A DNA stretch of 64,000 nucleotides from Olsenella sp. An290. GTDB taxonomy: Bacteria > Actinomycetota > Coriobacteriia > Coriobacteriales > Atopobiaceae. Position numbers and translations under genes: made by a program. Where the stretch lies: contig NZ_NFIU01000002.1 of assembly GCF_002159535.1 (NCBI RefSeq), positions 186,001-250,000 on the forward strand. The letters are read 5' to 3'. Below, in pieces: positions 1 through 64,000 of this stretch (positions within the stretch are counted from its first letter, which is position 1; each line of letters opens with the position of its first letter). The notes under the pieces are model-generated. The model ran no database searches. It was not told the origin of the DNA and saw only the letters and a program-made list of their open reading frames with translations.

Positions 1-716
1 CTGGTGGGACCAAAAAAGTAGTACTGCTTGTTAGGGTCAACGTGACTTATCGCCGGCTCAACGCGCAGCAAATCCATTCCGCAGACAATAAACGCCCCGC
101 GTTGAGCGCCTATTCGAGGGTTGGTCCATTCTGGCAAGACAAACTGGTACGGAATTGTTAGATGTACCAAAAGTCGCTTCACCGTATCAGGCATTATGTG
201 ATGCGGAGTAACCGGGTACCTTGCTTTTACCTGATCCAATGCAGCATCCAGGTCACACTTTACAGCGCAGAAATCAAAGCAAAAGTCGACAACCATACTT
301 ATGAAGGGGTCAGATCCCCATGACGTGGGCATTTTGGGAAAAACAAATACTTGGCCATCCGCATCTTTAGGTCCTCCGCATGCAAAATACAACCCCACTA
401 ACGGATTGGTCGTCACGTCAAGCAACCTTGTAGGCATCCCATAATGCTGGAGCAAAGCCAGTTGCTGCAATCTGCTACCCGTAAAATCATCCGGACGGTA
501 CCGCCTAATTGAGGTAAGCAATACGTTCTCGCTATCGAGAAGCCCCTCACGAAACAAACTTGGAGACAATTCCCACTTGCTATCCGATTGGCCTCTATAA
601 AAAGTGACTCCGTTCACCCCATTGATCAGGAAGTCCCGATTTGACGCGTTGTCTACGATAGCCAGGTAGTCACTAACGCTACTAATTCTGCAAGATTCCT
701 GATCGCGTGCTTCCAA
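1..716 (-). CDS. FRG-domain protein, 3' end cut by window edge
   Basis: Reverse-strand frame open from a TTG at 716 to the window edge, 238 codons visible; a TAA lies directly before the TTG and no ATG occurs until residue 94, so TTG (or a non-ATG start close to it) is the likely start, with GGAG 9 bases upstream. The product matches the FRG domain family: FYRGQ at residues 39-43, then SDSKWELSPSLFR, then LQHYGMPTRLLD at 89-100 followed by TTNPLVGLYFA. The biochemical activity of FRG domains is not settled; they often occur in accessory and defence-linked proteins. Codon use is much more AT-rich than every other gene here, which suggests recent acquisition. The C-terminal half is not visible, so any partner domain is unknown. 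Confidence 0.8.
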   Translation of the reverse strand, partial: MEARDQESCRISSVSDYLAIVDNASNRDFLINGVNGVTFYRGQSDSKWELSPSLFREGLLDSENVLLTSIRRYRPDDFTGSRLQQLALLQHYGMPTRLLDVTTNPLVGLYFACGGPKDADGQVFVFPKMPTSWGSDPFISMVVDFCFDFCAVKCDLDAALDQVKARYPVTPHHIMPDTVKRLLVHLTIPYQFVLPEWTNPRIGAQRGAFIVCGMDLLRVEPAISHVDPNKQYYFFGPT

Positions 717-950
717 TTAATGGGGCTCCATTCTTGATGGCGGCTTGAGTAACAGCCAAGATATTATCCTGCTGGATCCTACGAGAAAAGGCTATTTCTC
801 GCGTATGCCATGAACAACCATGGAATATTGGTGTAGATAAAACGTCTCCCCGAAGCCATGTAACTCAAGTCCATGCATAACTTGATTTTCCACATCGTCC
901 GGTAAATCCCGCCGAATTTGGACAGCTGTTTGGACACCATTTGGACAGAT
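717..950. other. AT-rich spacer without a supported gene
   Basis: Between the FRG gene and the tRNA-Val terminator. Two short overlapping reverse frames exist (779-940, 53 codons; 792-974, 60 codons) but neither has a Shine-Dalgarno site or a recognisable product, and the second starts inside the terminator loop. The octamer TTTGGACA occurs three times at about 916-949 as a short direct repeat. The spacer must hold the FRG promoter. Confidence 0.4.
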
Positions 951-985
951 ACGAAAACAGCTCAGAGCGAACATGCTCTGAGCTG
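951..985 (-). terminator. Intrinsic terminator of tRNA-Val
   Basis: Perfect 11-bp stem CAGCTCAGAGC (958-968) / GCTCTGAGCTG (975-985) with a 6-base loop; on the minus strand it is followed by TTTTCG. It lies 9 bases past the tRNA 3' end. Confidence 0.8.
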
Positions 986-993
986 CGAAAGTT

Positions 994-1068
994 TGGTGGG
1001 CGTTACAAGATTTGAACTTGTGACCTCTTCCGTGTCAGGGAAGCGCTCTCCCCCTGAGCTAAACGCCC
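994..1068 (-). tRNA. tRNA-Val (GAC)
   Basis: Reverse strand gives a 75-base cloverleaf starting GGGCGTT and ending in encoded ACCA. The anticodon loop reads CTGACAC, so the anticodon is GAC. T arm GTTCAAATC is present. The gene sits exactly at the boundary between AT-rich accessory DNA (lower coordinates, beyond its 3' end) and GC-rich core DNA, the usual geometry of a tRNA integration site, although no integrase or duplicated att sequence is visible in the window. Confidence 0.95.
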
Positions 1069-1107
1069 TTGATGTTCCGCTGCGTTGGGGACCGCAGCGC
1101 GAGGAGT

Positions 1108-1137
1108 ATCTTAGCAAGAATCCGCTCCGCCGTGCAA
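1108..1137 (-). promoter_or_regulatory. Promoter of tRNA-Val
   Basis: On the minus strand TTGCAC (1137-1132), an 18-base spacer and TAAGAT (1113-1108), about 40 bases before the tRNA 5' end. The -35 TTGCAC resembles those of the other tRNA promoters here. Confidence 0.45.
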
Positions 1138-1246
1138 GCCCCAATTTTGACTTTTTTGAAAAACGCTCGGGGACTTGGGGCCGCAGGCCCAACGTGGGTA
1201 GGAGCGCGCGTCACGGCGTCGGGTGCGACCCCGATTGCGCTCCAGC

Positions 1247-1319
1247 CGGAATAGTATACAAATCAGGCTCCGAACCTGAAAAAACGGGGCCGTGCTGGCC
1301 AAATTTGCATGCTATTCCG
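1247..1319. repeat. Imperfect inverted repeat in spacer
   Basis: Arms 1247-1263 (CGGAATAGTATACAAAT) and 1303-1319 pair at 15 of 17 positions around a 39-base loop. It is the most AT-rich part of the 1069-1591 spacer, which otherwise holds no supported gene. Function unknown. Confidence 0.4.
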
Positions 1320-1374
1320 CCGTACCGCTCCGGCCGCCCGCGCACGGCCGGCCTTCCGTGGCCTGCCAAGATCT

Positions 1375-1483
1375 CCGCCGAGTGCGCGCGCTCCGGGCAT
1401 CCCTGAAGCGCACTCGGCGGATTTTTCTATCCGCGCGGACACAGGTTTTGTCCGCTGCGCACCGCCCGGCGCGCACTCGGCGG
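1375..1483. repeat. Three copies of a 13-base repeat
   Basis: GCGCACTCGGCGG occurs at 1408-1420 and 1471-1483 and as its complement at 1375-1387. The first two copies form a perfect 13-bp hairpin with a 20-base loop followed by ATTTTTCT on the plus strand; no plus-strand gene precedes it, so a terminator role is doubtful. The copies look like a short interspersed repeat downstream of the 1592-3085 gene. Confidence 0.5.
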
Positions 1484-1591
1484 AATTCTTGTCAGCGACT
1501 CGGGAGCCGGCGCGCACCCGCAGGCACCTGTGTCCGCACCGTCAGCACCCTCGGCCGCCGTGGCCGCGCGACCCTCCCCGCCCTCGCGGGG

Positions 1592-3085
1592 CTACTCCCC
1601 CTTTGGAGCGGCGGGCTTCTTCTTGGCCGCGGCCGCGGCCGCGGCCTTGCCCGCGGCGATTCGCGCCTCGACGTCCGACCCCTTCCCGGCGCCGCCCTTG
1701 CCCGAGGCGGCCGCGAGGGACGCCTTCCCCGTCCCTGGACCGGCCGTCTTCTTGGCGGGCGCGGCCGACCCCTTCTTGGAGCCCGGGCGCACCGTGACGC
1801 CGCCCGCGCGCGCGGAGCCGTGGCGCTTGCCGGGGCCTCCCGCCACGAACTCGCGCACCCGACGAAACGCCCGGCGCCAGCGCCGGTTGATGGACTCCCC
1901 GCTCGCCGAGCGCATGCCCATGCAGGGCGCGGCGATAAGAACCGGCAGCAGGTACTCAACGGCGCGCCAGATGACGAAGCCGGCGGAGAGGTGGACCCCG
2001 TACATCCCGCCGAAGAGGTAGGCAAAGCCCACCTCGGCGCCGCCCGTGCCGCCGGGGAGCGGCACGGCGTTGATGAGGAGCTCGAGCATGGAGCCGGAGG
2101 CCAGGCACACGAGGAAGTCGGCGGGCTCCCCGAAGGAGCGGAGCACGAACCACGGCAGCGCGTACATGCACCCCAGCTGCAGAAGCGTCACGAGCATCGT
2201 GAGGAGCATCTCGCGCACGTTGGCCGCCGAGCGCTTGAAGGCAGTCGAGAACTTGACCACCTGCGTGTTCACGACCTCGTAGTAGTGCTCGTACTTCTCG
2301 TCCTTGAGCCAGCCGCGACGGTTGGCAAAGCGCAGCGCCCAGTTGCCGATGGCGACGACCGGTCGCGGGCACAGGCACAGCACCAGCATGGCACCCACCT
2401 GGACCACCTTGAAGCCAAAGAGGAAGAGGCCGATCAGGGTGACGTCGCCGAAGGTCTCGTAGAAATAGCTCCCGCAGAAGACGAGCATGATGGCGGCAAA
2501 GACGCCCTCGCCCGCCTCGTAGAGCACGGTGCGCGTGAAGTTGAGGGCGCTCGCCTCGCCCACGGAGAGCCCCGCGCGCGTGAGGCGGTAGATCTGGGCG
2601 GGAGGGGCGCCGGCGCTGTTGGGCGTGAGGCGCATGAAGAAGACGCCCGAGGCCTCGACGCTCATGAGGTCGCGGATGCCCACGGGGTTGTCCGGGTCCG
2701 CGATGATCGAGAGCACGTAGGCAAGGACGCCGAAGACGTAGTAGAAGAGGAAGCAGACGATCCCCGCCACGATCCAGGCCATGTCGACGCCCGCAAGCGA
2801 CGACACGAACTCGTCGACCTGTCCGGTGAACACGAGGTAAAGGGCATAGGCCACGGCAACGAAGCCCAGGAAGATGACGGTCTTTCTCACCTGTCCCATG
2901 GACTTCTTGTCGGCGGCGCGATCCTCCGCGGGCACGGACCTCAGGGCCGAGACCTTGAGGGGCACCTTCTTCTTGGCCGACGCCTTGGCAGCCGAAGTCT
3001 TGGCGGCCGACGCCTTCGCGGCCGACGTCTTGGCGTCCGCCTTGGCCTCATCCGGCCTCTGGGGGCTCTTCTTCTCTTCTGCCAC
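1592..3085 (-). CDS. Flippase-like membrane protein (UPF0104 / MprF membrane-domain family)
   Basis: 497 residues, polytopic inner-membrane protein related to the lipid flippase-like domain of MprF (COG0392). Family signatures TPNSAGAPPAQIYRL (about 154-168) and PLPGGTGGAE (about 342-351) are intact, with roughly eight hydrophobic segments between residues 68 and 390. It probably moves or modifies a lipid-linked substrate; there is no C-terminal lysyl-transferase domain, so aminoacyl-lipid synthesis is not expected. Both ends carry low-complexity tails: an Ala/Lys/Ser-rich N-terminus (about 15-42) and a Gly/Ala/Lys-rich C-terminus (about 400-497). GTG at 3085 is chosen because GGAG lies 7 bases upstream; GTG at 3091 has almost no spacing. 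Confidence 0.8.
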   Translation of the reverse strand: MAEEKKSPQRPDEAKADAKTSAAKASAAKTSAAKASAKKKVPLKVSALRSVPAEDRAADKKSMGQVRKTVIFLGFVAVAYALYLVFTGQVDEFVSSLAGVDMAWIVAGIVCFLFYYVFGVLAYVLSIIADPDNPVGIRDLMSVEASGVFFMRLTPNSAGAPPAQIYRLTRAGLSVGEASALNFTRTVLYEAGEGVFAAIMLVFCGSYFYETFGDVTLIGLFLFGFKVVQVGAMLVLCLCPRPVVAIGNWALRFANRRGWLKDEKYEHYYEVVNTQVVKFSTAFKRSAANVREMLLTMLVTLLQLGCMYALPWFVLRSFGEPADFLVCLASGSMLELLINAVPLPGGTGGAEVGFAYLFGGMYGVHLSAGFVIWRAVEYLLPVLIAAPCMGMRSASGESINRRWRRAFRRVREFVAGGPGKRHGSARAGGVTVRPGSKKGSAAPAKKTAGPGTGKASLAAASGKGGAGKGSDVEARIAAGKAAAAAAAKKKPAAPKGE

Positions 3086-3192
3086 GCACACGCTCCAGAC
3101 GTCTGACGGGGATTCGCGTCACCCTAGTGTAACGCGGCCGCGCGCGCCGCGGCACGCAGCGGGCGGCGAGCGGAGAACGAACAGGCGCGGGC

Positions 3193-3672
3193 CTAGGCCT
3201 GCTCGCGCCAGCCCTTGGCCACGTCCACCCAGCCGTGCGCGCCCGAGAAGCGCTCGAGCTCCTCGCAGGTGAGCTCGATGGCCGAGTTGGAGCTCCCCGC
3301 CGCGGGCCACACCGTCTCGAAGCGGCGAAGCGACTCGTCGAGAAAGACCTCGACCCCCGCCTCCACGCCAAAGGGGCAGACCCCGCCCACGGCGTGGCCC
3401 ACGAGCTCCTCGGCCTGGGCGGGCGCGAGCATCCGGGGCTTTGCGTGAAACGTCGCCCTGAAGGCCTGGTTGTCGATCCGCGCGTCGCCGGCGAGGACCA
3501 CGAGCGTGGGCGTATCCCCCACCATGAAGCTGAGCGTCTTGGCGATGCGCGCGGGGTCGGTGCCCACCGCCGCCGCCGCGAGCTCGACGGTGGCGCTCGA
3601 GGCGTCGAACTCCCGGACGCGGCCCTCGGCGCCAAAGCGCGCCAGGTGCGCGCGGGCCCTCTCTATTGACAT
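3193..3672 (-). CDS. YbaK/EbsC-family aminoacyl-tRNA deacylase
   Basis: 159 residues, close to the whole family domain. Members hydrolyse mischarged aminoacyl-tRNAs in trans or edit in cis when fused to ProRS. Visible family features are the RIAKTLSFMV strand, the HAVGGVCPFG loop (conserved Gly-Gly then Pro-Phe-Gly) and the C-terminal SSNSAIELT segment. Substrate specificity cannot be read off; it is distinct from the second family member at 35792-36292. ATG at 3672 has GGAGGG 5 bases upstream. It follows mnmA on the same strand, separated by a 14-bp hairpin. Confidence 0.8.
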   Translation of the reverse strand: MSIERARAHLARFGAEGRVREFDASSATVELAAAAVGTDPARIAKTLSFMVGDTPTLVVLAGDARIDNQAFRATFHAKPRMLAPAQAEELVGHAVGGVCPFGVEAGVEVFLDESLRRFETVWPAAGSSNSAIELTCEELERFSGAHGWVDVAKGWREQA

Positions 3673-3704
3673 ACGCCCTCCTCAGATTGGGATAACAACA
3701 AGGT

Positions 3705-3752
3705 GACGGGCCCGCTTGCCTCATGCGCCCCGGCGAGACAAGCGGGCCCGTC
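3705..3752 (-). terminator. Hairpin between mnmA and the YbaK-like gene
   Basis: Perfect 14-bp stem (3705-3718 with 3739-3752, GACGGGCCCGCTTG and complement) with a 20-base loop, starting 8 bases after the mnmA stop. The following minus-strand sequence is only moderately T-rich (TTGTTGTTATCC), so it may attenuate rather than fully stop transcription. Confidence 0.55.
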
Positions 3753-3759
3753 CCCCGCC

Positions 3760-4839
3760 TCACTTCGCAACGATGCCGCCGCCGAGGCAGCGAGGCCCAT
3801 CGTAGACCACGGCGGACTGACCGGGCGCCACGCGGCGCACCGGTTCTTCAAAGCGCAACGTCTCCCCGTCGAGCTCCGCCTTGCGAAGCTCCCCCGTGTG
3901 GCGCGTCCGAACGAGGTAGCGCCCCGCCGCCGGCGCCTCGCCGGAGATCCAGCGCACGTCGTCGAGCTCCACCTCGCGGCAGAAGAGCGCGGGGCTCATC
4001 CGGTCGGCCGTCACGTACACCACGTTCTTCTCGACGTCCGTGGAGACCACGTAGCGGGCCGGGCCGCCGCCCAGGTCAAGACCGCGCCGCTGGCCCACGG
4101 TGAAGAGGAACGCCCCGTCGTGGCGCCCGAGCACGCGCCCGGTCTCCCACTCCACCACGTCTCCCGCGCGCCGCTCGAGCGCGTCGAGCAGAAACGTCCG
4201 GATGCCCACCGGGCCCACGAAGCAGATGCCGTCGGAGTCCGGCTTGCTCTCCACCCCCAGGCCGCGCTCGGCGCACATGCGGCGCACCGTGGCCTTGTCG
4301 CGGACCTCCCCCACCGGCAGGAGCGCGCGGGAGAGCGCCTCCTCGCCCACGCGCCAGAGGAAGTACGTCTGGTCCTTGTGCTCGTCGCGGGCGCGGAGCA
4401 GCCGAGGCCGCCCGTCCTCGCCCCGCTCGACGCGCCCGTAGTGGCCCGTCGCCACGAAGTCCGCGCCCTCCGCGAGCGCCCGGTCCAGAAACGTCCCGAA
4501 CTTGATCGTCTGGTTGCACATCACGTCCGGGTTGGGCGTGTAGCCGCGCGCGTAGGCGTCCACGAGGTAGTCCACGACGGTCGCGCGGTACTCCTCCTCG
4601 CAGTCCCAGACCTGAAGGTCGATCCCCAGGGTGACGGCGACGCGCTCGGCGTCGGCGAGGTCGTCGGCCCAGGGGCACCTGAAGCCCGGCAGGTCGCGCG
4701 ACCAGTTGCGCATGTAGACGGCCGTGACGTCATAGCCGGCCTCGACGAGCAGCGCCGCCGCGAGGGCCGAGTCCACGCCGCCGGAGAGGCCGCAGAAGAC
4801 GCGGGCGCCGCGCGCGGGCGCAAGGGACGCGGGCGCCAT
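3760..4839 (-). CDS. mnmA: tRNA-specific 2-thiouridylase MnmA
   Basis: 359 residues. MnmA adenylates U34 of Glu, Gln and Lys tRNAs and transfers sulfur to form 2-thiouridine. The PP-loop SGGVDS is at 19-24; the two catalytic cysteines are in PDVMCNQ (Cys108) and DGICFVG (Cys206); GQRRGLDLGG follows in the C-terminal part. The ATG at 4839 overlaps the desulfurase stop as TGATG, indicating translational coupling; a GTG at 4848 would add three residues. The upstream cysteine desulfurase is the natural sulfur donor, so the pair forms a dedicated thiolation unit. Confidence 0.95.
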   Translation of the reverse strand: MAPASLAPARGARVFCGLSGGVDSALAAALLVEAGYDVTAVYMRNWSRDLPGFRCPWADDLADAERVAVTLGIDLQVWDCEEEYRATVVDYLVDAYARGYTPNPDVMCNQTIKFGTFLDRALAEGADFVATGHYGRVERGEDGRPRLLRARDEHKDQTYFLWRVGEEALSRALLPVGEVRDKATVRRMCAERGLGVESKPDSDGICFVGPVGIRTFLLDALERRAGDVVEWETGRVLGRHDGAFLFTVGQRRGLDLGGGPARYVVSTDVEKNVVYVTADRMSPALFCREVELDDVRWISGEAPAAGRYLVRTRHTGELRKAELDGETLRFEEPVRRVAPGQSAVVYDGPRCLGGGIVAK

Positions 4840-6092
4840 CAGCGCCACCCCGCCAGGAGCTCGGCCGTGCGAGAGGCCATCCCCTCGTCGTCAAGCGCGA
4901 GGCGCGCCATCTCCGCGCGGACCGCGCGCTCGATGGCCTCCGCGGCATAGTCGACCTCGGCCTCCGTGGTCGGGCGGCCCAAGGTGAGCCGCAGGCTCCC
5001 CTCGGCGAGCGGCCGCGGCATCCCAATGGCCTCGAGCACGTGCGAGACGCGCATGCGGCTCGCCGCGCAGGCCGAGCCCGTCCCCACCGAGACCCCCGCG
5101 CGCTCGAGCGCGATGACGAGGCGGCGCGCCTCGAGCCCCGCAAAGGAGACGTGCAGCAGCCCCGGGAGGCGCCGGCGCGGGTTGCGCGGCCCCGACACGA
5201 CCACCCAGGGCAGGCGCCCGACGAGCTGCGCGCGCAGGCGCTCGCGCAGGCGCTCGAGGCGACGGGACTCCTCGCCGCGGCGCTCGCACGCGAGCTCGAG
5301 CGCACGGGCCATGCCCACCACGCCCGAAACGTTCTCGGTCCCCGAGCGCACGCCGCCCTCCTGGCCGCCGCCAAGGACGAGCGGCCGAAGGCGGACGTCG
5401 TCGGAGGCCCACAGCACGCCCACCTGCTTGGGCCCGTAGAGCTTGGCGGCCGAGAGCGTGAGCAGGTCGACGCCGAGCGAGCTCACGTTGACCGAGAGCG
5501 CACCGGCCGCCTGCGAGGCGTCGGAGTGGAGGTAGAGCGGGGTGCGCTCCCGCGCCTCGAGGCGGCGCGCCCGCTCGGCCGCCACCACCCGCGCGATCTC
5601 CCGCACGGGCTGCACGCAGCCGATCTCGCCGTTCGCGAGCTCCACGGAGACGAGCTCGGTGTCGGGCCGGATGGCGCGCGCCACGGCCGCGGGGTCCACG
5701 ATGCCGTCCGTGCCCACGCGCACGGTGCGGCGCGCGTGCTGGCCCGCGCAGGCGAGCACGCTCTCGTGCTCGACCGCGTCGACGACCACGTGGCCGCCGA
5801 CGGCGGCGAAGGCGAGGTTGTTGGCCTCGGTGGCGCCCGCCGTGAAGACCACGTTGCCCGGCCGCGCGCCGATGAGCCGCGCGACGGTGCCGCGCGCCCG
5901 CTCGACCTCGTCGCGGACGTCGCGGGCAAGGGCGTAGGGCGCGCTCGGGTTCCAGAACCGCTCCGTGAGGAAGGGGAGCATGGCCTCGAGGACCTCGGGC
6001 GCGAGGGGCGTGGCCGCGGCGTAGTCGAGGTAGGCGCCGCGCTCGGGCGCGGCGGCGCGCGGCCCCGGGCCGCCGGGCGAGAAGGACGTCAT
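4839..6092 (-). CDS. Cysteine desulfurase, NifS/IscS class
   Basis: 417 residues, PLP enzyme that takes sulfur from cysteine as an enzyme persulfide. The PLP lysine lies in SAAKLYGPKQ (Lys217), the pyridine-ring His in DAVEHESV (about 109), and the persulfide cysteine in the short loop GSACAASRMRVS (Cys342), a group-I type C-terminus. Start is ATG at 6092, overlapping the upstream stop as ATGA and preceded by a strong GGAGGAGGGG site; the frame is open further upstream but that part is shadow of the next gene. Its position before mnmA suggests it feeds tRNA thiolation, with Fe-S assembly also possible. Confidence 0.93.
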   Translation of the reverse strand: MTSFSPGGPGPRAAAPERGAYLDYAAATPLAPEVLEAMLPFLTERFWNPSAPYALARDVRDEVERARGTVARLIGARPGNVVFTAGATEANNLAFAAVGGHVVVDAVEHESVLACAGQHARRTVRVGTDGIVDPAAVARAIRPDTELVSVELANGEIGCVQPVREIARVVAAERARRLEARERTPLYLHSDASQAAGALSVNVSSLGVDLLTLSAAKLYGPKQVGVLWASDDVRLRPLVLGGGQEGGVRSGTENVSGVVGMARALELACERRGEESRRLERLRERLRAQLVGRLPWVVVSGPRNPRRRLPGLLHVSFAGLEARRLVIALERAGVSVGTGSACAASRMRVSHVLEAIGMPRPLAEGSLRLTLGRPTTEAEVDYAAEAIERAVRAEMARLALDDEGMASRTAELLAGWR

Positions 6093-7039
6093 CTCCCCTC
6101 CTCCCACTCGAGCGGCCGGCCGTTCTCGTCCAGCTTGTCCCGCTCGTCGCCGATCTTGAGGTTCTGGAAGCGCTTCGAGATGAACTCGTCGGAGTAGTTG
6201 GTGTCCACCCACTGCTCGAAGGCGTTCGCCGGGGGCACGCCGAGGTCGCGCTCCACCTTGCGGTCAAAGCAGACGATCGTCATGACGATGTCGGCGACGA
6301 GGTAGAGGGCCACGAGCGTGACAAAGACGACCTGCCTGCGCGCCGTGGGCATGCCGATCTGGTAGAGCAGGCGCGGCATGATCGCCCGGCACCACACGAG
6401 CCCGAGCAGGCCCCACATGGCCAGGAAGCGCCACGCGACCCACGGGGTGATGGCGTCGGGGAGGTAGGCGTAGGTCCAGGACTCCGCGTTGAAGAACGTC
6501 CCCATGACCCAGCCGGTCAGCTGCTCGAGCACGCCGCCCACCAGGGCGGAGACGAGAAACACCTGCCAGCCCCGCGCGCCGTGGCGGCGCAGGTGAAAGC
6601 AGAGGACCGTGAGGAGCACCGCGCCCACGCCGTAGAGGGGCGAGAAGGGCCCCCAGACGAGCCCCACGCGGCTCTCCGTGAGGCCCGCGGTGAGGAGCAT
6701 CCACACCTCCTCGATGAGCAGGCCCGCCATCGACCCCAGGAAGAAGAGGAAGACGACCTGGTACCAGCCCAGGGAGAGATGGTCGAGGTACTCGTCGACG
6801 GCCTCGTTCGAGGCGCGCCAGCGCGCGAAGAGCCTCCCCAGGCCGCGCGCGCCCTGCGCCCGGGCGAGCTCGCGCTCGAGCACGTCCTCCGACTCCTCGA
6901 GGGCCGCCTCGGCGCGCTCCACGTGGTCGGCGGGCAGGCGGTCGCCACCGGAGAGCCAGTCCCAGAAGAAGACGACCGTCCTCACGAAGCCCCGGGCCAC
7001 GAGGAACAGGAAGATGAGGAATATGACAGTGAAGAGCAT
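6089..7039 (-). CDS. CmpB-like putative ABC-transporter membrane protein
   Basis: 316 residues with one N-terminal membrane segment (residues 2-25), a charged helical stretch, then about five more segments. LVWGPFSPLYGVGAVLL and ALVGGVLEQLTGWVMG match the ABC_trans_CmpB (type IV permease-like) family common in Firmicutes and Coriobacteriia; function is unproven and no ATPase partner is adjacent. The C-terminal region (about 265-316) is soluble and charged. ATG at 7039 is preferred over GTG 7048 because GGGAG lies 8 bases before it. Stop overlaps the start of the desulfurase gene, so the three genes share an mRNA. Confidence 0.75.
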   Translation of the reverse strand: MLFTVIFLIFLFLVARGFVRTVVFFWDWLSGGDRLPADHVERAEAALEESEDVLERELARAQGARGLGRLFARWRASNEAVDEYLDHLSLGWYQVVFLFFLGSMAGLLIEEVWMLLTAGLTESRVGLVWGPFSPLYGVGAVLLTVLCFHLRRHGARGWQVFLVSALVGGVLEQLTGWVMGTFFNAESWTYAYLPDAITPWVAWRFLAMWGLLGLVWCRAIMPRLLYQIGMPTARRQVVFVTLVALYLVADIVMTIVCFDRKVERDLGVPPANAFEQWVDTNYSDEFISKRFQNLKIGDERDKLDENGRPLEWEEGR

Positions 7040-7080
7040 GCAGGGCACTCCCGTAAGACGGCTGAACAGCCCTCTTAGAA

Positions 7081-7112
7081 TAGCAAAAGGGCCGGTCAGG
7101 TGACCGGCCCCT
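7081..7112 (-). terminator. Terminator after tRNA-Gly copy 1
   Basis: GGGCCGGTCA (7089-7098) pairs with TGACCGGCCC (7101-7110); on the minus strand it is followed by TTTTGC. Ten bases past the tRNA 3' end. Confidence 0.8.
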
Positions 7113-7120
7113 CATACACA

Positions 7121-7196
7121 TGGAGCGGGCTACGGGGTTCGAACCCGCGACCTCCACCTTGGCAAGGTGGCGCGCTACCAACTGCGCTAAGCCCGC
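7121..7196 (-). tRNA. tRNA-Gly (GCC), copy 1
   Basis: 76-base cloverleaf on the reverse strand, GCGGGCT at the 5' end, encoded CCA, anticodon loop CTTGCCA with anticodon GCC, T loop GGTTCGAACC. It is identical in sequence to the copy at 7519-7594. Confidence 0.95.
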
Positions 7197-7209
7197 GACG
7201 CAAGGAGAC

Positions 7210-7238
7210 ATATTACGGAAAGCGTCAGCGGATTGCAA
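7210..7238 (-). promoter_or_regulatory. Promoter of tRNA-Gly copy 1
   Basis: Minus strand TTGCAA (7238-7233), exactly 17 bases, TAATAT (7215-7210), about 13 bases before the tRNA 5' end. A TTTTTTT run lies just upstream. Good sigma-70-type spacing. Confidence 0.7.
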
Positions 7239-7371
7239 GCGTCTTTTTTTGACAAAGGTGACGGGGCACGCCGTCGCGGCCCCGCGACGGCGCGGGCCCG
7301 GCGCGCGGGCAGGAGGGGCCGCCCCGCCGGGAGGGCCTGGCGGGGGCCGTGCCGGCGAGAGCCCCACAGCA

Positions 7372-7398
7372 TATGAAAGGCACCCCGCAGGGTGCCGA
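7372..7398 (-). terminator. Terminator after tRNA-Cys
   Basis: GGCACCC (7379-7385) and GGGTGCC (7390-7396) with a 4-base loop, followed on the minus strand by TTTCATATG. Confidence 0.7.
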
Positions 7399-7405
7399 AG
7401 GTTTC

Positions 7406-7479
7406 TGGAGGCGAAGCCCGGATTCGAACCGGGGGTCAGGGCTTTGCAGGCCCGTGCCTTACCACTTGGCCACTTCGCC
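7406..7479 (-). tRNA. tRNA-Cys (GCA)
   Basis: 74-base cloverleaf on the reverse strand beginning GGCGAAG, ending in encoded TCCA, anticodon loop CTGCAAA (anticodon GCA), T arm GGTTCGAATCC. No promoter fits in the 39 bases between it and tRNA-Gly copy 2, and that gap contains a terminator-like hairpin, so expression probably depends on read-through from tRNA-Gly. Confidence 0.95.
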
Positions 7480-7510
7480 GTATGAAAAAGGCCGATCGAG
7501 ACCGGCCTTG
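7480..7510 (-). terminator. Terminator-like hairpin between tRNA-Gly copy 2 and tRNA-Cys
   Basis: AAGGCCGATC (7488-7497) pairs with GACCGGCCTT (7500-7509) apart from one wobble, followed on the minus strand by TTTTTCAT. It could be a leaky terminator or a processing hairpin since tRNA-Cys follows. Confidence 0.65.
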
Positions 7511-7518
7511 TGTTCACA

Positions 7519-7594
7519 TGGAGCGGGCTACGGGGTTCGAACCCGCGACCTCCACCTTGGCAAGGTGGCGCGCTACCAACTGCGCTAAGCCCGC
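7519..7594 (-). tRNA. tRNA-Gly (GCC), copy 2
   Basis: Same 76-base sequence as the copy at 7121-7196, anticodon GCC, encoded CCA. Two identical glycine tRNAs flanking tRNA-Cys fit the heavy use of GGC in these GC-rich genes. Confidence 0.95.
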
Positions 7595-7607
7595 AAGCGC
7601 AGGGAAT

Positions 7608-7636
7608 ACTATACGGACCGGGCCCCGCTTGCGCAA
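7608..7636 (-). promoter_or_regulatory. Promoter of tRNA-Gly copy 2 / tRNA-Cys
   Basis: Minus strand TTGCGC (7636-7631), 17 bases, TATAGT (7613-7608), 14 bases before the tRNA. Confidence 0.65.
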
Positions 7637-7717
7637 GGCCCAATGCGCGGGCGCGTGGAGGAATTGTGAAGTGGCCGCTCAGAAGGCACGACGACGGGGC
7701 GACGCGGCAGGGGCCGC

Positions 7718-8482
7718 TCAGGCGCCTCGGGCCACGGCGGGCGCCGCCGCGGCGTCGAAGAGCTTGACGAGGCGCACCACGGTCCCCTCCCCCGCCCGCT
7801 TGGGCGCGATGCTCACCGAGTCGGCGAGAAGCCTCATGAGCCGGATGCCGCGCCCCCGCTCGGCCCCGGGGCCCGTCTCGGGGGGCTCCTCGCCCTCCGC
7901 GAGCTCGAAGCCCTCCCCGCAGTCGGTCACCTCCACGGTCACGCGGTCGGGATAGGCCGTGACCGTGGCGAGCACGCCACAGCCGCAGGTGTGGTCGATG
8001 GCGTTGCCCAGCGCCTCCCCGCAGGCGAGCGTGAGGTCGAAGACCCCGTCGGGCGAGAAGGGCAGGCGGGACACGAGCTCGCAGACGCGCTCGCGCGCGG
8101 ACGCGAGCTCGGCGGGGCCCACGCGGAAGGTCGTGCGCCAGCGGGGCAGCACGGCCGGGTCGAGCGCGGACACCTCGCGGCGCGACCCCGCGCGCGCGAC
8201 CGGCATGTAGTCGACCATGCGCATGAGGGAGAGCGCGCGGTAGAGCTGCGGCGAGACGTTGTAGAGCGAGAGCAGCCCGCCCGAGGCCCTCATGTGGCGC
8301 AGCTCCGTGAGAATGAGGCCCATCCCCGCCGAGTCCACGTAGCGCGCCGCGGCCATGTTCATGAAGATGCGCCGCGCACCGCCCGCGATGAGGCGGTCGA
8401 TGCGGCGGCGCACGACGGGCACCGTGGTGACGTCGAGGTCCCCCTCGAGGTTGACGAGCGCTATGTCCACAGGAGCGTTCAT
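7718..8482 (-). CDS. Fused STAS anti-anti-sigma domain and RsbW-type HATPase
   Basis: 254 residues in two domains. Residues about 4-95 are a STAS domain of the SpoIIAA/RsbV type with the phosphorylatable serine in YVDSAGMG (Ser51). Residues about 115-245 are a GHKL ATPase of the SpoIIAB/RsbW type: N-box CGEALGNAIDH (Glu156, Asn160), G1 box DCGEGF, and ERGRGIRLM. Normally antagonist and kinase are separate proteins; here they are one chain, downstream of an RsbU-like phosphatase that could dephosphorylate the serine. No sigma factor lies nearby. ATG at 8482 has GGGGA 10 bases upstream; ATG at 8500 (six residues longer) lacks such a site. Confidence 0.85.
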   Translation of the reverse strand: MNAPVDIALVNLEGDLDVTTVPVVRRRIDRLIAGGARRIFMNMAAARYVDSAGMGLILTELRHMRASGGLLSLYNVSPQLYRALSLMRMVDYMPVARAGSRREVSALDPAVLPRWRTTFRVGPAELASARERVCELVSRLPFSPDGVFDLTLACGEALGNAIDHTCGCGVLATVTAYPDRVTVEVTDCGEGFELAEGEEPPETGPGAERGRGIRLMRLLADSVSIAPKRAGEGTVVRLVKLFDAAAAPAVARGA

Positions 8483-8575
8483 GCTGTGTTTATTCCCCAT
8501 GCGCGACGCCGCTAACCGCGCGCCGCGAGCGGCGCGGGACGGGCCGGGCGCGGCCGAGAAGGCGCCACAGGCGCG

Positions 8576-10813
8576 CTACCGCGCGCGGCCCACCTCGTCG
8601 AAGCGCAGGGCGAGCATCGCGACGTCGTCCTCGAGGTTGCGTCCCGTAAAGGCCTCGAGCCCCTCGAGCAGGCGCCCCACGAAGCCCTCGAAGGGCCGGT
8701 CCGCGGCGGACTCGCGCATCACCATCTCGCGCAGGCCCTCCTCGCCGAAGAACGCCCCCTCGGGGTCGCGCGCCTCGGTCGTGCCGTCGGTGTAGAGGAG
8801 AAGGACGTCGCCCGGCGCGATCCGCACCGTCCCGTCACGGTAGGCGATGTCGTGGAAGGCCCCCACGACGCCGGACTGGACGTCGAGCGCCGAGATCTCG
8901 TCGGCGCCGTCGCGCACCATGATCGCGGGCGGGTGCCCGGCCGAGCAATACCTGATCTTGCCCGCCGAAAGGTCGACGATGCCCACGAAGAGCGTCGCGA
9001 AGGTCTCGAGCCGCGAGAACCCGAGCAGAAACTCGTTCAGGGACCGCACCATCCGCGCCGGGGCGAGCCCCTCCCAGGCGTACGCCCCGAGCGCGGTCTT
9101 CACGGCCGCGGAGACCGAGGCCGCCTCCACGCCCTTGCCCGAGACGTCGCCCATGATGACGCAGGCGCGCCGTCCCGGCAGCCGGATGAGGTCGTAGAAG
9201 TCCCCGCCCACGGAGGCCGCCTTGGTGGCGGAGGAGTAGACGGCCTCGGCCGTGATGCCGTCGACCTGCTGGAGCTCGTTTCTCATGCCGGTCTGGAGCG
9301 CCTGGGAGATCCGCTTGTCCCGCTCGCGCGCCTCCTCACCGCGGGCGATGTCGCGCACGTCCTCGAGGAGGCCCCAGAGGAACTCGAGCTCGAGGTCATC
9401 GAGGGGCTCGGCCCCATAGGGGCGCAGGAGCAGCGCGCCGCAGCGCTCCCTCGCGAGCTCCCCCAGGTCCACGAGGGCGCCCTCGCACGGCTCCCCGAGC
9501 TCGCGCAGGAAGGCCCCGAGGTCGGAGCCGGGCAGGATCGGCGCCACGCAGATGCCGTCGCGCTCGTAGGCGCGCACGAGGTCGGCCGTGGCCCCCGGGA
9601 GCGCGCGGGTGCCCGTGAGCGGAAGCTCGGCCACCGAGACGCCCTGGTGGGGGTTCACGCGGACGCGGACGGGCACGGCCTCGAGCTCCTCCGCCGCGGC
9701 GGAGAGGACGTCCCACACGCGCCCGAGAAGGCTCTCCTCGCCCGTCTCGGCCGAGGAGGCGTCGAGCAGCTCCTCGCGGAGCTCGGTCGAGAGGGCGGCG
9801 AGCCGCTCGGCCCGCTGGGAGCGCAGCGCCGCGAAGGCGCCCTCGAGCTGCACCGCCAGATAGTGCGCGACGGAGTCGAGCAGGCGCGCGTCGTCGGCCG
9901 GAAGCGGGTGCATCCGGCGCCAGCCAACCTCGATGATGGCGATGACGTGCCCGCCAAACCACACGGGCACGGCCATGAAGCTCGTGAAGGGCGGAAGGAT
10001 GTCGCTCTTGAGGGTCAAGATCTCGTGGGTCTCCTCGTTCACCACCTCGCGGGTGGCGAGCCTGCCGCGCCGCAGCTGCTCCACGAGCGGCGCGCACACC
10101 CTAAGGCGCACCGCGCAGCCCTCGTGCACGGCGAGCCGCTCCACGGCGCGGTCGAAGGCCATGAAGCGGGCGACGCGCTCCCCCGCAAGGCCGCTCGAGA
10201 GCCCCCGCAGGTGAAAGCCGTCGGAGCCGGCGAGGTAGACGATCGTGCCGTCCGCCTCCATGGCGTCGGTGATCTCCTCGAGCACGCGCCCGAAGAGCTC
10301 GGAGAGGTCGCTGATGTCGATGGTGTCGAGCACGATCTTGAGCGTGCCCGACAGGCGGTGGTTGGCGCGGCGCAGGTCGTCGAGGGCGCGGTCGTGCTCG
10401 CGCTCCACGCGCTCCGTGTCATCCACGGGCAGGGCCACGAGGACGTGCGTGCCGGCCGTCCCGACAACGGCGCCGCAGCGCACGCGGGCGCGGCCGAGCC
10501 GGCCGTCGGCCCCCACGCAGGGGGCGAGCGCAAGGGAGCCGTCAAGGGGGAACGGCAGGTCGCCGGGCGAGAAGGACCCCGTGGGCTCGGAGCCGTCCTC
10601 GGCCGGGAAGACGCGGCGGACGTCCGCGCCCACGAGCGGCGTGGCACCGCCGAAGAGCGCGCCCGCCTCGTCGTTGGCGAGAAGCACGCGGCCGGTGCCG
10701 TCAAAGACGAGCACGGCCTCCCCGGTGAGCTGGAGGAGCTTCGCAAGGGTCCCGACGAGGCTCCCCTCGCCGAGGCCCTCCACCCGTCTCGTGCTGAGCT
10801 TGCCCGCCGTCAT
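8576..10813 (-). CDS. RsbU-type PP2C phosphatase with PAS and GAF sensor domains
   Basis: 745 residues, soluble. Residues about 25-130 resemble a PAS domain (TGEAVLVFDGTGRVLLANDEAG), 165-325 a GAF domain (FTSFMAVPVWFGGHVIAIIEVGW), 330-500 a linker rich in charged residues, and 512-740 a SpoIIE/PP2C domain with the metal-binding GGDFYD (536-541), GDVSGKG (555-561), LLYTDGTTEA and NLEDDVAML. The expected job is dephosphorylating a STAS protein in response to the sensed signal; the STAS-HATPase gene 90 bases downstream is the obvious target. Ligands of the PAS and GAF domains are unknown. Confidence 0.88.
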   Translation of the reverse strand: MTAGKLSTRRVEGLGEGSLVGTLAKLLQLTGEAVLVFDGTGRVLLANDEAGALFGGATPLVGADVRRVFPAEDGSEPTGSFSPGDLPFPLDGSLALAPCVGADGRLGRARVRCGAVVGTAGTHVLVALPVDDTERVEREHDRALDDLRRANHRLSGTLKIVLDTIDISDLSELFGRVLEEITDAMEADGTIVYLAGSDGFHLRGLSSGLAGERVARFMAFDRAVERLAVHEGCAVRLRVCAPLVEQLRRGRLATREVVNEETHEILTLKSDILPPFTSFMAVPVWFGGHVIAIIEVGWRRMHPLPADDARLLDSVAHYLAVQLEGAFAALRSQRAERLAALSTELREELLDASSAETGEESLLGRVWDVLSAAAEELEAVPVRVRVNPHQGVSVAELPLTGTRALPGATADLVRAYERDGICVAPILPGSDLGAFLRELGEPCEGALVDLGELARERCGALLLRPYGAEPLDDLELEFLWGLLEDVRDIARGEEARERDKRISQALQTGMRNELQQVDGITAEAVYSSATKAASVGGDFYDLIRLPGRRACVIMGDVSGKGVEAASVSAAVKTALGAYAWEGLAPARMVRSLNEFLLGFSRLETFATLFVGIVDLSAGKIRYCSAGHPPAIMVRDGADEISALDVQSGVVGAFHDIAYRDGTVRIAPGDVLLLYTDGTTEARDPEGAFFGEEGLREMVMRESAADRPFEGFVGRLLEGLEAFTGRNLEDDVAMLALRFDEVGRAR

Positions 10814-10885
10814 GGCTCATCCCCCGCTCGGGTGCCGCTTCACGCCGGGAGGTGCGGGGCCCGGCCGCGCCGACGGCACGTATAC

Positions 10886-10911
10886 GAAAACGGGCCCCTT
10901 GCGGGGCCCGT
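10886..10911 (-). terminator. Terminator after tRNA-Leu
   Basis: ACGGGCCCC and GGGGCCCGT (10890-10911) form a strong stem followed on the minus strand by TTTTCG; 9 bases past the tRNA 3' end. Confidence 0.75.
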
Positions 10912-10920
10912 ACACCTTCG

Positions 10921-11011
10921 TGGTGTCGGAGGCGGGACTTGAACCCGCACGACCTTTTAGTCAGTCACTAGCACCTCAAGCTAGCGCGTCTGCCAATTCC
11001 GCCACTCCGAC
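10921..11011 (-). tRNA. tRNA-Leu (GAG)
   Basis: 91-base class II tRNA on the reverse strand: 5' GTCGGAG, long variable arm, T arm GGTTCAAGTCC, encoded ACCA. Anticodon loop CTTGAGG gives GAG. Confidence 0.95.
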
Positions 11012-11041
11012 TTGTCACTGCGCTGCGTTCGCGCATGGGAT

Positions 11042-11070
11042 AGTATGCACGAGAGCCCGCCCGTGTGCAA
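11042..11070 (-). promoter_or_regulatory. Promoter of tRNA-Leu
   Basis: Minus strand TTGCAC (11070-11065), 17 bases, CATACT (11047-11042), 31 bases before the tRNA. Upstream are A/T runs that could act as an UP-like element. Confidence 0.65.
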
Positions 11071-11163
11071 CCCCCTTTTTTGGATTTTTTTGCACGTCTC
11101 GCAAAATTCCTCCCCGCGCATGCGACTACCTGCGAGTTTGCCCTCAGACGACGGGCGCGGCAT

Positions 11164-11192
11164 GAAAAAAGGAGGCGCCCTCGGGCACCTCC
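11164..11192 (-). terminator. Terminator of secG
   Basis: GGAGGTGCCC / GGGCGCCTCC hairpin (11171-11192, one wobble pair) followed on the minus strand by six T; 29 bases after the secG stop. Confidence 0.85.
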
Positions 11193-11220
11193 CCTAGCAC
11201 GTGTGCTGTCCGGCGGCCGC

Positions 11221-11472
11221 CTAGCCGAGCACGCCCGTCGGGAACGTGAGCGCCATGACGAGAACGCACGCGATGAAGACCACGGAGGTGATCACCGTGA
11301 GGCGGTTGAGGTTCTTCTCGAGCACGCCCGAGCCCGCCCCGGAGTTGTAGAGCGAGGAGGCGATCATGTCGGAGACACCGGTCCCCTTGCCGGAGTGCAT
11401 GAGAACCAGGATGACGGTGAGGGCACCGGAGAGGAACAGCAGGACGGTCAGGATGATGTTGAGCGGGGTCAC
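11221..11472 (-). CDS. secG: Preprotein translocase subunit SecG
   Basis: 83 residues, two transmembrane helices (about 4-24 and 56-76) joined by the conserved loop LMHSGKGTGVSDMIASS, which is diagnostic of SecG. It assists SecYE in protein export. Start is GTG at 11472 with AAAGGAG 6 bases upstream; starts further upstream would add an unlikely hydrophobic leader. It lies downstream of the tpiA terminator and is probably transcribed from its own promoter. Confidence 0.93.
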   Translation of the reverse strand: MTPLNIILTVLLFLSGALTVILVLMHSGKGTGVSDMIASSLYNSGAGSGVLEKNLNRLTVITSVVFIACVLVMALTFPTGVLG

Positions 11473-11517
11473 GAGCGTCTCCTTTGGGAACAGATGCATA
11501 ACGACGAACCATGGTAA

Positions 11518-11549
11518 CACAAAGGGGCCCGGACGTATCCGGGCCCCAG
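11518..11549 (-). terminator. Terminator of the gap-pgk-tpiA stretch
   Basis: Perfect 10-bp stem GGGGCCCGGA (11524-11533) / TCCGGGCCCC (11538-11547) with a 4-base loop and minus-strand TTTGTGTT, 25 bases after tpiA. Confidence 0.85.
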
Positions 11550-11574
11550 AATAAACAGACGCTCCTGCGAAGGC

Positions 11575-12342
11575 CTACGCCATGGCGCTCTTGACCATGG
11601 CCGCAAAGCTGTCGGCCTTGAGGGAGGCGCCGCCGACGAGCGCGCCGTCGACGTCCTCCTTCTCCAGGAAGCCGGCGATGTTCTCCGGCTTGGCGGAGCC
11701 GCCGTAGAGCACGCGGATGCCCTGGGCGGTCTCCTCGCCGAAGATCTCGACGAGCGTGGCGCGGATGGCGCCGCAGACCTCCTGGGCGTCATCGGCCGTG
11801 GCGGTCTTGCCGGTGCCGATGGCCCAGATGGGCTCGTAGGCGATCACGTACTTGGAGGGGTCGGTAATCTCGAGGCCCTCGGTGTCCTTCTTGATCTGGT
11901 CGACGACGAACTCGACGTGCTTGCCGGCCTCGCGGACCTCGAGGGACTCGCCGCAGCAGGAGATGGGGACGATGCCGTGAGCCATGAGGGCCTTCGCCTT
12001 CTTGTTCACGTCCTCGTCCGTCTCGCCGAAGTAGTCGCGGCGCTCGGAGTGGCCGATGATGCAGTGGGTGGCGCCCACGGCCTCGAGCATGTCGGGAGCG
12101 GTCTCGCCGGTGTAGGCGCCGGACTCCTCCCAGTAGACGTTCTGCGCGCCGAGCGCGAACGGCGCGGAGGCCTGCTCGATGACCTCGGAGACGCCCTTGA
12201 GGTCGACGGTGGGCGGGCAGACGACGACGTCCACGTCGCCGGTGCCGCCGGCCAGCTCGTCGGCAAGGCCCTGGGCGAGGACGACGCCGTCGCTCCAGGT
12301 CTTGTTCATCTTCCAGTTGCCAGAGATCATCCTCTTACGCAT
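11575..12342 (-). CDS. tpiA: Triosephosphate isomerase
   Basis: 255 residues, complete TIM barrel. Lys in GNWKMNK, catalytic His in IIGHSERR, catalytic Glu in [13 protein letters not shown], and the phosphate-binding [10 protein letters not shown] are all present. It interconverts dihydroxyacetone phosphate and glyceraldehyde 3-phosphate. ATG at 12342 overlaps the pgk stop by 8 bases and has GGAGG 9 bases upstream. Confidence 0.97.
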
Positions 12343-13525
12343 CGAGAAGCGCCTCCACTCCAGGCAGGGCCTTGCCCTCGACGAGCTCCATGGAAGCGCC
12401 ACCGCCGGTGGAGATCCAGCTCATCTTGTCGGCCAGGCCGAACTTGTTGATGGCCGCGACGGAGTCGCCGCCGCCGATGATCGAGGTGCAGTCGGAGTCC
12501 GCGATGGCGCGGGCGACGGCCTCGGTGCCGTGGGCGAAGTTGTCGAACTCGAAGACGCCCATCGGGCCGTTCCAGAAGACGGTCTTGGCGCCCTGGATGG
12601 CCTCGGCGTAGAGCTTCTCGGTCTCGGGGCCGATGTCCATGCCCTCACGGTCGTCGGGGATGGCGTCGGAGGTCACGACCTCCGGCACGGCGTCCTCGCC
12701 GAAGTGGTCGGCGACGCGGTTGTCCACGGGGAGCAGGATCTTGACGCCCTTCTCCTCGGCCTTCTTGAGCATCTCGCCCGCGCGCTCGACCCAGTCCTCC
12801 TCCTTGAGGGAGTTGCCCACGCTCATGCCCTGGGCGAGGAAGAAGGTGTAGGCCATGCCGCCGCCGATGATGAGGGTGTCGGCGGAGTCGATGAGGTGGT
12901 CAAGGACGCCGATCTTGGAGGACACCTTGGAGCCGCCCACGATGGCGACGAAGGGACGCTCGGGCTCGGCGAAGATGGAGGTCAGCGTGTCGACCTCCTT
13001 CTCGAGCAGGAAGCCGGCGACGGCGGGCAGGTACGCGGCGGGGCCGACGACCGAGCCCTGGGCGCGGTGCGCGGTGCCGAAGGCGTCGAGCACGAAGACG
13101 TCGCCGTAGGAGGCGAGGGTCTTGGCGATCTCGGGGTCGTTCTTCTTCTCGCGCTTGTCAAAGCGGACGTTCTCGAGGACGAGGATGTCGCCCGGCTCGA
13201 GGGCGGCCACGGCCGCGGCGGCCTTCTCGCCGTAGGTGTCGTCGACGAACTTGACGTCATAGCCGGTGAGCTCGGCGAGCTTGTCGGCGGCCGGCTTGAG
13301 CGAGAGCGCGGGCTCGGGGCCGTCGCCCTTGGGGCGGCCAAGGTGGCTCATGAGGATGACCTTGGCGTTGTGCTCCTTGAGGTACTGAATCGTCGGGATG
13401 GCGGCACGGACGCGCGTGTCGTCGGTCACCACGCCGTCCTTCAGGGGCACGTTGAAGTCAACGCGCATGAGGACGCGCTTGCCGTCGACGTCGATGTCGC
13501 GAACGGTCTTCTTGGTGAAAGCCAT
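12335..13525 (-). CDS. pgk: Phosphoglycerate kinase
   Basis: 396 residues, normal length. [12 protein letters not shown] and [12 protein letters not shown] at the substrate site and [15 protein letters not shown] near the nucleotide site are intact. It makes ATP from 1,3-bisphosphoglycerate. ATG at 13525 has AAGGAG 5 bases upstream; a GTG six bases earlier is less well placed. It sits between gap and tpiA as in many Gram-positive genomes. Confidence 0.97.
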
Positions 13526-13549
13526 GTTCACTCCTTGCGATTGGAACCT

Positions 13550-13596
13550 TACGAAAAGGGGCGCGGCCGCGGCCCTGTGAGCTGCGACCGCACCCC
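13550..13596 (-). terminator. Hairpin between gap and pgk
   Basis: GGGGCGCGGCCGCGG (13558-13572) pairs with CTGCGACCGCACCCC (13582-13596) allowing G-U pairs, followed on the minus strand by TTTTCG. A partial terminator here would make gap mRNA more abundant than pgk-tpiA mRNA. Confidence 0.65.
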
Positions 13597-13621
13597 TCTT
13601 GAAGCTGATGCGAAGCGAGAA

Positions 13622-14647
13622 CTACGCGACGAACTTCTCGAAGTACTTGATGGTGCGGACCATCTGGGAGGTGTAGGAGTTCTCGTTGTCGTACCAAGAG
13701 GTGACCTGAACGAGGCTCTGGCCGTTGCCGAGGTCCTGGACCATGGTCTGGGTGGCGTCGAAGATCGAGCCGTGGGTCTCGCCGATGATGTCGGAGGAGA
13801 CGATGTCGTCCTCGTTGTAGGCGAAGGTCTCGGGGATGGTCTCGGCGTAGGCCTTCATCGCGGCGTTGACCTCATCCTTGGTGACGACCTTGTCAACCAC
13901 GCAGTAGAGGTTGGTGATGGAGCCGGTCGGCGTCGGGACGCGCTGGGCGGCACCGATGAGCTTGCCGTTGAGCTCCGGGAGGACCAGGCCGATGGCCTTG
14001 GCGGCACCCGTGGAGTTGGGGACGATGTTCTGCGCGCAGGCGCGGGAGCGACGCTTGTTGCCCTTGCGCTGCGGGCCGTCGAGCGGCATCTGGTCGCCGG
14101 TGTAGGCGTGGATGGTGGTCATGATGCCGGAGACGATCGGCGCGAAGTCGTTCAGACCCTTGGCCATGGGGGCGAGGCAGTTGGTGGTGCAGGAGGCCGC
14201 GGAGATGATGTTGTCATCGGCGGTCAGCTGCTCGTGGTTGACGTTGTAGACGATCGTGGGGAGGTCGTTGCCCGCGGGAGCGGAGATGACGACCTTCTTG
14301 GCGCCGGCGTCGATGTGAGCCTGGGCCTTGGCCTTGGAGGTGTAGAAGCCGGTGCACTCGAGGACGACGTCAACGCCGAGCTCGCCCCAGGGGAGCTTGG
14401 AGGCGTCGGCCTCCTTGTAGATGGTGATCTTCTTGCCGTCGACGGTGATGGAGTCCTCGCCGGCCTCGACCTTGTGGTCGCGGGCGTAGTTGCCCTGCGT
14501 GGTGTCGTACTTCAGGAGGTACGCGAGCATGTCCGGGGAGGTGAGGTCGTTGATGGCGACGATCTCGGAGCCCTCGTGACCGAACATCTGACGGAACGCC
14601 AGACGGCCGATGCGACCAAAGCCGTTGATAGCAACCTTTACTGCCAT
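13622..14647 (-). CDS. gap: Glyceraldehyde-3-phosphate dehydrogenase
   Basis: 341 residues. Rossmann motif NGFGRIGR near the N-terminus, catalytic cysteine in [13 protein letters not shown], and C-terminal [13 protein letters not shown]. It oxidises glyceraldehyde 3-phosphate with NAD+ and phosphate. ATG at 14647 follows AAGGAG by 5 bases. First gene of the gap-pgk-tpiA set. Confidence 0.97.
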
Positions 14648-14726
14648 GCTTTCTCCTTTCACGGGGCCGACGGGGCTTCTCCCCGGCGGACCAAAGCAAC
14701 ACGAGGGCTCGCGCCCTTGCCAACCG

Positions 14727-14757
14727 ATAGTGTACCCCAGCCGCGCGGCGCTGAACC
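14727..14757 (-). promoter_or_regulatory. Putative gap promoter
   Basis: Minus strand TACACT (-10) near 14735 preceded by 17 bases and a weak GGTTCA, about 85 bases before the gap start. Best -10-like sequence in the spacer; not tested. Confidence 0.35.
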
Positions 14758-14859
14758 ACGTAATCTGAAACAGCGGAGAAATTTGAGCGGTGGGCGCTCA
14801 GGTTTTCTCGGCGGAGAGTCGCTCGGGGCGCTCCCCCTCCCCCTCCGGGGCGCCCGAGT

Positions 14860-14964
14860 CATTTGGGGACGGGTTATTTCGGCCAGAGATTTTGGGACAG
14901 GCCTGGCCGCTGAGTCGCCAGGCCTGTCCCAAAATCTCTGGCCGAAATAACCCGTCCCCAAATG
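14860..14964. repeat. Perfect 48-bp palindrome (REP-like element)
   Basis: Left arm 14860-14907 and right arm 14917-14964 are exact reverse complements over 48 bases with a 9-base loop; the arm starts CATTTGGGGACGGGTTATTT and ends GACAGGCCTGGC. It begins 2 bases beyond the whiA stop. It is more AT-rich than its surroundings. The GGGGAC / GGGACAGG words resemble REP elements associated with RAYT transposases. As RNA it would form a very stable hairpin and may terminate or protect whiA mRNA. Confidence 0.9.
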
Positions 14965-14966
14965 GG

Positions 14967-15899
14967 TCACGCCTCGGCCTCCTCGACGACCTGCTGGAGG
15001 CGCAGCACGCGATGGTACATCGCGGACTTCGACGCCGGGGGATCGAGCTCGTCGCCGAGGGCGGCGAGCGAGAGCTCCGGATGCGCCCGGCGCGCGCGGC
15101 AGAAGGCGCGCAGCGCCGGGGGGAGCGCCGACAGGCCGGGGTTCCTCTCGGCACGGGCGATGAGCTCGAGCTGGGCGGCCGCGGCCCCGGTCTGGCGGGC
15201 CTGGTTTGCCATCTCGGCGTTGACGCGGCGGTTGACGTCGTTCTTGACGGACTTCTTGGCCCGGGCCACCTCGACGACGCGCGCCATCCTGAGCGCGCCC
15301 ATCGCGCGCAGGAGCGCGATCACGTCGTCGTAGCTCTTGAGGTAGATGGCGAAGGCGCCGCGGCGGCGGTTGAGGCGGCTCGTGACGCCGAAGGAGTCCA
15401 CGATCTGCGCGAGGCCGTGGGCGAAGTCCTCCCCCGTCACCGCGATCTCCAGGTGAAAGTCCCCGCGCGGGTCCGCGATGAAGCCGCCGGCCATGAAGGC
15501 GCCGCGCACGAAGGCCGCGCGGGCCCGGGCGTCCCTCAGGAGGTGCGTGGGGACCGTGGTGGCAAGGCCGTGGCCGGGGACCAAGATCCCGAGCGTCACG
15601 AGGTCGCGCGCGAGCTCCTCCTGCTCCGGCATCTCGATGAGGTAGTTCCTCGTCTTGTGCAGGACCGAGCGGCGCACCGTGAGCGGCGTCTCCAGGTCGA
15701 AGAGCTTGTGCGTGAGCTTGATGATCGTGCGCGCGACGGCGCCGGTCTCGGTGGCTATGCGGATCGAGTAGCGCCCCGCGCCGCGAAACGACAGCGTGCC
15801 GCACACGCGCACAAGGGCGGAGAGCTGGGCGAGCTCCGCGGCGGGCGTGCCGCCCTCCACGCGGGAGAGCTCGTCTTTGACCTGCGCGGTAAACGACAT
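14967..15899 (-). CDS. whiA: Sporulation/cell-division regulator WhiA
   Basis: 310 residues. N-terminal LAGLIDADG-derived domain (about 20-200, with RGAFMAGGFIADPRGDFHLE) and C-terminal helix-turn-helix (about 225-305, ending LQQVVEEAEA). In non-sporulating actinobacteria and Firmicutes it binds DNA and affects cell division. It follows rapZ with one base between stop and start, the usual rapZ-whiA pairing. Confidence 0.95.
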   Translation of the reverse strand: MSFTAQVKDELSRVEGGTPAAELAQLSALVRVCGTLSFRGAGRYSIRIATETGAVARTIIKLTHKLFDLETPLTVRRSVLHKTRNYLIEMPEQEELARDLVTLGILVPGHGLATTVPTHLLRDARARAAFVRGAFMAGGFIADPRGDFHLEIAVTGEDFAHGLAQIVDSFGVTSRLNRRRGAFAIYLKSYDDVIALLRAMGALRMARVVEVARAKKSVKNDVNRRVNAEMANQARQTGAAAAQLELIARAERNPGLSALPPALRAFCRARRAHPELSLAALGDELDPPASKSAMYHRVLRLQQVVEEAEA

Positions 15900-15900
15900 G

Positions 15901-16827
15901 CTAGCTCGTCCTCACGTTGGCGAGGGCGAGGTCGCGGTGGGAGAGGCACACGTGGTAGCCGCCCTTCTCGAGGTAGGCCGCCGTGGCGTTGGCTATGGCC
16001 ACGCTCCGGTGCTGGCCGCCCGTGCAGCCCACGGCGATCGAGAGGCTCGTCTTGCCCTCGGCCACGTAGCCGGGCATCGTCACGTCGAGCAGGCGGTACC
16101 ACGCCTCAAGGAACTGCTCGGTGATGGGGTTGCCGAGCACGAAGTCGGCCACGAGCCGGTCGTTGCCCGTGAGGGCGCGCATCTCGGGGTCGTAGAAGGG
16201 GTTGGGCAGGAAGCGCACGTCGATCATGAGGTCGGCCTCCACGGGCATGCCGTGCTTGAAGCCGAAGGAGAAGACCGAGACCTCCATGAGCTGCTGGTCG
16301 GTGAGCTCGGAGAAGGCGCGGGTGAGGCGGCGGCGCAGCGCGCTCGTGCGCAGGCGGCTCGTGTCGATCACGAGGTCCGCGGCGTCGCGCACGCTCGAGA
16401 GCTGGGCGCGCTCGCGGGCGATGGCGCTCGTGAGGGACTCGCCGGGGGCCGCGAGCGGGTGGCGGCGGCGGTTCTCGTCGTAGCGGCGGATGAGCACCTC
16501 GTCGGAGGTGTCCAGAAAGACCACGCGAACCGTGAGCTCGTGCTCGCGCAGCTGCGTCACCGAGTCGCTGAACTCGTCGAAGAGCCCCTGGCTGCGCAGG
16601 TCGCAGGTGACGGCCAGGTGGCGTCCCACGCCCGAGTTGATGCCCACGAGCTCCGCGAGCTGCAGCAGCAGGCGCGGCGGGAGGTTGTCGATGCAGAAGT
16701 AGCCCATGTCCTCGAAGACGTGGAGCGCCTGCGTGCGGCCCGAGCCCGACATGCCCGTGATAACCACGACGTCGGGCACGCGGGCGGCGCCCTCTGCGGC
16801 GCGCATCTGCTGGCCGTCTCCTGACAT
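15901..16827 (-). CDS. rapZ: RapZ/YvcJ-family nucleotide-binding protein
   Basis: 308 residues. P-loop GMSGSGRTQ (about 25-33), with Arg in place of the usual Walker Lys as is common in actinobacterial members, then FCIDNLPPRLL and the C-terminal GCTGGQHRSVAIA. In Enterobacteria RapZ controls GlmS through small RNAs; in Gram-positives the role is less clear (YvcJ). ATG at 16827 has GGAGGT three bases upstream. Confidence 0.93.
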   Translation of the reverse strand: MSGDGQQMRAAEGAARVPDVVVITGMSGSGRTQALHVFEDMGYFCIDNLPPRLLLQLAELVGINSGVGRHLAVTCDLRSQGLFDEFSDSVTQLREHELTVRVVFLDTSDEVLIRRYDENRRRHPLAAPGESLTSAIARERAQLSSVRDAADLVIDTSRLRTSALRRRLTRAFSELTDQQLMEVSVFSFGFKHGMPVEADLMIDVRFLPNPFYDPEMRALTGNDRLVADFVLGNPITEQFLEAWYRLLDVTMPGYVAEGKTSLSIAVGCTGGQHRSVAIANATAAYLEKGGYHVCLSHRDLALANVRTS

Positions 16828-16851
16828 GGGACCTCCTCTCGACTGAGGTCC

Positions 16852-16857
16852 AGTATA
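16852..16857 (-). promoter_or_regulatory. Putative -10 of rapZ-whiA
   Basis: TATACT on the minus strand, 25 bases before the rapZ start codon; no clear -35 at 17 bases, so this is tentative. Confidence 0.35.
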
Positions 16858-16984
16858 GCCTGCGCACCTGCGCCGTGCTCCTCTCGGCGGCGGGCACGTC
16901 CTTTGCCAAGGCGACGGCCCCGGCCTCCCACCGCACCCCTTTGTTCTGGGCGACGACTTTGATGCAGAGCGCGCTCAATCCGTG

Positions 16985-17038
16985 CAAAACCTTGACGATT
17001 CTGGCAGTGGGGAAACAAAACCTTGTCAATCATGGCGG
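16985..17038. repeat. Imperfect direct repeat upstream of rapZ
   Basis: 16985-17007 and 17016-17038 (both begin CAAAACCTTG) agree at 18 of 23 positions, 31 bases apart. This is the AT-rich core of the 16828-17148 spacer. It could be a paired regulator site or a relic repeat. Confidence 0.4.
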
Positions 17039-17078
17039 CAACATGAAAGGTGTTGCCCAAAACATGAGGGGGAGCCAC

Positions 17079-17116
17079 GGAAACGGCGCCCGCGCGAGCG
17101 TGCGGGCGCCGTTTCC
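17079..17116 (-). terminator. Hairpin downstream of the Gfo/Idh gene
   Basis: Perfect 15-bp stem GGAAACGGCGCCCGC (17079-17093) / complement (17102-17116), 8-base loop, 33 bases after the oxidoreductase stop. No T run, so termination is presumed from the stem only. Confidence 0.55.
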
Positions 17117-17148
17117 CCAAAACCCTGCGATACGTGGCAGCCCGCGGC

Positions 17149-18207
17149 CTAGCGCTCCTCGGGGTAGACGACGCCCCAGTCGGCGCGCAGGCGGTCCATG
17201 AGCTCCATGACGTCGGCGGCGTAGTCGAGAAGAGCGCGCTTCTCGGCATCCCCCGCCACCGCCGCCTCGAGGTCGGCCACCTCGTAGCAGAGCGCGTACG
17301 CCTCCTCGCCGCACGACACGCTCTCCCGGCGGCCGTCCTCGGTCCAGACGATGGTCGCCTCGTCCGCGCGCGGGTACTCCGCGACCTCGACGTAGCAGCG
17401 GTCGAAGGAGAGCACGGCGCGCTTGGGCTGCTTGGAGTGGAGTGTGAGCGAGACCACGCCGAGCTGCCCCTCCGGGTTGCGGCAGACGATGCCGCCCGCC
17501 TCGTCGACGCCCGTCGCGGCGAGGTTGCCGAGCGAGACGACCTCGGTGGGCTGCCCCTCCATGAACAGGCGCATGATGCTGAGCGCGTAGACGCCGATGT
17601 CGAGCATCGCGCCCCCGGCGAGGTCGATGTTGTAGAAGCGGTTGGTGAGGTCGCCGTACTCCTTGTACGAGCCAAAGCTCACCTGCGCCAGGTTCATGCG
17701 GCCAAACTCGCCGGAGCGGGCGCGGCGCAGCAGCTCCCGGTAGAGCGGCATGTGCAGGATCGTCGTGGCGTCCATGAGGACCGCGCCGCTCCTCTCGGCG
17801 AGCGCGCGGGCCTCGTCCAGCTCGGCGGAGTTGAGCGTGATGGACTTCTCGCAGAGCACGTGCTTGCCCGCGGCCAGGGCGCCGCGCAGGTAGCGGATGT
17901 GCGTGTTGTGCGGCGTCGTGATGTAGATGGCGTCCACCTCGGGGTCGGCGTAGAGCTCCTCGACCGTGTCGTAGACGCGCTCGACGCCGTGGCGCGCGGC
18001 GAAGGCGACGGCCTTCTCGCGCGTGCGGTTGGCGACCCCGTAAAGGCGCCGGCCGGCCAGCGCGAGCGACTCCGCCATCTGGTTGGCGACGACGCCGCAG
18101 CCGACGACGGCCCAGGAGAGCTGCGGGGCGCCGAAGACGTCGTCCGGGAACGGGCGGTCCTTGGCGGCCTCGTAGGCGGCAGCGGCTGCGGTTGCGGCAT
18201 CGGGCAT
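17149..18207 (-). CDS. Gfo/Idh/MocA-family oxidoreductase
   Basis: 352 residues. N-terminal Rossmann fold with VVGCGVVANQMAESL (about 33-47) and the family signature AGKHVLCEKSITLN containing the EK dyad; C-terminal α/β domain with the GGAMLDIGVYALSIM segment. Such enzymes oxidise or reduce sugars, inositols or dihydrodiols with NAD(P); the substrate cannot be told. ATG at 18207 is preferred since GAGGTGA is 5 bases upstream. It follows the fructose operon on the same strand, but a large hairpin separates them. Confidence 0.88.
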   Translation of the reverse strand: MPDAATAAAAAYEAAKDRPFPDDVFGAPQLSWAVVGCGVVANQMAESLALAGRRLYGVANRTREKAVAFAARHGVERVYDTVEELYADPEVDAIYITTPHNTHIRYLRGALAAGKHVLCEKSITLNSAELDEARALAERSGAVLMDATTILHMPLYRELLRRARSGEFGRMNLAQVSFGSYKEYGDLTNRFYNIDLAGGAMLDIGVYALSIMRLFMEGQPTEVVSLGNLAATGVDEAGGIVCRNPEGQLGVVSLTLHSKQPKRAVLSFDRCYVEVAEYPRADEATIVWTEDGRRESVSCGEEAYALCYEVADLEAAVAGDAEKRALLDYAADVMELMDRLRADWGVVYPEER

Positions 18208-18246
18208 GGGAGTCACCTCTCACGGGTCGGTTCTTGTCCATGATGG

Positions 18247-18306
18247 CCGTCGGGCCGCGGCCGGCGCCGGGAGCACAGCCACCGGCGCCGGCCGCGAGCC
18301 CGACGG
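18247..18306 (-). terminator. Large GC hairpin after the fructose PTS gene
   Basis: Arms 18247-18270 and 18282-18306 pair over about 23 bp with one small bulge, 6 bases after the PTS stop. No T run on the minus strand. Likely the end of the fructose operon transcript. Confidence 0.55.
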
Positions 18307-18311
18307 GCGTC

Positions 18312-20288
18312 CTACTTGGCGAGGCCGGACTCCTCGGGAGGAAGCGGCTTCTTCCAGAGGGAGAGGATCAGGCAGGCCACGACGGCTCCGACCAGCGCCG
18401 CGACGAGCCACATGAGGCCGTTGCCGATGACGGGCGTCACCCAGGCGCCGCCGTGCGGGGCGGGGCTGGTGCAGCCGAAGAGCGCCGAGAGGCCGCCCGC
18501 CACGGCGGAGCCGATGATGCAGGAGGGCAGCACGTGGCCGGGGTCGGCGGCGGCAAACGGGATCGCGCCCTCGGTGATGAAGGAGAGGCCCATGATGTAG
18601 TTCACGATGCCGGCGTTGCGGTCGGACTTGGTCCAGCGGTTCTTGAAGAGCGTGGTGGACAGGGCGATCGCCAGCGGGGGCACCATGCCGCCCACCATGA
18701 CGGAGGCCATCATGATCTGGCCGGTGGTGCCAAGGCCGCTCGCCGGGTCGAGGGCCGCGGTGCCAAAGACGTAGGCCGCCTTGTTGAAGGGGCCGCCCAT
18801 GTCAACGGACATCATGCCGCCGAGCACAAGGCCGAGAAGGACGATGTTGTTGGTGCCGAGGCCCTTGAGGAAGCCGTTGAGGCCGGTGTTGATGAGGGCG
18901 AAGAGCGGGTTCAGGACGAGCATCACCACGCCGATGGCAAGGACGCCGAACACCGGGTAGATGAGCGTGGGCTTGATGCCCTCGAGCGAGCTCGGCAGGC
19001 GGTCGCAGAGCCGCTCGATGCCCAGGGTGAGGTAGCCCGCGGCAAAGCCCGCGAAGAGCGCCGCGATGAAGCCGCCCGAGACGAGCGTCGAAGCGTCAAG
19101 GGTGCCCAGGTAGGCCAGGTCGTAGCCCGTCTTGGCGAGGATGCCGCCCACGAAGCCGGGGGCAAGGCCGGGACGGTCGGCGATGGACATGGCGATGTAG
19201 CCGGCGAGGATGGGAAGCATGAAGCCGAAGGCCTCGCTGCCGATGGTCTTGAAGAGCGCTGCCGCCGGAATCGAGGAGCCGTAGGCCGCGGTGCCGAGGC
19301 CCGGCTGGTCCACGAGGAACGCGATGGCGGTGAGGATGCCGCCGCCGATCACGAACGGAAGCATGTGGGAGACGCCGTTCATGAGGTCCTTGTAGATCTT
19401 CCGGCCGATGCCCTCGCCCTCGGCGCTCGCCGAGGAGGCCTCGGAGGCGCCGCCCGCGTGGTGGTAGACGCTCGCCGTGCCGTCCATGATGGTCCCGATG
19501 AGCTTCTCGGGCTCGTTGATGCCGCGCGAGACCGGGCAGCTGTAGAGGGGCTTGCCGTCAAAGCGCGCGAGGTCGACGTTCTTGTCGGCCGCGATGATGA
19601 CGCCCCGTGCCCCCGCGACGTCCTCGGCGCTGAGCACGTTCTTGGCGCCTCCCGAGCCCTGGGTCTCGACCTTGATGCGCACGCCCATCTCGGCGGCCTT
19701 CTTCTCGAGCGCCTCGGCCGCCATGTAGGTGTGGGCGATGCCCGTGGGGCAGGCCGTGATGGCGACGACGTCGTAGCCCGCGGCGTCGCGCGCGGCGGCG
19801 CCGGCCGCCTTGGCCTCCTCGGCCGCGCGGTGCTTGTCCTCCTCGGCGTCCACGAGCGCGCGGAACTCCTCCGGGGTCTTGGCGGCGCGCAGCGCGGAGC
19901 AGAAGTCCGCGTCCAGAAGGAGCGTGGAGAGGCGGCTCAGCACCTCGAGGTGCGTGTTGGCCTCGCCCTCGGGCGCGGCGATGAGGAAGAGCAGCGTGGC
20001 GGGCTCGCCGTCGAGCGACTCGTAGTCCACGCCACCGGGCGCGCTCATGGCCGCGAGGCCCGGCGCCGAGACGGCCGCCGTCTTGGCGTGCGGGATGGCG
20101 ATGCCGTCGCCGAGGCCCGTGGAGAACTGCGCCTCGCGCTCGCGCACCGCGGCGGCGTAGGCCGCCTTGTCAGCCACGTTGCCGCCCTTCGCCATGAGGT
20201 CGACGAGCTCGTCGATCGCCTCGTCCTTGGTGGCCGGGGCACCTCCGATCTTGATTGACTCGGGCCTCAGCAGATCCGTGATTCTCAT
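18312..20288 (-). CDS. PTS fructose transporter, EIIABC fusion
   Basis: 658 residues. EIIA at 1-150 with phospho-His in GIAIPHAKT (His67); a linker rich in Ala and Glu; EIIB at 172-275 with phospho-Cys in ACPTGIAHTYMA (Cys180); EIIC at about 300-650 with around ten membrane helices and the family GGPFNKAAY segment. It imports fructose as fructose 1-phosphate. It is the last gene after the DeoR regulator and fruK, so the operon encodes uptake and the second phosphorylation. Start at ATG 20288; the longer upstream frame has no family similarity. Confidence 0.95.
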   Translation of the reverse strand: MRITDLLRPESIKIGGAPATKDEAIDELVDLMAKGGNVADKAAYAAAVREREAQFSTGLGDGIAIPHAKTAAVSAPGLAAMSAPGGVDYESLDGEPATLLFLIAAPEGEANTHLEVLSRLSTLLLDADFCSALRAAKTPEEFRALVDAEEDKHRAAEEAKAAGAAARDAAGYDVVAITACPTGIAHTYMAAEALEKKAAEMGVRIKVETQGSGGAKNVLSAEDVAGARGVIIAADKNVDLARFDGKPLYSCPVSRGINEPEKLIGTIMDGTASVYHHAGGASEASSASAEGEGIGRKIYKDLMNGVSHMLPFVIGGGILTAIAFLVDQPGLGTAAYGSSIPAAALFKTIGSEAFGFMLPILAGYIAMSIADRPGLAPGFVGGILAKTGYDLAYLGTLDASTLVSGGFIAALFAGFAAGYLTLGIERLCDRLPSSLEGIKPTLIYPVFGVLAIGVVMLVLNPLFALINTGLNGFLKGLGTNNIVLLGLVLGGMMSVDMGGPFNKAAYVFGTAALDPASGLGTTGQIMMASVMVGGMVPPLAIALSTTLFKNRWTKSDRNAGIVNYIMGLSFITEGAIPFAAADPGHVLPSCIIGSAVAGGLSALFGCTSPAPHGGAWVTPVIGNGLMWLVAALVGAVVACLILSLWKKPLPPEESGLAK

Positions 20289-20304
20289 GTCTTCCCTTTC
20301 TCCC

Positions 20305-20410
20305 AGGGCGGCTGGCCGCCCGCGACAGACTGACGGTGCGCCCGCGACCTCGGACAGGGCCGGGCGGGCAAGAAGGAACGGCCGCGGCACGTCCCGGAGG
20401 ACGCCGGGAC
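20305..20410. other. Spacer hairpins between fruK and the PTS gene
   Basis: Two short GC stems, GGGCGGC/GCCGCCC at about 20305-20320 and GTCCCGG/CCGGGAC at about 20391-20410, plus a GCAAGAAGGAAC motif. They may act in mRNA processing; no start or gene is visible between the two coding regions. Confidence 0.3.
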
Positions 20411-20426
20411 GGGCCGGCGCGGCGCG

Positions 20427-21329
20427 CTACGCCGAGGCGAGAAGCGCCTCGACCTCGGGACGCGTGGCCAGGTGGTCGGAGAACGCGCTCGCCGACCCCG
20501 TGGCGAGGCCCATCCGGAACGCGGCCTCGTAGCTGCCGGTCTCCATGAGGCCCGCAAGGAAGCCGGCCACGGAGGAGTCGCCGGCGCCCACGGAGTTGAC
20601 CACGGTGCCGCGCGCCGCCGGGCTCTGGAAGACCTCCCCGGTCTCGGCCACGAAGACGCCGCCCTCCCCCGCCATGGAGACGAAGACGTTCGTGGCGCCC
20701 ATCTCCTGGAGCCTCCGGGCGTAGGGCACGACCTCGTCGCGGGTGCGCAGCGTGACGCCGAAGATGTCCCCGAGCTCGTGGTTGTTGGGCTTCACGAGGA
20801 AGGGGCGGTACGGCAGGACGCGCGTGAGCAGGTCGCGCTCGGCGTCCACGACGATTCGAACGCCCCGGCCGTCCAGGCGCGCCATGATGCGCTCGTACAT
20901 GTCGTGGGGCAGCGTCTGGGGCACGGAGCCGGAGATGACGAGGGTGTCGCCCTCCCCGAGGTCCTCGAGGCGGGAGAAGAGCTCCTCCACGTCCTTCTCG
21001 CCGATCTTGGGGCCCTGGCCGTTGAGCTCGGTCTCCTCGGCGCTCTTGATCTTTGCGTTGATGCGGGTCATGCCCTCGGCGACGCGGATGAAGTCGGTGG
21101 TGACGCCCGCCTCGGCGGTGAGGCGGCAGAGCTCGTCGCCCGTGAACCCGGCCACGAACCCGAGCGCGCGGCTCTCGTGCCCGAGGTTGCCGAGCACGAT
21201 GGAGACGTTCACGCCCTTGCCACCGGGAAGGATCTGCTCGTAGGTCGTGCGGTTGATGGCCCCGAGCCGCATGTCGTCCACGCGGACGATGTAGTCGAGC
21301 GAGGGGTTGAAGGTGACGGTCGAGATCAT
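20427..21329 (-). CDS. fruK: 1-Phosphofructokinase
   Basis: 300 residues, PfkB-family sugar kinase. Starts MISTVTFNPSLDYIV as in 1-phosphofructokinases; ILPGGKGVNVSIVLGNLG binds the sugar phosphate and NSVGAGDSSVAGF near the C-terminus contains the catalytic Asp. It converts fructose 1-phosphate from the adjacent PTS to fructose 1,6-bisphosphate. Its ATG overlaps the regulator stop as ATGA. Confidence 0.93.
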   Translation of the reverse strand: MISTVTFNPSLDYIVRVDDMRLGAINRTTYEQILPGGKGVNVSIVLGNLGHESRALGFVAGFTGDELCRLTAEAGVTTDFIRVAEGMTRINAKIKSAEETELNGQGPKIGEKDVEELFSRLEDLGEGDTLVISGSVPQTLPHDMYERIMARLDGRGVRIVVDAERDLLTRVLPYRPFLVKPNNHELGDIFGVTLRTRDEVVPYARRLQEMGATNVFVSMAGEGGVFVAETGEVFQSPAARGTVVNSVGAGDSSVAGFLAGLMETGSYEAAFRMGLATGSASAFSDHLATRPEVEALLASA

Positions 21330-22075
21330 AGCGATACCTCCACGACGTTTTCGTACATCCGATACTCCAACGGCGCGCGGTCGCTCGTGACGAGCGTCGC
21401 GGCACCGAAGTCCGCAAAGGTGACGAGGCTCGTGGCGCCGAGCTTGCTCGCGTCGGCGAGCACGTAGCGGCGCGCGCAGCGCTCCATGGAGGCCTGCTTG
21501 ACCATGGCCTCGCTGCGGTCGGGCGTGGTGAAGCCGTCCTCGGGCGTGGCGCCGTTGGTGCCCCAGAAGCCCAGGGTGAAGTGGTAGCGGGAGATCGCGG
21601 CGAGGGCGTCGGGGCCCACGAGCGCCTCGGTGAGGCTCTTGAGCTCGCCGCCGAGCACCACCACGCGGCAGCCCTTGGAGGCGAGCTTCATGGCGTGGGA
21701 GACGGCGTCGGTGGCGTAGAGGGCACGCGTCTCGTCGATGAGGTTGACGAGCTCCTCCACGGTCGAGCCGGCGTCCAGGTAGACGAAGTCGTCCGGCCCT
21801 ATGAGCGAGACGGCGTGCGCGGCTATGGCGCGCTTCTCCTCCACGTTGAGCCCGTGGCGCTCCGGCAGCGCGACGTCGCGCGTGATGTGCGCGGACCCGA
21901 GCGCGGCGGCGCCGCCGTGGACCTTCACGAGGCGACGGGCCTGGTCGAGCTTGTCGAGGTCCCGGCGGATGGTGGACTCGGAGGCGTCGAGCGCGGCGGC
22001 GAGCTCGGACACGCTCGCCGCGCCGCGCCGGGCCACGATCTCGGCGATGCGGCCGAGCCGCTCCTCGGCGATCAT
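21326..22075 (-). CDS. DeoR-family regulator of the fructose operon
   Basis: 249 residues. N-terminal helix-turn-helix SVSELAAALDASESTIRRDLDKL (about 22-44, family signature) and a C-terminal sugar-phosphate sensor domain with VYLDAGSTVEEL. By position it is expected to repress the operon until fructose 1-phosphate appears. Its ATG overlaps the stop of an 18-residue leader ORF as ATGA. Candidate operator sequences lie at 22162-22269. Confidence 0.9.
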   Translation of the reverse strand: MIAEERLGRIAEIVARRGAASVSELAAALDASESTIRRDLDKLDQARRLVKVHGGAAALGSAHITRDVALPERHGLNVEEKRAIAAHAVSLIGPDDFVYLDAGSTVEELVNLIDETRALYATDAVSHAMKLASKGCRVVVLGGELKSLTEALVGPDALAAISRYHFTLGFWGTNGATPEDGFTTPDRSEAMVKQASMERCARRYVLADASKLGATSLVTFADFGAATLVTSDRAPLEYRMYENVVEVSL

Positions 22076-22128
22076 GCGAGCCCCCTTGCGCGGGCGGCGG
22101 GGGCGGTCCGGGAAATGGCGTCCTTCAT
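22072..22128 (-). CDS. 18-residue leader ORF before the DeoR gene
   Basis: ATG at 22128 is preceded by a very good ribosome site (CAGGAGGG, 5-6 bases away), reads MKDAISRTAPAARARGLA and ends in a TGA that overlaps the regulator ATG (ATGA). The regulator's own site is an AAGGGGG inside this ORF. This looks like a translated leader coupled to the regulator; a misassigned start for a longer regulator is excluded because the frames differ. No known peptide family. Confidence 0.5.
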   Translation of the reverse strand: MKDAISRTAPAARARGLA

Positions 22129-22159
22129 GCGGCCCTCCTGTTCTTCTCGGTGATTGTCA

Positions 22160-22269
22160 TTTTTGCTCAAATTCATCCATAAATGAGCAAATTTGCGCAT
22201 AGTTCCGGCAAACGGCGGAATTGATGCCTCAAACGGTCAATTTCACTCATTTTTAGTCAGATTTGCGCA
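22160..22269. promoter_or_regulatory. Candidate operator/promoter region of the fructose operon
   Basis: AT-rich island upstream of the leader ORF. TTTGCTCA (22162-22169) and TGAGCAAA (22184-22191) form a perfect 8-bp inverted repeat with a 14-base spacer; ATTTGCGCA occurs twice as direct repeats (22191-22199, 22261-22269). These are good candidates for DeoR-family binding sites. Exact -35 and -10 are not clear. Confidence 0.5.
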
Positions 22270-22309
22270 AGCGGAGCACGCCGCGCGAGAAGAACCGGCG
22301 GCGGGCGCC

Positions 22310-24199
22310 CTACTCGAGGGCGCGCAGGGCCTCGAAGACCGTGCGGGCCACCTCGGCGGGGACCCCCGGCGTGGACGCGATCTCCTCGACGCTCGCGGCG
22401 CGCAGGCGCCTGAGCGAGCCGAACCGGCGCATGAGGGCGCGCTTGCGCTTGGGCCCCACGCCCGGCACGTCATCGAGGACCGAGCGCGTCATGGCCTTGT
22501 CGCGGAGCTCCCGGTGGAAGGTGATGGCGAAGCGGTGGGACTCGTCGCGCACCTGCTTGATGAGGTAGAGCGAGGGCGAGCCGGAGGGCAGCACGACCGG
22601 GGTCTCGTCCCAGGGGACGAAGATCTCCTCGTCGGACTTGGCGAGGCCGCAGACGGGGATGTCGAGCCCGAGCTCCGAGAGCTGCGCCATGGCGGCCGTG
22701 AGCTGCGGCTTGCCGCCGTCGACCACGAGCAGGTCGGGGCGCGCCCCAAAGCGGCCGTCGGCCATGCGCTCCGGGGCGTAGCGCCTACCCAGGACCTCGG
22801 ACATGGAGACGAAGTCGTTGGCCTCGGTGAGCGGCGTCTTGATCTTGAAGCGCCGGTACTGGGACTTGTCCGGCCGGCCGTTGGTGAAGACCACCATCGA
22901 GGCCACGGTGAAGCTGCCGTGGAGCGTGGAGATGTCGAAGCACTCGATCCGCATCGGCGGAGCGTCGAGGGCAAGGGCGCTCTCGAGCTGGAGGAGCGCC
23001 TGGTTGGTGCGGTCGTCCGCGTAGCCCGTGCGCACCATGTAGCGCATGAGGGCGTGGCGGGCGTTGGCGGCGGCCATGTCGAGGAGGTGGCGCTTCTCGC
23101 CGCGCTGCGGGCGGTGAATGCGCACCGAGCGCCCGCGCCGCTCGGCGAGCCAGCCGGCGATGACCTCGGCGTCCGCGAGCTCGCAGGGGAGGTCGACCTC
23201 GGAGGGGACGTCGGAGGTCTCGTCGTAGTAGCGCTTGACGAAGCCGGAGACGAGCTCCTCCTCCCCCACGTCGAGGCCCTTGTCGAGCACGAACTCGACG
23301 GAGCGCACCGTGCGGCCCTCGCGCACGGCGAAGACGCAGGCGCAGCTGATGGTCTCCTCGCGGTAGAAGCCGATGAGGTCGGCGTTCACGCCGGACGAGA
23401 AGACCACCTGCTGGCGGTCGTCGAGCGCGTCGATGCCGTCGAGGCGGGCCTTGAGGCGCCCCGCGCGCTCGAAGTCGAGGTCCGCCGCCGCCTCGCGCAT
23501 CTGCTCGGTGAGCTCGCCCACCACCTGCGAGCGGTTGCCGCGCAGGAAGCTCTCGACCTGGCGCACGTGCCGGGCGTACTCGACGGTGTCGATCATGCCG
23601 GCGCAGACGCCGGGGCCGCGTCCCACGTGGTAGTCGAAGCACGGGCGGCACCGCTCGGCGAGCATGAGGTTGGCCACGGCGGCCTGGTCGGGCTCCTTCT
23701 CCAGGAGGCGGCGCGCGCGCTTCCACTCCGCGCAGGTGGCCATGCAGATGGGGATCACCTTGCGCAGGGTGTCGATGGTCTCGCGCGCGGCGCGGGCGTC
23801 GGTGTAGGGGCCAAAGTAGCGCGTGCCCTTGCGGTGCTTCTCGCGCGTGTACTTGATGGCCGGGAAGACGTCGGACTCCGTGATCGCGATGTAGGGATAG
23901 GACTTGTCGTCCTTGAAGTCCACGTTGAAGTAGGGGTGGTACTGCGCGATGAGGTTGCGCTCGAGCACGAGCGCCTCGTGCTCGGAGCCCACCACGACGT
24001 AGTCGAACGACCTCACGACCTGCATCATGAGGGGGATCTTCTCGCGGTCGTCCTGGAGCGTCACGTACTGGCGCATGCGGGCGCGCAGGTTCTTGGCCTT
24101 GCCCACGTAGATGACCTCGCCGGCGGCGTCCTTCCAGAGGTAGCACCCCGGGCTCGTGGGGACCTTGGCCACCTGCTCGGCGAGGGTGGGCTCGGCCAT
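22310..24199 (-). CDS. uvrC: Excinuclease ABC subunit C
   Basis: 629 residues. N-terminal GIY-YIG nuclease (GCYLWKDAAGEVIYVGKAKNLRARM, about 17-41), UVR motif region near 200-235, RNase H-like C-terminal nuclease (DLLVVDGGKPQL) and helix-hairpin-helix repeats at the end (LDDVPGVGPKRKRAL and ASVEEIASTPGVP). It makes both incisions in nucleotide excision repair with UvrAB. ATG at 24199, GGAGGT upstream, 3 bases after hisE. Confidence 0.96.
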   Translation of the reverse strand: MAEPTLAEQVAKVPTSPGCYLWKDAAGEVIYVGKAKNLRARMRQYVTLQDDREKIPLMMQVVRSFDYVVVGSEHEALVLERNLIAQYHPYFNVDFKDDKSYPYIAITESDVFPAIKYTREKHRKGTRYFGPYTDARAARETIDTLRKVIPICMATCAEWKRARRLLEKEPDQAAVANLMLAERCRPCFDYHVGRGPGVCAGMIDTVEYARHVRQVESFLRGNRSQVVGELTEQMREAAADLDFERAGRLKARLDGIDALDDRQQVVFSSGVNADLIGFYREETISCACVFAVREGRTVRSVEFVLDKGLDVGEEELVSGFVKRYYDETSDVPSEVDLPCELADAEVIAGWLAERRGRSVRIHRPQRGEKRHLLDMAAANARHALMRYMVRTGYADDRTNQALLQLESALALDAPPMRIECFDISTLHGSFTVASMVVFTNGRPDKSQYRRFKIKTPLTEANDFVSMSEVLGRRYAPERMADGRFGARPDLLVVDGGKPQLTAAMAQLSELGLDIPVCGLAKSDEEIFVPWDETPVVLPSGSPSLYLIKQVRDESHRFAITFHRELRDKAMTRSVLDDVPGVGPKRKRALMRRFGSLRRLRAASVEEIASTPGVPAEVARTVFEALRALE

Positions 24200-24202
24200 G
24201 GG

Positions 24203-24520
24203 CTACCTCCGGCGGGCGTCGAGCTCGCCGGCGAGCTCGGGAAGGCCCACGCCGTAGCGCTCGAGCGTGACCATGAGGTGGTAGACGAGGTCGGCGGCCT
24301 CGTAGCGGATGTGGTCGTGGTCGCGGTCCTTGCAGGCCATGATGACCTCCGAGGCCTCCTCCGCGAGCTTCTTGAGAAGCGCGTCCTCCTTGCCCTGGAG
24401 CAGGCGCGCGGTGTAGGAGGAGTCCGGCGAGGCCCCCCGGCGCTCCGCGATGACCCGGGCGAGCCCCTCGAGGGTCTCGCCGATGCTGCCGTCCCGTACG
24501 CCTTCCGTGCGCTCGCCCAT
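24203..24520 (-). CDS. hisE: Phosphoribosyl-ATP pyrophosphatase
   Basis: 105 residues, MazG-like fold. KKLAEEASEVIMACKD and YEAADLVYHLMV carry the metal-binding Glu and Asp residues of HisE. It catalyses the second step of histidine synthesis. It is apart from the other his genes, sitting between murJ and uvrC in what looks like one transcript. ATG at 24520 with AAGGAG 5 bases upstream. Confidence 0.92.
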   Translation of the reverse strand: MGERTEGVRDGSIGETLEGLARVIAERRGASPDSSYTARLLQGKEDALLKKLAEEASEVIMACKDRDHDHIRYEAADLVYHLMVTLERYGVGLPELAGELDARRR

Positions 24521-24583
24521 GCCTGCTCCTTCACTCGGGGTCACGACCCACCCTAGCACAAGCCCCGGACGGGGCGTGCGCGA

Positions 24584-26368
24584 TCAGCCGCGGCGCAACC
24601 TGCCCGTCACGCGGGAGAGGGCACGGGCGTAGAACGCCGCCTCCGGGACCCCGAGCGCGATGGCCGCGCCAAAGGTGGCCGCGAGCGCGGGCAGGCCGCC
24701 CGCCGCCACGTAGGCGAGGGCGCGGGCCGGCGAGTCCGCCGGGCCGGCGAGCGTGGTGAGCCCCCAGAGGATGCCTGCGCCCACGGCCGCGCCGAGCGCG
24801 CCCAGGGCGAGCGAGCGGGCGGCCGAGCCGACGATGCCCCTGAGGCCAAAGCCCGCGACCGAGCGACGCAGCATGATGACGGAGACCACGTCGATGAGGG
24901 CGGCGCACAGGGCGCTGCCGAGCGAGACCGCGTGGATGCCGATGACCGGCGTGAGGGCCACGGTGAAGGCGACCTGCGCGACCGACGCCACCACGTTGGC
25001 GATAGCAAACAGGACCATGCGGCGCATCGACGAGAAGACCTTCTGGAAGAAGGTGGTGAGGCCGTAGAACGGCAGCGCCACGGCGAGCGAGGTGAGGTAG
25101 GCGGAGGTGAGCTGGGCGCTCTCCGCGCCGAACTGGCCCATCCGCATGAGGGTCATGAGCGGGCGGGCGAAGACCATGAGGTAGAGCATGAAGGGCACGA
25201 GGACAAAGAGGATCTGCCGCATACCCGAGACCACCGCCTGCGCGAAGCCCGAGAGGTCGGCGTCGGCGAAGAGGCTCGAGAGCTCGGTGAAGAGCGCCGT
25301 GGTGATGGGGATGGCAAAGATCGAGTACGGCAGCGTGTACCAGAGCCGCGCGTAGTACTGGATGGAGCTGCCCTGCTCCGGCACCGCCACGAGGGCCGAG
25401 GAGTTCATGACCGCGACGGTCACGAAGGAGCACAGCGTCACCACGAGCGAGGGGACGCCGATGGCGAGCGTCTCGCGCAGGGCGGGGTCGCGAAGGTCGA
25501 TCCTGAGCGTGAGGCGGACGCCGCGGCGCCTGAGCGACGGCAGCTGGACGAGGACCTGGACGAGGACGCCCAGGGGGTGCCCCAGCCCCAGCACGAGCAG
25601 CGCGGCGGCGGGGTTGGCGCGGGAGACCACGGCGTAGAGCGCGAAGGAGGAGATGGTGATGAGGTTGTTGAAGATGGGCGCGGCGCTGCTCCAGAAGTAG
25701 TCGCGCTCGGCGTTGAGCACGCCGGAGGCGACCGTGGAGAGGCAGTAGAGCACGACCTCGACGGCGAAGAAGCGGAAGAGGAAGACCGCGTCGACCATCT
25801 GGGACTGGTCGGTCCCGGCAGACTGCACCCACACGAGCGGCGCCGCGAGCGCGACGCAGCCCACGGCGAGCACGCCCATGAGAAGCAGGACGATCGAGAG
25901 GAGGTTTGAGATGTAGCGGTTGGCGCCCTCCTGCCCCGCGCGCCGCTTGGCGCCCAGGTAGACGGGCAGGAACGCCGTCACGAGCATGCCGCCCATCACG
26001 AGCTCGTAGAGCTGGTTGGGGAGGTTGTTGGCAACGGTGTAGCAGCTGGCGAGCAGCGTCGTGCCGAGCGCGTAGGCCTGCGCCCAGGTGCGCACGAAGC
26101 CCGTGATGCGGCTCACGATGACAAGGGCGCTCATCATGGCGGCGGAGCGGCCGACGACGTCGGAGGTGCCGGCGTCACCGGCGGGGGCGGCCGGCGTGCG
26201 GGACGCGGAGCCCTCCCGGGGCGCGAGGTTCTTCTCGCCGGCGGGGGCGTTAGGCGACGGCGCCGCGTCAGGGCCTTCGGGGAGGTGGCGGGCGCGATGG
26301 TCCTGGCGTCCCCTCCTGCCGCCTCGCGTGCGCTCCGGGCCCCCTGCGGGGGCAAAGTGCTTTGCCAT
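24584..26368 (-). CDS. murJ: Lipid II flippase MurJ
   Basis: 594 residues with about 14 membrane helices from residue 75 onward. The first helix region SALVIVSRITGFVRTWAQAYALG and NNLPNQLYELVMGGML match MurJ/MviN. It moves lipid II across the membrane for peptidoglycan synthesis. The first ~70 residues are disordered, rich in Gly, Pro and Arg, and include GEKNLAPREG, encoded by the recurrent GCGAGAAGAACC motif. ATG at 26368 has AGGTGA just upstream. Divergent from the racemase gene. Confidence 0.9.
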   Translation of the reverse strand: MAKHFAPAGGPERTRGGRRGRQDHRARHLPEGPDAAPSPNAPAGEKNLAPREGSASRTPAAPAGDAGTSDVVGRSAAMMSALVIVSRITGFVRTWAQAYALGTTLLASCYTVANNLPNQLYELVMGGMLVTAFLPVYLGAKRRAGQEGANRYISNLLSIVLLLMGVLAVGCVALAAPLVWVQSAGTDQSQMVDAVFLFRFFAVEVVLYCLSTVASGVLNAERDYFWSSAAPIFNNLITISSFALYAVVSRANPAAALLVLGLGHPLGVLVQVLVQLPSLRRRGVRLTLRIDLRDPALRETLAIGVPSLVVTLCSFVTVAVMNSSALVAVPEQGSSIQYYARLWYTLPYSIFAIPITTALFTELSSLFADADLSGFAQAVVSGMRQILFVLVPFMLYLMVFARPLMTLMRMGQFGAESAQLTSAYLTSLAVALPFYGLTTFFQKVFSSMRRMVLFAIANVVASVAQVAFTVALTPVIGIHAVSLGSALCAALIDVVSVIMLRRSVAGFGLRGIVGSAARSLALGALGAAVGAGILWGLTTLAGPADSPARALAYVAAGGLPALAATFGAAIALGVPEAAFYARALSRVTGRLRRG

Positions 26369-26452
26369 GTTCACCTCGCGTTCACATCGCCATGACAGCC
26401 GAAGAGTATAGTAAAGCACTCATGACGTGCAGAACGTATGGAGGAGGACCCC

Positions 26453-27154
26453 ATGGGAAAGCTCGGCGTCATCGGGGGCATGGGCCCCGAGGCCACGTCG
26501 TACTTCTACGACGAGGTCATCGAGCACACCGTGGCGAGCCGTGACCAGGAGCACCTGGACATGGTCATCATCAGCCAGGCCTCCATGCCCGACCGCACGC
26601 ACGCCATCCTCACGGGCAACGACCGGCGCCTCCTCGAGGTCATGCGCGAGGACGCCCAGGCGCTCGAGTCGCTGGGGTGCACCTGCATCGCCATCCCGTG
26701 CAACACCTCGCACTACTTCTACGACAAGATCCAGGGCTTCACCTCGGTGCCCATCATCAACATGCCGCGCGAGGCCGTCCGCGAGGCCGTGGAGGCGCGC
26801 GGCGCGCGGCGCGTCGGCGTCATGGGGACGGACGGCACCATCAGGTCGGGCCTCTACGCGCGCGAGTGCGAGCGCGCGGGCGTCGAGTGCGTGGTCCCCA
26901 CCCCCGAGCGCCAGGCCGACGTGATGTCGCTCATCTACGACGACGTCAAGGCGGGCCGGCGCGCGGACATGCGCAAGCTCGAGCGCGCCGTGGACGAGCT
27001 CTGCCGGCGCGGCTGCGACGTCGTGATCCTTGCGTGCACGGAGCTCTCCGTCGCGCGGCGGCGCCACGGGGCGCCGGCGGCCTGCCTCGACGCGATGGAC
27101 GTCCTCGTGCGCGAGTCCATCCTGCGCGCCGGCGGCCTGTACCGCGCCGACTGA
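26453..27154 (+). CDS. Aspartate/glutamate racemase family protein
   Basis: 233 residues. GVIGGMGPEAT at the N-terminus and the two catalytic cysteines in IPCNTSHYF (Cys83) and ILACTELS (Cys195) define the PLP-independent amino-acid racemase family; similar to aspartate racemase rather than MurI. ATG at 26453 with GGAGGAGG 5 bases upstream. Single plus-strand gene between murJ (divergent) and hisI (convergent). Confidence 0.88.
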   Translation: MGKLGVIGGMGPEATSYFYDEVIEHTVASRDQEHLDMVIISQASMPDRTHAILTGNDRRLLEVMREDAQALESLGCTCIAIPCNTSHYFYDKIQGFTSVPIINMPREAVREAVEARGARRVGVMGTDGTIRSGLYARECERAGVECVVPTPERQADVMSLIYDDVKAGRRADMRKLERAVDELCRRGCDVVILACTELSVARRRHGAPAACLDAMDVLVRESILRAGGLYRAD

Positions 27155-27173
27155 CGACGGGCCCCGTGACGGC

Positions 27174-27563
27174 CTACTCGGCCGCCGGCGCCACGAGGTT
27201 GCGGTAGAAGCAGCTGCGGTGGCCGGTGTGGCACGCGGGGCCCGGGGAGTCCACCTCCACGAGCAGGGTGTCGGCGTCGCAGTCCACGAGGACGCGGCGC
27301 ACCCGCTGCACGTTGCCGCTCGTGGCGCCCTTGTTCCAGAGCTCGCGACGGCTGCGGCTCCAGAACCACGTGGTGCCGGTCTCAAGCGTGAGCCGCAGCG
27401 ACTCCTCGCTCATCCACGCCACCATGAGGACCTCGCCGGTGCCGGCCTGCTGCACCACGGCGGGCACGAGCCCCCGCTCGTCAAAGCGCACGGCCCCGAC
27501 GCCCGGCGCCTCCGGCTCGATCCTCTCGCCTGCGTAGCGCTCGCCCGCGCGCGCGTCGTCCAT
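27174..27563 (-). CDS. hisI: Phosphoribosyl-AMP cyclohydrolase
   Basis: 129 residues. [30 protein letters not shown] and the zinc/metal ligands in VDCDADTLL and CHTGHRSCF are all present. It opens the purine ring in the third histidine step. Two consecutive ATGs (27566, 27563); the second has the better distance from GGAGG. It follows hisF with the ribosome site overlapping the hisF stop. Confidence 0.94.
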
Positions 27564-27572
27564 CATGCCTCC

Positions 27573-28343
27573 CTAGAAGTCCAGGCGCACCGGGATGCCC
27601 TGGCTCGCCAGGTACTCCTTGACCTGGCGGATCGTGAACGTGCCAAAGTGAAAGACGCTCGCGGCCAGGACCGCGTCCGCCTCGCCCTCGAGGATGCCCT
27701 CCGCAAAGTGCTCGAGCGTCCCCACGCCGCCGGAGGCGATCACCGGGATCGGCACCGCGCGCGCGACCGCGCGGGTGAGCGCGAGGTCGAAGCCGTCCTT
27801 GGTGCCGTCGCGGTCCATGCTCGTGAGCAAGATCTCCCCGGCGCCGCGGCGCGCCGCCTCCTCGGCCCAGGCCACCGCGTCGATGCCCGTGGCCTGCCGG
27901 CCGCCCGCAAGGTAGACCTCCCAGCGGTCGCCCGCCCCGGGCACGCGCTTGGCGTCGATCGCCACGACCACGGCCTGCGAGCCGAAGGCGGCCGCGGCCG
28001 CCGTGATGAGGCCGGGGTCGCGCACCGCGGCGGAGTTCACGGAGACCTTGTCGGCGCCGGCGGCGATCATCTCGCGACAGGACGCGACGTCCCGGAAGCC
28101 GCCGCCAACGGCATACGGGATGCGCAGCTCCGCCGACGCGTGGCTCGCAAGGCCGATCTTGGTGGCGCGGTCGTCCGAGGTGGCCGTGATGTCAAGGAAC
28201 ACCACCTCGTCGGCGCCCTCGCAGTCGTAGCGCCGCGCAAGCTCCACCGGGTCGCCCGCGTCGCGCAGGTCCACGAAGTTGACGCCCTTCACCACACGAC
28301 CGTCCTTTACGTCCAGACACGGGATGACGCGCTTGGTCAGCAT
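27573..28343 (-). CDS. hisF: Imidazole glycerol phosphate synthase subunit HisF
   Basis: 256 residues, (βα)8 barrel. Starts [20 protein letters not shown]; catalytic Asp in PCLDV and in [24 protein letters not shown] binds phosphate. With HisH it makes imidazole glycerol phosphate and AICAR. ATG at 28343. It is transcribed in the same direction as the main his cluster but is separated from hisA by about 515 bases of repeat-containing DNA. Confidence 0.95.
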
Positions 28344-28521
28344 GGCTTCCTTTCGTCGTCCGGGACCTCGCGGTCCTTCTCGCCGGCCTCGGCGCTCGCT
28401 CACCGCGTGACGCGCCTGGCGAGAAGGGCCGCGGCCCGCCTCTCCATCGACCTCCATCGGGCCAATCATACCGTGCGCCGCGGCAAGCCCCGCCCGCCGC
28501 GCGCCTCTCGCCCCGAGGATG

Positions 28522-28617
28522 TTACATGGGGCTCGGCGCCGGCGGCCCGGGAAGGCGCATGCAGCCAAGGCCGAGCGCCGAGATGCGCTCGCCGTTCCTG
28601 GGGTTCGCGCGGTGCTG
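28522..28617 (-). pseudogene. Relic of an aldo/keto reductase N-terminus
   Basis: A reverse-frame stretch reads [20 protein letters not shown], which matches the start of the coriobacterial/clostridial aldo/keto reductases (typically NPKNGDKLSALGFGCMRLP), then ends at a stop six residues later. No start codon and no rest of the enzyme is present, so it appears to be a fragment left after deletion. Similarity is recognised by eye over about 18 residues. Confidence 0.5.
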
Positions 28618-28668
28618 CGCGTTCTTCTCCCCTCCCCCGGCGCGCCGTCGGATCCGGCCCCAGGCCCT

Positions 28669-28756
28669 CACATCAAATCTGGCTACGTGATTTTGGCAGT
28701 TTCTGCCCTTTAAAGCCCCCTCAAACAGCCAAAATGACGTAGCCAGATTTGATGTG
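28669..28756. repeat. 29-bp inverted repeat in the hisA-hisF spacer
   Basis: Arms 28669-28697 and 28728-28756 pair with one mismatch around a 30-base loop that contains the palindrome CTTTAAAG. The left arm begins CACATCAAATCTGGCTACGT. It is AT-rich against a GC-rich surround and has no ORF, so it is a REP or MITE-like candidate. The rest of 28344-28859 holds the reductase relic and three GAGAAGGAC-type motifs. Confidence 0.85.
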
Positions 28757-28859
28757 CGTGCGAGGCGGGGCGCAGGGGGCGGGGCAAGAAGGACGCGCGG
28801 AGGGGCGCGCGGCATCGCAAGCGAGAAGAACCTCGGCCGGGCGCGCCCCCGGGGCCGCG

Positions 28860-29594
28860 CTACGCGCAGGCCGCGAGCGCGTCCCTGAGCGAGAAGGACC
28901 CCTCGTAGAGGGCGCGGCCGGTGATGGCGCCCTCCACCACGTCCGGCCCGAGCGCCGCGAGCGCGCGCAGGTCGTCGAGCGAGGCGATGCCGCCCGAGGC
29001 CACCACGGGAAAGCCCGCCACCTCGGCCACGTGGGCGTAGGCGGCGGCGTCCACGCCGCAGCGCATGCCGTCGCGCGCGACGTCGGTGAAGACGAGGTGG
29101 CGGTACCCCAGCTCGGCGAGGCGCGCCACGAGTTCGTCGGCCGCAAGCGCCGCCCCCTCGCGCCAGCCGTTCACGCGGACCTCCCCGTCCCGGGCGGCCA
29201 CGTCAGCGACGACGAGCTCGCCGAACTCGCGCGCCGCCTCGGCAGCGAAGGCCGGGTCGCGGACGAGCGCCGTGCCGATGGCGATGCGCCGCACGCCAAG
29301 GCCCGCGAGGCGCTCCACCGCGGCGAGGTCGCGCACGCCGCCGCCGGCGTCCACCGAGATGCCCTCCACGGAGCAGATCGCGCGGATCGCCGCGTCGTTG
29401 GCGGCGCGGGCGGCCTCGTCCTCCTCGAGCGTGGCCGAGAGGTCCACCACGTGGACCCAGGAGGCGCCGGCGTCGCGGAACTTCTCGGCAACTGCTGCCG
29501 GGTCGTCGGAGTAGACGTCCATGTGGGCGCGCTCGCCGCGCGCGAGGCGCACCACGCGCCCACCCACCAGGTCGATCGCGGGGAAGAGGATCAT
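28860..29594 (-). CDS. hisA: ProFAR isomerase HisA
   Basis: 244 residues, (βα)8 barrel with two half-barrel repeats. Starts MILFPAIDLVGGRVVRL; catalytic Asp in FPAIDLVGG and FTDVARDGMRCG; phosphate sites VDAGGGVRD and VVASGGIASLDDL. It isomerises ProFAR to PRFAR. Its ATG overlaps the hisH stop (ATGA). A priA-type dual trpF role is known in actinobacteria and cannot be excluded. Confidence 0.94.
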   Translation of the reverse strand: MILFPAIDLVGGRVVRLARGERAHMDVYSDDPAAVAEKFRDAGASWVHVVDLSATLEEDEAARAANDAAIRAICSVEGISVDAGGGVRDLAAVERLAGLGVRRIAIGTALVRDPAFAAEAAREFGELVVADVAARDGEVRVNGWREGAALAADELVARLAELGYRHLVFTDVARDGMRCGVDAAAYAHVAEVAGFPVVASGGIASLDDLRALAALGPDVVEGAITGRALYEGSFSLRDALAACA

Positions 29595-30238
29595 GCGGCA
29601 CCTCCCGCCACCCGGACAAAGCCGCGCAGCATCGCCAGGCCCGTCGCGGAGCTCTTCTCGGGGTGGAACTGGACGCCAAAGGTGGCGCGCCCGTCCCAGA
29701 CCGCCGAGGCGAAGCTGCGCGCGTAGTGCGTGCGCGCGGCGACGATGCCCTCGGGGACGTCGTCGGCGAGGGCGAAGGAGTGCGTGAAGTAGACGTTGGC
29801 GCCGTCGGGCACGTCCGCAAAGAGCGGGCACGCGCGCCCGTGGGGCGTCAGGTTGATCTGGTCCCACCCCACGTGGGGGACCTTGAGGCGCGTGGACTCG
29901 AGGCGCGACGCCGAGCCGGGGAGCACGCCCAGGCCCTCCGCCCACGAGCCGTCGTCGGTCTCGCTTCCGCGCTCAAAGAGGAGCTGGAGGCCCAGGCAGA
30001 TGCCCAGGAACGGCACGCCACGGCCGAGCGCGTCGACGAGGGCCTGCGCCTCCCCGCTCTCGCGGAGGTAGCCCATGGCGTCCCCGAAGCTGCCCACGCC
30101 GGGCAGCACGAGCGCGCCCGCGGAGCGGATGGCGGCGGGGTCGTCGGAGATGACGGCGTCCCCGCCCGCCTCGCCGAGCGAGCGGACCACGGAGCTGAGG
30201 TTGCCCTTGTGGTAGTCGACGACCACGATCCGCGCCAT
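29591..30238 (-). CDS. hisH: Imidazole glycerol phosphate synthase subunit HisH
   Basis: 215 residues, class I glutamine amidotransferase. Nucleophile Cys81 in FLGICLGLQLLF; His-Glu of the triad in GVQFHPEKSS. It supplies ammonia to HisF. ATG at 30238 shares its A with the hisB stop (TGATG). Confidence 0.95.
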   Translation of the reverse strand: MARIVVVDYHKGNLSSVVRSLGEAGGDAVISDDPAAIRSAGALVLPGVGSFGDAMGYLRESGEAQALVDALGRGVPFLGICLGLQLLFERGSETDDGSWAEGLGVLPGSASRLESTRLKVPHVGWDQINLTPHGRACPLFADVPDGANVYFTHSFALADDVPEGIVAARTHYARSFASAVWDGRATFGVQFHPEKSSATGLAMLRGFVRVAGGAA

Positions 30239-30825
30239 CAGAGGCTCCCCTTGGTGGAGGGCACGTCGTCGACGCGCGGGTCGGGCTCGACGGCCTCGCG
30301 CAGGGCCCGCGCCGCGGCCTTGAACGTGGCCTCGAGGATGTGGTGGGCGTTGTGGCCGCACACGAGCCGCAGGTGAAGCGTCACGCCCGCCTCGCGGGCG
30401 AGGCCGCGGAAGAACTCCTCGCCGAGCTCGGTGTCGAAGGTCCCCACCTTGTCCGGGCCGATCGCGACGTCCCAGTAGAGCTCGCCGCGGCCGGAGACGT
30501 CCACCGCCGCCATGACGAGCGCCTCGTCGAGCGGCACGAGGGCGCTGCCGAAGCGGCGGATGCCGCGCTTGTCGCCGAGCGCCTCGGCAAGGGCCCGGCC
30601 AAGGACGATGCCCGTGTCCTCGACGGTGTGGTGGTCGTCGACCTCGGTGTCCCCCTTCACGCGGACGGTGAGGTCCACGAGCGAGTGCCGGGCGAGCGCG
30701 CAGAGCATGTGGTCGAAGAAGCCCACGCCCGTCTCCACGTCGGCCGCGCCCGTCCCGTCGAGGTCAAGGGACAGGCCGATGTCGGTCTCGGCGGTGGCGC
30801 GGACGGCCTTGGCGGTTCTGGTCAT
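30238..30825 (-). CDS. hisB: Imidazoleglycerol-phosphate dehydratase
   Basis: 195 residues, monofunctional (no phosphatase domain). Metal-binding histidines in GFFDHMLCALARHS, DDHHTVEDTG and CGHNAHHILEATFKA are intact. ATG at 30825 overlaps the hisC stop as ATGA. Confidence 0.95.
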   Translation of the reverse strand: MTRTAKAVRATAETDIGLSLDLDGTGAADVETGVGFFDHMLCALARHSLVDLTVRVKGDTEVDDHHTVEDTGIVLGRALAEALGDKRGIRRFGSALVPLDEALVMAAVDVSGRGELYWDVAIGPDKVGTFDTELGEEFFRGLAREAGVTLHLRLVCGHNAHHILEATFKAAARALREAVEPDPRVDDVPSTKGSL

Positions 30826-31913
30826 GCTTCCTCCCTCAAAAGCGTCGCGAGCGCGTCGAGAAGAACGTCGTTCTCCTCGCGCGTGCCCACGGTGAGCCTC
30901 AGACAGTTCTCGAGCCCCGGCGTGGCGCTGAAGTCGCGGACGAGGACCGAGTGCTCGTCGCGCAGCCGCTCCCAGGTGCGGTGCGCGTTCGGGACGCGCG
31001 CCAGCACGAAGTTGGCCGCGGACGGCCACGTGCGAACGCCGGGCAGCCCCGCGAGACCCGCGGCCAGGCGCTCCCGCTCGGACACGATGTCGTCCACCAC
31101 GGGGGCGATGAGGTCGCGGCGCTCCACGAAGGCGAGCGCGACCGCCTGCGCGAGCACGTCCACCGAGTATATCTGCCGCACGGCCCCGAGCGCGTCCACG
31201 ACCGCCGGGTCCGCCACGAGGTAGCCCACGCGCAGCCCCGCGAGCGCGAACGCCTTGGAGAGCGTGCGCAGCACGATGAGGCGGGGGTTCTCCGCCACGA
31301 GGCCCGCGAGGCTCTTGCCCTCCCCCGCAAACTCCACGTACGCCTCGTCCACGAGGACGAGCGCCTCGGTCTCCGCGAGCAGGCGGCGCACGAGGCCGGG
31401 GTCCAGGAGGTCGCCCGTGGGGTTGTTGGGCGAGGTGAGGACCACGAGGGCCGCGTCCGCCGCGGCGGCGAGAAGGGCGTCGGCGTCCACGGAGAAGTCC
31501 TCCGCGTCGCGCGGGACGGCCACGACCGGCGTCTCGCACATCGCGGCGAAGTTGGCGTACTCCGCAAAGTCCGGCGGGCAGGTCACGAGCGCGCGCCCGG
31601 GGCCGCCAAAGGCGAAGAGCAGGTTGAAGAGCAGCTCGTCGCCGCCGTTGCCCACGATCACGTGCGCGCGGTCCGTGCCGTGGCGCACGGCGAGCGCGTC
31701 GCGCAGGGCGTTGGCCATCGGGTCCGGGTAGCGGTTGAGCGGCGTGGCCGCGACGGCCGCGCGCGCCGCCTCGGCGAGCTCGGCCGGGAGCGGGTGGGTG
31801 TTCTCGTTCGCGGAGAGGTTCACGCGCACGGGCGAGAAGCGCGGGTCGTAGGGCTCGAAGCCGCGCAGCGCCGGGCGCAGGCGGGCGGTAACGTCCAGGT
31901 TCCTCCTGTCCAT
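30822..31913 (-). CDS. hisC: Histidinol-phosphate aminotransferase
   Basis: 363 residues, class II-type PLP aminotransferase. NLSANENTHPLP near the start, TSPNNPTGDLL (about 160-170), PLP Lys220 in RTLSKAFALAGLRVGY. It transaminates imidazole acetol phosphate. It begins 2 bases after the hisD stop. Confidence 0.94.
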   Translation of the reverse strand: MDRRNLDVTARLRPALRGFEPYDPRFSPVRVNLSANENTHPLPAELAEAARAAVAATPLNRYPDPMANALRDALAVRHGTDRAHVIVGNGGDELLFNLLFAFGGPGRALVTCPPDFAEYANFAAMCETPVVAVPRDAEDFSVDADALLAAAADAALVVLTSPNNPTGDLLDPGLVRRLLAETEALVLVDEAYVEFAGEGKSLAGLVAENPRLIVLRTLSKAFALAGLRVGYLVADPAVVDALGAVRQIYSVDVLAQAVALAFVERRDLIAPVVDDIVSERERLAAGLAGLPGVRTWPSAANFVLARVPNAHRTWERLRDEHSVLVRDFSATPGLENCLRLTVGTREENDVLLDALATLLREEA

Positions 31914-31915
31914 GG

Positions 31916-33319
31916 CTAGCCCTCCGCGTGGAAAGGTGACTGTCCCCTTTCCACGCCCAGCGGGACGGCGGCGGGGGCGGGCAGGTCCTCCGGCCAGGCC
32001 ACGCGGCGGACGTCCGCGACGTCAAAGCCGCCGCCCTCCGCGACGCGGCGCCGCAGGCCCACGGAGAGCGCGTGGGCCCAGAGGCCCTCGGCCTGGGCGA
32101 TGGTCTGCGTGGCGGGGGCGTCCGCGAGCAGGCCCTCGGGCGTGTAGCAGATCACGCTCGAGCGCTTCTGGAAGTCGTAGACGCCGAGCGGGTTGGCCCA
32201 GCGCGCGGTGCCCGAGGTGGGCAGCGTGTGGTTGGGGCCGGCCACGTAGTCGCCCAGGGGCTCGGAGCTCCAGGGCCCCACGAAGATCGCGCCGGCGTTG
32301 CGGACGCGGCCGAGAAGGGCGAGCGCGTCGTCGCAGTGGAGCTCCAGGTGCTCGGGTGCGATCACGTTGATCGCGTCCACGGCGGCGTCGAGCCCGGGCG
32401 CCACCACGATCACGCCGCGCCCGTCAAGGCTCGCGCGGGTGACCTCCTCGCGCGGGCTCTGCGAGACGAGCGTCTCGATGGCGGCCTCCACGCGCTCGGC
32501 GAGCGCGGCGTCGCAGGTCACGAGGTAGCAGCTCGCCAGCGGGTCGTGCTCGGCCTGGGCCATGAGGTCGGCCGCCACCACCGCGGGGTCGGCGCCGCCG
32601 TCCGCGAGCACGCACACCTCCGAGGGCCCGGCCACCATGTCGATCCCCACGTCGCCGGAGACGTGGCGCTTGGCGGCGGCCACGTAGGCGTTGCCCGGCC
32701 CCACGATCTTCTCGACCGCCGGGATGGACTCGGTGCCGTACGCCACGGCGGCAATCGCCTGCGCGCCGCCCACGGCGTAGACCTCGTCCACGCCCGCGAG
32801 CGCCGCGGCGGCGAGCGTGTAGGCCGAGAGCGTGCCGTCGGCCTGCGGCGGGGTCACCATGACCACGCGCTCCACGCCCGCGACCTTGGCGGGAATGGTG
32901 TCCATGAGGACCGTGGAGGGGTACTGGGCACGCCCGCCGGGCACGTAGACGGCGGCGGAGGCCACCGGCGTCACCTTCACGCCGAGCAGCGTGCCGTCCG
33001 CGCGCGTGGTGAACCAGGACTGCTCGCGCTCGCGCTCGTGGAAGTCGCTGATCTGGCGCTGGGCGCGGCGCAGGGCGTCCAGGAACGCGGGCGGCACGGC
33101 GTCCAGCGCCCCGCGCACGAGCTCGTCCGGCACGCGGAAGCTCGCCGGGCAGGCGCCGTCGAAGCGCAGGCAGAACTCGCGCACCGCCGCGTCGCCGCGC
33201 TCGCGCACGGCGTCCACGATCTTCTCGGCCGAGGCCACGACCTCCGCCGGCAGCGTCCCGGAGAGGTTGAGGTCGGCGCGCTCAAGGCGCCGGCCCCCCT
33301 TCAGCTCGATGCGCCTCAT
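31916..33319 (-). CDS. hisD: Histidinol dehydrogenase
   Basis: 467 residues. VYVPGGRAQYPSTVLM, AVGGAQAIAAVAYGT, VGPGNAYVAAAKR and the catalytic EHLELHC are in place. It performs the last two oxidations to histidine. The final residues ERGQSPFHAEG are encoded by a perfect 11-bp hairpin and are probably a dispensable C-terminal extension. ATG at 33319 overlaps the hisZG stop (ATGA). Confidence 0.95.
   Translation of the reverse strand: MRRIELKGGRRLERADLNLSGTLPAEVVASAEKIVDAVRERGDAAVREFCLRFDGACPASFRVPDELVRGALDAVPPAFLDALRRAQRQISDFHEREREQSWFTTRADGTLLGVKVTPVASAAVYVPGGRAQYPSTVLMDTIPAKVAGVERVVMVTPPQADGTLSAYTLAAAALAGVDEVYAVGGAQAIAAVAYGTESIPAVEKIVGPGNAYVAAAKRHVSGDVGIDMVAGPSEVCVLADGGADPAVVAADLMAQAEHDPLASCYLVTCDAALAERVEAAIETLVSQSPREEVTRASLDGRGVIVVAPGLDAAVDAINVIAPEHLELHCDDALALLGRVRNAGAIFVGPWSSEPLGDYVAGPNHTLPTSGTARWANPLGVYDFQKRSSVICYTPEGLLADAPATQTIAQAEGLWAHALSVGLRRRVAEGGGFDVADVRRVAWPEDLPAPAAVPLGVERGQSPFHAEG
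31926..31956. repeat. 11-bp hairpin inside the hisD 3' end
   Basis: GCGTGGAAAGG (31926-31936) and its complement (31946-31956), 9-base loop containing GACTGTCC. The GGTGACTGTCCCC word is typical of REP elements. It lies within the coding region just before the hisD stop and 13 bases ahead of hisC. Confidence 0.75.
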
Positions 33320-34986
33320 GCGCGGCTCCCCCCTTCGGCGACCTCGGCGAGACGTGCCGCGAGGTCGCGGATCCTCTTGTCGCAGCGGTACGCCGCCGGC
33401 CCGGCGAAGAAGCGCGCCGTGCACTCCATGACCTCGTCCACGATCACGAGGTCGTTCTCGGCGAGCGTGGTGCCGGTGGCGGTGATGTCGACGATGCGGT
33501 CGGTCATGCCCACGATGGGCCCGAGCTCGATGTTGCCGTGCAGCGTCACGATGTCGACCTGCTGGCCGAGGCCGTCGTAGTAGCGCTGCGTGATGCGCGG
33601 GTACTTGGTGGCCACGCGCACCGTGCCGCGCCAGGCGTAGGCGCGCTCGGCCTCACCCGCGCGCTCGGCCGGCTCGGCCACGACGAAGCGGCACGCCCCG
33701 AAGCCCAGGTCGACGAGCTGGAGAAGGTCGAGCCCGGCCTCGACGAGCGAGTCGGCCCCGCAGATGCCGCAGTCGGCGCCGCCGTGCCCGACGAAGGTCG
33801 GCGCGTCCTGGGCGCGCACGATGACGTACTCCACGTCGCCGCAGCGCACCACGAGGCGCCGGCCCGGGTCAGCGAGCTCCTCGGTGGGCAGGCCCGCGGC
33901 CGCGAGCGCGGCGACGGAGTTCGCGAAGAGCGAGCCCTTGGGCACGGCCACGCGCAGGGGCCGCTCCCCCACGCGCACGCCGGGCGTCACCACGCCCGAA
34001 TCGCCGGGCTCTCCGAGCACCTCCTGCAGGCGCTCGAGGGAGAGGGCGAAGCCCGACGCGGCAAGCCCCGGGCGCCCCAGGTTGGAGAGGACCGCGTCGT
34101 AGCGGCCTCCCGAGGCGAGGCTCGCCGCGATGCCCTCAGCGTAGCCCTTGAAGACGATGCCCGTGTAGTAGTCGAAGGAGTTGATGATGGAGAAGTCGAA
34201 GGAGAGGCGGCCCGCGTCGATGAGGTCGGAGAGCGAGCCGGCGAGGGCGGCGAGCTCGTCGGTGCCGCGCGCGCCCTCCGCGACGCCCGCCCCGGCGAGA
34301 AGGACGTCGAGGCGCGCCACGACCTCGGAGCCGCCGCCCATGCGGCAGACCTCCGATATGGCCCGGACGCCGTCCTCGGAGAGCCCCTCCTCGCTCGCAA
34401 GGAGCTCGTCGAGGCCGACGAGGTCGGACTCGTGGACGAGCGCAAGGACGCGCTCGCGGAAGGCGGGCGTGGGGGCGCAGGCGTCAAGCAGGGCGGTGAG
34501 CGGCCTCACCGAGCCCAGGACGATCCGCCAGGCCGGCACCTCGAGGGCCTCGAGGACGTCGGCGAGCAGGCGCACCGCCTCGAGCTCCGCGGCCGCGCCG
34601 TCCTCGCTCACGTGCTCGATGCCGAGCTGGGTGAACTGGCGGGGCTGTCCGCGCAGGCCCGTGTCCTCGCGGACCACGGGGGCGGCGTAGCGGAAGCGCG
34701 CGGGGAGCTGGGAGGCCGCCACGCGCCCGGCCACGAGGCGCGCCACGGGGAGCGTGAGGTCGGGCCGGAGCACCATGAGGCTGCCGTCAGTGTCGAAGAG
34801 CTGGAACGGCGAGTCCTTGAGGCGGCCGCCGCGCTCGAGCGCCGAGCGGTCCTCCAGAAGCGGCGTCTCCACGGGGAGGTAGCCGTGCTCCGAGAAGCAG
34901 CCACGCACCACGTCTGAGATGCGCTCCCGCGCGAGCGCCTCGCGCGGGAGGATGTCGCGGAAGCCGCGGGGGGTTCCTTGGGTCAC
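33316..34986 (-). CDS. Fused HisZ-HisG: ATP phosphoribosyltransferase regulatory and catalytic subunits
   Basis: 556 residues. Residues 1-325 are a HisZ domain, the HisRS-like regulatory subunit: GFRDILPREAL, PVETPLLEDRSAL, MVLRPDLTLPVARL, RFRYAAPVVRED and YYTGIVFKGYA. After a ~16-residue linker, 342-556 are a short-form HisG starting RPLRVAVPKGSLFANSV, with DCGICGADSLVEAG and DIVTLHGNIELGP, and ending with DITATGTTLAENDL. In known bacteria HisZ and HisGS are separate chains in a hetero-octamer. Start GTG at 34986. First gene of the his operon; the reaction is the committed step. Confidence 0.92.
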   Translation of the reverse strand: MTQGTPRGFRDILPREALARERISDVVRGCFSEHGYLPVETPLLEDRSALERGGRLKDSPFQLFDTDGSLMVLRPDLTLPVARLVAGRVAASQLPARFRYAAPVVREDTGLRGQPRQFTQLGIEHVSEDGAAAELEAVRLLADVLEALEVPAWRIVLGSVRPLTALLDACAPTPAFRERVLALVHESDLVGLDELLASEEGLSEDGVRAISEVCRMGGGSEVVARLDVLLAGAGVAEGARGTDELAALAGSLSDLIDAGRLSFDFSIINSFDYYTGIVFKGYAEGIAASLASGGRYDAVLSNLGRPGLAASGFALSLERLQEVLGEPGDSGVVTPGVRVGERPLRVAVPKGSLFANSVAALAAAGLPTEELADPGRRLVVRCGDVEYVIVRAQDAPTFVGHGGADCGICGADSLVEAGLDLLQLVDLGFGACRFVVAEPAERAGEAERAYAWRGTVRVATKYPRITQRYYDGLGQQVDIVTLHGNIELGPIVGMTDRIVDITATGTTLAENDLVIVDEVMECTARFFAGPAAYRCDKRIRDLAARLAEVAEGGSRA

Positions 34987-35337
34987 GTCAGGTCCTTTCC
35001 GGCCGGGTTCGGCGCGTCAGGGGATGCTGCGTGAACTTTAGCACAGTAAAGTACGGCATGGGCCCACGACGCAGCGACGTCGCACGAGCGTAACAAACGC
35101 CGGGCCGAGGCGGGGCCCGTGACAACGGTAACCGCCGCGAGCCCGCGCGCGGGGCCCGGGCCCAGGGCACGCCGGCCGCGGGGCAAAAGCGACCGCCCGC
35201 CGAGAGCGCACGAGCCCGAGCGGAGGGCGCGCGGGCGCTGGGCTGGGACGTGAGCCCCGTGGCAGAGGGCGGGAAGACAACTCCGGCGCGCGCCCTGCTA
35301 TGCTCGCCCGACCACAGGAGACGAGGAAGGGAGCGAC
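34987..35337. promoter_or_regulatory. Divergent spacer between hisZG and the 144-residue gene
   Basis: Must hold the his promoter (minus) and that of the plus gene. The only AT-rich part is 35031-35053, with ACTTTA/TAAAGT (35035-35052) as a 6-bp inverted repeat and a TAAAGT that could be a -10. No T-box, riboswitch fold or His-rich leader peptide is visible; a 23-codon frame at 34988-35059 has one His and no ribosome site. Confidence 0.35.
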
Positions 35338-35772
35338 ATGGCACTGTACTGGCCCGAGGCGCGCGTGGCGGTGGTGTACCGGGAGCCGGCGGGAGACGAG
35401 GACTACCCGCCCGACGTGCTCGTCATCTCGATGAGGCCGAACCAGGTCGAGGACCCCGCCTTCGCGGCGACGGTGCGCGACCTCGTGAGCGAGCGGGCGG
35501 CGGGCGGCCTCAGGCCCGAGGGCGCGCCCGCGGGCGGCCCGGGGACGGAGGAGGAGCGCCGGGCGCTGGACGCCGAGCGGCGCTTCGAGAGGGCGTTCCT
35601 CGGCGTCGAGGACGAGTGCAGGGAGGGCGAGGGGGACGACGGCCCCCTCGACCTCGACGACCTGCTCGACGGCACATTCTGGGGCGGCTGCGGCACCTGC
35701 CCCGACATGGGCCGGCCCGCCACCGTGCACGTCACGATCGGCCGCTGCGGGGAGCTTCTGGTGGGACGCTAG
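35338..35772 (+). CDS. Hypothetical protein, acidic, CxxC motif
   Basis: 144 residues, start ATG 35338 with AGGGAG 5 bases upstream. Begins ALYWPEARVAVVYREP, has an acidic middle (about 85-112) and ends with a GGCGTCPDMG motif that could bind metal. I do not recognise a characterised family; the N-terminal LYWPEARVA segment suggests a small lineage-specific protein. Codon use is typical of this genome, so it is likely real. Converges on ybaK. Confidence 0.7.
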   Translation: MALYWPEARVAVVYREPAGDEDYPPDVLVISMRPNQVEDPAFAATVRDLVSERAAGGLRPEGAPAGGPGTEEERRALDAERRFERAFLGVEDECREGEGDDGPLDLDDLLDGTFWGGCGTCPDMGRPATVHVTIGRCGELLVGR

Positions 35773-35791
35773 GGCCGCGGGCCGCCTGCGC

Positions 35792-36292
35792 CTACCCTCG
35801 GACGAGGTCGGCGTAGGCGGCCCCGCAGAACCCCGCGAGGTCATCGGGCGCGAGCGCGAGGCTGAGCCCGCGCCGACCGCCCGAGACGTGGACCTCGTCG
35901 AAGAGCTGGGCCGTCTCGTCGATGAGCGTGGGGAAGCGCTTTTTCATGCCCACCGGCGAGCATCCGCCGCGCACGTAGCCCGTGACCGGCTCGAGGTCGC
36001 GCACGTGCATGAGCGCGAGGCTCTTCTCCCCCGCCGCCGCGGCCGCCTTCTTGAGGTCGAGCTCGTCGGCCACGGGGATGCAGCAGACCACGTGCCCTCC
36101 CGAGGGCGTCACGCACACGAGCGTCTTGAGGCTCGCCGCCGGGTCCTCTCCCAGGCGCTCGGCGATGTGCAGGCCGAGCTCGCTCGAGGTGTCCGTCTCG
36201 TCGACCTCGTAGGTCACGTACGAGAAGGGCACGCCCGCGGCCTCGAGCTCGCGCATGGCGTTGGTCTTCTGGAGCTTCTCCCTGCGTGCCAC
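35792..36292 (-). CDS. ybaK: Cys-tRNA(Pro)/Cys-tRNA(Cys) deacylase YbaK
   Basis: 166 residues. Pattern typical of true YbaK: TNAMRELEAAGVPFSYVTYEVDE, then SLKTLVCVTPSGGHVVCCIPV, RGGCSPVGMKKRFPTLIDE and SGGRRGLSLALAP. It removes Cys misattached to tRNA-Pro. GTG at 36292 with GGGGGA upstream, 8 bases after uvrA on the same strand. A second, shorter family member is at 3193-3672. Confidence 0.9.
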   Translation of the reverse strand: MARREKLQKTNAMRELEAAGVPFSYVTYEVDETDTSSELGLHIAERLGEDPAASLKTLVCVTPSGGHVVCCIPVADELDLKKAAAAAGEKSLALMHVRDLEPVTGYVRGGCSPVGMKKRFPTLIDETAQLFDEVHVSGGRRGLSLALAPDDLAGFCGAAYADLVRG

Positions 36293-36300
36293 GCGTCCCC

Positions 36301-39180
<2,880 letters not shown>

Positions 39181-39270
39181 GTGCCCTCCTGCTCCTGGGA
39201 GATTTCAACGAGTCACAGTGTAGCAAGGGGCCCGGGCGCCGCGGCGCAAGGCGCGCGCCTTCACGCAAAC

Positions 39271-39284
39271 CGCACATGTGTTCT
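39271..39284. promoter_or_regulatory. LexA-box-like site upstream of uvrA
   Basis: CGCACATGTGTTCT; on the minus strand GAAC-N4-GTGC, one base off the Gram-positive SOS core GAAC-N4-GTTC, and mostly palindromic. It sits in the only AT-rich part of the uvrA upstream region. A related site precedes uvrB. Confidence 0.4.
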
Positions 39285-39296
39285 AGTTTTTCAGCT

Positions 39297-39330
39297 GGGG
39301 ACGAATGACGGGGACCGTGCACCCCCGCCG
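39297..39330. repeat. REP-like GGGGAC fragment
   Basis: GGGGACG (39297-39303) and GGGGACCGTGCACCC (39310-39324) in the spacer between uvrA and the MBL gene. The words match common REP element cores; no full palindrome is present. Confidence 0.35.
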
Positions 39331-39348
39331 AGGGAGCCCCGCCCGCCG

Positions 39349-40419
39349 CTAGGCGGGCCGGTAGCGGCTCACGCCGTCCGCGTCCTTCTCGCGAAGGACC
39401 GCGTCGATGGCGACGAGGTGGTCCAGGTGGGCGATGCTCTCGGAGACGAGGAACCACCGCGTGAGCGCCGGAGTCTCCCCCCAGTGCTCGAAGGGCGCGC
39501 GCCAGCCCAGGGCGGGGACGAGCTCGTAGCCGCTCCGCCCCGGACGCTCCGAGATGGCCGCGAGCGCGCGGGCGCTCCGGCGCTCGTGGTGCGCCGCGTT
39601 GGCGCGGCAGCGCTCGGCGACGTCCCCCTGCTGGAGGCCATGGCCCATGAACGCGTGCTCGATCCCCATGGCCGCAAGACGGGAGAGCGTCTCGAGCTGG
39701 GCCCCCAGGGGGTCCTCCCCCTCGCCCCAGAACCCGATGCAGGTGGAGCAGAGGAAGAGCACGGCGTCCCCGAGGAAGGCCACGCGCGCGGCGGGCTCCC
39801 AGAGGACGCACTGGCCCTGCGTGTGCCCCGTGGCGCTCACCACCTCGAAGGACCAGCGGCCCACGCCCACGTGCCCGCCCACCGGCACGGTCTCAAAGGA
39901 GACGCCCTCGCGCTCGAAGTTGAGGGTGTGGTCCCAGATCGCGTCAGCGAGCTCGACGGCCTCGGCGGCGGGCGTGCCCTCGGCGGCGAGGCGCCGCGCC
40001 ATCTCGTCGCGCCAGGCGCGCACGGCGAAGCGGCGCATGTCGCCCGCGACGCCCTCGGGCACGAGCACGCGGGCGCCCGCCTCGCAGAGCTCGCGCGCGA
40101 GGCCCGTGTGGTCGATGTGGGCGTGCGTGCAGAAGAGCGAGGTCGCGGACGGGTCCACGCCCAGCCGCACGAGCGCGCGGGCCAGGCGCGTGTCGTTGAA
40201 CCAGTCGGGGGTGCCCGCGTCCACCACGAGCGCCTCGCCGCCGTCGAGCACCACGAAGGCGTTCACCGAGGGGAGGAACGTGTCGTGCATGAGGAGCTCC
40301 ACGCGCCAGACCTCGGGCTCGTCGAGCACCTTGTGGCAGGTGAAGCCGTCCTCGTCGAGCGTGAAGCAGTCCGGCCCGCAGCCGCAGCCCCAGGCCCCTT
40401 CCCCCAAGCGCTCTCCCAT
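39349..40419 (-). CDS. MBL-fold metallo-hydrolase
   Basis: 356 residues. Metallo-β-lactamase fold with THAHIDHTG (98-106) for the metal centre, GHTQGQCVLWE and FLGDAVLF further on, MGHG near residue 260. A Cys-rich N-terminal segment (GCGCGPDCF, 11-19) is unusual. C-terminal helical region (about 270-350) like glyoxalase II or aryl-sulfatase-like hydrolases. Substrate unknown. ATG at 40419, GGGGGG upstream. Confidence 0.82.
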   Translation of the reverse strand: MGERLGEGAWGCGCGPDCFTLDEDGFTCHKVLDEPEVWRVELLMHDTFLPSVNAFVVLDGGEALVVDAGTPDWFNDTRLARALVRLGVDPSATSLFCTHAHIDHTGLARELCEAGARVLVPEGVAGDMRRFAVRAWRDEMARRLAAEGTPAAEAVELADAIWDHTLNFEREGVSFETVPVGGHVGVGRWSFEVVSATGHTQGQCVLWEPAARVAFLGDAVLFLCSTCIGFWGEGEDPLGAQLETLSRLAAMGIEHAFMGHGLQQGDVAERCRANAAHHERRSARALAAISERPGRSGYELVPALGWRAPFEHWGETPALTRWFLVSESIAHLDHLVAIDAVLREKDADGVSRYRPA

Positions 40420-40547
40420 GAGCCCCCCTTCGCCCGGCAGGCGCCCGCCCGCTCCCTTTCCCGTCAAGTATGAACCATACCCGCCCGGCTTGGGTAGAAT
40501 CGTGGCGTCAGAGAAGCGGCGCGGCCGCACGGGAGAGAGGATGCGCG

Positions 40548-41426
40548 ATGGACCAGAGCGAGCGGGACCAGCTCCGCCAGGAGGTCGACGAGGTGCTGCA
40601 CGGGCAGAAGCAGCCGAGCGAGCCGGCCGGCTTCCAGCAGAACGACTACTCCAACATCCGCCACGTCGTCGGCGTGTGCTCGGGCAAGGGCGGCGTCGGC
40701 AAGTCGCTCGTCTGCGGCATCCTCGCCGTGGAGCTCGCGCGGCGCGGGGCGCGCGTGGGCGTGCTCGACGCCGACATCACCGGGCCCTCCATCCCCAAGA
40801 TGCTCGGCCTCTCCGGCCAGCGCGCCCGCGGCGTCGACGACCTCATCGTCCCCAACAGGACCGAGGGCGGCATCGAGGTCATGAGCGCCAACCTCGTGCT
40901 CGAGCACGAGACCGACCCCGTCATCTGGCGCGGGCCCGTGGTGGCGGGCGCCATCAAGCAGTTCTGGGAGGACTGCGCCTGGGGCGAGCTCGACTACCTG
41001 CTCGTGGACATGCCCCCGGGAACGGGCGACGTGCCCCTCACCGTCTTCCAGTCGCTGCCGGTGGAGGGGATCGTCATCGTGAGCTCCCCGCAGGACCTCG
41101 TGCAGATGGTCGTGGGCAAGGCCGTCAACATGGCGGGCATGATGAACGTGCCCGTGCTCGGCCTCGTGGAGAACATGTCCTACGTGGCGTGCCCGCACTG
41201 CGACGAGAAGATCTACCCCTACGGCCCCTCGCGCCTCGAGGAGACCGCGGCGGCGCTCGACGTCGAGGCCCTGGGGCAGCTGCCCATCGACCCCGCGCTC
41301 GCGGCCGCCTGCGACGCCGGCACCTTCGAGCGCGACCTTCCCGAGGGCCTCATCCCCAACGCCGTCGAGGCCGTGGTGCGCACCGCCGAGTTCTACGACG
41401 CGCTGCGCGGCGGCGAGGGCGCCTAG
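40548..41426 (+). CDS. Mrp/NBP35-family Fe-S carrier ATPase
   Basis: 292 residues. Deviant Walker A SGKGGVGKS (45-53), DADITGPSIPKMLG, MPPGTGDVPLTV, and the CPHC pair (215-218) that binds a bridging Fe-S cluster. It carries Fe-S clusters to apo-proteins. ATG at 40548, GAGAGAGG upstream. One base separates it from the next gene. Confidence 0.92.
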   Translation: MDQSERDQLRQEVDEVLHGQKQPSEPAGFQQNDYSNIRHVVGVCSGKGGVGKSLVCGILAVELARRGARVGVLDADITGPSIPKMLGLSGQRARGVDDLIVPNRTEGGIEVMSANLVLEHETDPVIWRGPVVAGAIKQFWEDCAWGELDYLLVDMPPGTGDVPLTVFQSLPVEGIVIVSSPQDLVQMVVGKAVNMAGMMNVPVLGLVENMSYVACPHCDEKIYPYGPSRLEETAAALDVEALGQLPIDPALAAACDAGTFERDLPEGLIPNAVEAVVRTAEFYDALRGGEGA

Positions 41427-41427
41427 C

Positions 41428-42678
41428 GTGACGCGCCCGGCGAGCAGGGCCCAGCGCCCGAGACGGGCCTCGCGCTCGCGCGAGCGCGAGGGGGCGCTCG
41501 CGGCCGCGGCCGCCGTGCGCGTGCCCGCGAGCTGCGACGTCGTCGTGGCGGGCGGCGGCGCCGCGGGGCTCGTCGCGGCCATCGCGGCGGCCGAGGCGGG
41601 CGCCTCGGTCACGGTCCTCGAGCGGGACGCGACCTGCGGCCGGCCCATCCTCGCCACCGGCAACGGCCGCTGCAACTTCATGAACGAGGCGCTCCTGGGG
41701 CCCTCCCCCGTCTGGGATCGCTACAACGACCCCGCGTTCGTGGCCGCCGTCTGCGGCGAGCGCGTGGGCGAGGACGTGCTCGCCTTCTTCGAGGGCTGCG
41801 GACTCGCCTGGGCGTCCGAGGAGGGGCGGCTCTACCCGCTCTCGCGCCAGGCGTCCTCCGTGCGCGAGGTCCTTCTCGCCCGCGCGGGACGGGCCGGCGC
41901 GAGGCTGGCCCCGGCCCGGGAGGTGCTCGGCGCGCGGCGCGGCAAGGATGGTTGGCGCGTCTCCTTTCGAGGCGAGGCGGCGCCCGACGGGGGCGAGGTC
42001 GAGGCGGCGGCCGTCGTCCTTGCGGCGGGCGGCGGGTCCGCGCTCGGGCGGGAGGCGGGCCTTGCCGTGACTCCCGCCGAGCCGGTGCTCTGCTCGCTCG
42101 CGTGCGCGCCGGAAGACGGAGGCGTCTCGCTGGCCGGGCTCGACGGGCGCCGCGCCCGCGCCGTCGCACGCCTCCTGCGCGACGGCGCCGAGGTGGCGCG
42201 CGAGTCCGGCGAGGTGCTCTTCCGGGCCTACGGGCTCTCGGGGATCGTGGTCTTTGACCTCTCGCGCGTGGCGCGGGCGGGCGACGTCATCGCCCTCGAC
42301 CTGCTCGACGGCCTGGGGGCGCCCCGGGCCGAGGCTCTCGTGCGCGCGGCGGGCGGGACGTTTGGGCTCATCGACCCGCTCATTGCCGCAGCCCTGGGGG
42401 CAAATCCTCTTGACACAGCCCGTGACCTGCGCTTCATTGTGTCGGGACCGGCCGAGCCCAAGCGCGCGCAGGTGACGCGCGGCGGTCTTGCCACGAGCCA
42501 GTTCCTCCCCGCGACGCTCGAGGCGCGCGAGCGGCCGGGGCTCTTCGCCTGCGGCGAGGCGCTCGACGTCGACGCGGCCTGCGGCGGCTACAACCTGGCC
42601 TGGGCATGGAAGAGCGGCCTCGTCGCCGGGCGGGCGGCGGCGGAGCGCGCCGGCTCGCGCCCGGAGGGGCCGCGCTGA
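41428..42678 (+). CDS. HI0933/YhiN-family flavoprotein
   Basis: 416 residues. N-terminal FAD fold DVVVAGGGAAGLVAAIAAAEAG (about 38-59), GRPILATGNGRCNFMN (family signature, 77-92), and C-terminal ACGGYNLAWAWKSGLVAG. Members are putative NAD(P)H/FAD oxidoreductases, some related to bile-acid reductase BaiN; the substrate is unknown. GTG at 41428 is directly after the mrp stop; the first ~35 residues are Arg/Ala-rich and a start near residue 31 is possible. Confidence 0.83.
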   Translation: MTRPASRAQRPRRASRSREREGALAAAAAVRVPASCDVVVAGGGAAGLVAAIAAAEAGASVTVLERDATCGRPILATGNGRCNFMNEALLGPSPVWDRYNDPAFVAAVCGERVGEDVLAFFEGCGLAWASEEGRLYPLSRQASSVREVLLARAGRAGARLAPAREVLGARRGKDGWRVSFRGEAAPDGGEVEAAAVVLAAGGGSALGREAGLAVTPAEPVLCSLACAPEDGGVSLAGLDGRRARAVARLLRDGAEVARESGEVLFRAYGLSGIVVFDLSRVARAGDVIALDLLDGLGAPRAEALVRAAGGTFGLIDPLIAAALGANPLDTARDLRFIVSGPAEPKRAQVTRGGLATSQFLPATLEARERPGLFACGEALDVDAACGGYNLAWAWKSGLVAGRAAAERAGSRPEGPR

Positions 42679-42729
42679 CACGGCGGCCGATGGCCCCGCT
42701 CACGGCCGTGCCCCTCCCGACTGGGCGGC

Positions 42730-42882
42730 GCGCCCGGGGCCTTACGGGCGGGGTGCGCTCCGACGTCGGGATTGGGTGGCTCGCCCGGGCCCTTCCGGGC
42801 GGGGTGCGCTCCGGCGCCGGGATTGGGTGGCTCGCCCGGGCCCTTCCGGGCGGGGTGCGCTCCAGCGCCGGGATTGGGTGGC
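42730..42882. repeat. Three 51-bp tandem repeats
   Basis: Units 42730-42780, 42781-42831 and 42832-42882; units 2 and 3 differ at one base, unit 1 at about five. Each ends CGGGATTGGGTGGC. 51 is a multiple of three so all frames repeat as 17-residue units, but no ORF has a ribosome site. The last unit runs straight into the 21-bp inverted repeat. Confidence 0.9.
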
Positions 42883-42926
42883 ATCCCTGATATAAAACAT
42901 GGTCAATATCAGGGATGCCACCCAAT
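42873..42926. repeat. Perfect 21-bp inverted repeat
   Basis: ATTGGGTGGCATCCCTGATAT (42873-42893) and its exact complement (42906-42926) with a 12-base AT-rich loop. The outer part is the end of the 51-bp repeat unit. It may be a terminator for the upstream plus-strand gene or a REP-like element. Confidence 0.9.
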
Positions 42927-43232
42927 AGCGTGCAAATTGCGGTCATTTCATATCGTAAGACTTTAAAGTCTCTCCCCGAACCCTCCCGACCTTCTCGCTA
43001 GCATCAAACATGCCACCCAAAATCGCCAAAGGAGCACCCGGTCCGCGGCAATGAGGCGCGCGCCAAGGGGCGCCCGGTCCACGGCAATGAGGCGCGCGCC
43101 CACGCCGGGGGGGCGTTCCGGTGCGGGTCGGGCGGCGTCTCGCATCCCCCGGGGGCGCGCGGCCGTGCCACCGCCGCCCCGGAGGGGCGCACATGTGTGA
43201 CAATGTCACAGCAGGCAAGAGAAAGGACTCCC
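42927..43232. other. Rest of the repeat-rich spacer
   Basis: No supported gene. Contains the 14-base palindrome AGACTTTAAAGTCT (42958-42971), a second copy of GCCACCCAA (43012-43020), two 36-base tandem units (43034-43069, 43070-43105) around CCGGTCC and GGCAATGAGGCGCGCGCC, and the ribosome site for the gene at 43233. Confidence 0.6.
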
Positions 43233-44894
43233 ATGCTCGAGGTCTCCGGCATCCGCATCCCGCTCTCCGCGCTCGACGGCACGGACGGCCGAGAGCTCGC
43301 CGCGTGCCGGCGCGCCCTCGCGCGCAGGCTTCGCGTGGACGAGAAGGACCTCGCTCGGGTGGAGCGCCGCCGCAGGTCGATTGACGCCCGCAGGCGCGAC
43401 GCCATCCAGCTCACCTACACCCTGCGTCTCGAGCTTACAGGGGGCCCTCACGCGGAGCGTGCCCTGCTCGCCCGCCTTGCCAGAAAGCACGCCGAGAAGA
43501 ACGTTCGGCTCGTGGACGAGGTGCCCTACGGGTTCCCCGCCCCCGTCGCGCACCCGGTGGCGCGACCCGTCGTCGTGGGCGCCGGGTGCGCCGGCCTCTT
43601 CTGCGCGCTCTCGCTCGCCCGAGCGGGGCTCGAGCCGCTGCTCGTTGAGCGCGGCGACGACGCGGCAAGGCGCGCCGAGGCCGTGGCGCGCCACAACGAG
43701 ACCGGCGAGCTCGACGGCGAGAGCAACATCCAGTTTGGCGTGGGCGGAGCGGGCACCTTCTCCGACGGCAAGCTCCAGACCGGCACCAAGAGTCCCGCCC
43801 ACCGCCTCATCCTGGAGACCTTTGTCGCGGCGGGCGCGCAGCGGGAGATTCTCTGGGACGCCAAGCCGCACATCGGCAGCGACGTCCTGCCGCGGGTGGT
43901 GACCAAGCTCGTCCGGCAGATCGAGGAGCTGGGGGGCGAGGTCCGCCTGCGGTGCCGCATGACGGACCTCGACGTCACCGCCGGCGAGGTCCGCTCCGTG
44001 ACGCTCTCCTCCACGCTGGGCGACGGGACGTCCCGCGAGGAGCGCGTGGAGGCGAGCTGCGTCGTCCTTGCCTGCGGGCACTCGGCGCGCGACGTCTTTG
44101 AGCTGCTGCGGTCGCGCGGCGTTCCCATGGAACGCAAGACCTTTGCCATGGGCGTGCGCATCGAGCACCTTCAGGTCGCCGTGGACCGCGCCCTCTACGG
44201 CTCCGCCGCCGGGCACCCCGCACTCGGGGCGGCCCCCTATGGCCTCTCCTGCCACCTGCCGTCCGGGCGCAGCGCCTTCTCGTTCTGCATGTGCCCCGGC
44301 GGCTACGTGGTCTCCGCCGCGAGCGAGCCGGGCGGCGTCTGTACCAACGGCATGAGCCTCTCCGACCGGGCGGGCACAAACGCCAACGCCGGCCTGCTCG
44401 CCAACGTCTTTCCCGAGGACCTGCCCGGCGACGACGTGCTCGCGGGCGTTGAGCTCCAGCGCGCCTGCGAGCGCGCGGCCTTTGCGGCGGGCGGCGGCGC
44501 CTACGTGGCGCCGGCGCAGCTCGTGGGTGACTTCCTGCAGGGGGTCCCAAGCACGGCGGGCGGGCTCGTCGTCCCCACCTACCCGCGCGGCGTCGCCTGG
44601 GGCGAGGTGGGACCCTGCCTGCCGGACTACGTCTCCGAGACCCTGCGCGCGGCGCTGCCCGCGCTCGGGAGGAGGCTGCGCGGGTTCGACATCCCCGACG
44701 CCGTGCTCACCGGCGTGGAGACGCGCTCGAGCTCGCCGGTGCGCGTCACCCGCGGCAAGGACGGGCAGAGCGTCGGCGTGCGCGGCCTCTGGCCCGTGGG
44801 CGAGGGCGCGGGCTATGCGGGCGGCATCATGAGCGCCGCCACCGACGGCATCCTCGCCGCCGAGAAGATCGTGGCCGCGCTCGCCGCGCGGTAG
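43233..44894 (+). CDS. FAD-dependent oxidoreductase, COG2509 type
   Basis: 553 residues. An N-terminal ~85-residue domain rich in Arg, then FAD-binding VVVGAGCAGLFCALSLARAGLEPLLVERG, NIQFGVGGAGTFSDGKLQTGTK (family signature) and C-terminal GEGAGYAGGIMSAATDG. Annotated elsewhere as NAD(FAD)-utilising dehydrogenase with unknown substrate. ATG at 43233 with AGAAAGGA 6-8 bases upstream; an ATG at 43203 is less likely. Confidence 0.83.
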   Translation: MLEVSGIRIPLSALDGTDGRELAACRRALARRLRVDEKDLARVERRRRSIDARRRDAIQLTYTLRLELTGGPHAERALLARLARKHAEKNVRLVDEVPYGFPAPVAHPVARPVVVGAGCAGLFCALSLARAGLEPLLVERGDDAARRAEAVARHNETGELDGESNIQFGVGGAGTFSDGKLQTGTKSPAHRLILETFVAAGAQREILWDAKPHIGSDVLPRVVTKLVRQIEELGGEVRLRCRMTDLDVTAGEVRSVTLSSTLGDGTSREERVEASCVVLACGHSARDVFELLRSRGVPMERKTFAMGVRIEHLQVAVDRALYGSAAGHPALGAAPYGLSCHLPSGRSAFSFCMCPGGYVVSAASEPGGVCTNGMSLSDRAGTNANAGLLANVFPEDLPGDDVLAGVELQRACERAAFAAGGGAYVAPAQLVGDFLQGVPSTAGGLVVPTYPRGVAWGEVGPCLPDYVSETLRAALPALGRRLRGFDIPDAVLTGVETRSSSPVRVTRGKDGQSVGVRGLWPVGEGAGYAGGIMSAATDGILAAEKIVAALAAR

Positions 44895-44943
44895 CGCCGA
44901 CCCGCCGCCCGGGGCGAGCGGACGGCGTCGCAGGCCCCGCGCG

Positions 44944-45228
44944 CTAGTGATCCCGCACGAGCTCGAGCAGGCGCGCGAGCTCCTTCTCCTGGTTGATGCC
45001 CGTGAGGAAGGCAACGCCGCTCACCACGGGGACGTCGGAGGCGCTCTCGGTGTTCACCACGGGGACGTAGACGTCCGCACCCTCGAGCGCGCGCTCGACT
45101 TCGGCAATCTCAACGGCGACGACCTCGGCCTCGACGCCCTCCGCCTCGAGGAGCTTCCTGATCTTTGCCGCAACCATCTCAGAGGTCGCGACCCCCGAGC
45201 CACACGCCACCACAATCCTCGCCGCCAT
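44944..45228 (-). CDS. Orphan PTS IIB component (galactitol/lactose type)
   Basis: 94 residues. Phosphorylated cysteine in VACGSGVATSEMV (Cys about 9), matching GatB-like IIB domains. No IIA or IIC gene lies within the window next to it, so it is either an orphan or works with components elsewhere. ATG at 45228 with GGGAG 6 bases upstream. Confidence 0.85.
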   Translation of the reverse strand: MAARIVVACGSGVATSEMVAAKIRKLLEAEGVEAEVVAVEIAEVERALEGADVYVPVVNTESASDVPVVSGVAFLTGINQEKELARLLELVRDH

Positions 45229-45332
45229 GTCAGACTCCCGCCTCTCCGCTTGTGTTTGTCCCCTCCATTCTACCCGGGAGGAGCTCATCGAGGTCGGGGA
45301 AGTGCGGGAGGCCGGAGGCCGGGCGAACGCCG

Positions 45333-47576
<2,244 letters not shown>

Positions 47577-47628
47577 GGGACCTCCCCTCTTCTCCGCGTG
47601 CCAGCATTGTACCCCAGTTTTCTTTCTA

Positions 47629-47642
47629 CAAACACTTGTTCT
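47629..47642. promoter_or_regulatory. LexA-box-like site upstream of uvrB
   Basis: CAAACACTTGTTCT, AAAC-N4-GTTC, one base off the GAAC-N4-GTTC core, inside an AT-rich 50-base stretch between uvrB and the divergent TPR gene. It shares 10 of 14 positions with the site before uvrA. Confidence 0.4.
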
Positions 47643-47733
47643 CATTTTCTTTTCGGAGTACCATGCGCTCACCCGCCGGGCTCCGAGGTGGGTATACCGT
47701 ACAATCGTGAGGGCAACGGACGGAGGGATGCGC

Positions 47734-50064
47734 ATGGCCAGGGAAAACGACCGACCGAGGGGCTCGAGGGGCCCCGGCAGGCTCGAGGGCGCGCTCGTAG
47801 CCGCAGCGCTCCTGCTCGTCTTTGCCGGGCTTCTCTTCTACCTCTCGGAGGAGCACCCCACGCTGAGCGACATCCGCAGCGGCTCGAGGGCCATCATCGC
47901 CGGCGTCGCGCTGCTCACGGGCATCGTCGTCTACCTGCGCGGCCGAGCTCGCCGCGAGGACGGCGCGACGGACGGGCCTTCCCCCTCGACCCGGGCCGAG
48001 GCCGGCGACGAGGCGCCAGAGGCTCCCGCGCCGGCGCCGAAGGCCGAGCTCGCAGGCATGCTCGCCCACGCCGAAGACGCCCTCAGCGCCCTGCGGGACC
48101 TCGTCGAGCATGGCGCGGGGCACGGGGACTTTGGAGCCCTGCCGGGGTTTCTTCGTCGCATGGGCCTCATGGAGTGGCACCCCGCCTTTTCCGTGGGCGC
48201 GACTCGCCTCAGGAGGAACGGGCGCTGGTGGCTCACGATGCACGGCAACGAGCTCTCCGAGGACGACGTCGACCATGCCATGGCGCTCGAGTTTGCCCTC
48301 AACCTGAGCGAGGACCTCGCGCGGGGCCGCTGGCCCCAGCAGATGACGGACACCTGGAGGACCGCCCGGGTGCTCGCCGAGGTCGCCGAGCTCAAGCCCC
48401 TCGAGATAGGGACGGACCCGGCGGTCGACCTCCTTCTCTCGGGGTCGGACCCAGCCGGCGAGTGGGCGGGCAGGATCGGCCTCGCCCGTTACCTCGAGGC
48501 GCTTCCGGCACCCTTTCGCGTGGGATACGCCTTTCAGTCAAACTCCGCGGAGCACGTCGCCTGCGTCGAGACCACGGTCCCTCGCCCGGAGTGCTTCGCC
48601 GTCGTCGCAGGCGAGGATGCGGCGCGCCGGGACGCGCTCGCGCGCGCCTATGCGCTGCGCATCTCGCTCGCGGTGGGCCGGGGGGCCCTCTCCCACCTCC
48701 CCGAGGTGGAGCGGGTCGTGGTCAACGCCCACGCGCACGGCTCGGGGGACGTCCTGCTCTCCCTCGATCTCACCACGGCATCCCTCCAGCGCCTGCGCGC
48801 GGCCGTAAGGTCGGACTCCTCGCTGGACGACGCCCTGCCGAAAGACCCCGCGCTGCGCGCCGCTCCGAGCGCCGAGGGCTGGCTCGCGCCCGTTGAGCCC
48901 TGGCTCTCCCGTCAGGACGAGCGGGTCGCGCCGCAGGCGCGCCGAAGGGAGCCAGAGCTCGTCGACGCCCCGGCCACCGAGGACATGGCGCGCTCCTGCG
49001 GCGCTCGGCGCGTGAGCGACCTCGCGATCATGGAGCGCGCGGGGCGCGTGAGCGCATGGAACGCCATCCTGCACGAGCTCGGCAACACCACCCAGGAGGC
49101 CGTCTCCCGCCTCATGGCGCTGCGCGACGAGACCTCTGACCCCACGGTGGCCAAGGCCTGCTCGCGCACCTGCGCCGCGCTCGTAGACGGCACCTGCGAC
49201 GTCGCGGAGAGGCGCGAGCTCGCCTGGGTCTTCGTGAGCGGGGACGCCCTGAGCGTCCAGGCGTGTCGAGCGCGAGAGGCACTTGAGGGCGAGGTCACGC
49301 CCGACGACCTCACGCGGACCCTGGAGGGCCTCGAGCGGGTCCTCTCCCCCATCGCCGAGAAGGGCCTCTACCTCGACGGCCCGGACGCGGTCTTTCGCTA
49401 CTTCAACTCCGTCGCGGAGCGCGTCTCCTACAACCTGGCCTCCCCCGACGGCGGGCGCCAGGTGCGCCTTGTGCCCGACGAGTACTACACCGCGCACTCG
49501 GTCGCGGCGCGCGTCCTCACCATGCTCGGCCGCCCCGAGGAGGCCCTCGCGCACGCCGACGAGCTCATGCGCGTGGCACCGCTCACCCCGGACGCCGCCC
49601 TCTCCAAGGTTCGCTGCCTCGAGGAGCAGTCCCGCATCTTCGAGGCGGCCGACCTGCTTCGTGAGACCATCGCCCGCTCCTCCACGGTGCGCGACATGTC
49701 CATCTGCCACTACCGCCTCGCGTTCATGGAGTGGAAGCTGGGGCGGAGCGACCTCGCCGTGGCGTGCTACCAGCGCGCCATTGAGCTGCATCCCGAGATT
49801 GCGGCGCAGGCGCGGGAGGAGCTCTCCGACCTTCTGCAGAGCGAGCCGTCGCTCAGGTCCCTGGAGGGCGAGGAGGTCGCCGCCACGCTCAGGGCGGCCG
49901 GCATCCCGCTCGGCAACGTCGACGAGCTCTACGGGGTCATGCGTGACGCCGCGCGGGCATGCACCGACGCGGGGGTCTTCTCCGTGGCGCGGCCGCTCGT
50001 GAGCGTTCTGCTTGAGATGCGCCGCGACGACGTGCTCCTGGGAGCCTACACCTCGCTCGCCTAG
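47734..50064 (+). CDS. Membrane-anchored TPR-repeat protein of unknown function
   Basis: 776 residues. Two membrane helices (about 18-36, 52-69), an acidic linker, then a large soluble region; residues about 600-705 contain TPR-like helical repeats ([51 protein letters not shown]). No catalytic motif is evident. ATG at 47734 has GGAGGG 6 bases upstream; ATG 47728 is too close. Divergent from uvrB. Probably a lineage-specific envelope or scaffold protein. Confidence 0.75.
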
Positions 50065-50097
50065 GGGCGCGCAGGCGAGAAGGACGCACCGCAGGGC

Positions 50098-50119
50098 GTG
50101 CCCGGCAGCAGCCGGGCAC
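50098..50119. terminator. Hairpin between convergent genes
   Basis: GTGCCCGGC (50098-50106) / GCCGGGCAC (50111-50119), 4-base loop, no T run, between the TPR gene and the transglycosylase gene. Confidence 0.5.
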
Positions 50120-50151
50120 GGCGGCCGGGCGGCCACCCCAGGCGCGCGGCC

Positions 50152-50748
50152 CTACTCGGTGATGCCCGCGGGGTAGCTCTTCTCGTAGCCCTCGAGCGCG
50201 TCACGGACGCGCCCCAGGTAGGTGCGCGTCTCCTCGTACTCGATTCCCTCCGGGATGGAGCCGCCGTCAGAAAGCCAGCCCTGGACCGCGCCCAGGCCGG
50301 CGTTGTAGGCCGCCACGATCTCGTCGATTGAGGAGAGGTTCCTCTGAAGGTAGCTCAGGTACGTGCAGCCGTACTCGATGTTGACCCTAGGGTCGCTCAG
50401 GCTGGCCGGGTCGTACGAGCTGGCGTCCACAAGCCCCATGTCCGCGAGGCTTTGGGCCGTCGAGGGCATGACCTGCATGAGGCCCACGGCGCCCACGGGC
50501 GACAGCGCCTCCTCGTCCCAGCCGGACTCGCACTTGATGACCGCGCAGACGAGGTTGGGGTCGAGCCCGTGGCGCTCGGCCGCCGACTCGATGGTCTCGG
50601 CATGGTGCACCGGGTAGAAGAGGGCACGCCCAAGCTGGCTCGGCAGGGCGGCAAGGGCGCCGCACACGAGGAGCGTCACGCCGAGGGCGAGGGCGGGGAC
50701 GACCCGGTACCAGCGCCAGAAGGGCTCTCGACGCCTACGCCTGGGCAC
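50152..50748 (-). CDS. Lytic transglycosylase, SLT domain
   Basis: 198 residues. Arg-rich start, one membrane anchor (about 15-36), then an extracytoplasmic SLT domain: catalytic Glu74 in IKCESGWDEEALSPVGAVGLMQVMP, NIEYGCTYLSYL and IVAAYNAGLGAVQGW. It cleaves peptidoglycan glycan strands. GTG at 50748 with AAGGG 6 bases upstream overlaps coaE by 14 bases; ATG 50817 would overlap far more. Confidence 0.88.
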   Translation of the reverse strand: MPRRRRREPFWRWYRVVPALALGVTLLVCGALAALPSQLGRALFYPVHHAETIESAAERHGLDPNLVCAVIKCESGWDEEALSPVGAVGLMQVMPSTAQSLADMGLVDASSYDPASLSDPRVNIEYGCTYLSYLQRNLSSIDEIVAAYNAGLGAVQGWLSDGGSIPEGIEYEETRTYLGRVRDALEGYEKSYPAGITE

Positions 50749-51406
50749 CGCGCGCCCTTCGGGGGACGGGCGCCCAGCCGGACGCCTCGCGCTCGCGCCA
50801 CCAGGCGCGGACCTCATCGGCCATGACGTCGGCCGTGCGGATGTTGTTGAAGACGTGCGAGCTGTGGGCGCGCAGGTAGGCCTCGGTCGGCTGCTGCTCG
50901 CGCCGGCGCTCGAAGTCGCCGCGGTCCATGCCGCGCTGGATCGCGCGAACGCGGCGGGCGTTGAGCGGGCACACCACGCTCACGATCTCGTCCGCCATGT
51001 CAAAGGAGCCGCGCATGCGGTCGAGCAGCGGGACCTCCACCACCACGACGCGCTCGGGGGCCGCGGGGTCCTTCTCGCGCTCGGCGGCCTCCTCGTCCCG
51101 AAGGGCGGCGATGCGCGCGCGGAGGAGCTCGTCGATGAGCGGCAGCTCGATCTCCTCGAGGGTGACGGAGCGCTCCAGGGAGGCGAAGGCGCGAGCCGCG
51201 AGGAGACGGCGGTTCACGGTTCCGTCGGGGCGCACCACGTCGTCGCCGAACTCGCGGCAGATGTCCGGCAGGATGCGCGAGCCCGGCGCGAGGGCCTCAC
51301 GGGAGAGCTCGTCAAGGTCCACGAGCACGGCCCCGCACTCGCGCATGGTACGGGCGATGGTCGACTTGCCCGAGGCGATTCCTCCGGCGAGGTAGATGAC
51401 GTGCAT
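50735..51406 (-). CDS. coaE: Dephospho-CoA kinase
   Basis: 223 residues. P-loop GGIASGKST (8-16), DLDELSREALAPGS, PLLDRMRG and SVVCPLNARRVRAIQRG lid region. Last step of CoA synthesis. ATG at 51406 has AGGAGG 4 bases upstream. Overlaps the transglycosylase gene start. Confidence 0.93.
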   Translation of the reverse strand: MHVIYLAGGIASGKSTIARTMRECGAVLVDLDELSREALAPGSRILPDICREFGDDVVRPDGTVNRRLLAARAFASLERSVTLEEIELPLIDELLRARIAALRDEEAAEREKDPAAPERVVVVEVPLLDRMRGSFDMADEIVSVVCPLNARRVRAIQRGMDRGDFERRREQQPTEAYLRAHSSHVFNNIRTADVMADEVRAWWREREASGWAPVPRRARGAQA

Positions 51407-51541
51407 GCGTCCTCCTGATTCTTGCGTCTGACAGCGCACCATCATCGCACGCCGGCGGCCAGCCGGCACGAGCCGCGCCGAGAAACCCGCCACTCTCCAG
51501 AAGTGGGGCGCCCGCGGCCCCGTAGCCCCGCCCGCGCCCCG

Positions 51542-52171
51542 TCAGCGGCGCGTCAGGAAGCCGCCACCGACGTCCCAGCGGACGGCCTCGGGGAACCAGG
51601 CAAGCTCGCGCTCGTCGTGCGTGACCCAGAAGGCCGTGCGCCCCAAGAGGAGCGGCGCGAGAAACGCCATCACACGCGCGACCGTCTCGTCGTCCATGCC
51701 CTTGAGCGGCTCGTCGAAGAAAAGCGCGTCGGCGTCCGCGAGCGCGCAGCGCAGGATCGCCACGCGCCGGCGCTGGCCCCCGGAGAGCTCGCGCACGGGT
51801 CGCGCGTCCACCGGCAGCCCCACCGAGGAGAGGGCCGCCCGCTCGCGTGCGAGGAACGCCTCGAGCGCGGCCCCGCGCAGGCGCCCGTGCGGCGCGCGGA
51901 TGTTGGCCGTGGCCGTGAGGCCCTCGAGCAGCCGGTCCTCCTGGAAGGTCGCCGCGAGCCGGACGCCGGCGGGCCGGTCCACCTCGCCCTCGTCGGGGCG
52001 CTCGAGCCCCAGAAGGAGGCGGAGCACCGTCGTCTTGCCCGCGCCCGAGGGGCCCATGAGGACGTGCGTCCGGCCCGCGCCGAAGCGCGCGGACGCCCCG
52101 CAGAGCACCCGAACGTCACCGTACGCACGGCTCACCGACCGCAGCTCGAACGCCCCCGCCCCGCCCGTCAC
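51542..52171 (-). CDS. ABC transporter ATPase (SsuB/TauB type)
   Basis: 209 residues. Walker A GPSGAGKTT (40-48), signature LSGGQ (129-133), Walker B ALFFDEP (149-155), and the switch His in WVTHDE. Q-loop TFQEDRLL is typical of nitrate/sulfonate/taurine importers. Shorter than usual (about 250) at the C-terminus. GTG at 52171 overlaps the permease stop (GTGA), GGGAGG 7 bases upstream. Confidence 0.88.
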   Translation of the reverse strand: MTGGAGAFELRSVSRAYGDVRVLCGASARFGAGRTHVLMGPSGAGKTTVLRLLLGLERPDEGEVDRPAGVRLAATFQEDRLLEGLTATANIRAPHGRLRGAALEAFLARERAALSSVGLPVDARPVRELSGGQRRRVAILRCALADADALFFDEPLKGMDDETVARVMAFLAPLLLGRTAFWVTHDERELAWFPEAVRWDVGGGFLTRR

Positions 52172-52962
52172 GGCCGTGCCTCCCAGCGCGCCTGGGCGGC
52201 CGCGAGCGCCCGGCCCACGAGCGCCTCGAGGACCACGGACACCACGACGATGGCGACCGTCCACGCAAAGAGGTCCGGCGTGTCGAGATAGACCTTCGCG
52301 TTGTAGAGGTGCTCGCCAATCGTGAGGTCCGGCAGGCCAATGACCTCGGCCGCAATGCCCGCCTTCCACGAGAGGCCAAGGGAGAGCGCGAGCGCCGCCC
52401 TGAGATAGGGCAGGACCTGCGACGCGTAGACGAGCCGGACGCGCTCCCAGCCGACGATGCCAAAGACGTCGGCCATCTCGAGCAGGGCCGGGTCGGTCTG
52501 CTCGATCCCCTCGAGCACGTTGGTGTAGACGACCGGCAGCGCCATGAAGAGCGCGATCACCACGGAAAGGTAGCTCGAGGACACCCAGAGCAGCACCAAG
52601 ATCACGAAGGACGCCACGGGGACCGCCTTCATGGCCCCGACGACCGGTGCCACGAGCTCCCTCACGACCCGCGCGCGGCTCGAGAGCGCGGCGAGAAGAA
52701 CCCCGAGCACCGCCCCGCCGAGGTAGCCGGCACCGATCCGCGCGAGCGAGAGGCCGACGGAGGCCCAGAACTCCCCCGTCGCCGCAAGCCCGCCCAGGCG
52801 CGCGAGCACCTCGAGGGGCCCCACGAGGACGATGCGCGCGTCAATGGCCCGCGCGGCGAGCTCCCAGACGACGAGCCAGAAGGCCGCCGCGGCAAGGCGG
52901 GCGGCCCACGTCCGGGTACGGCGCGCGGGCGCCGTCAGGTTCTTCTCGCCCGAGCGCGCCAC
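52168..52962 (-). CDS. ABC transporter permease (SsuC/TauC type)
   Basis: 264 residues with about six membrane helices and the EAA-like loop VFGIVGWERVRLVYASQVLPYLRAALAL. N-terminus MARSGEKNLTAPARR contains the recurrent GCGAGAAGAACC motif. GTG at 52962, 3 bases after the binding-protein stop. Confidence 0.88.
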   Translation of the reverse strand: MARSGEKNLTAPARRTRTWAARLAAAAFWLVVWELAARAIDARIVLVGPLEVLARLGGLAATGEFWASVGLSLARIGAGYLGGAVLGVLLAALSSRARVVRELVAPVVGAMKAVPVASFVILVLLWVSSSYLSVVIALFMALPVVYTNVLEGIEQTDPALLEMADVFGIVGWERVRLVYASQVLPYLRAALALSLGLSWKAGIAAEVIGLPDLTIGEHLYNAKVYLDTPDLFAWTVAIVVVSVVLEALVGRALAAAQARWEARP

Positions 52963-52965
52963 GCG

Positions 52966-54009
52966 CTACGCGCCGTAGTAGAAGTCGTCCCCGGGAAGGG
53001 AGCCGCCCACGGCCTCGGGGTTCTGCTCCGCGAGGACGGCGAGGTAGCCGGAGAGGCGCTCCCTCATGTCCTCGCCCGTCATGCAGACGATGTTGCACTC
53101 CGGGATGGCCTTCTCGGCCACGGAGGCGGGAACGATGTCATAGGAGCCCACGAGCTCGGCCGCCTCCGCCACGTGGTCGTTCACAAAGTCGACGGACTCC
53201 GCGTAGTGCGCGAGGAACGCGTCGACGGCGGCAGGGTGCTCGTCGGCAAACGCGGAGCGCACGATGGCCACGCCCGTGACCATGGAGCTCCGCTCGTCGC
53301 CCGTCTGGACGGCGTCCCACTCCTTCGTGAGGTCGAGCGCCACGCGGATCTGGTCGTTCTTGGCCTGGGCGGTGGTCACGAAGGGCTGCGGGAGCATCGC
53401 CACCGCGCCCTCCTGGGCCGCGGCGAGGGCGGCCACGCACTCGGCGTGCTCGCTCTTCCACTCGATGGTCACGTCCTCGCCCACCGCAAGGCCGTTCTTC
53501 TCGAGGATGTAGGCGAGGCCGTACTCGGGCGTGGAGCCCTTGCCGGAGGCGTAGATGGTCTTGCCCCTGAGGTCGGCGACCGTGTGGACGGTGTCGCCGA
53601 GCTCGCAGACGTAGAGGACGCCGAGGGTGTTGATCGCGATGGTGCGGACGCCGCCCTCGGTCTTGTTGTAGAGCACCGAAGCAAGGTTGGCGGGCACCGC
53701 GGCAATGTCGACCTCGCCCTTGGCGATGAGCGGGGTCACCTCGTCGGGCGAGGCCACGATCTGGAACGTGTAGTCGTTGTCCGCAAGGTTGCCCGCCTCG
53801 GACTCGCTCATAAAGCGGACGAGGCCCATGGCCGTGGGGCCCTTGAGGGCGGAGGTGCGCACGGCAACGGGCTGGGCGTCCTCGGACGCCCCCTGGCCGC
53901 CCTCCTCCCCGGCGCCCGAGGAGCCCGGCGCCCCGCCCTCGCACGCGGCAAGCGCGAGCGCGGCGGAACCTGCCCCCACGACCTGCAGGAATCTTCTGCG
54001 ATCAAGCAT
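52966..54009 (-). CDS. Substrate-binding lipoprotein of an SsuA/TauA-type ABC transporter
   Basis: 347 residues. Arg-rich start (MLDRRRFLQVV), lipobox ALAAC with Cys23, a disordered Gly/Ser linker, and an NMT1/ThiY-like periplasmic fold (VAVRTSALKGPTAMG, VDIAAVPANLASVLYNK, LPQPFVTTA). The substrate is probably a small organic compound; I cannot choose among sulfonate, nitrate and thiamine precursors. ATG at 54009 with GGAGGT 6 bases upstream. Confidence 0.88.
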   Translation of the reverse strand: MLDRRRFLQVVGAGSAALALAACEGGAPGSSGAGEEGGQGASEDAQPVAVRTSALKGPTAMGLVRFMSESEAGNLADNDYTFQIVASPDEVTPLIAKGEVDIAAVPANLASVLYNKTEGGVRTIAINTLGVLYVCELGDTVHTVADLRGKTIYASGKGSTPEYGLAYILEKNGLAVGEDVTIEWKSEHAECVAALAAAQEGAVAMLPQPFVTTAQAKNDQIRVALDLTKEWDAVQTGDERSSMVTGVAIVRSAFADEHPAAVDAFLAHYAESVDFVNDHVAEAAELVGSYDIVPASVAEKAIPECNIVCMTGEDMRERLSGYLAVLAEQNPEAVGGSLPGDDFYYGA

Positions 54010-54093
54010 GTGAGACCTCCCCGTGACATTTTGCTGACGTGACAACGATAGCACGCGGGAGCGTCTCCCGCCGCCTGACGCGGCGGGAGGCGG

Positions 54094-54504
54094 CTACGAC
54101 CTGACCTCGAACTTGCTGCCGCAGCGCGGGCAGGTGACGCGGAGCTTGCCCTTGCCGCGCGGCACGCGGACGCGCTGCTTGCAGGAGGCGCAGCGCGCGT
54201 GCTTGTAGTGGCGCAGCTCCCCCCATGCGGCGCGGGGGTTCTGCACCCAGGGGCGCGCGGGGCCGAGCGCCTTGAGGAAGGCCTCGTTCTCGCGGGAGCG
54301 CGCGCCGAGGTTCTTGGACTGGATGCGGAAGGCGCCGTAGGCGACGAGCGCGAGGCCCACCCAGGCGAGCCAGGACGTCCGCGCGAACAGGTTCACCACC
54401 ACGAGCACCACGGCCAGGTTGATCGCAAAGACCGCGAGGTCGTCGGGGCCCTGTCGCCCGCGAAGCCAGTCCACGAGCTTGCGCTGCCAGTCACCAGATG
54501 CCAT
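54094..54504 (-). CDS. Two-helix membrane protein with zinc ribbon
   Basis: 136 residues. Two hydrophobic segments (about 22-40, 43-60) and a C-terminal zinc ribbon with four cysteines, CASC (105, 108) and CPRC (125, 128). Function unknown; resembles small coriobacterial zinc-ribbon proteins. ATG at 54504. Confidence 0.8.
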   Translation of the reverse strand: MASGDWQRKLVDWLRGRQGPDDLAVFAINLAVVLVVVNLFARTSWLAWVGLALVAYGAFRIQSKNLGARSRENEAFLKALGPARPWVQNPRAAWGELRHYKHARCASCKQRVRVPRGKGKLRVTCPRCGSKFEVRS

Positions 54505-54621
54505 CTTCGTCCCCCCTTCATCGCTCAGCAACGCTTCAGTGATACCCATTCCGGCACGGTCGTACACCCGGCCGTGACGAGGGGCCAGGCAAGCCGCTCC
54601 CCCGCCACGGCCGAGCGGGCC

Positions 54622-55677
54622 CTAGCGGCCCTCGCCCATCACGTAGGCGCGCGCCAGGCGCTCGGTCTCCACGAGCGCGTCCACGTGGCAGCGCTCGCGG
54701 CCGTGGGTGTTGAGGCACGCCATGCCAAAGGCTCCGCTGCGCAGGTTGTTGCTGCGGGTGTAGGCACCGTTGGCGTCCGTGGAGTAGTGGAAGCACACCT
54801 GCGTGGTCCAGCGGCCCTCGGTGCAGGCCGCGCCCGCGCACGCGATGAGCGTGTTGGTGAGGTCCCAGTCATAGGGGCCCTTGGCGTCGGAGCAGATGAC
54901 GGACGCGCAGTGCTCGTCGGTGCCCGCGTAGTCGGGGCCGATGAGCGTGATGTCCACGGCCACGTACTCGCAGACCTCGGCCGGCACCCAGGAGGCGCCG
55001 TGGCCGATCTCCTCGTAGATGGGGAAGGCGAAGAGCGTGTCGTACGCGGGCCGCTCGCCCGTCGCCTTGAGCCAGCGCAGGACGTCAAGCAGGACGGCGA
55101 CGCTGGCCTTGTCGTCGATGTGGCGGCTCACCACATAGCCGTTGTCAAAGGCCTCGAAGTGCGGGTCGATCCCGATCACGGCCCCCTCGGTCACGCCGAG
55201 CGCGCGGGCGTCCTCAGGGCCCTTGACGTCGGCGATGAGGCTCACGGACATGGTGTCCTCGGTGCGGGGGTCCGTCTTGGCCTCGCCCCACACGTGGACG
55301 GAGTGGTGGTTGCAGATGACCTGGCCGGCCACGGTGCGGCCGTCACGACAGTGCACGAGACAGGTCTCGCCCTCGATGCTCGCGTAGTTGATGCCTCCGA
55401 GCTGGCGGACGCGCAGGGTGCCGTCATCGTTGAAGCCGCGCACCACAAGGCCGATGGTGTCAAGGTGGGCGCCCAGGCACACGGTCTTCTCGGCGCTCCT
55501 GCCCGGAACGCGCACGTAGGCCGTCGCCTTGTTGTCGACGGTCATCTCGTAGCCCATCTCGGCGAGCGTCTCGCGCAGCCAGGCGTGGGCCTCGGGGTAG
55601 TAGCCCACGGGGCTCTCCACCTCCACGCACTCGCGAAGGGTGTCGATCAGGTACTGGGGGTCGATCTGATAGCTCAA
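54622..55677 (-). CDS. M42-family aminopeptidase
   Basis: 351 residues, glutamyl aminopeptidase/endoglucanase-like M42. Metal ligands in CLGAHLDTIG, SRHIDDKASVAVLL, PIYEEIGHGA and VAVDITLIG. It trims short peptides in the cytosol. TTG start at 55677 with AAGGAGG 5-6 bases upstream. 57 bases after pepT. Confidence 0.88.
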   Translation of the reverse strand: MSYQIDPQYLIDTLRECVEVESPVGYYPEAHAWLRETLAEMGYEMTVDNKATAYVRVPGRSAEKTVCLGAHLDTIGLVVRGFNDDGTLRVRQLGGINYASIEGETCLVHCRDGRTVAGQVICNHHSVHVWGEAKTDPRTEDTMSVSLIADVKGPEDARALGVTEGAVIGIDPHFEAFDNGYVVSRHIDDKASVAVLLDVLRWLKATGERPAYDTLFAFPIYEEIGHGASWVPAEVCEYVAVDITLIGPDYAGTDEHCASVICSDAKGPYDWDLTNTLIACAGAACTEGRWTTQVCFHYSTDANGAYTRSNNLRSGAFGMACLNTHGRERCHVDALVETERLARAYVMGEGR

Positions 55678-55734
55678 GGGTCCTCCTTCGTCGTGGCGGG
55701 CACGCGCCCGCCAGGTTCTTCTCGCCGGGCTATT

Positions 55735-56985
55735 CTACGCCTGCGGGCGCGCGTAGAGCGCCACGAGCTCCTGGAGCACGTCGACCATGCGCTCCAGCTC
55801 GCGCACCGGGACGAACTCGCGCACGCCGTGGGCGTTGTAGTAGCCGGCGGAGAGGTTGGCGCACGGGAAGCCGCGGAAGGAGAGCTGCGAGCCGTCGGTG
55901 CCGCCGCGCATGGGCACGCAGAACATCTCCTGCTCCGCCGCCGCGTACGCCGCGCGGGCGTTCTCGATGAGGTGGGCGTACTCCGGGCGGCAGATGACCT
56001 CGGCGAGGTTGCGGTACTGGTCCTTGAACTCCACGGAGATGACGTCGGCGCCCATCTGCGCGTTCACGAGCGCCGCGGCGTCGCGCATGATCTTCTCGCG
56101 GCGCTCCACCTGCGCCCAGTCGTGGTCGCGGATGATGTAGTCCGAGGAGGCCTCCTCGCAGGAGCCCTCGATGCGCTCGAGGTAGAAGAAGCCGTCGTAG
56201 CCCTCGGTGAACTCCGGGCGCTCGGCGGCGGGAAGGAGCTGGTGGAAGCGGACGAGCGCCTCGGAGGCGTTGATCATCTTGCCCTTGGCGGTGCCGGTGT
56301 GGACGGAGACGCCGTGCGCGCGGACGAAGGCCTCCACGGCGTTGAAGGTCTCGTAGCAGAACTCGCCGAAGGGGCCGCCGTCGATGGTGTAGCCGTACGC
56401 CGCGCCAAAGCGCTCGAGGTCCAGCAGAGCCGCGCCGTGGCCGATCTCCTCGTCCGGGACGAAGGCGAGCGCGAGGCGCGGGTGCGGGAGCGCCGGGTCC
56501 GCCTTCAGACGGGCGAGAAGGGCCACGCACTCGGCCACACCGGCCTTGTCGTCCCCGCCGAGCAGCGACGTGCCGTCCGTGACCACGAGCTCCTCCCCTG
56601 CCATGCGCTCGAGCTCGGGGTTCATCTGGGGGCTCAGGGTCACGGGGCGGCCGTCGCGCCCGGTGCCCAGGGCGAGCTCGCCGCCCTCGTAGCGCACGAC
56701 GCGCGGGTGCACCGGGTCACCCCAGCTCTGCCAGGCGGTGTCCAGGTGGCAGCAGAGGCCGAGCGTGGGCTGGTCCTCGGCGCCGGCGCTCGTGGGCCAG
56801 TGGGCCGTCACGTAGGCGTGCTCGTCAACGGTCACGTCCTCGGCACCGAGCGCGCGCAGGTCCGCGGCCACGACCTCGGCGATCTTGAACTGGGACTCGG
56901 TCGACGGCACGTGGTCGGCGGTCAGGGGGTTGGACTGCGAGGGGACCTCGCAGTAGCGGATGAAGCGGTCAAGCACGTCGGACAT
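55735..56985 (-). CDS. pepT: Peptidase T
   Basis: 416 residues, M20 tripeptidase. GLCCHLDTAW, SLLGGDDKAGVAE, FVPDEEIGHGA (catalytic Glu), YTIDGGPFGE, and GGTDGSQLSFRGFPCANLSAG carry the metal and substrate residues. It releases N-terminal residues from tripeptides. Located just below the opp operon, so peptide import and breakdown are grouped. ATG at 56985. Confidence 0.94.
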   Translation of the reverse strand: MSDVLDRFIRYCEVPSQSNPLTADHVPSTESQFKIAEVVAADLRALGAEDVTVDEHAYVTAHWPTSAGAEDQPTLGLCCHLDTAWQSWGDPVHPRVVRYEGGELALGTGRDGRPVTLSPQMNPELERMAGEELVVTDGTSLLGGDDKAGVAECVALLARLKADPALPHPRLALAFVPDEEIGHGAALLDLERFGAAYGYTIDGGPFGEFCYETFNAVEAFVRAHGVSVHTGTAKGKMINASEALVRFHQLLPAAERPEFTEGYDGFFYLERIEGSCEEASSDYIIRDHDWAQVERREKIMRDAAALVNAQMGADVISVEFKDQYRNLAEVICRPEYAHLIENARAAYAAAEQEMFCVPMRGGTDGSQLSFRGFPCANLSAGYYNAHGVREFVPVRELERMVDVLQELVALYARPQA

Positions 56986-57048
56986 GGGGACTCCAATCGA
57001 CGATGGTCCGTTCGAACGCGATTCTCCCACAAAGGTCCCTCGCAAAGA

Positions 57049-57108
57049 GTGACAGGCTTCGAACGGATGAGGCCCCCGAGGGCGCCCCGTCCGTCCAAAA
57101 CCTGTCAC
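57049..57108. repeat. REP-like imperfect hairpin
   Basis: GTGACAGG (57049-57056) and CCTGTCAC (57101-57108) bound an imperfect hairpin with an inner GAACGGA / TCCGTCC pairing, in the oppF-pepT spacer. Further GACAG words follow to 57150. Confidence 0.5.
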
Positions 57109-57153
57109 CCACTACAAACGCTCAGAACCTGACAGATGACCCTGACACCTTTG

Positions 57154-58227
57154 TCATGATTGCGCGCCGGAGAGGGCCGCCTCCGCCTCGGCGAGGGCGG
57201 CGGCCATGACGGGCTGGCGCTCCTCGGCGGTGAGCCCCTCGTCAAAGAGGTGGCAGGCGCAGCGGTGGCCGGGCATGACCTCATGCATCTCGGGCGCCCG
57301 CTCGCCGCAGACCCGCATGCACTGCGGGCAGCGCGTGTGGAAGACGCAGCCCTGGGGTGGGTTGGTGGGGCTGGGGACGTCGCCCTCGAGGATCTTCTTG
57401 TCCTGGATGCGCTCGTGGCGGATGCGCGGGATGACGTCCAGCAGCGCCTTGGTGTAGGGATGCAGCGGGTTGTCGAAGAGCTCGTCCTTGCTGGCGAGCT
57501 CCATCGTGTGGCCGAGGTACATGACCATCACGGTGTCGGAGATGTGCTTGACCACCGAGAGGTCGTGGCTGATGAAGATGTAGGAGAGGCCGAACTCCTC
57601 CTGCAGCTCCTCCAGCAGGTTGATGACCTTTGCCTGGACCGAGACGTCGAGGGCGGAGACCGGCTCGTCGCAGACCACGACCTCGGGCTTCAGCACGATG
57701 GCGCGCGCGATGCCGATGCGCTGGCGCTGGCCGCCGGAGAACTCGTGCGGGTAGCGGTACTTGTACGCGAGGTCCAGGCCCACGGCCTTCATGATCTGCT
57801 CGACGCGGGCGTCGCGCTCGGCGCGCGTCTTGTAGGTCTTGGCGATGTCAATCGGCTCGGCGATGATGTCGGCCACCGTCATGCGCGGGTTGAGCGAGGA
57901 GTACGGGTCCTGGAAGATGAGCTTCATCTTCTGGCGGGCGCGCGTGAGCTCGTCGCCCTTGAGCGAGGTGAAGTCCTCGCCGTCGAGCGTGACCGTGCCC
58001 TCGGTGGGCTCGGTCAGGCGCAGGACGCACTTGCCCGTGGTGGACTTGCCGCAGCCGGACTCGCCCACGATGGCGAAGGTCTCGCCGCGGTGCACCTCAA
58101 AGGAGACGTCCTCGAGCGCGTGCACGTAGGCGCCGGTCCTGCCGAAGACGCCTTTCTTCACGGGATAGCGCTTGGTGAGGTGCTCCACCTTGAGCACGAC
58201 GTCCGTCATGTCGGCGTTTCTGCCCAC
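57154..58227 (-). CDS. oppF: Oligopeptide ABC transporter ATPase OppF
   Basis: About 357 residues. Walker A GESGCGKST, signature HEFSGGQRQRIGIARA, Walker B VVCDEPVSALD, and the C-terminal Fe-S/oligopeptide domain CVFHTRCPQCMRVCGERAP. Powers peptide uptake with OppD. GTG at 58227 has GGGGTGA upstream; GTG 58236 and ATG 58209 are alternatives. Overlaps the oppD end. Confidence 0.92.
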   Translation of the reverse strand: MGRNADMTDVVLKVEHLTKRYPVKKGVFGRTGAYVHALEDVSFEVHRGETFAIVGESGCGKSTTGKCVLRLTEPTEGTVTLDGEDFTSLKGDELTRARQKMKLIFQDPYSSLNPRMTVADIIAEPIDIAKTYKTRAERDARVEQIMKAVGLDLAYKYRYPHEFSGGQRQRIGIARAIVLKPEVVVCDEPVSALDVSVQAKVINLLEELQEEFGLSYIFISHDLSVVKHISDTVMVMYLGHTMELASKDELFDNPLHPYTKALLDVIPRIRHERIQDKKILEGDVPSPTNPPQGCVFHTRCPQCMRVCGERAPEMHEVMPGHRCACHLFDEGLTAEERQPVMAAALAEAEAALSGAQS

Positions 58228-58228
58228 G

Positions 58229-59308
<1,080 letters not shown>

Positions 59309-59320
59309 GGGTCCTCCCTC

Positions 59321-60289
59321 CTAGGAGCGCATCTTCGGGTCGAGGGCGTCGCGCAGGGCGTCGCCGAGCAGGTTGAACGCCATGACCGTGATGATGATGG
59401 CGATGCCCGGGATGACGCTGTAGTACGTGCTCGACTGGATGTAGGGCTGGGCGGCGTTGATCATCTGGCCCCAGCTCGACATCGGCGGCTGGACGCCGAG
59501 GCCGAGGAAGGAGAGCGAGGCCTCGGACATGATGGCCGACGGGATGCCGAGCGTGGTGGTGACGATCAGCGTGGAGACGCAGTTGGGAAGCAGGTGCTTC
59601 ATGATGATGCGCCAGCTCTTGCCGCCCGAGAGGATGCAGCTCTGGATGTACTCGGAGCCCTTGAGGCGCATGACGTCGCCGCGCACGAGGCGCGCCGTGG
59701 ACGCCCAGCCCAGAAGGCCCAGCGCCACGTACAGGTTCACGAGGCCGGGGCCCAGCGCGTACATGACGACGATGGCGAAGAGCAGGAACGGGAAGCTCGA
59801 GAAGACCTGGATCACGAAGGAGATGACCGCGTCGACCTTGCCGCCGAAGTAGCCGGCGCACACGCCCGCGAGAAAGCCGATGACAAGGGCGATGGCCTGC
59901 GAGACCACGCCCACGGAGAGCGAGACGCGGCAGCCGTAGAGCACGCGGGAGAGGATGTCGCGGCCGTACTCGTCCGTGCCAAAGAGGTGCGCGGCCGAGG
60001 GGGCCTGGAGCATGTTGGTGAGCTCCTGGGCGTCCGGGTCATAGGGTGCGAGCACCGGCGCCAGGATCGCGATGAGGGCGAGAAGGACGACGACGCCGAG
60101 GCAGAAGACGCCGACCTTGTTCTTCTTGAAGATGTTCCAGCTCACGGCCCAGTAGCTCGAGGCGCGGCGCTTCACGGGGCCGCCGTTCTCGGGGCTGCCG
60201 GTGGGGACCTGGGCCTCGGAGGCGCGCTCGGCGACGTCCATGGCCTTCTGGACCTTGGGGCTGTTCTTGTCGCTCGTGAGGAGAGCCAT
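59321..60289 (-). CDS. oppC: Oligopeptide ABC transporter permease OppC
   Basis: 322 residues. N-terminal cytoplasmic extension of about 50 residues, six membrane helices, GTDEYGRDILSRVLYG and the EAA loop GGKSWRIIMKHLLPNCVSTLI. ATG shares its A with the oppB stop (TAATG). Confidence 0.94.
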   Translation of the reverse strand: MALLTSDKNSPKVQKAMDVAERASEAQVPTGSPENGGPVKRRASSYWAVSWNIFKKNKVGVFCLGVVVLLALIAILAPVLAPYDPDAQELTNMLQAPSAAHLFGTDEYGRDILSRVLYGCRVSLSVGVVSQAIALVIGFLAGVCAGYFGGKVDAVISFVIQVFSSFPFLLFAIVVMYALGPGLVNLYVALGLLGWASTARLVRGDVMRLKGSEYIQSCILSGGKSWRIIMKHLLPNCVSTLIVTTTLGIPSAIMSEASLSFLGLGVQPPMSSWGQMINAAQPYIQSSTYYSVIPGIAIIITVMAFNLLGDALRDALDPKMRS

Positions 60290-61224
60290 TACTCAGCCGC
60301 CTCCTTCCCCAGTCGGATGCGCGGGTCGACGACGGCGTAGAGGATGTCCACGATGAGGTAGACGGCCACGCAGATGATTGCGATGTACATGACGCCGCCC
60401 TGGATGAGGGGCAGGTCGCGGGAGTTGATGGCGTCGAGCAGAAGCTTGCCCATGCCCGGCATCATGAAGATCGACTCGATGAGGATCGAGCCCGTGAGGA
60501 TCTCGCCGAGCTGCGTTCCCGCGATCGTGATGATGGGGATGAGCGCGTTTCTCAGGCCGTGGGCGATGATGACCGCCCACTTGCGCACGCCCTTGGCCTC
60601 GGCCGTGCGCATGAAGTCCTGCGAGAGGACGTCGAGCATGCTCGTGCGCGTGACGCGGGCGATCGAGGCGGCGTAGCGCACGCCGAGCGCGATCACCGGC
60701 AGCACGAACGCCTGCCAGGTCTTGATGCCCGAGAGCGGGAACCACTTGAGCGTGAGCGCGAAGACGATCTGGAAGATCACGGCCACCCAGAAGACCGGGG
60801 CGGAGATGCCCAGGATCGAGAGGGCCATGAGCGCGCGGTCGATCCACTTGCCGTGGTTGACCGCCGCCACGACGCCGATGACGAGTCCGAGCACGAGCGC
60901 GAAGACGTAGGCGAGGCCAGCGAGGCGGGCCGTGGTGAGGAAGGCCTGGCCCATGAGGGTCACGACGGGCTTGCTCTGCGTGTAGGAGGTTCCGAAGTCG
61001 CCCTGCAGCATGTTGGTGAGCCATCGCGCGTACTGCACCTCTACGGGGTCGTTCAGACCCATCTGCTCGCGGATGCGCTCCACCGTGGCGTCATCGGCCA
61101 TCTCGCCCACCATGATGCGCACCGGGTCGCCCGGCACGATGTTCAGGACGAAGAACGTGATCGCGGAAATAGCGAAGACCACGCCGATCGCCAGCAGGAC
61201 CCTCTTGATGAGAAAGCTTCTCAC
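60289..61224 (-). CDS. oppB: Oligopeptide ABC transporter permease OppB
   Basis: 311 residues. Six membrane helices, PGDPVRIMVG after the first helix, EAA loop AKGVRKWAVIIAHGLRNALIPI. GTG at 61224, AAAGGAG 7 bases upstream. Confidence 0.94.
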   Translation of the reverse strand: MRSFLIKRVLLAIGVVFAISAITFFVLNIVPGDPVRIMVGEMADDATVERIREQMGLNDPVEVQYARWLTNMLQGDFGTSYTQSKPVVTLMGQAFLTTARLAGLAYVFALVLGLVIGVVAAVNHGKWIDRALMALSILGISAPVFWVAVIFQIVFALTLKWFPLSGIKTWQAFVLPVIALGVRYAASIARVTRTSMLDVLSQDFMRTAEAKGVRKWAVIIAHGLRNALIPIITIAGTQLGEILTGSILIESIFMMPGMGKLLLDAINSRDLPLIQGGVMYIAIICVAVYLIVDILYAVVDPRIRLGKEAAE

Positions 61225-61290
61225 CGCCCGCTCCTTTCTTCTCGCTCGGGCGCGCCGCCCTACCCGCCCGGGCCGCGCGCCGCGACGTGG

Positions 61291-61327
61291 GGCGCCCCGG
61301 CACGCGAAACCGCCGTGCCGGGGTGCC
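61291..61327 (-). terminator. Attenuator-like hairpin between oppA and oppB
   Basis: GGCGCCCCGGCACG (61291-61304) / CGTGCCGGGGTGCC (61314-61327), 9-base loop, no T run. It lies 18 bases after oppA and would allow more oppA than oppBCDF, the usual need for binding proteins. Confidence 0.6.
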
Positions 61328-61344
61328 CCCTCTCAGGACGTCGA

Positions 61345-62991
61345 CTAGGCCGAGTAGCTCGGGTCGGACGTGTCGATGTCGATGTCGAACATGTGGTAGA
61401 TCAGGTTGCCGACCTTGGCGTTCTTGACGTAGGACTTGGCGACGAAGGAGTTCTTCGGCCAGTACAGCGGAATCGTGGCAAAGTCGACGCGGGTGACGAG
61501 GTTGTCGGCCTGCTTGTAGAGGTCGGCGCGGACGTCCTGGTCCTGCTCCTGGCGCGCCTCGGTGACGAGCTGGTCGAACTCGGCGCTGTTGTAGAACGAG
61601 GACTTGCCCTTGGCGTTGTCGGAGAGGAAGTACGTGTAGAGGTGGTTGTCGCCGTCGGCGTAGAGCGGGAACCAGCCCACGGCCGTGATCTGGCAGTTGC
61701 CGTCGGCCCAGTCGGAGGACCAGACGCCGTTGTCCTCGATGGTGAGCTTGAGATCGACGCCAATCTCCTTCCAGTAGCTCTGGACAACGGTCATGTACGT
61801 CTCGTAGAGGTTGGCGCGAATCTTGGCCTCAAGGGTCAGGCCCTCGGCGCCGGCCTCCTTGATGAGCTCCTTGGCGCGCTCGGGATCATACGGAATCTCG
61901 GCATCGGGGTCGTGACCCGGCGTCTGCGGGGCGAGCCAGCCCATGGCGGGCGTGCCCGCGCCGGCGAGGACGGTGTCCACGAGAGCCTGGCGGTCGATGG
62001 AGATGGAGAGCGCCTCGCGAACGCGCGGGTCGGTGAGGCCCATGTCGTCGCGGAGGTTGAGGTTCACGAAGTGCACACCGAGCGTCTCGTAAAGCGTGAT
62101 CTGGTCCTTGACCTCCGGGTCCTCCTGGTACTGCTTGAGCAGCGTGGCCTCGAGGTCGCACCAGTCGATGTCGCCGTTCTTGAAGGCGAGCAGCTTGGTG
62201 TTGTTGTCGTCATAGTAAATGATGTGGACCTCATCGAGGGCGGGCTCGCCGTCGTGGTACTCGGCGAACTTCTCCAAGACGACCTCGGTGGTGTCATCGT
62301 TGGAGACGATCTTGTACTTGCCGGTGCCCACGCAGTCGGTGCCCCAGCCCCACTTGCGGCCCTCGGACTCGACCTTCTCGACGGCGGCCTGCGGGAAGAT
62401 ATCGGCGTAGTTGATGCCGAGGTTGTTGATGAAGGAGACCATCGGGTACTCGAGGACAAAGGTGAAGTGGGTATCGTCCTCGACGGTGAGGCCCTCGAGC
62501 TCGGTTGCCTCACCGTTGAGCATGGCCTTGGCGCCCACGATCATGTCGTACATGTAGGTGGACTTGGCCGCGGTCTCAGGCTTGAACATGCGCTCGAAGG
62601 AGAACTTGACGTCGTTTGCCGTGAGCGTGGAGCCATCGTGGCACGTAATGCCCTCCTTGAGGGTGCAGTGCAGGGTCACGCCGTCGTCCTCGAACGTGGG
62701 AATCTCGGTGAGCAGACACGGGACGAGCTCGTTGTCCTCGGTCCAGCGCAGCGGGGCCTCGAAGATGCAGTCGGCAACCGAGGCGGAGCCGGAGTTCGTG
62801 GAGATCTGCATGTCCAGGCCGAGCTTCGGGTTGGACTGGCCGAAGCGAAGGATCTTCTTGACGGAGCCGTCCTCGTTGGTGGCCGGGGCCGCGTCCTCCC
62901 CGCCGCATCCGGCGAGGGCAGCGGTGGCGGTGGCGGCACCCGCGAGGGCAGCGCCCTTCACGAAGCCGCGACGGGTGATCTTGTCGCTCAT
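61345..62991 (-). CDS. oppA: Oligopeptide-binding lipoprotein OppA
   Basis: 548 residues, solute-binding family 5. Twin-arginine signal KITRRGFVKGAAL and lipobox LAGC (Cys29), so probably Tat-exported and lipid-anchored. LEYPMVSFINNLG, KFSFERMFKPET and VREALSISIDRQALV are family segments. ATG at 62991 fits the GGGAGG site better than ATG 62997. Confidence 0.92.
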   Translation of the reverse strand: MSDKITRRGFVKGAALAGAATATAALAGCGGEDAAPATNEDGSVKKILRFGQSNPKLGLDMQISTNSGSASVADCIFEAPLRWTEDNELVPCLLTEIPTFEDDGVTLHCTLKEGITCHDGSTLTANDVKFSFERMFKPETAAKSTYMYDMIVGAKAMLNGEATELEGLTVEDDTHFTFVLEYPMVSFINNLGINYADIFPQAAVEKVESEGRKWGWGTDCVGTGKYKIVSNDDTTEVVLEKFAEYHDGEPALDEVHIIYYDDNNTKLLAFKNGDIDWCDLEATLLKQYQEDPEVKDQITLYETLGVHFVNLNLRDDMGLTDPRVREALSISIDRQALVDTVLAGAGTPAMGWLAPQTPGHDPDAEIPYDPERAKELIKEAGAEGLTLEAKIRANLYETYMTVVQSYWKEIGVDLKLTIEDNGVWSSDWADGNCQITAVGWFPLYADGDNHLYTYFLSDNAKGKSSFYNSAEFDQLVTEARQEQDQDVRADLYKQADNLVTRVDFATIPLYWPKNSFVAKSYVKNAKVGNLIYHMFDIDIDTSDPSYSA

Positions 62992-63325
62992 TGGCATTCC
63001 TCCCTTGGGTTCCTGGCGCGCCGTCCTCCGACGCGTGGCAGGTCCAATTATGGGAGGGGACTTGACCGTAGAAAAAAACCTTAACGTACGATTTACTTTG
63101 CTAAAGTCCGCTGTCGCAGTCCCTTAACGAGTCCGCAACCAGAAGTCACCCCGTTTGGGCTTGCCCGGCGTTGTCCAATCTGGAGTGAGGTGACAATCGG
63201 ACCGCCATAGCCCCTAACCCCAAAAGGGCGAGAAGAACGCCCAGCTGGCGCCCGGCCATGACTGCCATATCCCCTGACCCCGCAGATCGCGGTCACGGGG
63301 CGGGATACGTGGAAAAGGGGCCTCT
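62992..63325. promoter_or_regulatory. Spacer upstream of oppA
   Basis: Contains the oppA promoter, likely in the AT-rich 63044-63115 part (a CATAAT -10-like hexamer near 63047). At 63201-63221 and 63262-63282 a 21-base direct repeat (…GCCATAKCCCCTRACCCC) matches at 18 of 21 positions. A GCGAGAAGAAC motif lies between the repeats. No gene is seen. Confidence 0.4.
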
Positions 63326-63358
63326 GCCGAAAAAGGGCCGCCCCGAAGGGCGGCCCCT
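63326..63358 (-). terminator. Terminator of rpsA
   Basis: GGGCCGCCC (63335-63343) / GGGCGGCCC (63348-63356), 4-base loop, followed on the minus strand by TTTTTCGG; 22 bases after the stop. Confidence 0.85.
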
Positions 63359-63379
63359 GTGCGTGCGATGCGAGAAGAA

Positions 63380-64000
63380 CTACTCCTCGACGACGGCCTC
63401 GGACTCGGCCTCAGCCTCGGTCTCGGCAGGCTTGTCGCCCTCGGGGAGCGGCTTGACCTCGACCTCGGTGCCGAGGGTCTCGGCGGCGGCCTTCATGGAC
63501 AGGGAGATGCGACGACGGTCGAGGTCGATCTCCATGACCTTCACCTGGACGTGGTCGCCCACGGAGCACACCTGGGACGGCTGGTCCACGTGCTGCTTGG
63601 CCATCTCGGAGATGTGCACGAGGCCCTCCACGCCCTCGCCGAGGTCGACGAAGGCACCAAAGGTGACGAGCTTGGTGACGGTGCCCTCGACGATGGCGTC
63701 GACGGGGTACTTCTTGACGAGGGAGCGCCAGGGATCCTCGGTGGTCTGCTTGAGACCGAGGGAGATGCGCTCGCGGTTGAGGTCGACGTCGAGCACCTGG
63801 ACCTCGACCTCCTGACCGACCTTGACGACCTCGGAGGGGTGGTTGACGTGGTTCCAGGAGAGCTCGGAGATGTGCACGAGGCCGTCGATGCCGCCGAGGT
63901 CGACGAAGGCGCCGAAGTCGACGATCGAGGAGACGGTGCCCTTGAGGCGCATGCCAACCTGGAGCTTGGAGAGAATCTCCTGGCGCTCGGCCTTGCGGGC
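63380..64000 (-). CDS. rpsA: 30S ribosomal protein S1, 5' part outside the window
   Basis: 206 codons of the C-terminal part. Two S1 RNA-binding repeats are visible: GTVSSIVDFGAFVDLGGIDGLVHISELSW and GTVTKLVTFGAFVDLGEGVEGLVHISEMA, followed by an acidic tail rich in Glu and Ala. Reading continues past 64000 (upstream residues ...KAERQEILSKLQVGMRLKG). It helps mRNA bind the ribosome. Confidence 0.93.
   Translation of the reverse strand, partial: ARKAERQEILSKLQVGMRLKGTVSSIVDFGAFVDLGGIDGLVHISELSWNHVNHPSEVVKVGQEVEVQVLDVDLNRERISLGLKQTTEDPWRSLVKKYPVDAIVEGTVTKLVTFGAFVDLGEGVEGLVHISEMAKQHVDQPSQVCSVGDHVQVKVMEIDLDRRRISLSMKAAAETLGTEVEVKPLPEGDKPAETEAEAESEAVVEE

Follow-up and report, generated by a model that had tools for sequence, protein, structure and literature searches.

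The excerpted account of the E. coli gal system (PMC4693257) describes looping by GalR and HU, with HU at the apex of the loop; repression peaks at spacings of 103, 113, 123 and 133 bp, whereas those of 108, 118 and 128 bp relieve it. The REPINs of P. fluorescens SBW25, as presented in excerpts of two reports (PMC3116915, PMC8049555), are inverted doublets at preferred distances of 71 and 110 bp and are held to be mobile yet stably inherited. While the usual accounts of bacterial intergenic repeats invoke mobility or RNA hairpins, in the element described here it is the spacing rule itself that is conserved.

The repeat cluster of the window

The window, by which we mean the whole 64,000-nucleotide stretch of DNA analysed here, contains a spacer between two plus-strand genes that is filled by repeats (Table 1). 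All of the parts that the initial annotation had named at this locus, namely the 51-bp array, the 21-bp inverted repeat, the 14-bp palindrome and the 36-bp units, were found again; the right-hand site and the genome-wide dispersal of the arm are additional to them. When the spacer was dinucleotide-shuffled 500 times, perfect inverted repeats with arms no more than 60 nt apart reached at most 14 bp, as against the 21 bp observed. The array region is also detected as three 62-nt copies, the second and third of which are 89% and 87% identical to the first.

Table 1. Features of the window's spacer, the family D repeat and pairs of similar elements elsewhere (window positions, except in rows naming a locus)
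Feature	Position	Strand	Description
Upstream gene	41428-42678	+	TIGR00275-family FAD enzyme
51-bp tandem array	42722-42882		3.2 copies, 93% matches
Left site L, family A	42869-42893	-	Core centre 42879; PWM score 35.5; left arm of the perfect 21-bp inverted repeat
Perfect 21-bp inverted repeat	42873-42893 / 42906-42926		12 nt between arms
Middle site M, family A	42906-42930	+	Core centre 42920; PWM score 36.1; right arm of the perfect 21-bp inverted repeat, 41 bp from L
M-R interior	42931-43002		Contains the 14-bp palindrome
Perfect 14-bp palindrome AGACTTTAAAGTCT	42958-42971		Within the M-R interior
Right site R, family A	43003-43025	+	Core centre 43015; PWM score 34.2; 95 bp from M, 136 bp from L (13 helical turns)
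Two 36-bp units	43029-43100		92% alike; directly outside R; secondary flank repeat
Downstream ORF	start 43197 or 43233	+	Sub-cut-off matches to FAD-binding enzymes only
Family D inverted repeat, arm CAAATCTGGCTACG	28669-28756		hisA-hisF spacer (presumed from gene names); CTTTAAAG in loop; no family A site
Similar-element pair	L085 3740-5515		Direct orientation
Similar-element pair	L079 3920-5850		Inverted orientation
Similar-element pair	L073 2556-4110		Inverted orientation
Similar-element pair	L028 5860-7680		Inverted orientation

The outer half of the left site, GATTGGGTGGC, is present in every 51-bp unit and starts at 42770, 42821 and 42872, the last of these bearing out the earlier observation that the final unit runs into the left arm. 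No 51-bp-type array was seen in the corresponding spacer sequences of two other genomes, G017 and G019 (none beside loci L066 and L095). As the units carry the outer half-arm and that spacer has no array in these genomes, a fair reading of the array is a local duplication with one end inside the left site. The 51-bp step is not a whole number of helical turns, and the copied half-sites are without the inner half. Short tandem arrays are found at the edges of 30/67 family A copies, as compared with 139/1504 random positions (which were not limited to spacers), and at the edges of 1/42 copies of a second family, B; the 51-bp and 36-bp arrays are best read as secondary duplications at element edges.

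The proposal that the array grew from the palindrome's flank is consistent with the half-arm carried by its units and with the array-free spacers of G017 and G019, but the palindrome is not the self-contained unit that the proposal took it to be. It consists of two of the three sites of a dispersed element: the left and middle sites form a 41-bp (four-turn) inverted site pair of the family A architecture described below, and the window copy has the standard three-site form (42879-, 42920+, 43015+). Local replication slippage alone in a GC-rich spacer, which is how the array was first viewed, would account for the 51-bp and 36-bp units in so far as they resemble recent tandem duplications, and it holds for the arrays alone. 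As a full account, to which we give next to no credence, it is refuted, as it leaves unexplained the 26 dispersed sites of the arm (control 0) and the copies at the same place in two other species.

The core CTTTAAAG occurs twice in the 64-kb window (28708 and 42961), a count reached in 1/100 shuffles, and had been thought to be common to this locus and to the inverted repeat at 28669-28756, in what we take from the gene names to be the hisA/hisF spacer. This connection did not hold up, as the latter repeat belongs to another dispersed family (D) with its own arms and the G017 copy of the window's element reads CTTTAATT at the corresponding place; judged from these sequences, CTTTAAAG appears to be no conserved part of the family A element. 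With up to 1 mismatch allowed, sites of the family D arm number 8 in the window's genome, G000, where the 2 exact ones both fall inside the window; G017 has 4, G022 has 2, and G009 and G043 have 1 apiece. The reversed control gives 1 match in G013 and another in G043, and family D pairs are 60 or 64 bp apart.

Dispersal, inverted architecture and 10.5-bp quantisation of family A

The window's repeat cluster represents a single copy of a DNA element that is dispersed and lies mostly between genes. In the 2.15-Mb genome of the window the arm consensus YATCAARNATGCCACCCAATCG (20-bp form) has 26 sites at up to 3 mismatches, and the 11-mer at the heart of the arm, ATGCCACCCAA, occurs 22 times, the reversed control giving 0 in both cases. 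Exact ATGCCACCCAA counts are 31 in G017 and 45 in G019 (reversed control 0 in each) and only 0-4 in the other 22 of 24 further genus genomes (four of the 24 give 1 in the reversed control, the remainder 0), i.e. copy number is patchy. The single matches in G010, G014 and G022 do not represent elements, there being no PWM site at any of them, and no PWM site was found at the 8 order-level ATGCCACCCAA loci scanned (of 10 fetched). In a gene-pair tree the three genomes G000, G017 and G019 do not form one well-supported clade (the family A counts leave out G040-G045). When 84,980 species, each represented by one genome, were scanned for the site pattern, 39 stretches were returned, 36 of them from records named Olsenella, Thermophilibacter or Atopobiaceae, including O. 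profusa An794 (L147) with one strong site. Among the other three, L145 from a Collinsella MAG has three sites; L116 and L132, which are non-Coriobacterial, are partnerless lone sites that we treated as chance and rejected as elements. The site pattern was not found in viral contigs, nor the window's spacer in plasmids, and one G019 element had no match in phages or plasmids. The best-ranked literature matches did not include a description of the family A element.

A PWM built from 114 exact sites and applied to the fetched loci yielded 174 sites in 69 clusters, and with an unchanged cut-off it yielded 0 when the sequence was reversed. Typically two inverted sites face outward, frequently with a third site that makes a 41/42-bp inverted pair with one end. 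Conservation beyond each site is weaker and extends outward to about +69, and a GTTTTGTGGC-like box is present in the outer flank of 17/174 sites (at most 2 mismatches, at one offset). Within clusters of no more than three sites, the spacings fall at 32, 41-43, 73, 83-84, 95-96, 105, 114-116, 125-127, 135-138, 168-169 and 177 bp, with one each at 132 and 133 bp off this ladder. The 97 inverted pairs have a best period of 10.5 bp (R 0.92), and when each distinct spacing is taken once 0/5000 random sets, scanned on a coarser period grid, are equally periodic. Mean GC is 0.64 inside and 0.74 outside the elements, and TTCTCGCC / GGCGAGAA lies inside 36/66 A modules vs 20/319 flank windows; in B modules there is no such enrichment (4/67 vs 21/232). 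At the end of contig 7 of G000 (L026, 1-500) a seven-site cluster includes four same-strand copies 41/42 bp apart, and a stretch of about 110 bp there appears again 310 bp beyond, which may mean that the assembly broke at the array.

The element occupies the same place in related species, mostly with whole-turn changes in length. The window's spacer holds a -++ element with spacings of 41 and 95 bp in G017 and a -+ element with a spacing of 116 bp in G019. The whole interior between the outer sites is partly alike in the window and G017 copies (0.75 identity vs 0.68 shuffled), and for the G019 copy the values are 0.70 vs 0.70 shuffled. Across 18 same-spacer pairs the span difference is 0 in 5, ±1 bp in 6, whole turns in 6 (10, 21, 20, 20, 22 and 10 bp, only five of them independent, as both 20-bp changes involve a single shared genome) and -4 bp in 1, so that 17/18 differ by 0, ±1 bp or whole turns. 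Interior identity in these pairs is at about the shuffled level in many and clearly alike (0.80-0.95) in a few; the 3/18 that are more than 90% alike inside carry little information. As the sites were located by sequence, their conservation in such pairs is partly by construction and the spacing alone is free.

The 18 pairs were drawn from 27 same-spacer or flank-similar pairs, several of the 18 being based on similarity of one flank only, and for L028 and L029, with three sites each, the inner -/+ pair was chosen. Two of the 9 omitted pairs involve the seven-site array of L026; the others repeat loci or are paralogous cross-matches or a weak match, and their spans are 126/126 in five, 127/126 in one and 116/126 in one. 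Other species' versions of the window's spacer hold different inverted repeats, and two of the motifs in these turned out to be dispersed families in their own right (B and C, below). In the version of G005 (L162) several CTTAAG-type sites at steps of about 41-42 bp, seen by eye, may represent a further family, and G018 has a shorter version of this spacer.

The elements have inverted sites on either side of about 100 bp of DNA with a somewhat higher AT content, and these could also be recombination sites that flip the interior between them. If this were the case both orientations might be expected; the inverted middle site lies on the same side in 6/6 same-spacer pairs across species in which both copies have one (counted from the pair listing). 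This constancy argues against invertible switches, which we regard as very improbable.

Whole-turn spacing that is kept while the interior drifts is characteristic of protein complexes on double-stranded DNA, and for this reason we favour, with modest confidence, a protein-bridged DNA micro-loop of gal-repressosome-like geometry, formed by a putative protein, as the reading of this dispersed intergenic element. A putative sequence-specific protein would bind the sites and bridge them into a loop of about 8-13 turns, and a shared bending factor or a second protein may act at a central core in the copies that have one; the binding, bridging and bending are the parts of this reading that we infer. 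The likeliest outcome would be a local effect on DNA topology or transcription at gene ends, and the elements are most often found in tandem and convergent spacers. The same-spacer pair that differs by 4 bp and the spacings of 132 and 133 bp count against the loop.

Genomic context and spread of the elements

Gene context was assessed with rough ORF picks by codon GC, counting elements with at least two sites and an ORF on both sides. Tandem spacers account for 37 of the family A elements, convergent spacers for 21 and divergent spacers for 5 (6 overlap a called ORF); the corresponding numbers for family B are 23, 11 and 7 (3 overlap a called ORF). Among A-locus spacers of at least 250 bp, those with an element comprise 18 convergent and 4 divergent ones and those lacking an element 10 of each kind; among the corresponding B-locus spacers the numbers are 7 and 6 with an element and 4 and 6 without; a convergent bias is therefore seen for A only.

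The predominance of convergent and tandem over divergent spacers for A is also what a transcribed hairpin would give, if the arms pair in RNA to form a terminator or an mRNA-stabilising element at gene ends, and the perfect 21-bp stem in the window fits this as well. Additionally, arms are more alike within an element than expected by chance: outer L/R arm identity is 0.76 vs 0.737 for shuffled partners (n = 64, 0/2000 shuffles), near L/M arm identity is 0.731 vs 0.687 (n = 33, 0/2000 shuffles), and for three-site elements 4/2000 shuffles reach the observed L/R match. This likeness counts against the micro-loop, as a hairpin or copying would produce it too. However, the match within elements is small and in two-site elements is reached in 141/2000 shuffles (n = 25), a single-stranded loop gives no reason for 10.5-bp quantisation, and the arms correspond to no Rfam family: at gathering scores, tRNAs and one guanidine-III riboswitch are the sole matches in the window and 24 element or core loci. 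A transcribed hairpin is thus an improbable explanation. The riboswitch (RF01763, 37.3 bits vs a gathering score of 36) lies at 1025-1085 of L073. A T-box was also considered for the window, where GGGTGGNA in our view resembles the T-box motif, and was rejected as Rfam gave no T-box match there.

The elements do spread, as recent copies exist: L081 and L083 are similar at unlinked places (87% over 285 bp). Such copies count against the micro-loop in so far as they fit a mobile element too. In that case the family would be a miniature element, MITE- or REPIN-like, with the sites as transposase-binding ends, the phasing serving synapsis of short ends and the copies arising by transposition; this is the main rival to the loop and, in our estimate, an unlikely but serious one. 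In three of four alignments homology between similar copies stops, by eye, near the outer GTTTTGTGGCA-like box, similar pairs lie about 1.1-2.6 kb apart, copy number is patchy within the genus, and the sites are long and non-palindromic like transposon ends. On the other hand, copies that share a spacer in three species retain their sites and phase as the interior drifts, which is unexpected of dead insertions, and by eye there is no clear target duplication at the L081/L083 flanks. The searches of viral contigs, phages and plasmids given above likewise speak against mobility, the spacer having been searched in plasmids only. Similar element pairs about 1.1-1.5 kb apart flank short gene stretches, as if these had been copied locally (pairs of this kind are listed in Table 1).

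Neither a transposase nor a candidate for the bridging protein emerged from the neighbourhoods. Of 20 neighbouring proteins scanned, 16 belong to ordinary Pfam families, none of them a transposase, and 4 have no Pfam match, so this survey is not exhaustive; that no candidate binding protein is among the 20 counts against the loop just as the lack of a transposase counts against a mobile element. Loci present in single copy were considered as pointers to a dedicated regulator gene, an idea that was dropped when their neighbours (FeoB, a histidine kinase, glutamate dehydrogenase, a radical-SAM/HydF-domain protein, FtsW/RodA, phosphoketolase, a beta-lactamase-family protein and similar) gave no such pointer. 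The Y1 transposase domain PF01797 has one to six matches in 28/31 genus-sample genomes and 0 in G019, the genome richest in family A. At 13 Y1_Tnp loci, part of all matches, there is no A site above the cut-off of 14 (highest scores 6.5 and 7.1) and no exact B or C word. A RAYT/REP partnership was rejected on these grounds, which also weigh against a mobile element.

Other arm families and the central core

Families B and C behave alike in sharing the design of family A with different arms. The family B arm TGAACCCAAACC has 103 copies in G023, 81 in G024, 22 in G004 and 0 in G000 and G019, with a reversed control of 1 in total over all 31 genomes. Of 44 family B clusters in G023, 23 show the complete arrangement -[about 80-111]+[18]-[about 80-111]+ (L205, which overlaps L204, is excluded from the counts). 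The -+ spacings of B have a best period of 10.7-10.8 bp, which 0/5000 random sets match on distinct values. G006 carries 28 copies of the family C arm GAGTGTACGAAA and G012 carries 12, with a control of 0 in each of the 31 genomes; the exact matches to this arm form 21 pairs at 86, 96-98, 106-108 and 126 bp, two of them supplied by one G006 triplet. Their best period is 10.1 bp, with R 0.87 at 10.5 bp; 0/5000 random sets are equally periodic, or 6/5000 on distinct values. The interiors of six family C copies appear mutually unrelated.

Turnover of A and B motifs in place was rejected as a general rule, as few B elements lie in the G023 spacers that correspond to 61 tested A elements. G023 has B elements at the places of A in the window's own spacer, at L076, L077 and L097 and, doubtfully, at L062; the window's own spacer is the route by which family B was chosen, and the overlap was judged without a formal expectation. 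As A and B are mostly in different spacers, the arms did not generally change in place.

A central core motif is present in a minority of genus copies and at loci across the order. The core ACCTGCGGTTTT was found in 31/31 genus-sample genomes (control 1 in five and 0 in the others) and in 64/80 order-sample genomes (a sample that includes six of the genus). Most genomes have few copies (2 in G000, 3 in G017 and 6 in G019), and some have many, such as G103 with 26, G027 with 20 and G088 with 17 (control 0). Papers matching the ACCTGCGGTTTT string were, by their descriptions, unrelated. A CCTGCGG-type core lies inside 12/66 A modules vs 17/319 flank windows and inside 27/67 B modules vs 11/232 flank windows. 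In the main orientation its distance to the right site in A is 54-56, 65-66 or 75-76 bp, with one at 20 bp; in B it is 47-49 bp, with one at 37 bp, to the right site and 32-33, 42-44, 52-54 or 64 bp to the left site. Cores in the opposite orientation are fewer in A and more scattered, and some cores are off the ladder. These, together with the absence of the core from the window copy and from 54/66 A modules, count against the micro-loop.

At 13/30 core loci a perfect 11-bp inverted pair surrounds the core, compared with 0/88 mispaired controls, and the other 17 have none; 8 of these 13 come from outside the genus, with arms that differ. G103 has one arm family repeated at fixed distances (span 122-123 bp, once 143 bp), with an outer GTTTCGTGGCA box that resembles the outer box of family A. 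G027, which belongs to another family, has nested sites near -101, -51, +58 and +108 around the core. In both genomes the mispaired controls also yield perfect matches, as expected if loci share arms. The G027 sites are 50 bp apart, which is not a whole number of 10.5-bp turns, and the lengths there are simply fixed; this counts against the loop, and the ladder is therefore established for the genus only. With these reservations we tentatively propose, as something short of probable, that the Coriobacteria may have an order-wide class of micro-loops with the shared core ACCTGCGGTTTT and with lineage-specific inverted sites at set distances, which a fast-changing DNA-binding protein would bind and which selection would maintain at gene ends, where they would act as local boundaries of topology or transcription.

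If a protein does lie behind the spacing, the elements would provide natural comparative evidence for selection on DNA-loop geometry at at least 10 places per genome, with arm sequences that vary between species, and a single element, as about 165 bp of defined DNA, would serve as a handle on a putative DNA-binding protein of gut bacteria.

Comparison with known systems

The likeness to REPINs and BIMEs, as far as the excerpts of PMC3116915 and PMC8049555 describe them, lies in dispersed intergenic inverted pairs at preferred distances, a less conserved spacer, lineage-specific sequences and stable inheritance, and family A does consist of extragenic inverted doublets at preferred distances. 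In contrast to REPINs and BIMEs, its sites have no internal palindrome and no GTAG/CGTC tag (judged by eye from the PWM consensus YATCAARNATGCCACCCAATCG) and their spacing is a ladder of helical turns; neither a palindromic tagged unit nor a cognate RAYT (Y1 transposase) with flanking copies was found. The bridged loop and mobility may both hold, as in REPINs. With MITEs the elements share a short, non-coding, multi-copy body with terminal inverted repeats and some recent copies, but interiors are often unrelated between copies, same-spacer copies keep their phase across species, and the neighbourhoods examined (20 proteins, 4 without a Pfam match) contained no parent transposon. As for invertons, only one of the two orientations was seen in the 6 same-spacer pairs across species.

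The gal repressosome and Lac-type loops differ from the elements described here in that the latter are dispersed in many intergenic copies, usually not between divergent genes, and have long, non-palindromic and often three sites with a repressor that is only putative. As far as the excerpted gal account (PMC4693257) allows the comparison, the central motif would suit a bending protein, here in a minority of copies that does not include the window's. The sites themselves lie integral helical turns apart, as in loops of the gal and lac type, with two sites 10-13 whole turns from each other on one face of the helix.
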